Virus record (IMG/VR): IMGVR_UViG_3300005264_000098
Location: 1-24,505 of that record
DNA from: a virus
Reading direction: 5' to 3' (one strand)
DNA: 24,505 nt
Each line of letters begins with the position of its first letter. Positions within the stretch are counted from its first letter, which is position 1. The position numbers and the translations under genes are program-made. This document shows positions 1-24,505 of this stretch, in pieces. Below the pieces are notes generated by a model. It did not search any database, was not told where the DNA came from, and saw only the letters and a list, made by a program, of their open reading frames with translations.

Positions 1-2
1 AC

Positions 3-308
3 AGGCAACTTAAAAGTTGGAGGAAATCTAAAAAAGGTAAAAGACAGCTTAGGCGTAATATTAACAAATGCCGTGAAAATACTCCCAAAAGAAAATTTAC
101 GTGCGCTTACTGTAATAAGTCTGTTATTACAAAACATCCAACAAAGAAATTCTGTTCGATTAAATGCAGAGATGCAATATCTGGAAAAATTAAAAAAGAA
201 TGTATTATGTGCGGAGAATTTTTCTGGACAAAACCACATAAAACAAGAGAAACTCAAACTTGTGGTTACAGGTGTGGATGGGAATTACGCAGAAGCAAAA
301 GTATATAA
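3..308 (+). CDS. C-terminal double zinc finger of an HNH-type homing endonuclease (5' partial), probably intein-borne
   Basis: Reading the plus strand from base 3 gives an open frame that enters from the left edge and stops at TAA 306-308. It is rich in Lys and Arg. It carries paired cysteines in a regular order: TCAYC, FCSIKC, ECIMC, TCGYRC, that is, two fingers of CxxC followed by CxxxC. This pattern is common at the C-terminus of phage HNH homing endonucleases, where it binds DNA; that is family knowledge. The frame starting at GTG 73 covers the same bases but gives non-descript sequence until about base 289, so I think frame 3 is the real coding frame up to about base 290-300. There it meets the intein C-terminal block, which lies one base out of register. 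It could be the tail of an endonuclease inserted in a terminase intein, frameshifted by one base, or a separate endonuclease gene overlapping a split intein half. The nuclease domain lies outside the window. Confidence 0.55.
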   Translation, partial: RQLKSWRKSKKGKRQLRRNINKCRENTPKRKFTCAYCNKSVITKHPTKKFCSIKCRDAISGKIKKECIMCGEFFWTKPHKTRETQTCGYRCGWELRRSKSI

Positions 309-453
309 TTTGACAACTGAACAATCAGGAATGTATTATGCAAATGGAATTCTTGTTTCAAATACGGATTTGGAAGATCATATAATGGATTCATTACGAT
401 ATCTTCTGGCAAGAAAATTAACTACATTTAAAAGACGAAAAGTGAGGAATTAA
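73..453 (+). CDS. terL: Terminase large subunit, C-terminal end, preceded by an intein C-terminal splice block (partial)
   Basis: The frame ending at TAA 451-453 is open to the left edge. A GTG at 73 is its first usable start codon, but I do not believe that start, because bases before about 289 read as junk here and as a zinc finger in frame 3. From 295 the protein shows a typical intein end (VYNL, then MYYANGILVSN) followed by Thr at +1. After the junction come TDLEDHIMDSLRYLL and a basic tail. This matches the last helix of the large terminase, where an Asp before SLRY is expected to be the final metal-binding residue of the RNase H-like nuclease that cuts packaged DNA. The intein therefore interrupts the gene just before an essential catalytic residue, a favoured intein position. 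The gene precedes the portal gene, as terminase usually does. The terminase identity is fairly secure; the exact N-terminal limit of the real product is not. Confidence 0.65.
   Translation: MKILPKENLRALTVISLLLQNIQQRNSVRLNAEMQYLEKLKKNVLCAENFSGQNHIKQEKLKLVVTGVDGNYAEAKVYNLTTEQSGMYYANGILVSNTDLEDHIMDSLRYLLARKLTTFKRRKVRN
295..363 (+). other. Intein C-terminal splice block (blocks F and G) inside the terminase gene
   Basis: Codons 295-363 encode AKVYNLTTEQ then SGMYYANGILVSN. The pattern VY(D/N)LT, about ten residues, then ANGILVxN is the hallmark of intein C-termini. The predicted cut is after Asn 361-363, with Thr (364-366) as the first extein residue. Thr, Ser or Cys is required at that site, so the chemistry is plausible. 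The penultimate residue is Ser instead of the usual His, which is unusual but known in some inteins. Confidence 0.7.
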
Positions 454-454
454 A

Positions 455-691
455 ATGTCCCCTAGATTAACTGCTCAAGATAAACAATGGCAAAGGGAAT
501 CAGATGCACACACTCTTGCACAGGCAGAAGAAATTAAGTCAAGTCCTGGTAGAATGAAAGGTGCGATTAAAGAAGCAAAAGTAATGGCAAAAAGAACTGA
601 GCAACAGGCTAAAGCAATGAACAAAGTTGCCACTGGCGGTATGACTACTCGAAGCAACACAAAGTTGCCTATTCATAAAAAACGGAAATAG
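455..691 (+). CDS. Small basic protein of unknown function between terminase and portal
   Basis: This 78-residue protein starts one base after the terminase stop, with AGTGAGG placed upstream as ribosome binding site. It is very hydrophilic and Lys/Arg/Gln-rich, with a predicted helical middle (SPGRMKGAIKEAKVMAKR) and a basic tail ending KLPIHKKRK. No catalytic motif, signal peptide or membrane segment is visible. Small basic proteins of this kind are common between terminase and portal genes in phages, and no function is established that I can name. Its position would fit a DNA-binding packaging accessory or a minor head protein, but that is only context. It is followed after nine bases by the portal gene, so the two are probably co-transcribed and co-translated. 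I am confident that it is a gene and not confident of any role. Confidence 0.75.
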   Translation: MSPRLTAQDKQWQRESDAHTLAQAEEIKSSPGRMKGAIKEAKVMAKRTEQQAKAMNKVATGGMTTRSNTKLPIHKKRK

Positions 692-700
692 GAGATAAAA

Positions 701-2218
701 ATGCCTGATACTACTATTAAAGAAGCGGATCGACTTGATCCAAATTCCGCAGATACAGTCAATCCTGAGTATACAAAAGTAAAGGATTCATGGGCACGAG
801 TACGAGACTGTATGGATGGCGAAGATGTGATAAAGTCCAAAAAGGAACTTTACCTACCAAGACCTTCTGGAATGGCAGGTGAGTATGAAAGTGCTTATGA
901 TAGTTACATTGAAAGGGCACATTTCCCATTGGTTGTTTCTTATGCATTATCCGGTGCTTTAGGAATTGTTATTACAAAATTACCTGAATTCAATGTTCCA
1001 AAAGAACTTGAATATATTCTAAAAACTGCAACTAAGGATGGAAAATCACTCCAACAACTATTTCTGGATGTTGTAATTGAAATTTTTCAGACAGGTCGGG
1101 TTCCATTATTGGTTGATGTTTTACCGGAAAAAAATGAATTTAGATTTGTGCAATATAAAGCAGAAGAATTTGTTAATTGGAAAACTGCTGTTGTTGCTGA
1201 TGAGAAAAACTTAATTCTTGGTGTATTGAAAGAAACTAAACCAGCATCTGACGATATCTTTTCTCACGAAACTGATGATGTTTATCGTGTACTGTCCTTA
1301 GACCCACAGGGTAAGTATTCTTCAAGATTATTTACAGAGGGGCAAGAATTATTGGAGTGGGCGGCAACCCCAAGTTATCTTGGAAAAACGATGGATGAAA
1401 TCCCATTATTTCTTGCGGGTTCAATTAATAACAGTTTTGACATGCAACCCATCCCATTAATTTCAGTAGCGAATTGTTCAGTCCAAATTTATCGAAAAGA
1501 AGCAGATTTAGCAAATTCCGAATATCTATCTTGTAACCCCACCCTATGCCTTGTTGGTGCAACAAATGATGAAGATTTACCAAATGTCGTAGGTTCATCT
1601 GTAATGATCGTGTTGCCAAATGAACAAGCAAGGGTATTTTACACTCAAACTGACACAGCCGCATTACAGCATGTATCAAATCATATTACAGCATTATATG
1701 AAGAAGCAATCCGACATGGCGTAGCAATATTGGATGCTCGAAAAGGTGTTGAGGCGGCGGAATCATTAAGAATACGTCAATCAACACAAAGTGCATCAAT
1801 TTACTCTGTTTACCTTGCCGCCATGAATGCAATCAAAGAAGGATTGATATTGATGAGTAGATGGGCTGGATACAATGAAGAGGATGTCATTCTTGACGCT
1901 CCGTCTTCACTTACTCAAGGTATCCCAGATTCCAGTATTCTTAAAGAAGTTATCGAAGGGTACAATGTCGGTGTTGTTCCGCTTAATGTTATTCATCGTT
2001 ATATGGTTTACTCTGGATTACTTGATCAAACAGTTGGTTTTGAGGATTATCTACTTTTACTTAAAGAAAACCAACCTGAAAATCAAGAAGATGGAGTAAC
2101 ATCTATTACAGATAAAGACGGAAAGGTAATTACTGATTCGAAAACAAAAGCAAAACAAGAAAAAACACAGTCTGAAAAAGCTATTAAAATTTCAGAAGGT
2201 GCGGAAGACCAAACATAA
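701..2218 (+). CDS. Portal protein (DUF4055-type)
   Basis: The 505-residue product starts at ATG 701 after TAGGAGATAAAA. Residues 50-55 read LYLPRP, followed by YDSYIERAHFP, then a hydrophobic helix (VVSYALSGALGIVITKLP) and later FQTGRVPLLVDV near residue 130. This order (YLPRP, Y-x-x-YIERA, a GALG helix, GR-x-P-LLVD) is what I know from the DUF4055 family of phage portal-like proteins. The portal forms the dodecameric ring at one vertex through which DNA enters and leaves and to which the neck binds. The length of about 500 residues is normal for portals. The C-terminus (after about residue 460) is a charged Lys/Glu/Gln-rich tail, as in many portals. It follows the terminase and precedes the scaffold, the standard packaging order. 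No frameshift is seen. Confidence 0.85.
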   Translation: MPDTTIKEADRLDPNSADTVNPEYTKVKDSWARVRDCMDGEDVIKSKKELYLPRPSGMAGEYESAYDSYIERAHFPLVVSYALSGALGIVITKLPEFNVPKELEYILKTATKDGKSLQQLFLDVVIEIFQTGRVPLLVDVLPEKNEFRFVQYKAEEFVNWKTAVVADEKNLILGVLKETKPASDDIFSHETDDVYRVLSLDPQGKYSSRLFTEGQELLEWAATPSYLGKTMDEIPLFLAGSINNSFDMQPIPLISVANCSVQIYRKEADLANSEYLSCNPTLCLVGATNDEDLPNVVGSSVMIVLPNEQARVFYTQTDTAALQHVSNHITALYEEAIRHGVAILDARKGVEAAESLRIRQSTQSASIYSVYLAAMNAIKEGLILMSRWAGYNEEDVILDAPSSLTQGIPDSSILKEVIEGYNVGVVPLNVIHRYMVYSGLLDQTVGFEDYLLLLKENQPENQEDGVTSITDKDGKVITDSKTKAKQEKTQSEKAIKISEGAEDQT

Positions 2219-2221
2219 AAC

Positions 2222-2262
2222 GGAACCTTGAGGGTTCTATAACTGAAGTTCTGGGAACTTCA
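2222..2262 (+). promoter_or_regulatory. Two adjacent hairpins in the portal-scaffold gap
   Basis: The 61-base gap holds two stem-loops. The first is GAACC (2223-2227) with GGTTC (2233-2237), a weak stem with a five-base loop. The second is stronger: TGAAGTTC (2244-2251), loop TGG, GAACTTCA (2255-2262), a perfect eight-base stem. There is no T-run after either, so they are not classic intrinsic terminators. They sit just upstream of the AAGGAG of the scaffold gene and may mark an RNA processing or stability site before a highly expressed gene. Confidence 0.5.
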
Positions 2263-2279
2263 CAATTAAGGAGAAACAC

Positions 2280-3047
2280 ATGCCAGATTTTACATTTATC
2301 GAGGATAAGGAAGTTAGAGAAAAAGTCGAAGACATGCACAAACTTGAAGTTGATGAATTGACTATCAATCTAACAAACAAGGCTAAAGCTGATCAAGAAG
2401 AATCTGAAAAAGGTTTAAAAACAAAAAATGCAGAAATTTTGGATGAGAAGAAAATTCTTCAAGAAGCCGCAAAACTTTTTGAGGGGGTTGATCCAGAAGC
2501 CGCAAAAGCCGCATTAGAATTTCACGAAAAAAATAAAGATGCGGAATTTCTAAAAGACGGAACAATTGATGAATTAATTGAGAAAAAAACTTCCACTCTT
2601 AAATCTGATCATGAAGCGGCCCTTACTGATCTAAATGGAAAATTTGATGAAGCTTCTGCAAAAGGAACACTTTATCAAAATCTTTATGAATCAAAAGTTA
2701 TTGATGATGGTATTCGTGCTGAAGCTGTTAGAGCAGGAGTTCAACCTGCCGCAATTGAAGATGTCCTTATGCGAGGTCGTGGTGTTTTTTCTCTTGGCGA
2801 AGATAAACAAATTGAAGCAAGAGATGGTGAAGGTAAGTTGGCAAAAACAAAAGATGATAAAGTTCTGACTACAAAAAATTGGATCGAAGGACTCAAAGAG
2901 TCCTCTCCTCATTACTGGCCCAGTTCTGAAGGTGCTGGTGCACATGGTGGTGATGGCGGTCCTGATTCAGATCGTACAGCTAAATTGAAAGCAGCGGCTG
3001 ATAGTGGGAATATGACTGAGTATAGAAGGTTAAGAGCTTTGAAGTAA
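2280..3047 (+). CDS. Head scaffolding protein
   Basis: This 255-residue protein starts at ATG 2280, with AAGGAG nine bases upstream. It is highly charged and mostly helical, with long Glu/Lys/Ala stretches suggesting a coiled coil over about residues 10-130. The middle (residues about 140-170) reads VIDDGIRAEAVRAGVQPAAI, and the end has SPHYWPSS followed by a Gly-rich linker and a short basic helix (YRRLRALK). This layout, in particular the W-P-S motif before a glycine-rich stretch, is what I associate with phage scaffolds. A basic helix at the C-terminus is where P22-type scaffolds bind coat protein. Scaffold guides coat assembly into a procapsid and is then removed. Its place between portal and major capsid fits, and no head protease gene is visible nearby, which fits a P22-like head. 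Family membership by sequence is moderate; the role by context is good. Confidence 0.75.
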   Translation: MPDFTFIEDKEVREKVEDMHKLEVDELTINLTNKAKADQEESEKGLKTKNAEILDEKKILQEAAKLFEGVDPEAAKAALEFHEKNKDAEFLKDGTIDELIEKKTSTLKSDHEAALTDLNGKFDEASAKGTLYQNLYESKVIDDGIRAEAVRAGVQPAAIEDVLMRGRGVFSLGEDKQIEARDGEGKLAKTKDDKVLTTKNWIEGLKESSPHYWPSSEGAGAHGGDGGPDSDRTAKLKAAADSGNMTEYRRLRALK

Positions 3048-3076
3048 AAAGTAACATTTTATTTTTAACTATTATA

Positions 3077-3090
3077 TGTTATAATATAAT
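3077..3090 (+). promoter_or_regulatory. Candidate extended -10 promoter upstream of the homing endonuclease
   Basis: TG-T-TATAAT (3077-3085) is a perfect extended -10 element and a second TATAAT overlaps it at 3085-3090. The -35 region 17 bases upstream (TTTTAT) is poor, which an extended -10 can tolerate. It lies in an AT-rich stretch directly after the scaffold stop and before the endonuclease, so it could drive the endonuclease and perhaps the capsid gene. AT-rich DNA gives many chance matches, so confidence is limited. Confidence 0.35.
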
Positions 3091-3098
3091 TTTAATAT

Positions 3099-3157
3099 GA
3101 GAGGGATAGGGTCGCTCCTGAACAATAATCAACTCAATTATTTTCCCTCTCTAATTT
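3099..3157 (+). terminator. Long-loop hairpin in the endonuclease leader
   Basis: GAGAGGGA (3099-3106) pairs with TCCCTCTC (3144-3151), an eight-base perfect stem with a 37-base loop, followed by TAATTTTTA. It could work as a weak intrinsic terminator or attenuator between scaffold and endonuclease, or be a structured 5' leader of the endonuclease mRNA made from the candidate promoter just upstream. The loop is long for a standard terminator. Confidence 0.35.
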
Positions 3158-3184
3158 TTATGAGTTCTTAAATGGAGATTTAAA

Positions 3185-4618
3185 ATGCCCGCTAAACTTA
3201 CATCTTTAGAGTTTATTCAAAGAGCCACTAAAATTCACAAGAATTTGTATATTTATTCAAACTCAATTTATAGTGGTATGCATAAAAAATTAATTATTAT
3301 CTGTTATAAACATGGGGAATATTTACAATCTCCTGCAAATCATTTAGCAGGTAAAGGGTGTCCTAAGTGTAAAAATGAAAAAACATCCATTAGGTGCAAA
3401 CATTCCACATTAGATTTTATAACTAAAGCTCAAAAAATTCATGACGGTGTGTATGATTACTCCCAAGTTGTGTATAAGTTAGATAATCAGAAAATTACTA
3501 TATTATGTAAAGAACACGGGGAATTTACACAATCACCCCGATCGCATCTAAGCGGAAATGGGTGTCCTAAATGTGCTGGATTTAATTTGTCCACTGATGA
3601 ATTTGTGGAACAAGCAAATTTATTACATTCAAAGAAATATAAATATAGTAAGTTTAACTACACAAAATCAAAAACTCAGTCATTTATAATTTGCCCTATA
3701 CATGGGGAATATTTACAATCTCCTGAAGTACATTTACGAGGAAGTGGATGTCCTAAGTGTGTAGGACAAATTTCTAAGGAGGAAGTTCAGGTAGTTGATT
3801 TTTTAAAGTCCTTAAATGTTAAAGTTAAAACCAATAATAGAAGTATTATTGCTCCTAAAGAATTAGATATAGTATTGCCTGATTATAAAATTGCAATAGA
3901 ATACAATGGACTATACTGGCATTCTTCAGCAATTCCCAATTTTGATAAATATCATTTAAAAAGGAAGACTGAACTCTGCCAAAAGAAAGGATACAGATTA
4001 ATTCATATTTTTAGTGATGATTGGAAATTTAAAAAAGATATTATCAAATCAATTTTACGGAGTGTTGTAGATAAAATTGAATCGAAAATATTTGCGAGAA
4101 AATGTCATTGTAAATTAATTGATAAAAATAAAGCAAAAAAATTTCTAATAAAAAACCATATTCAGGGGTATGTAATAAGTTCTATGCATTTTGGTTTATT
4201 TTTCCAAAATAAACTGTTACAAGTTATGTCCTTTAAAAAAGATAAAGACTCGTTCAATCTTGTTCGATTTGCGTCCTGTTTAAATAGTCAAGTAATTGGT
4301 GGAGCAAGTAAATTATTTAAGCATTTTCAAAGAAGTGTTGAATTTTGTTCTGTGTATACGTTTGCGGATTTATCTACTTTTTCAGGAAAATTGTATAGTA
4401 TTCTTGGGTTTACAAAAGTAAAAGAAATTTTAATTGATTATTCGTATGTCTATCAAGGAAGACGTAGACATAAGTTTGGATTTCGTAGAAAAAGACTCAA
4501 ATCATTATTGAGTAATTTTGATGCAACTAAATCTGAATTATGGAATACTCGAAATAACTATATCTATAGAATTTATGATTGTGGAAAAACAAAGTATGAG
4601 TTTAAAGAAATATGTTGA
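3185..4618 (+). CDS. Free-standing homing endonuclease: three DUF723-type zinc ribbons and a Vsr-like nuclease (EDxHD family)
   Basis: This 477-residue protein starts at ATG 3185 after TGGAGATTT. Residues 1-192 hold three repeats (from about residues 10, 78 and 140), each ending in the exact spacing C-x2-H-x15-C-x2-C: C40/H43/C59/C62, C108/H111/C127/C130, C170/H173/C189/C192, with HGE(Y/F)xQSP and HLxGxGCPKC conserved. Residues about 205-275 hold the nuclease core: ELDIVLPDYKIAIEYNGLYWH, then YHLKRKTELC and HIFSDDW. This matches the Vsr-like homing endonucleases described with fractured phage genes. The last 200 residues (with GGASKLFKHFQ, TFADLSTFSG and YRIYDCG) are a conserved C-terminal region of the same proteins. 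Such enzymes cut a specific site in an allele lacking them and spread by repair. The gene is intergenic, the flanking scaffold and capsid genes are intact, and its DNA looks more AT-rich than theirs, so it is probably a mobile insertion. Confidence 0.85.
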   Translation: MPAKLTSLEFIQRATKIHKNLYIYSNSIYSGMHKKLIIICYKHGEYLQSPANHLAGKGCPKCKNEKTSIRCKHSTLDFITKAQKIHDGVYDYSQVVYKLDNQKITILCKEHGEFTQSPRSHLSGNGCPKCAGFNLSTDEFVEQANLLHSKKYKYSKFNYTKSKTQSFIICPIHGEYLQSPEVHLRGSGCPKCVGQISKEEVQVVDFLKSLNVKVKTNNRSIIAPKELDIVLPDYKIAIEYNGLYWHSSAIPNFDKYHLKRKTELCQKKGYRLIHIFSDDWKFKKDIIKSILRSVVDKIESKIFARKCHCKLIDKNKAKKFLIKNHIQGYVISSMHFGLFFQNKLLQVMSFKKDKDSFNLVRFASCLNSQVIGGASKLFKHFQRSVEFCSVYTFADLSTFSGKLYSILGFTKVKEILIDYSYVYQGRRRHKFGFRRKRLKSLLSNFDATKSELWNTRNNYIYRIYDCGKTKYEFKEIC

Positions 4619-4662
4619 CTTATTGATTTTTATGATTTATTTATAGATAGTATAAGTAAGAA

Positions 4663-4687
4663 GGAGTTTCTGGGAAACTCCATTTTT
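4663..4687 (+). terminator. Intrinsic terminator-like hairpin after the homing endonuclease
   Basis: GGAGTTTC (4663-4670), loop TGG, GAAACTCC (4674-4681) form a perfect eight-base stem followed by ATTTTT. This fits a Rho-independent terminator for the endonuclease, although readthrough to the capsid gene would be needed if no promoter lies downstream. The core TTCTGGGAA is the same as in the hairpin at 2244-2262. Confidence 0.6.
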
Positions 4688-4782
4688 GAATGCCTTGGGG
4701 GCTGAGAAAACAATTTTAAAAGTTTTTACGGCTCCTTTTCTTTTAAGGGAGCAAAATTTAATTCCTAAAAAGGAGAAAAACA
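4688..4782 (+). promoter_or_regulatory. Leader of the major capsid gene, with a second small hairpin
   Basis: This stretch contains GCTCC (4731-4735) pairing with GGAGC (4748-4752) over a T-rich loop, followed by a clean AAGGAG ribosome binding site ahead of ATG 4783. I see no open frame in it and no convincing -10/-35 pair. A TTGACT at 4615-4620 overlaps the endonuclease stop, but no good -10 lies at the right distance. It is probably the untranslated leader of a strongly translated capsid mRNA. Confidence 0.35.
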
Positions 4783-5958
4783 ATGGCAAATATTTGGGAA
4801 CACCCTAGTATAATCGCAGCAGAAGCATTAACTCATCTTGAGGATGCTCTCGTAATCGCACCCCTTTGTGCTAAAGATAAAACAAGTGACTTTACCAACA
4901 AATCAAATGGTTGGAAAGTTGGAGATTCGGTATCTTTTAGAACTAACGGTGAGTACGCAGTTGATGAATTTTCATCTACTATTTCAACTCAGCCTATCAG
5001 TTCATCCACCCGATCAATGACAATTGAAAAACACTATGATATTTCTGTGGAAGTAACTGCAAGAGAATCAGCTCTTGATCTTGATTCTTTTGTTGATCAG
5101 GTTATTCGTCCAGCAACTTATAAACTTGCTGAAAAAGTTGATACCCATGTCGGTACAAAACTTCTTCAGGGAGCAGGTGCTTATTATAGTACTGGACTTT
5201 TTAATGATGCTGCTGATATTGCACAGGCAAGAAAAACGGCGATTCTGCAACAGTTGGCAATGAATCGTTTTTGCTTGGTCGATCTTGATCTTGAAGCAAC
5301 TCTCCTGGGTCAGACATGGTTTAATCAGTCTCAGACTCGTGGTGGAGATGGTGAAAGAACTCTGCGTAATGCTGAAATGGGTCGTGTTATGGGCATGGAC
5401 TGGTATTCCAGTATTGCATTCCCAACCGAAGCATCAGCTTCAACAGTCGGTACTTATGTATCTACTACTGATAATGCCGCTGGAGCCAATAATAAAATTG
5501 GCGATAGCGTTCTTGTAACTGATGGTTGTGGTGCAAGCGCGTTAACTCTTGTTGCTGGCGATAGAATTATGATAGCCGGTGTCCGTAGACCTTTGATTTG
5601 TACTGACACAGTTGCAAATGCAGGTTCTGGCGGATCAACTACATTGAATCTTACTCTCCAAGACCCAATTACAGAAGTAATTCCTGATGGTGCCGCAGTA
5701 ACAGTTATTGCATCTGGTAAAGATGTTCAGCATCATGGTGTTATCATGGATGATCGCTCTCTTGCTGTTGCATTTCCAATGCTTGATCTTCCTGAAGATC
5801 GTGTTGCGGCAACTGCTTCCAATAACGGCGTTAGTATTCGTATCGTTAAAGGTTATGATCTGTCCTCTAAGACAACTACTATGTCTCTTGATTTGCTTGT
5901 TGGTGCTTTTGCTCTCGATCCAAGACGTATCACTCTTGTTGGAGACAAAACTGCTTAA
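4783..5958 (+). CDS. Major capsid protein, P22 coat (gp5)-like
   Basis: This 391-residue protein starts at ATG 4783 after AAAAGGAGAAAAA. It opens IWEHPSIIAAEALTHLED, then LVIAPLCAKDKTSDF, GDSVSFRTNGEY, and about residue 110 VIRPATYKLAEKVDTHVG. This pattern (IIAxEAL near the start, a GDxVxFR strand, then the helix xxPAxxKLAxKVDxxVG) is the signature of the P22 coat protein family, which has the HK97 fold and builds the icosahedral shell. Length is within the family's usual 350-430 residues. The middle (about 230-310) is Gly/Ser/Thr/Val-rich beta sequence and probably forms an inserted beta domain. The gene is preceded by scaffold, with the endonuclease inserted between, and followed by small head genes. 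It has a more even codon choice than the endonuclease gene, as expected for a highly expressed gene. Confidence 0.9.
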   Translation: MANIWEHPSIIAAEALTHLEDALVIAPLCAKDKTSDFTNKSNGWKVGDSVSFRTNGEYAVDEFSSTISTQPISSSTRSMTIEKHYDISVEVTARESALDLDSFVDQVIRPATYKLAEKVDTHVGTKLLQGAGAYYSTGLFNDAADIAQARKTAILQQLAMNRFCLVDLDLEATLLGQTWFNQSQTRGGDGERTLRNAEMGRVMGMDWYSSIAFPTEASASTVGTYVSTTDNAAGANNKIGDSVLVTDGCGASALTLVAGDRIMIAGVRRPLICTDTVANAGSGGSTTLNLTLQDPITEVIPDGAAVTVIASGKDVQHHGVIMDDRSLAVAFPMLDLPEDRVAATASNNGVSIRIVKGYDLSSKTTTMSLDLLVGAFALDPRRITLVGDKTA

Positions 5959-6003
5959 CAGTAATTTACATTATTCTTAATTGAATAAAAAGGAGATAAT
6001 ATT

Positions 6004-6222
6004 ATGAAGGTTTATAAAGATAATAAGGTCATGAACGCTGACAAAGAACAGATGGATATTGTTCTTGGAGCTGGATGGTCAAAAATTAAACCAGAATCAA
6101 AGGAAGTAAAAAAGGAAAAAGTAACAGTTGCTCCTGCCATTAGAGAAGAGCCTGTTACTGAAGCCAAACCTGCTTCCCCGAAACCTAAAAAAATCCGTAA
6201 AGCTACTCCTAAGAAATCATAA
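6004..6222 (+). CDS. Small Lys/Pro-rich protein after the capsid gene
   Basis: The 72-residue protein starts at ATG 6004 with AAGGAGATAAT upstream. The first 25 residues (MKVYKDNKVMNADKEQMDIV then LGAGWSKI) look like a small folded motif seen in many short phage proteins that follow the capsid gene. The rest is a disordered, low-complexity tail of Lys, Pro, Glu and Ala ending KKIRKATPKKS. No catalytic motif or membrane segment is visible. A minor head or decoration role would fit its position, but nothing in the sequence proves it. The next gene starts eleven bases later with its own AGGGGG ribosome binding site. Confidence 0.7.
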   Translation: MKVYKDNKVMNADKEQMDIVLGAGWSKIKPESKEVKKEKVTVAPAIREEPVTEAKPASPKPKKIRKATPKKS

Positions 6223-6232
6223 GGGGGTTTAA

Positions 6233-6742
6233 ATGTCTTTAAATGCCACCATAAGTGCAACGGATGCAAATTCATATGTGACTCAAGAAGAGGCAAATAC
6301 CTATTTTTCAGATCGGGTACATGCCTCTGATTGGGAAGATTTTGAATATAAAGATGAAGTATTAATTACATCTTCCCAGATGTTGGATTGGTATATAAAT
6401 TGGAAAGGTTTCCGGGCATCTACAACTCAAAGTATGCTGTGGCCTCGAACAGATGTAATTCGTAGAGATAGTTCTGAAGTTGATGATGGCGTTATACCCA
6501 ATGAGGTAAAAGTTGCCGTGTATGAACTTGCTTTGTCTTCGCTTGATGAAGATAGAACAGGCGATAACGAATTAGCGGGAATTGACCAGTTAAAAGCTGG
6601 CTCCCTTATGATCAAAGCATCCTCTACTGCTTTTGATGCTAAATCTACCGCTAAAGAGGCAATTCCTGAAAAAATTCACAGAATTTTATCTGATCTACGT
6701 GTTTTGGGTGGGGCAAGTGTTGTGAGGCTTTTAAGAGCATAA
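6233..6742 (+). CDS. Head-tail adaptor (DnaT-like / gp6-like connector)
   Basis: This 169-residue protein starts at ATG 6233 after AAGGGGG. It begins with NSYVTQEEANTYFSDR, continues with a Trp-rich helix (ASDWEDFEYKDEVLITSSQM), then MLWPRTDV and IPNEVKVAVYELAL. The order NSYVxxxEAxxYFxxR, Leu/Ile-rich helix, WPR, IPxxVxxAxYELA is what I know from the phage family labelled DnaT-like ssDNA-binding protein. That label is misleading: in phage structural operons these proteins are head-tail connectors that bind below the portal. Length of 150-180 residues is normal. It overlaps the next gene by one base (TAATG), which suggests coupled translation. Assignment to the adaptor family is good; the structural role comes from family knowledge and position. 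Confidence 0.75.
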   Translation: MSLNATISATDANSYVTQEEANTYFSDRVHASDWEDFEYKDEVLITSSQMLDWYINWKGFRASTTQSMLWPRTDVIRRDSSEVDDGVIPNEVKVAVYELALSSLDEDRTGDNELAGIDQLKAGSLMIKASSTAFDAKSTAKEAIPEKIHRILSDLRVLGGASVVRLLRA

Positions 6743-7101
6743 TGGCAAAATTAAAAAACATATTTGTAAAAGGTATCAATACTATTTTTGGTGTGTTTGA
6801 GGAAGCAACTCATTCTGGCACATATGTACAAGTTGCTGACGATGGTTTTGGAACTGTCACTGAAGAATCGGATGATGTTCGATGCATTTTTGAAAAATTT
6901 ACTGAAAAAGATGTGGAGCTTCTTACATTTTCTAATTTAATTCAGCCCTCAGATATTAAAGGGTTGGTGCCTGCTGAGGATATAACGTTAGATATGAATG
7001 TTGCAGGTCATTGTGTTTTTGATGGTATTGAATACTCTGTTGAAGGTCAAGAACTTGATCCAATGAATGTTATATATACTTTATTACTACGGGCGACTTA
7101 A
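6742..7101 (+). CDS. Putative neck / head-closure protein
   Basis: This 119-residue protein starts at ATG 6742, overlapping the last base of the adaptor stop codon. It is rich in beta-forming residues with alternating acidic stretches (VQVADDGFGTVTEESDDVRC, then SNLIQPSDIKGLVPAEDITL) and carries no catalytic or membrane motif. Its size and position between the DnaT-like adaptor and an HK97 gp10-like protein match head-closure (stopper) proteins, small beta-barrels that seal the portal channel after packaging. I do not recognise a specific family from the sequence. The function is inferred from gene order only. Confidence 0.6.
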   Translation: MAKLKNIFVKGINTIFGVFEEATHSGTYVQVADDGFGTVTEESDDVRCIFEKFTEKDVELLTFSNLIQPSDIKGLVPAEDITLDMNVAGHCVFDGIEYSVEGQELDPMNVIYTLLLRAT

Positions 7102-7102
7102 C

Positions 7103-7570
7103 ATGCAATTAGATGAATTCTTACTACGGCTTAAAACAATGGGGAAGAGAATTAATAGCTCCACTGTAAAGGCGTTGTATCAAAGGGAGTCATTTATTTT
7201 GCGAGAATTACGTGCTCACTCCCCAAAGGATACAAAAACTTTTGCGAGTAATTGGAGAGCAAGAAGAGTTCATTTTTCAGGAGTTAGAAGTATGCTAGGT
7301 GGATTAGTTATTACTAATAAAACAGCCGAGTATGGTCGATATTTGGAAACGGGTGCCGAGCCGGGAGAACATCCTTGGTATTTCCCCCATAAGCATAAAA
7401 AGAAAACGGGAAAACTAAAAGAAGTTGGTGGGAAAGTCTGGGCAGGTGGATTAAGACCGGGGCATCACATGACAGTTGGTGGACCCATAACTAAACTAAT
7501 TAAAGATACAAAGTTATTGAATATGCTTACTAAGGACATTTCTGATGCGGCAATAAAGGTGGCATTATGA
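7103..7570 (+). CDS. HK97 gp10-like neck / tail-completion protein
   Basis: An upstream ATG at 7067 would add 12 residues (MLYILYYYGRLN) that lie inside the previous gene and lack a ribosome binding site. I prefer ATG 7103, two bases after the previous stop, giving 155 residues (MQLDEFLLRLKTMGK onward). The middle reads HSPKDTKTFASNWRA, then a strand pair and YGRYLETGAEPGEHPWYFPH, followed by a basic loop and GGKVWAGGLRPGHHM. The early Arg/Lys helix, SPxDTxxFxxxW, YxxYxExGxxP and a late GxxPxH segment resemble the HK97 gp10-like family, which joins head to tail. Its four-base overlap with the next gene (ATGA) is typical of tail-joining operons. Alternative names for the same place are neck protein or minor tail protein. 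Confidence 0.7.
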   Translation: MQLDEFLLRLKTMGKRINSSTVKALYQRESFILRELRAHSPKDTKTFASNWRARRVHFSGVRSMLGGLVITNKTAEYGRYLETGAEPGEHPWYFPHKHKKKTGKLKEVGGKVWAGGLRPGHHMTVGGPITKLIKDTKLLNMLTKDISDAAIKVAL

Positions 7571-8010
7571 TTAATCGGGAATTAGGATTAGTAGAAATAT
7601 ATGAGAGGATTAAATCTCGTAGAGTGACTATTGGGGTAAAATCGTTTAAACGGAACCCAACTAATCCAATTCAAGAATCTGATATGCCTTGTATTTTTAT
7701 GTTAGAAGAAGTTGATAGTGTAGTAAAACAGACAAGTCGAGCAAATACTGGATACCCAGTTCGAAGGGTTTTGGAAGTAGTACTTGAATTAGTTACAACA
7801 AAATCTACTGACATTAAAACTATGTACCGCACAATGCGTCGGTCTGTTTTTGCCACAATTGGTTCTGATCCATTACTGTACAATGCACGAATTACGGAAA
7901 ATGTGTTCATTGCTGAAAATAGAACCGAAGGTCCTCTTAGTTATGGATTACCGGATATTTTAGCGATGCGCTTGGTTTTAGACTTAGTTTATACCGATGA
8001 TGGTTTATAG
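7567..8010 (+). CDS. Tail terminator protein
   Basis: This 147-residue protein starts at ATG 7567 and overlaps the previous stop by four bases. It opens INRELGLVEIYERIKSRRV, contains IQESDMPCIFMLEEVDSVVK, and then a strand run (VRRVLEVVLELVTT) and MYRTMRRSVFATIGSDPLL. Tail terminators (lambda gpU-like) show this kind of order: an N-terminal helix, P(C/A)I-type strand, long beta strands for hexamer contact, then a helix with small residues. They cap the tail tube when it reaches full length. The position directly before the tail tube gene fits well. Sequence similarity is weak for this family in general, so the role rests mostly on size, predicted strand pattern and gene order. Confidence 0.6.
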   Translation: MINRELGLVEIYERIKSRRVTIGVKSFKRNPTNPIQESDMPCIFMLEEVDSVVKQTSRANTGYPVRRVLEVVLELVTTKSTDIKTMYRTMRRSVFATIGSDPLLYNARITENVFIAENRTEGPLSYGLPDILAMRLVLDLVYTDDGL

Positions 8011-8042
8011 ATAAATTATAATTTTATAAAGGAGATTTTAAA

Positions 8043-8864
8043 ATGGCTATTGCACCGAATACTGACAATTATACACTAGGAAAAGGGGTTGTATATTTCG
8101 ATCAACTAATCTCTGGGGTTTATCAGGGAGAAAGAGATTTAGGTAATGCACCTGCTTTTACGTTTAACATTGCACTGGAGAAACTGGAACATTTTAGTTC
8201 TCGTGGTGGATTGAAGGCAAAAGACAAAGAGATCATTTCCCAGATTACTCCGGGTCTTGCATTTACTCTTGATGAAATTAACAAAGAGAATCTTGCGCTT
8301 CTTACTCTGGGTGACATTTCAACTGTTACACAGACAGGTGCTACTATCGAAGATGAGCAGATTGTAGCTCATCTTGGTACGAGAATGGTTCTCGCTGAAC
8401 GTGGTATTTCTGTCGTCACTGTTTGTGATGATGCAGTTCCTACAGTTACTTATGTAGAAGGTCTCGCATCAAATCCATTGGCAAATTATGAAGTCAGCAC
8501 CACTTTAAAAGATGATAAAATGGGGCGTATTTTGATTCATGAGGATCAATCCGGTTGTGCTGAATCAATTACTGAAGGCCAGACCTTGTTTGTAAACTAC
8601 ACATCTGCCGCTTTGACATATACAAATATTGCCATGTTTGAAAATACTCAGGTCGTTGGTAGACTTCGATTTGTATCTGACAATCCTGCTGGTGATCAAC
8701 AGGAATTGGAAGTTTGGTCAGTTTCTTTGACTCCTTCTGGTGATACTGCATTGATTGGTGATGATTGGAGTACCTTGGGATTTGTTGGTGAAATCCTGAA
8801 AGACGAAACCAATCACGCATCTTCTCCATATGCCAATATTATGATGAATCAGGTAGCAACATAA
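8043..8864 (+). CDS. Major tail tube protein
   Basis: This 273-residue protein starts at ATG 8043 with AAAGGAGATTTTA upstream, a strong ribosome binding site for a highly expressed gene. It opens PNTDNYTLGKGVVYFDQL, followed by a glycine/beta-rich stretch (RDLGNAPAFTFNIALEKLEH, then FSSRGGLKAKDKEI). The NYTLGKGxVYF opening and LGNxxxFxFNxxLExLEHFSSRxGxKxKD run are what I know from siphovirus tail tube proteins. The rest is beta-rich and ends GFVGEILKDETNH. The protein stacks in hexameric rings around the tape measure to form the tail tube. A TATAAT at 8017-8022 lies just upstream without a good -35, so a local promoter is possible but unproven. The following strong hairpin may limit readthrough to the less abundant chaperone and tape measure. 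Confidence 0.8.
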   Translation: MAIAPNTDNYTLGKGVVYFDQLISGVYQGERDLGNAPAFTFNIALEKLEHFSSRGGLKAKDKEIISQITPGLAFTLDEINKENLALLTLGDISTVTQTGATIEDEQIVAHLGTRMVLAERGISVVTVCDDAVPTVTYVEGLASNPLANYEVSTTLKDDKMGRILIHEDQSGCAESITEGQTLFVNYTSAALTYTNIAMFENTQVVGRLRFVSDNPAGDQQELEVWSVSLTPSGDTALIGDDWSTLGFVGEILKDETNHASSPYANIMMNQVAT

Positions 8865-8936
8865 TTAATTAATTAATTAAGTATTAATAAGTCTGGTGAG
8901 CGAGACACAAAGAAAAAAGCTCACCAGACTTGATAC
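8861..8936 (+). promoter_or_regulatory. TTAA repeat and strong hairpin between tail tube and chaperone genes
   Basis: Bases 8865-8880 are four perfect TTAA units, a palindrome. Then AAGTCTGGTGAGC (8889-8901) pairs perfectly with GCTCACCAGACTT (8919-8931), a 13-base stem with a 17-base purine-rich loop. An outer GTAT/ATAC pair (8881-8884 with 8933-8936) could extend it. No T-run follows, so it is not a standard intrinsic terminator. It may be an attenuator or an mRNA stability or processing element that sets the ratio of tail tube protein to downstream tail proteins. Confidence 0.7.
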
Positions 8937-8964
8937 TCAATTTACAAAAAAGAAGGAAAGACCC

Positions 8965-9414
8965 ATGAGTACAAAGCAAAGACAGTCCTTGTCACTAGAC
9001 CTTGATGCGCTGTTTCCGGGAGAAGATATCTCTTTTGGCGAAACAACCATTGTTATCCGTCCATTAAGTATTCAACAGATTGCAATTCTTTCAAAAAAGA
9101 TTAAGGGGTTTGGTTCTACATTATCAGCCCTTGATGTGACATGGGAGAATTATAGTACTCCTGGAGGAATTTTTAAAATTTCTTCAGTTATTCTTGAAAA
9201 TTTTCCAGACATTCTCGAAGAAGCTGCTAATGTAGCTATTGAAGATTTACAGGTATTGCCTATTGAAGCAATTGTTAAAATTGTAGAAAAGATCATTGCT
9301 GTAAATATGAAATCGAAGGAAGAATTGGAAAAAAACTTCAAGAGCTTGACCGAGAAATTTATCCCGGAAGAAAATCCGAAAGCGCAAGCAACGAAAAATC
9401 GGAAAAAGCGATAG
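8965..9414 (+). CDS. Tail assembly chaperone, short form (gpG-like)
   Basis: A GTG at 8896 in the same frame would place the first codons inside the hairpin stem and has no ribosome binding site. I take ATG 8965, preceded by AGAAGGAAAG, giving 149 residues. The protein has a short beta start (LDALFPGEDISFGETTIVIR), a helix (IQQIAILSKKIK), a predicted helical middle and an acidic/basic C-terminus, ending in KNRKKR. Small chaperones of this size always lie between the tail tube and tape measure genes and coat the tape measure protein before tube assembly. The C-terminal helix (AIVKIVEKIIAVNMKSKEEL) leads directly into a slippery site at 9330-9336. Ribosomes that do not shift end at TAG 9412-9414. 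Role by context and frameshift architecture is strong although sequence similarity in this family is low. Confidence 0.8.
   Translation: MSTKQRQSLSLDLDALFPGEDISFGETTIVIRPLSIQQIAILSKKIKGFGSTLSALDVTWENYSTPGGIFKISSVILENFPDILEEAANVAIEDLQVLPIEAIVKIVEKIIAVNMKSKEELEKNFKSLTEKFIPEENPKAQATKNRKKR
9330..9336 (+). other. Slippery site for programmed -1 frameshift in the tail chaperone gene
   Basis: The heptamer A AAA AAC sits in the zero frame as GAA-AAA-AAC. It has the X XXY YYZ form that allows both tRNAs to re-pair in the -1 frame. The -1 frame is open from there to TAA 9699-9701, two bases before the tape measure ATG. A strong downstream stimulator is not obvious: I see only short palindromes such as TCAAGAGCTTGA at 9338-9349 and CGGA/TCCG at about 9365-9378. 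Confidence 0.8.
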
Positions 9415-9701
9415 CTCCGGCAATTCAAGAATTAGTTGCGGCGGGGCACTCGTGGTCAAGCATAAAAGATTACACATTATCTGAAATAGGAGTATTTTTT
9501 AAAACAATAGTACTTAAAGAACGAGAAGCAAAAGCTAATGAATTATCACATCTTTGGATGGGAAATAATTTAACACAAGAAGGATTGATGGAAACTCTTA
9601 AAACTATGGGTATTAGAAAACAAAAAGAAAGAGAACCAACAATAAAGGAAGTTAATTCTGATTGGAATAAATTAGCAGGGGCATTGCGGGGAGTAAAATA
9701 A
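9336..9701 (+). CDS. Tail assembly chaperone, -1 frameshift extension (gpT-like part of the G-T fusion)
   Basis: Bases 9415-9702 have no separate start codon with a ribosome binding site, but the -1 frame is open from 9336 to 9701 and adds 121 residues to the first 124 of the short form, making a fusion of 245. The extension reads KLQELDREIYPGRKSE, then a Ser/Glu/Lys linker, and then a folded-looking part: AIQELVAAGHSWSSIKDYTL, SEIGVFFKTIVLKEREAKAN, LSHLWMGNNLTQEGLMETL, and WNKLAGALRG at the end. The I-K-D-Y-T-L-S-E-I segment and the short helices look like the C-terminal domain that recruits tail tube protein in such chaperones (lambda gpGT model). Only a small share of ribosomes would make the fusion. 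The gene ends just before the tape measure ATG, the classic place. It would be missed by any gene caller that needs a start codon. Confidence 0.8.
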   Translation, partial: LQELDREIYPGRKSESASNEKSEKAIAPAIQELVAAGHSWSSIKDYTLSEIGVFFKTIVLKEREAKANELSHLWMGNNLTQEGLMETLKTMGIRKQKEREPTIKEVNSDWNKLAGALRGVK

Positions 9702-9702
9702 A

Positions 9703-12700
9703 ATGAGTGCTGATACAAGTAAAACGATAGAAATTGCTCTTAATGTCGTAGGAATGAGTGCAGCAAAAATTAAGAGCGTCACCAGTGCTTTTGATAAGAT
9801 CAAAACGGCTGTTGATACTACGATTACGGCTGTTGATAATCTTCAGTCAGCATTAAATAAAGTAAAAGCTCCCCCAAAGTTAGCTGCATTCACAGCGTCG
9901 TTAAATGCCATAAGTAAAATTAAAGATTTTAAGGGTTTAACAAAATTTTCTGAAAGTGTTCAAGCATTATCATCTACAAAAATTCCGAGTATTGCCCGAT
10001 TTGTCACTTCGCTTACAAAATTATCGGGCATAACAATCCCAAATTTAACAGCACTCATTAGGAATTTAGGGAAACTAGCAGAGCTTGAGTTAAAAAATTT
10101 TAATTCTCAGGTTAATATAATTGTTAAAGGTCTTAAAAAATTAACGGAAATAAGTACATCCAGATTAGAAAAGATTGCAAAATCTTTAGAAGTGTTAAGT
10201 AAAGTTAGTTTAAACAAAGCCGTGAATGATGCCAAAAAACTTACTGATGCATTAAAGAAATTAGAAAAAACTGCACAAACTACTGGAGTTAGGCTTAAAG
10301 GTTTTAAACAAAAAGTTGAAACTGTTTTTCAATTCAGATTAATTTCCCAAGCTTTACTTTTCTTAAAAGATGGAATTATAAATGCAGTAATCGCAATAGG
10401 GCAATACGATCAAGCTTTGAAGGATTTACAGGCGATTACGGGGGCAACGACTACTGAAATTGCTCAGATGGGTACTAAAATTCTTGAGGTTGCTTCTAAG
10501 ACAAAATTTTCAGCGAGTGAAGTTGCAGAAGGAATGAGAATAATTGGACAGGCTGGTTTTTCTGCGGGTGAAGCTGTAGAAACAATGCAGGCTGTTTCTG
10601 ATCTTGCAACTGGTACTTTGTCTGCAATGGCTTCTACAGTTGATTTAGTTACAACTGCAATGAGAGTTTTTTCAATAGAAGCTACTCGATCTTCAGAAGT
10701 TGCGGATACTTTTGCAAACGCAGTCAATAAATCAAAACTGACTGTAGATAAACTCCGTACATCCATGAACTATATTGGACCTATTGCTAAATCAGCCGGA
10801 GTTACATTTCAAGAATTATCTGCTTCTATGATGGTTCTTGCAAATTCTGGTTTACGTGCCAGTAAGATTGGTACTGGTCTTCGTAGAGTATTTGCTGAAT
10901 TAGTTGATCCTTCTAAAAAATTACGTGAGGCCGCAAGGAATGCGGGTGTTGCTTTAAGTGACTTAGACCCTCAATCAACTAATTTATCGACTGTAATTAA
11001 AAACCTTGGATTAGTTGTAAATGATACTCAGGTTGCCTTTGATGTATTTGGAAAACGTGGTGCTGCCGCAGTTCTCACATTATCTAATTCTCAAAGTGCT
11101 TTTGATGAAATGTTACAGACTGTTCAGAAGTCTGGAACTGCTGCTAATATGGCTTCTATCCAAATGGAAGGTCTTGCAGTTTCTTTTAAAAATTTAAAAG
11201 ATAAGTTAGGTCTTTTGGCTATTGCAATCGGTAAAGCGGGTATTGCGGATGCGATGAAGATGTTGGTAGATATTGCCCGAAATTTAGTTGATGTTTTAAC
11301 GTTCTTGATTGATAACACCCTTGTTGAATTTCTTGGTAAAGCTGTTCTTGTAACTGGGGCACTTTTTGGAATTCTTGCCGCATTAAAAGCACTTTTGGCA
11401 GTTGAAACTTTTGTAATATTGGGAGCCGCATTTGCAAAGTTGACAGCCGCTGCCACAGGAACGGCAGTCGCAGTAGGAGCAGTAGGAGCTACTGCACATG
11501 CGGCTTTTCCTCCTCTACTAGTAATTTCTGGGATTATAGCTGCAATTGCGGGGGGAATGTATATGCTTTCTGATAGATCAAAAAAAGCTTCAGATGAGGC
11601 TTTAAAATTAGCTTCTGAGTATAAGAATCTTGGCACGCATATGCGAGATTACGAAGCTAAAGTTAGTACGATGAAGGCAGGTTCAAATGAATTAAAAGAA
11701 GCCAATATTGCTTTACGGACAAAATTAATGGATGTTGCAAAGGAATATGATGAGTTGTCTATTTATGCATTTAAAGCGGTTCATGCAATAAACCCATTAA
11801 CAGGATATATTGATGATAATTCGACAGCACTAGCAACTTTAAATGAAAAAATTAAAGAATTACGTATGACAGAATTGGCGGAATCTGTTGAAGAATCAAA
11901 TAAATCATTTGCAAAACAGACCGGATTTATTAAGCGTATTTTTAACCAATTTGGGGATGTTGCAAAAACAGCGAAATTAATTTTTACTGACAATGATGCG
12001 TATCAACATTTACGCAAAATAAGACAAGAAGCACATCAAATGTCCATAGATTTACATTCGGGAGTAAAAAACTTTGCTGATCTACACAAATACATAGCTA
12101 AGATAGATCATAAAAACCTAACAGCACAACAAGAAGTATTAAAAGAGCAATATATTTCTATGATGTTCAATGCTACTACATGGTATGAAACTTTAAAAAA
12201 TTCAGGGGAAATATCATTAACTAATACAGTTGAGGAAATCAGTAATATAGCTGCTAGTGCTGGACTTACGGGGCAAAGCTTGGAAGCCTTACTAGTTTAT
12301 ATTGATGAATTAAAACAATCAGGAGTAGGTGATTATGAAACTATAATTGATAAATGGGCACATGATGCCAAAGAAGGAAAACAACTCCTTTCAAGTCACA
12401 TTGAAGATTATAAAAAATTAGGTCTTGTGATTGCCGATGCCGATGCATCACGACTTAAATTTGCAGAAGGACAAAAACAAGCTCTGATGGATAGTAGGAA
12501 GGCTTTAGAAGATTGGAAAAATGGTCAGATCAGTAGCGGAAACGAATCTAAAGAAATGTGGGAAAAGTATTACAAAGACCTTGCTCAGTTAGAAGTAGAA
12601 GCTCGTAAAGTTACGGCTGATCAAGCACAGCATGAATCCACTCAAACCATGCTTGCTATAGAAAAGGAATTAGCGGCACATGCTGACAAACTTGCTAAGA

Positions 12701-15700
12701 TTGAAAAAATGGAAAATACTTCCTTGCAAGTTAGAGCGAAAAAAAGACAGCAAGCCAATACTGAACTTGAAAAAAACTTAGCAAGCATAACTAAAAATTC
12801 TTTCGATCCTCAAGAACTTCTTGCTGCAACAAAAGAGCAAGAACTTATTATAAAGAACAGTTATAAACGCCAACAATCAATGATAGAATTGAGTCTAATA
12901 GAACGTGGTGAATCCCATGCAACAATAACAGAGGAACTTAAAAAATTAGAATTGCAGTCATCTAAAGAAGTTGTTGATTTGTGGAGAAAAGCAAACCAAA
13001 CAATCGTGGATCAAGGAAACCCGGATACAAATCCAAATGTAAGAAGTATTAAGGCAAAACAATTGGCTGCGGAATTAGCGCATGTAAAAGCAACATCAGC
13101 CGCCAGAATACAGCTTATGGAAGAGGGAATAAAACAACAAAATCAATTATATGAAGATGCCAATATTCAACGAGAACTTAACCATACTGAATTTTTGGCT
13201 AGAATGGTTAAGCAGGAAATGGCATCGGGCACTGCGACGGAAGAAATTGAAAAGAAAAAATTAAAACTATCTTTAAAATTAGCAGAAGATAGGTTAGTAG
13301 CGACTCAACATCATTTTGATGAGGCTAAAGAACTTTATAAACAGGATTCAGAGGAGTACAAATCTCGACAGGAAGAATTTCTTTCGGCACGTATTGCTTT
13401 TTTAGAGGAAAGTCTCGCTTATACTGAAAAGTATGCCCAGTTGGAGTACGCAGTTGAAAAAGCTAAAATAGAAGCTGTTATTCAATTGGATAAAGCTATA
13501 CATGCTTCTGACAGTGCGGTACAAAAGGCTCGAATAGATTCAGCTAAGACGATTCTAAAAGCTTCATATGATAGTATGCGTATAACTCATCAAAAGTATT
13601 ATGCTACAAAAAAAGCTGATCAAGAACAATCATTTCGTGATGAAGTTGCTATTTTAAAAAAATTAAGGGCAAAACATAAAGCTGAGTTAGAGAATCTGCA
13701 TAATATTGCAGTATCAGAAAAAGAACGAACAGAAACTAAACTCAGGTTAGATAAAACTGTTCTCTCTATAACAACTGAAATTAGAAAACTTCAAGAAGCT
13801 CAACCCGGAGTTCTGGCGGCGATTGATGCGGCGGAATTAAAAGCAATTGATACGTCTGAGAAAAAGATAGCTTCTATACTTAAACAGTTCAGAACTATGA
13901 AATCTGCATCTGATATTGAGTTGTTCAGTTCTTCCGGTGATTTAAAGAAACAACAAAAAGTTCAAATGGATTCTCTTAAAGCTGTTACTGATGAAAAATT
14001 ACGATTATTAAAAATAGCAGTAGATCGGGATTTAAGTTCAACTAATGAATTAAAGGAAGCCAAAAAAATAGCGGATCGCTTAATAAATAATTTACGTGAG
14101 AAACATGGAAAAGAACGTTTGGAACAAACCCTAAAAGATCAAGATACGGAATTTGAATCATTTCGAGTTAAATCTGAACTTGCTCATACCAAAAGTTTAG
14201 AGGAAATGGTAGCAAGAGAATTAAAAGCTGGTACTTCTTTTGAGAATATTGAAAAGAAGAAAGCAAAGATGGCTCTTGATTTTTTAGAGGAACGTAAAAT
14301 TGCGGCAGAAAAACATTTTGAGAATGCAAAACTCCTTTATAATAAGGATTTGGACGCATATAGACAAAGACAGGATGATGCTGCAAAAGCAAGTGAAGCT
14401 TTTTATAAGACCCGTCTTGGGTATACAGAGAAATATGCTAAACTTGAGTACAATATTGAACGAAATAAAATAAAATCTATTATAGAGTTAAATAGAGCAA
14501 CGTACACTCGGGATAGTAAATTACAACAAGTAGCAATAGATAATTCATTAAAAATGCTTAAAGCATCTTATAATAGTAAAGCAGTAGCACACGAAGCGTA
14601 TTATGATGGACTGCATAACACTGCTAATAAAAATCACCAGGAGGATTTAGACCGTTTACGAGTCTTAGAACAGGCACAAACGTATCAGCTTGCTCAATTA
14701 AGAGCATCTTCTAAAAAAGGGATAGATACTACGAATGCTCAAGCTTTGGCAGAAAAAGAGTTAGGTGCAATTCGAGAAGAAAGGAAACTATTAGAAGCAA
14801 ATCTTCCGGGAATACTGGCAGGAATTGATGTGGCACGTCTTAAATCCATAGACACATCTAACAAAAGTATAGATTCTATAACTAACCAAATTAAAAAATT
14901 AACATCAACTTCGGAAATGAATTTATATGGTAATCCTGGTGAGTTAGAAAAAGCTCATAAGATACAAATGGCAAATCTTGAAGAGATTATCAAGACAAAG
15001 AGAGATGCTTTAGAACAAGAAGTTAGGTTAAACCCAGAAAGGAAGGGTGCGTTAGCGAATGCCGAAGCTCAGTTTATAGCAATGAGGAATAATTTAGATG
15101 CCAAACAACAACAGGAAAAACACGAACGTACATTAAAATATCAAGATATGGCTTTTGATAGTTTCAAAAAGAAATCAGCTTTACAACATTCGGCTAGATT
15201 GAAAGAAATTGCAAAAGAGCAAGTAGCGGGCGATATTACAAAAGATGAAGCAGAAAAACAGGAGTTGCTGGCTAAAGTCGCACATTTTAAAAGAATATAT
15301 GTTGAAGCGGTAAAACATCAGGACAAACTTACTGATTTAGATAGTGACGACTCGATTAAGGCCAGACTTGATAAAACATTATCTGCCCATAAGAAGTATT
15401 ATGATGCTCTAAAAGAGTTAAAGTTAGGAAGTGCTGAAATTGATGAAGAAATGGATAAAGCGAGATTTGAGGCGGCTTTGGATAAATCAAAATCAGATTC
15501 TGATTTAAGTATGCTTAAACAAACGGAAGCTACTAAAACTGCCCTTGACGAAAATAAATCTTTACTTGATCAAGGTCTTATAGATGCACAGGAGTATTAT
15601 GATGAAAGGAATAGAATTGCGAAAGAGGATATTCATAAGCAATTAGATATTCTTGATGCTGAAGAAAAAATTTTTAAAGCTCGAATGAAATTACAAATTG

Positions 15701-16812
15701 CGAAGAGTGATGGGAAAGAAAAAATAGATTTAGAAAAAAAATTAAGTGCTGTATTGAAGGCAACAGAAGCGGAAAGAGTAAAATTTACAGAGGGGTATAA
15801 TAGGGAAGTAATACAAAATGATACAGCAAAATTTAAGGATATGGAAGAAAATATAAAAAGATTTGATGTTATATTTAAACAAGCTGCTATGGATCGTATG
15901 GCAGTTGCTGAAGAAGAATGGCGATTAGGCATAATTAGTGCTAAAGAGTATTCGGAGGCGGTAGAAGCGGCATTTTTGGTAGGCAGTTTGAGTGCTGAAG
16001 AATTTCGTAAAAAGAAATTACTCGCTGATGGGGACGTATTTAAGAACTTTGAAGAGGGCGTTAAAAATGGGATGAAAGGAGTTCAGACTCTTAATGAGTT
16101 CATGCAATCTGCTGGAGAGGAGATGTTCAACGCATTTGGTACGGGCATGGCGGATGCAATGTATGGATTTGTCAGTGGCACTAAATCAGCAAAAGAAGCT
16201 TTTGGTGATTTTGCCGCTTCTTTCATGCAAATGGTGACTAAAATGATTATAAAGATGATGGTTATGAAAGCATTACAATCTGTATTTGGTATGGGTATGG
16301 CTGAAGGTGGAGAGGTTCCCGCAGCCGGAAGTTATACAGCAGGTGCTACGACTAGTCTTGCTTCAGGTGGAGAAATTCCGGGATTCTCTCCAACATCAAC
16401 TGCGGATAATATCCCTATTTTAGCAACTGCAGGTGAATATATGCAACCTGTCAGTGCTGTTAAAAAATATGGTATGCGTGTTATGAATGCTATACGAACT
16501 CTGAGTATCCCAAAAAAATCTTTAACTAATTTAATCCAAGGGACAGCATTAGGATTAGGTGCCCCGCTCCCATCTTTTGCATTGGCTAGTGGGGGTAGTG
16601 TTCCTGCATCTAATTTTCAATCTTCCAGTGTTGGAGATATTGTTAAAGCAATGAAAAATTCAAAAGAGAAAGCGACCCCGGTAACTATTATGAATGTAGT
16701 AGACCCAAAAGAAATGCTACATAGTGCATTGGCAACACCAGAAGGGCAAGGGGCATTATTGAATTTCGTTAGCGCAAGATCAGGCACTATATCGACTATT
16801 TTAAAACAATGA
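9703..16812 (+). CDS. Tape measure protein, very long (TP901-type core)
   Basis: This 2369-residue protein starts at ATG 9703, with GGGGAG upstream. Residues about 235-460 (YDQALKDLQAITGATTTEIA, FSASEVAEGM, QAGFSAGEA, SMNYIGPIAKSAGV and later FDVFGKRGAAAVLTL) are the TP901-type tape measure core. Residues about 530-625 are very hydrophobic (VLVTGALFGILAALKALLA and LLVISGIIAAIAGGMYML) and could enter the host membrane during DNA delivery. Residues about 700-2180 are long charged coiled coils, including a 334-residue repeat (see repeat entry). The C-terminus is Gly/Ser/Ala-rich with GGEIPG and ADNIPILATAGEYMQPVSAV, a typical tape measure ending. The protein sets tail length; at about 0.15 nm per residue it predicts about 350 nm. 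It follows the chaperones and precedes tail tip genes, as in lambda. Confidence 0.92.
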   Translation: MSADTSKTIEIALNVVGMSAAKIKSVTSAFDKIKTAVDTTITAVDNLQSALNKVKAPPKLAAFTASLNAISKIKDFKGLTKFSESVQALSSTKIPSIARFVTSLTKLSGITIPNLTALIRNLGKLAELELKNFNSQVNIIVKGLKKLTEISTSRLEKIAKSLEVLSKVSLNKAVNDAKKLTDALKKLEKTAQTTGVRLKGFKQKVETVFQFRLISQALLFLKDGIINAVIAIGQYDQALKDLQAITGATTTEIAQMGTKILEVASKTKFSASEVAEGMRIIGQAGFSAGEAVETMQAVSDLATGTLSAMASTVDLVTTAMRVFSIEATRSSEVADTFANAVNKSKLTVDKLRTSMNYIGPIAKSAGVTFQELSASMMVLANSGLRASKIGTGLRRVFAELVDPSKKLREAARNAGVALSDLDPQSTNLSTVIKNLGLVVNDTQVAFDVFGKRGAAAVLTLSNSQSAFDEMLQTVQKSGTAANMASIQMEGLAVSFKNLKDKLGLLAIAIGKAGIADAMKMLVDIARNLVDVLTFLIDNTLVEFLGKAVLVTGALFGILAALKALLAVETFVILGAAFAKLTAAATGTAVAVGAVGATAHAAFPPLLVISGIIAAIAGGMYMLSDRSKKASDEALKLASEYKNLGTHMRDYEAKVSTMKAGSNELKEANIALRTKLMDVAKEYDELSIYAFKAVHAINPLTGYIDDNSTALATLNEKIKELRMTELAESVEESNKSFAKQTGFIKRIFNQFGDVAKTAKLIFTDNDAYQHLRKIRQEAHQMSIDLHSGVKNFADLHKYIAKIDHKNLTAQQEVLKEQYISMMFNATTWYETLKNSGEISLTNTVEEISNIAASAGLTGQSLEALLVYIDELKQSGVGDYETIIDKWAHDAKEGKQLLSSHIEDYKKLGLVIADADASRLKFAEGQKQALMDSRKALEDWKNGQISSGNESKEMWEKYYKDLAQLEVEARKVTADQAQHESTQTMLAIEKELAAHADKLAKIEKMENTSLQVRAKKRQQANTELEKNLASITKNSFDPQELLAATKEQELIIKNSYKRQQSMIELSLIERGESHATITEELKKLELQSSKEVVDLWRKANQTIVDQGNPDTNPNVRSIKAKQLAAELAHVKATSAARIQLMEEGIKQQNQLYEDANIQRELNHTEFLARMVKQEMASGTATEEIEKKKLKLSLKLAEDRLVATQHHFDEAKELYKQDSEEYKSRQEEFLSARIAFLEESLAYTEKYAQLEYAVEKAKIEAVIQLDKAIHASDSAVQKARIDSAKTILKASYDSMRITHQKYYATKKADQEQSFRDEVAILKKLRAKHKAELENLHNIAVSEKERTETKLRLDKTVLSITTEIRKLQEAQPGVLAAIDAAELKAIDTSEKKIASILKQFRTMKSASDIELFSSSGDLKKQQKVQMDSLKAVTDEKLRLLKIAVDRDLSSTNELKEAKKIADRLINNLREKHGKERLEQTLKDQDTEFESFRVKSELAHTKSLEEMVARELKAGTSFENIEKKKAKMALDFLEERKIAAEKHFENAKLLYNKDLDAYRQRQDDAAKASEAFYKTRLGYTEKYAKLEYNIERNKIKSIIELNRATYTRDSKLQQVAIDNSLKMLKASYNSKAVAHEAYYDGLHNTANKNHQEDLDRLRVLEQAQTYQLAQLRASSKKGIDTTNAQALAEKELGAIREERKLLEANLPGILAGIDVARLKSIDTSNKSIDSITNQIKKLTSTSEMNLYGNPGELEKAHKIQMANLEEIIKTKRDALEQEVRLNPERKGALANAEAQFIAMRNNLDAKQQQEKHERTLKYQDMAFDSFKKKSALQHSARLKEIAKEQVAGDITKDEAEKQELLAKVAHFKRIYVEAVKHQDKLTDLDSDDSIKARLDKTLSAHKKYYDALKELKLGSAEIDEEMDKARFEAALDKSKSDSDLSMLKQTEATKTALDENKSLLDQGLIDAQEYYDERNRIAKEDIHKQLDILDAEEKIFKARMKLQIAKSDGKEKIDLEKKLSAVLKATEAERVKFTEGYNREVIQNDTAKFKDMEENIKRFDVIFKQAAMDRMAVAEEEWRLGIISAKEYSEAVEAAFLVGSLSAEEFRKKKLLADGDVFKNFEEGVKNGMKGVQTLNEFMQSAGEEMFNAFGTGMADAMYGFVSGTKSAKEAFGDFAASFMQMVTKMIIKMMVMKALQSVFGMGMAEGGEVPAAGSYTAGATTSLASGGEIPGFSPTSTADNIPILATAGEYMQPVSAVKKYGMRVMNAIRTLSIPKKSLTNLIQGTALGLGAPLPSFALASGGSVPASNFQSSSVGDIVKAMKNSKEKATPVTIMNVVDPKEMLHSALATPEGQGALLNFVSARSGTISTILKQ
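13183..16188 (+). repeat. Internal 1002-base (334-residue) repeats in the tape measure gene
   Basis: Three matching points recur at exactly 1002 bases. The H-(T/S) motif before a Lys/Glu helix has its His codon at 13183, 14185 and 15187. (Y)TEKYAxLEYxxE begins at 13420 and 14422. PGxLAxID begins at 13804 and 14806. Units 1 and 2 align without gaps over most of their length; unit 3 (from 15187) keeps the start (KEIAKEQVAG for ARMVKQEMAS) and diverges after about 100 residues. They are seen at protein level, not as near-identical DNA, so they are old duplications. The end given (16188) is the nominal end of a third unit. Confidence 0.75.
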
Positions 16813-16838
16813 TATGATTTATAAAAGGAGTTCATATA

Positions 16839-17501
16839 ATGGGTAAAGTGATAGCACGTAATGCAGCAGTAGCGAGTGGGGTTGCAGGAGCTTTGGACAA
16901 TATAGATGGTGATTTATTAGACGATGGGGATTTAGCAGTTGTAATAAGTGATCAATGGGCGCAGTTTTTTTATTTACGGGGTAATCATGGGGGCGCAGAG
17001 AATCGACCCTATGTAATTCCACCATCAATTAATGCCGGAACAAAGAGGTGGATACCAGCGAAACCTGCATGGCCTTCTAGTCATGTTTACCAAGCGTGTG
17101 AAGCTGCTCAGTCAATTCAAAGTGAGACACACACCACTATTATATTTAATGTTGGTGCAAGAGATACTTTAGGGGAATGGAACGCCACAACAGGAACGTA
17201 TACAGCAAAGGGAAAGGATGAATTGTGGGTGACAGCCACTGCCCGGACGGAAGAGAGATTATGGACAGTAGGGAAAGGGTGTGTTTTGGGAGTTTGGAAA
17301 AATGGCGCACTTTGGGATCATGGGCAATCTATCTTTGCACATGCGGCAAATACTTTCCATATATCGGTAGATATACATACTCTTGTACCAGTAGAGATGG
17401 GGGATACTATACAAGTTAAATTTTATCAAAATGACGTTAGTTCTTTAGTCTTGGATGTAGACCCTTATATTAATACTATCCAGTTAAATGGGACTTTTTA
17501 A
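16839..17501 (+). CDS. Tail protein with a C1q/TNF-like C-terminal domain
   Basis: This 220-residue protein starts at ATG 16839 with AAAAGGAGTTCATATA upstream. Residues about 25-75 (DLLDDGDLAVVISDQWAQFF, then YLRGNHGGAENRPYVIPPSI and KRWIPA) resemble a short module that I know from phage tail and upper-fibre proteins (DGDxAxVxxxxxxxxYxL, AExxPxVIxP, xxRWxL). The C-terminal 110 residues have beta strands in the order expected for a C1q/TNF-like jelly-roll: TTIIFNVGARDTLGEWNATT, GTYTAKGKDELWVTATA, GVWKNGALWDHGQ and MGDTIQVKFYQND. Such domains usually trimerise and bind ligands. It sits between tape measure and distal tail genes, so it may be a tail-tip decoration or side fibre. It ends directly against the next ATG. 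Both domain calls are by eye. Confidence 0.65.
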   Translation: MGKVIARNAAVASGVAGALDNIDGDLLDDGDLAVVISDQWAQFFYLRGNHGGAENRPYVIPPSINAGTKRWIPAKPAWPSSHVYQACEAAQSIQSETHTTIIFNVGARDTLGEWNATTGTYTAKGKDELWVTATARTEERLWTVGKGCVLGVWKNGALWDHGQSIFAHAANTFHISVDIHTLVPVEMGDTIQVKFYQNDVSSLVLDVDPYINTIQLNGTF

Positions 17502-18800
17502 ATGGCAATTGATTGGCAAAATACTTCATCGTTTGATTTTTTCGATACGTCTATTGAGTGGCATTCCCCGTGGGAAACTGATTTTTTTTCTGTACTATTA
17601 ACCCCCAGTGAATATTTGTTAGATGCTCCTGACTGGGCAGAGGATGTTAATTTAAGGAAAACATGGAAGACGAATGTTCGGGATTCAATAGTTGGTGAGG
17701 AAACCCGTTCAGCGTTGTATACTTTTTCGAGAACTACTTTAGAGTTCAGTTTGTCTTCAATGACATCACTTGAATCTCAAAGATTAACTCGAAAAATATA
17801 TAAAAATTTACATAAAGTTTGGGCAGTGCCGTACTGGATGGATGTGACAACTTTGTCTACAGATGCTGCAAGTACTGAATATACTGTAACTCTTACGGAT
17901 ATCTCGTATGCCACATTAAAAGTAGGATCACAATGTGCAATTTTTAATGATCCAGATACATTTGAGATAGGTACAATTAAAATCATTTCTGGTAATACGA
18001 TTACACTCGTGATGCCTTTGGGATTAGATTGGAGTGCGGGGTCTACATTTGTCCCCTTATTAAAAGGGATGTTAACCCCTTCTCAGAGCTTGCAATATGT
18101 TACGGATTCATCGAATGTATTATCGTTTAAAATCAAGGAAGTAGTTGATCCAAATATCACCCAAATTGCAGGCAGTTCAGCATATTCTACCTATGAGGGG
18201 CATGATCTTTTTACTCTGTCTCCAGATTGGAGTGGAGAGAGGGAATTTTCTTATGCTCATCCCTATACACAGATGCAATTTATTGGTGTGGGTTATCATG
18301 ATTCTTCCTTGTTAGAAACAAAAATTAAAATAACAGATCGGTACTTATTTGCCACCAGAAGTGAATTGGCTGATTTTTTAGCCTTCTTTGACTACAAGAA
18401 AGGTTGTTGGGGGAATTTTTGGCTTTCCTCCAATAATACTGATATAAATATAGTCGCTCCCTTTGATGCTACAGATACTGATTTAATTATTTCTCCAATT
18501 GATTGGGATATATATTGGACAGGTAATGTATCTACGGGGAAATATATAAATATACAATTTGCAGATGGAACATCTATTCAACGAGAAATAGTAAGTGTTC
18601 CCAAATTAAATAATGTAATAACTTTGGATTCTGCTATTGGAAGAACTGCAACTAGTGCAGAAGTACAATACGTAAAAGTATCATTTTTATATATGGTGCG
18701 GTTTGCATTAGATGAAATAGCGATTAAGTTTGAAACTGATACTGTTGCTTCAACTGAAATTAGTTTTGAACTTCTTCCAAATATGGAGATTTCAGCATGA
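17502..18800 (+). CDS. Distal tail protein-like (gene transfer agent gp12 position)
   Basis: This 432-residue protein starts at ATG 17502, touching the previous TAA. The region is rich in Trp, Tyr and Phe. It opens SSFDFFDTSIEWHSPWETDF; the middle (about 95-210) reads WAVPYWMDVT then beta strands; residues about 285-310 read ATRSELADFLAFFDYKKGCW and GNFWLSSNN. The RxELxxFLxFFDxxxGxWGxFWLPS-like stretch is close to a motif I know from the distal tail/DUF2460 family of gene transfer agents and siphoviruses, and the gene order (this, DUF2163, NlpC/P60, tip attachment) is the same as there. Distal tail proteins make the hexameric ring at the end of the tube on which the hub is built. It ends in a four-base overlap (ATGA) with the DUF2163 gene, so translation is coupled. 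Confidence 0.65.
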   Translation: MAIDWQNTSSFDFFDTSIEWHSPWETDFFSVLLTPSEYLLDAPDWAEDVNLRKTWKTNVRDSIVGEETRSALYTFSRTTLEFSLSSMTSLESQRLTRKIYKNLHKVWAVPYWMDVTTLSTDAASTEYTVTLTDISYATLKVGSQCAIFNDPDTFEIGTIKIISGNTITLVMPLGLDWSAGSTFVPLLKGMLTPSQSLQYVTDSSNVLSFKIKEVVDPNITQIAGSSAYSTYEGHDLFTLSPDWSGEREFSYAHPYTQMQFIGVGYHDSSLLETKIKITDRYLFATRSELADFLAFFDYKKGCWGNFWLSSNNTDINIVAPFDATDTDLIISPIDWDIYWTGNVSTGKYINIQFADGTSIQREIVSVPKLNNVITLDSAIGRTATSAEVQYVKVSFLYMVRFALDEIAIKFETDTVASTEISFELLPNMEISA

Positions 18801-19621
18801 AAGAATTATCTACTGAATATATAGCATTAGATGAATCAGACAAAAGACAGCCTTTTGAACTTTACCATATTTGGGTTGAGGGTGGTAATCATTGGAGATA
18901 TACAAGTGGTGATTCTGTGGTTACGTATAATGGAGATATTTACACTCCTGCAACATTGCAACGTGGTGGAATCCGTTATGATGAAAAACTCGGAACAATG
19001 AGTTTATCCATTACAGCAGCCTTTATTCATGAACCAGTTATTCAATTTTTAGCGGCTAACCATACGGATGTTATTTGGATTCAATTAATGAAATTGTTTC
19101 GAGATCAAGCACCCTATGAGGCATCTAATTTGTTTACTGGCACAGTAAAGAGTGTTGCCATTAAAGGTGTACAAGGGACAGTTACGTGTACTGGATTCGA
19201 ATATTTCTTAAAGCGTAATATACCACGAAAAACATATTCCCCATCATGTAATTCGTTTTTATTTGAAGCGGATCAATGTATGTTAAATGCATCTGTATAT
19301 GCATTCGCTGCAACACTAACTTCTATATCTTCAGATGGTACAGTTATACAAAGTGATGAATTTGCCACAAAACCTGATGGTTGGTTTACACTTGGATCAG
19401 TATCCGTTGGTAGGGATAAGAGGATGATTATTAAACATATAGGGGATACTATTCATCTAAGGACACGTATTTTCATTGCAGTAGGTTCTATGGTTACTGC
19501 ATACCCAGGATGTACTGGCTCAATTGAGATGTGTTATGCTAAATTTAATAATATTGTAAATTTTAGAGGATTTCCTATGATTCCTATAGATAATCCGATA
19601 CGTTGGAGTGGGAAAGTATAA
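18797..19621 (+). CDS. Tail hub protein, DUF2163 (gene transfer agent gp13-like)
   Basis: This 274-residue protein starts at ATG 18797 after GGAG. The first part has FELYHIWVEGGNHWRYTSGD, VVTYNGDIYTPATLQRGGI and strand repeats. The second part reads YSPSCNSFLFEADQCMLNAS, then SGxxG-type strands and YPGCTGSIEMCYAKFNN followed by FRGFPMIP. The order C-N-x-x-L-F-E-x-x-x-C, then PGC-x(6)-C-x-x-K-F-x-N-x-x-N-F-R-G-F-P-x-I-P is the DUF2163/BR0599 signature. The proteins form part of the hub at the tail tip. Length matches the family (about 270-300). The last four cysteines may pair as in other members. It overlaps the next gene by one base (TAATG), so the next start is coupled. Confidence 0.85.
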   Translation: MKELSTEYIALDESDKRQPFELYHIWVEGGNHWRYTSGDSVVTYNGDIYTPATLQRGGIRYDEKLGTMSLSITAAFIHEPVIQFLAANHTDVIWIQLMKLFRDQAPYEASNLFTGTVKSVAIKGVQGTVTCTGFEYFLKRNIPRKTYSPSCNSFLFEADQCMLNASVYAFAATLTSISSDGTVIQSDEFATKPDGWFTLGSVSVGRDKRMIIKHIGDTIHLRTRIFIAVGSMVTAYPGCTGSIEMCYAKFNNIVNFRGFPMIPIDNPIRWSGKV

Positions 19622-19899
19622 TGTATTATTTTGAACCCGATAAACGCAAAGAGATGTTACAGAAAGAACTACTGGCTTGGGTGGGCACTCCATATAGACA
19701 TCAATGCAGGATCAAACAAGTCGGAGCAGATTGTATTGGTATTTTATTATATAAATTTGGAAAAATATCTTCACATGCCGGAGTATACTGTAACGGATAT
19801 GTTTTCCAATCTGTTTCTAGGCATTCAGTGGCTAAAATAAGGGTACAGGATAGGCTGTGGTACCCAAGATTAACCTTTGTTTTTAGGATATTAGACTAA
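19621..19899 (+). CDS. Miniature NlpC/P60-type tail peptidase with an internal deletion
   Basis: A TTG at 19603 could add six residues, but ATG 19621 overlaps the previous TAA and has GGAG upstream, so I start there, giving 92 residues. It reads LLAWVGTPYRHQCRIKQVGA then DCIGILLYKFGKISSHAGVY, and ends with WYPRLTFVFRILD. The W-x-GTPYRH, G-x-DC (catalytic Cys) and SHAG-x-Y (catalytic His) motifs are typical of the NlpC/P60 peptidases found at the tail tip (gp14-like), which cut cell-wall peptides during entry. Family members are usually about 140-150 residues: here the roughly 45-50 residues normally found between DCIG and the LLYKFGK strand are missing, in frame. Both main catalytic residues remain, so it may be a compact enzyme or a degraded one. 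Family assignment is good; activity is uncertain. Confidence 0.75.
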   Translation: MYYFEPDKRKEMLQKELLAWVGTPYRHQCRIKQVGADCIGILLYKFGKISSHAGVYCNGYVFQSVSRHSVAKIRVQDRLWYPRLTFVFRILD

Positions 19900-20924
19900 T
19901 GGGTGATTCATCATTTGGACAACTTTTTGGGTTTGCTGTTGGGGCGTTAGTTGGGTATTTTTTCCCCGGTGGGGGACACCTACTAATGAATATGTTTATG
20001 GGAGCATCAATTGGAATGGCAGTTGGTGGAATGATTGATCCTCCTAGCTATGATTCCCCCGATGCTGGTCAACCTGAGTTACAAGATATTTCTATAACTA
20101 TGGCTTCTGAGGGAGCAGTAATTCCAGAAGTACTGGGTACAACAAAAATAACTGGCAATGTATTGCACTATTGGGGATCACGTAATACGGCGCATATGGC
20201 AGAACATGATGGACAAGAATACGAATCGGGCCGTGATTATTATCTTTCATGGATTCAAGGAATATGTATGGGTCCAGTGGATACATTGTATGCTATTTAT
20301 CTAGATGAAAATATTGTTTGGTACGGGGAAGCAGCCAGACCAGAAAATGGACAATTTGAAACAGTGCTTTGTCAAGAATTAGACACTCGTGGAGAATACG
20401 ACACAGAGACTAGTTCTCATACTGAATTAACTGTTAATTCAGGGCTGACTTACGGGAATCTTCATTTTTATTTTGGAACAGATAACCAAGAAGTGAATGA
20501 AAACATAGAAGATACGGGAGAAAATCGAAACATCCCATACAGAGGGGTATGTTATGCATATTTTGATGATTTTCAGATTGGGCAGTATAATAGAGCACCA
20601 ATCGTAAAGTTTATAGTTGGTAAATACCCAGAATTGCCGTTTAACCCATATCACAAATTGAACACATTTGATTATAATCCTGCCCATGCAATTTATTATA
20701 CACTTGTAAATTTAGCATATGTGCCATCTTCGTTTATAGACGAGGAATCTTTTTCCGAAGTAGCTACTTTATTGTATGAGGAAGGTGTTGGGATGGGGAT
20801 ATTAATAAATAAACCAGCTTCTGCTATTAGTTATATTAGTAAAATTTTATTCTCATTTGATGTTATGACTTATTACGGTGATGGTGGAAAAATCTATTTA
20901 AGGTTGATAAGGGAGGATGAGTGA
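19899..20924 (+). CDS. Tip attachment / tail hub protein, N-terminal part (gp15/J-like), truncated
   Basis: This 341-residue protein starts at ATG 19899, overlapping the previous stop by one base. It begins with a Gly/Ala/Met hydrophobic segment (GFAVGALVGYFFPGGG, then GASIGMAVGGMI), typical of the start of large tip attachment proteins. It continues QPELQDISITMASEGAVIPE and VLGTTKITGNVLHYWGSRNT, a segment I know from the same family (GAxIPxVYGxxKIxGNVIW). Later come VNLAYVPSSFIDEESFSEVA and FDVMTYYGDGGKIYLRLIRED. Members run to 700-1200 residues; this one ends at TGA 20922-20924 just after LRLIREDE. In intact relatives the chain continues with a segment ending NEVKVRY, which is exactly what starts the next gene (GTGA overlap, -1 frame, preceded by GGGAGG). 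So the hub appears split into two polypeptides. Confidence 0.75.
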   Translation: MGDSSFGQLFGFAVGALVGYFFPGGGHLLMNMFMGASIGMAVGGMIDPPSYDSPDAGQPELQDISITMASEGAVIPEVLGTTKITGNVLHYWGSRNTAHMAEHDGQEYESGRDYYLSWIQGICMGPVDTLYAIYLDENIVWYGEAARPENGQFETVLCQELDTRGEYDTETSSHTELTVNSGLTYGNLHFYFGTDNQEVNENIEDTGENRNIPYRGVCYAYFDDFQIGQYNRAPIVKFIVGKYPELPFNPYHKLNTFDYNPAHAIYYTLVNLAYVPSSFIDEESFSEVATLLYEEGVGMGILINKPASAISYISKILFSFDVMTYYGDGGKIYLRLIREDE

Positions 20925-23281
20925 TCTCTTTAACTGACAATGATTTTGTAAAGGAACCCAATTTTAGTCGAAATACTATATCGGCTACCACTAATGAGGT
21001 TAAAGTTAGATACCCATTACGTACGGGTACCATTGCTATTACACCATATTATTTATATAGTACTGGACATAATTCTTATGGGACTTTAGGGTTAGGTGAT
21101 AATACTAAAAGAGATAGATTTACTTTAGTTGATGTAGAGGAAACTACCATTACGCAAATGTCTGGCGGAAATGGGTATATGATGATTTTAAAGTCAGATG
21201 GCACTTTATGGAATACATTTATTCAGGTTGGAACGGACACGAATTGGGCATCAGTGAATTGTGGTCCAGGGTATCAAACGTTTGCTTTTAAAACAGATGG
21301 AACTCTTTGGGGTACAGGAGCGAATAGTTGGGGACAATTGGGACTTGGTAGTTGGGTTCATCGAACTGTATTTACACCTATTCCAGGAGATTGGGCATCA
21401 GTATATGGTGGAGAATTATATACTATGGCATTAAAAAGTGATGGCACTCTTTGGGGAACAGGGATGAATGGGGAAGGTGCGTTAGGAGTTGGTGATTGGA
21501 CTAAAAAAAATGTATTTACTCAAGAAAAAACATTAGCTACAGATTGGACTCATGTTTCTTCTGGTAGTCCAGCACATACATTTGCGTTTAAAACTGATGG
21601 GACGGTGCATGGCACAGGCTTCAATAATTGCGGGCAATTAGGATTTCAAAATACAACTTACTGGTTAAATGAATTTACTGAAATTCCAGGATCGACTGGT
21701 TTTACATTTATAACTTGCGGGTATTACCATTCTATGGCACTAAAGAGTGATGGGACTATTTGGGGTTGTGGTGAAAATTATAGTGGGGAATGTGGCGTAG
21801 ATCATGATGATGAGGTGTGGGGTTTTACTCAAGAAAGTACTCTGGCTACTGATTGGGAATCTTTGGATTCTGGAGATTCTCATACCGTTGCAAAGAAGAG
21901 AAATGGCAATCTTTGGAGTACTGGGGATGGTTATCATGGTGCATTGGGTCTTGGAGATTATAATAATAGATATCGTTTTAATTTAATATTAAGTGAAAGT
22001 GGTGTGCCTTGGACTATGTATGAATGCACCGGATACAGTACATTCGGAATTGGTAGTCCTGCACCCATTCCTATACCCCCACCTGAATTGGTTTTTGGGG
22101 GAAATAATTATGGTGGGCCGTTTGGTAATGGGGATTGGCATGGCACTGTTGATGAATACACAAGTCATGCTCCTCCATTGCGAGATATTAAAAAAATAGA
22201 AGGTGGGTATGATGTCTGTGCTATTTTAAAAGAAGATGGCACAATTTGGAGTGCTGGGGATAATTCATATGGGTATTGTGGATTGGGTTATTTCACTCAA
22301 ACATATAGCTCATCAAATGGATATTCTATAACGGAATTCACTCAAGAATGCTTGGGTCATACTGATTGGGTTGATATATGGTCTGGGCAGTCTTTTGTAC
22401 TGGCCCTTAAAGCTGACGGTACGTTATGGGGAGTTGGTCATAATGGAGAATATAATTTAGGAATAGGGGAACCTTCATGGCCTTGGCATCGACACACTTA
22501 TACTCAAATCGGTACGGATACTGATTGGGTATCCGCAGGAGCAGCTTGGTCGCATTCTTTCGGAATAAAAGAAAATGGTACATTGTGGGCATGGGGCGAC
22601 ATGAGTGCTGGACAGTTAGGACTTGGGTATATGACACCAAGTAGGGCAAGTATATCTACTCCTATTCAAGTGGGAACTGATACTGATTGGGCAATGGCAA
22701 CAGGTGGGGATACACCCTCCATTGCATTAAAACAAGATGGAACATTATTGAGTTGTGGACCTAATGATTATGGTGAATGTGGAGTTGGGTATTTTGAGAA
22801 TCCATACCAACCAGATCAATACGGATGTATTTATACTTTTACGGAAGCTGTTGAAAGTGATGGCAATGGCGGGACTCAACCGTGTGGACCTGTCTTTGCA
22901 AATGCTACTCATTTTTGGCATTCTACTATGGCTGTTAAGAAAGATGGTACATTATGGGCAGTGGGGCAGAATTATGATCATCAATTAGGTATTGGACATA
23001 ATGATTGGACGAATATATGTGTATTTACTCAAGTGGGAACAGATACAGATTGGGATAGAGCAGAAGCATGTGATGGGATATTTATTATTAGAAAAACAGA
23101 TGGTTCTTTATGGGGAACTGGGTGTGATTGGGGTGGAATGTTTGGTTTTGATACATCTGAATATGAGTACGGTGAATTACGGACTCCGCAACGATGTGGT
23201 GCAATAGGAAGTGACGATACATTTTTGTCTGTATTTTCTTGTGTGGCACATGGTATATTGGCAATGAGGATTAATAAATGA
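20921..23281 (+). CDS. Hub-anchor module fused to two seven-bladed RCC1-like beta-propellers
   Basis: This 786-residue protein starts at GTG 20921 in a four-base overlap with the hub gene and after GGGAGG. Residues 1-37 (ISLTDNDFVKEPNFSR, TNEVKVRYPLR) look like the continuation of the tip attachment protein. From about residue 45 the chain is RCC1-type repeats of about 50 residues: LKSDGTLWGTGxNxxGxLGxG followed by FTxxxTDTDWxxVxxG. Motifs GHNSYGTLGLG, GANSWGQLGLG, GMNGEGALGVG, GFNNCGQLGF, GENYSGECGV and GDGYHGALGLG plus one shortened blade make a first propeller. After a Pro-rich linker (PAPIPIPPP, about residues 379-388) seven more make a second (GGNNYGGPFGNG to GCDWGGMFGFD). RCC1 propellers bind protein or other ligands; at a tail tip they may be receptor-binding domains. 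The role is inferred. It ends in an ATGA overlap with the next gene. Confidence 0.75.
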   Translation: MISLTDNDFVKEPNFSRNTISATTNEVKVRYPLRTGTIAITPYYLYSTGHNSYGTLGLGDNTKRDRFTLVDVEETTITQMSGGNGYMMILKSDGTLWNTFIQVGTDTNWASVNCGPGYQTFAFKTDGTLWGTGANSWGQLGLGSWVHRTVFTPIPGDWASVYGGELYTMALKSDGTLWGTGMNGEGALGVGDWTKKNVFTQEKTLATDWTHVSSGSPAHTFAFKTDGTVHGTGFNNCGQLGFQNTTYWLNEFTEIPGSTGFTFITCGYYHSMALKSDGTIWGCGENYSGECGVDHDDEVWGFTQESTLATDWESLDSGDSHTVAKKRNGNLWSTGDGYHGALGLGDYNNRYRFNLILSESGVPWTMYECTGYSTFGIGSPAPIPIPPPELVFGGNNYGGPFGNGDWHGTVDEYTSHAPPLRDIKKIEGGYDVCAILKEDGTIWSAGDNSYGYCGLGYFTQTYSSSNGYSITEFTQECLGHTDWVDIWSGQSFVLALKADGTLWGVGHNGEYNLGIGEPSWPWHRHTYTQIGTDTDWVSAGAAWSHSFGIKENGTLWAWGDMSAGQLGLGYMTPSRASISTPIQVGTDTDWAMATGGDTPSIALKQDGTLLSCGPNDYGECGVGYFENPYQPDQYGCIYTFTEAVESDGNGGTQPCGPVFANATHFWHSTMAVKKDGTLWAVGQNYDHQLGIGHNDWTNICVFTQVGTDTDWDRAEACDGIFIIRKTDGSLWGTGCDWGGMFGFDTSEYEYGELRTPQRCGAIGSDDTFLSVFSCVAHGILAMRINK

Positions 23282-24505
23282 TTTCTTTATCAGATACTAA
23301 TTTTTTGGAGCACCCTACTCTTTCCAGAGATACTATAATTTCTACGATTAATGAAGTTAAAGTTAGATATCCATTAAGAGTCGGTACTAATACTGATAAT
23401 AGTTTATGGAAAACCATTACTGTTTGTGGTGAGGGAACGAGTACGTTTGCGATTGATAGAGATGGTCATATGTGGAGTTGGGGGAGGAGTGCTTATTATG
23501 ACGTAGGACAGGGAGATTATCAGCTTATTCCCCGTAATTATACATATTCTCGATACACGATACCAGAAAATTATCTTGTAGTTAAACCAAGGTTAGTTTA
23601 TACAAACACTGGTGAGATTAAAGACGATTGGGTAAAGATAACTCGTGGTGAATCTTCTACAATGGCAATGGATTCTTCTGGGCAGTTATGGGGCTGTGGG
23701 ATGGGTAGTTTTTCTAATGAAGATACTGCTAACTGCGCTACTTTTGGACTCCCTCAAGATAGTGGTAATGATGAATTTGAATGGCAAGATGGCGTTGACC
23801 CAAGAGTAGCCCATCAATATTATTTCTTTAAAATGACGGAAGTAGTTCCAGGGTTTGTGGCTAAGGATTTTGTCTGTAATACTTATTATACCTTATTACT
23901 TGGTACTGATAATCTTGTTTATTGGGTAGGTACTGATGATGTATATAGTACTTCTGGACAACCTGAAAATTTTTTTAGTCCTGATTGGGATGAATATAAT
24001 GTAATTACACCAACAAGAATTGTAGGACTTAATGATGAAGTGAAATTCTTAATGCTCGATGGTGGTTTTACATATGATATTGCAGGATGTGTTACCATGG
24101 ATAATAAAGTTCTTATATGGGGATATGGCGCATCTTATCTTATTGATGAATATGATTACGAGAGTCCAATAACAGATGTATCTGCTGGCTTGCCTTCTGG
24201 GGTAAATGTTGTTTCTTTTTATGGAGCCAGTTGGTGGAATCTTACAGTACTTCTTGCTAATGGAGATGTTTATGTACTTGGAACTTCTTATGCATTTGAT
24301 GACGGGCCTGGATGGTATCCTGAATTTACAAAGATACCAGGATTATCAAATATAGTATCAATTGATGGAAGTCAAACTTCTGCTTGTGGTATTGACTCAA
24401 CAGGTGATCTTTATACTTGGGATTATGGAGATTATCAGAACGGTTTGGATGATGAGGGATGGGGTGATTCTCACCCATTGCCTGAGATTTCTACTGTTGG
24501 AACTA
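23278..24505 (+). CDS. Second hub-anchor plus RCC1-like propeller gene (3' partial)
   Basis: ATG 23278 overlaps the previous TGA by four bases. The frame is open to the right edge (409 codons visible). Residues 1-37 are homologous to the start of the gene before it: 24 of 37 residues agree, with NEVKVRYPLR and GT identical. The rest reads as at least six divergent RCC1-like blades: FAIDRDGHMWSWG, MAMDSSGQLWGCG, LLLGTDNLVYWVG, CVTMDNKVLIWGYG, VLLANGDVYVLG and CGIDSTGDLYTW. The blades are less regular than in the preceding gene and lack most G-x-N-x-x-G-x-LG loops. It is a paralogue that kept the anchor and changed the propeller. No ribosome binding site as good as for the earlier gene is seen, so translation is probably coupled. 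The C-terminus lies outside the window. Confidence 0.7.
   Translation, partial: MISLSDTNFLEHPTLSRDTIISTINEVKVRYPLRVGTNTDNSLWKTITVCGEGTSTFAIDRDGHMWSWGRSAYYDVGQGDYQLIPRNYTYSRYTIPENYLVVKPRLVYTNTGEIKDDWVKITRGESSTMAMDSSGQLWGCGMGSFSNEDTANCATFGLPQDSGNDEFEWQDGVDPRVAHQYYFFKMTEVVPGFVAKDFVCNTYYTLLLGTDNLVYWVGTDDVYSTSGQPENFFSPDWDEYNVITPTRIVGLNDEVKFLMLDGGFTYDIAGCVTMDNKVLIWGYGASYLIDEYDYESPITDVSAGLPSGVNVVSFYGASWWNLTVLLANGDVYVLGTSYAFDDGPGWYPEFTKIPGLSNIVSIDGSQTSACGIDSTGDLYTWDYGDYQNGLDDEGWGDSHPLPEISTVGT

Follow-up and report, generated by a model that had tools for sequence, protein, structure and literature searches.

A tail-hub strand repeated as a putative anchor for different RCC1-like propellers in a phage with a divided hub gene

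The last three genes of a viral contig encode what appears to be a tail hub in pieces, that is, an N-terminal part closed by its own stop codon, followed by two genes whose products start with the same 37-residue module and continue into different RCC1-like regions. Judging from its alignment to related hubs, this module, called the anchor below, represents one strand of the hub itself, which is of the gpJ/megatron type, and we consider it likely that the hub is built from separate chains, with each anchor protein docking its propeller by strand complementation. The stretch of DNA analysed here, called the window, is the entire IMG/VR record IMGVR_UViG_3300005264_000098, with 24,505 bases, and terminates within a gene. 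It runs from the tail end of a possible terminase gene through the genes for the portal, the coat protein and the tape measure protein to those of the tail tip, where the gene of the hub N-terminal part (hubN) stands after the tape measure protein, the distal tail protein, the upper hub protein and an NlpC-like gene, the NlpC match being weak. The coordinates of the tail-tip features are collected in Table 1.

Several features of the upstream genes and of the tail-tip neighbourhood were recorded on the way. The first ORF of the window (73-453) has YYANGILVSNT and then DLEDHIMDSLRYLLARK at its end, which by eye resembles the C-terminal end of an intein in a large terminase, and a Pfam search of this intein-like end gave no match. 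An HNH-type homing endonuclease gene (3185-4618; phrog_559, 1e-116) separates the coat protein gene from a scaffold-like gene, and the tape measure protein (9703-16812) is very long, with 2369 residues and, by eye, diverged internal repeats of several hundred residues that a DNA repeat finder did not detect in the gene. The upper hub protein, whose best-matching IMG/VR relatives are 35-49% identical, served as the locus finder, and two loci (L005 and L006) have an NlpC/P60 gene at the position equivalent to that of the possible peptidase of the window.

Table 1. Tail-tip features of the window, with the basis of each assignment
Feature	Position	Strand	Basis
Upper hub protein, RcGTA "hub" Rcc01696 type	18797..19621	+	Phage_BR0599 and phiJL001_Gp84_N domains; Pfam and PHROG matches
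Possible NlpC/P60-type peptidase	19603..19899	+	NLPC_P60 14 bits, under cut-off (weak)
Hub N-terminal part (hubN), megatron/gpJ type, 341 aa, ending LRLIREDE	19899..20924	+	phrog_1101 8e-36; hubN profile 473 bits
GTGA stop/start overlap	20921..20924	+	sequence; AGGGAGG just upstream of GTG
ORF A, anchor and RCC1 propeller protein, GTG start, 786 aa	20921..23281	+	ORF call, Pfam, AlphaFold2, PDB matches
ORF A anchor, hub strand module, residues 1-34	20921..21022	+	anchor profile 55 bits; aligned to intact hubs
ORF A first RCC1 propeller, residues 44-378	21050..22054	+	28 strands, 7 blades; AlphaFold2 and PDB matches
ORF A second RCC1 propeller, less certain, residues about 411-732	22151..23116	+	Pfam RCC1 repeats; model confidence low to moderate
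ATGA stop/start overlap	23278..23281	+	sequence
ORF B, anchor and divergent RCC1-like protein, truncated at contig end after 409 aa	23278..24505	+	open frame to end
ORF B anchor, hub strand module, residues 1-34	23278..23379	+	anchor profile 62 bits

On its profile matches, the 341-residue protein is the N-terminal part of a gpJ/megatron-type tail hub: the phrog_1101 alignment covers profile positions 15-311 of 1405, and the protein also matches the hub of Pan1 (9e-20). The first-pass annotation, a reading made without database searches, had placed the end of this gene after LRLIREDE and had noted GTGA and ATGA overlaps at the two junctions that follow, all of which is borne out. ORF A and ORF B each overlap the preceding gene by four bases, and the codon directly upstream of their starts is, in its own frame, a stop (TGA and TAA, respectively), so that neither ORF extends upstream; together, the overlaps and the in-frame stops indicate real gene boundaries and not one broken frame read through. 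A frameshift or an assembly error was rejected as the origin of this arrangement, given that an in-frame stop precedes each start and that the same layout occurs in other contigs. Some of the hub splits seen in metagenomic contigs may stem from frameshift errors, but repeated anchors cannot.

The hub chain of the window is not continuous through the anchor strand and the conserved C-terminal part (C-part), with a stop at 20922-20924 and the anchor on two other ORFs. We nevertheless keep hubN in the gpJ/megatron family, because many close relatives likewise lack a continuous chain. The hub had been described beforehand as broken after its N-terminal part; the break holds, but a simple truncation does not, since relatives encode the conserved C-part, of about 460 residues, as a separate following gene. 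A profile search did not detect the C-part in the window, most likely because the contig ends, and it probably lies just beyond the right end. No contig that continues the window to the right was found: scans for close relatives with the hub and with ORF A gave no relatives, and a pattern search with back-translated NEVKVRYPL gave no match.

The two anchors are identical in 24 of 37 residues, while the best other 37-residue match between both proteins reaches only 16, in agreement with the original description of a shared start module. Their DNA is identical in 77 of 111 bases, with a dS of 0.85 and a dN of 0.30. The motif NEVKVRYPLR, taken at first as invariant, is so in the two window copies only, whereas relatives keep roughly N-[DE]-[VI]-K-[VI]-x-Y. 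Behind the anchor, RCC1 repeats and a seven-bladed fold are present in ORF A, according to Pfam, AlphaFold2 and PDB comparison (RCC1-like model match, 276 bits); the first propeller was modelled with a pLDDT of about 60-80 at its start and 80-94 across most of it, and it matches UVR8, HERC2 and RCC1 in the PDB. The incomplete ORF B scores 71 bits with WD40_RLD, under the cut-off of 150, and 22.8 bits with RCC1_2, just over the cut-off of 22. The anchor copies carry different propellers, as had been proposed, with a strong RCC1-like match in ORF A and a weaker one in ORF B. Their origin by tandem duplication and divergence is clear for the anchors, and for the propellers it could have been duplication or separate capture.

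About 200 related loci (numbered with an L here) were taken from IMG/VR, with the upper hub protein and both hub parts (N and C) as finders, and their ORFs were searched with profiles of the two hub parts and of the anchor. Aligned to the intact hubs of Pan1, Kimi and FoX4, the window hubN is continued directly by either anchor, and the score gains 1 to 12 bits when either one is appended. In the solved hub of Chi (8vjh), the sequence reads NEVVVTYHNPVMDED and then continues into the C-part without an insert, its strand NEVVVTYHNP directly preceding the conserved C-part, and dozens of IMG/VR contigs with intact hubs also have the anchor directly after the hubN break point. The first-pass claim that the module follows the break point in intact relatives is thus upheld in the Pan1, Kimi, FoX4 and Chi hubs. 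At 20 bits or more, the anchor profile had 105 matches inside hub ORFs, 25 in separate ORFs close to a hub and none elsewhere among 11,707 ORFs, some loci sharing a contig. The same annotation had conceded that the module might turn out to be a generic start of unrelated proteins, and we rejected the anchor as a generic N-terminus, since it occurs only in hubs and hub neighbours in this set. Over 15 separate gene starts, it keeps the hub pattern. The anchor is hub-derived, as first suggested, but not the free "plug" then envisaged, being one side of an insertion site within the hub and, by prediction, the strand that directly precedes the insert. ORFs with an anchor but no insert, about 60-80 residues long, were also seen (L160:2981-3151, L211:12524-12694, L109:3991-4170 and L213:5552-5785), and these may cap a hub site or be remnants.

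The structural setting of this site comes from an intact relative, L010, whose AlphaFold2 model has the anchor as a long strand (350-362, pLDDT about 90), followed by an unmodelled insert of about 215 residues (367-582) and by the C-part, which begins with another long strand (589-601); we read this model as placing the insert between two neighbouring hub strands. With its N-part, anchor and C-part, this fold, which belongs to the relative and not to a window protein, matches the hubs of JBD30 (Z 27.4) and Chi (Z 26.9), and in Foldseek and VIA searches those of JBD30, Chi, RcGTA, T5 and lambda with Z from 27 to 15. To judge from the alignments, the site after the anchor strand is a hypervariable insertion site: of 59 inserts found there, nine are RCC1, others are Kelch, BNR/sortilin-like or CBM96, and many are without a Pfam match. 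L180 and L181, which come from a single sample, share hub N-parts that are 92% identical in protein, and their hub DNA is 89% identical until 15 bases past the anchor, where the inserts become unrelated, with homology returning about 45 bases ahead of the C-part. The pair records a natural swap of the cassette lying between anchor and C-part. In the tandem copies of L137, homology likewise stops about 12 bases past the anchor, the N-parts being 77% and the inserts 26% identical. A comparison of related phages for gain, loss and swapping had been recommended at the outset, and all three are seen for the insert, L180 and L181 being one example of swapping.

Other loops of the hub also seem open to insertion, at hubN positions of about 230 and 285 and near 155-160, where the L106, L211 and L116 hubs have a further insertion point with an extra domain. 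The only genome match in the host search was L219:9878-13258, an intact related hub whose contig is part of a Candidatus Methanoperedens (archaeal) MAG, and its insert of about 290 residues is located at hubN position 285 and not after the anchor; this could be a virus of Candidatus Methanoperedens or a binning error.

The repetition of the variable unit is not confined to the window. Among 61 complete, hand-checked loci, 16 have a single-ORF hub, 33 a split hub with one variable unit and 12 two or three units, none of the multi-unit loci being among the 16 single-ORF hubs (Fisher value 0.017, shared ancestry ignored); the relatives were selected by similarity to the window, and these tallies are not population frequencies. 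The repeated unit is the whole N-part with its anchor and insert in L103 (three units) and in L137, L185 and L118 (two each), a shorter hub piece in L101, L204 and L209 (the last holding two units), and the anchor with its insert only in L211 (three) and in L106, L160, L161 and L008 (two each). Nearly every multi-unit locus has the C-part as one gene of its own; the exception is L161, in which it is fused to one of the anchors. In L008, the second anchor gene is placed after the C-part. In L008, L106, L160 and L211, of the anchor-and-insert group, the hub breaks off earlier, by one strand, than that of the window, and all of their anchor genes carry the extra strand KFKLKLLR..., as one would predict for an anchor that refills a fixed slot of the hub.

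In the hub N-part tree, the window falls in a supported group (95/94) holding all nine contigs with separate anchor genes, and the tandem copies outside this clade, as the tree has it, arose separately. The first copies of L103 and L102 cluster together, which implies that multiple copies persisted through phage divergence. By the substitution ratios, hub N-part copies diverge under purifying selection while the insert diverges faster, with a dN/dS of about 0.2 for the hub copies of L118 and about 0.5 for its propeller. The block concerned (L118:1193-8076) has the hub N-part and a propeller-like protein twice, with the upper hub and NlpC-like genes between them and N-parts that are 88% identical. 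Long poly-Ser or poly-Thr tracts were seen at the ends or linkers of tail proteins in L118, L160, L161, L009 and L116.

In the arrangement we favour, the hub would be encoded as a constant N-part (19899-20924), at least two interchangeable anchor proteins and one constant C-part to the right of the contig end. The site after the NEVKVRY strand, which in relatives would hold a fast-changing host-recognition domain, would be refilled by each propeller protein returning its anchor strand to the hub, in a split-domain complementation. Hubs of the gpJ/megatron kind form trimers where the tail ends (PMC7296036, PMC10276861, PMC11445458), so that as many as three propeller proteins, identical or not, could occupy one tip. 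Modelled alone with AlphaFold2, residues 1-43 of ORF A have no stable fold (pLDDT mostly 33-50), a low-confidence model of an isolated anchor that fits docking and is no demonstration of it; given such an anchor and a well-formed first propeller, two or more anchor proteins could give alternative or mixed propellers. For the window phage, we infer the co-assembly of these chains, their stoichiometry, the mixing of propellers and the downstream C-part, and the position of the propellers, the variety of the inserts and their swapping suggest that they bind host surface structures. The maximum number of units seen, three (L211 and L103), equals the number of hub subunits, which may be chance, there being two cases only. 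A more far-reaching version, in which two or three different anchor proteins complete one shared N-part and one shared C-part, single virions carry mixed propellers round the three-fold hub, and multiplication of the variable part became possible once the C-part had separated from the hub gene, is a tentative proposal that we rate slightly below an even chance.

Other explanations have to be weighed against docking of several anchor proteins in the hub. Only the first anchor gene might be built into the tail, the further copies being reserve cassettes swapped in by recombination via the anchor sequence. Anchor-bounded swaps did occur between related phages, as in L180 and L181, and the window anchors have 77 of 111 bases in common, but efficient homologous recombination is unlikely at 69% DNA identity, the copies are old and under purifying selection, the second anchor gene of L008 is located after the C-part, and ORF A and ORF B are both intact and overlap the preceding gene, as co-translation predicts. 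We regard such a reserve as unlikely. It is rather less probable still that the anchors attach their propellers away from the hub strand slot, for example, to the upper hub protein or a fibre, with only the shape of the strand being kept. The L161 locus speaks for this, since one anchor there is already fused to the C-part and a second anchor protein would need a free hub site, so that there may be more anchors than sites; against it, all 15 separate gene starts keep the hub pattern, and they keep the preceding strand as well in the loci that break earlier (L008, L106, L160 and L211).

The missing C-part of the window, together with the anchor-only ORFs of about 60 residues in L160, L211 and L109, could also be taken as signs of a decaying hub, broken by an insertion and followed by remnants. 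This we consider very improbable, given the long open frames with regular propeller blades, the gene starts exactly at the hub strand, the recurrence of the layout in several other contigs, and dN being lower than dS between copies. A hub completed by separate anchor proteins continues to be the reading we prefer.

The window proteins fall in known families, namely the gpJ/megatron hub and the RCC1 propeller. One of the closest described arrangements is that of the RcGTA megatron (Rcc01698) and the megatron of roseophage R4C, with the same gene order as in the window (tape measure protein, DUF2460 protein, hub, NlpC, megatron), an N-part homologous to hubN, and a three-fold baseplate bearing sugar-binding domains (PMC7296036, PMC10276861). 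In contrast to the window, that megatron is one continuous protein without a repeated strand module, and its large peripheral domain is inserted earlier, near hubN position 230. JBD30 gp53, the Chi hub, T5 pb3 and lambda gpJ share the same hub fold but are single-chain hubs, with Chi having the anchor sequence and no insert at the site, and in JBD30 separate receptor-binding protein trimers are attached at the hub C-terminus (PMC11445458). Whole megatron-type proteins are repeated in Caulobacter phage Colossus, where phiCbK gp99 has two counterparts, gp122 and gp123, that arose by duplication (PMC3556154), and in Erythrobacter phage XM05, where two hub-like proteins make a megatron-type duplication visible, unlike the window, in which an anchor strand carries different propellers. 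As for the first propeller of ORF A, it resembles UVR8, RCC1 and HERC2 in its repeat sequence and seven-bladed fold, but differs in being fused to a tail-hub strand, with no sign of a chromatin or photoreceptor role. The first-pass annotation knew of no described system with this exact layout; it does appear undescribed in the open-access literature searched, while duplicated hubs have a precedent in Colossus gp122/gp123. No account of different propellers being anchored by a reused hub strand was found in that literature, which is weak evidence, as most subscription papers lie outside it.

If true, this organization would mean that a highly conserved part of long tails can be dismantled and reassembled from several genes, and that phages can in this way keep several host-recognition modules behind a constant socket, with one tail perhaps carrying more than one kind. 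The insert between the anchor strand and the hub C-part marks an exact and naturally used exchange point of the hub, which makes the host-range evolution of uncultured phages legible from sequence, and it also accounts for those phage propeller proteins in tail operons that have been named "regulator of chromosome condensation".
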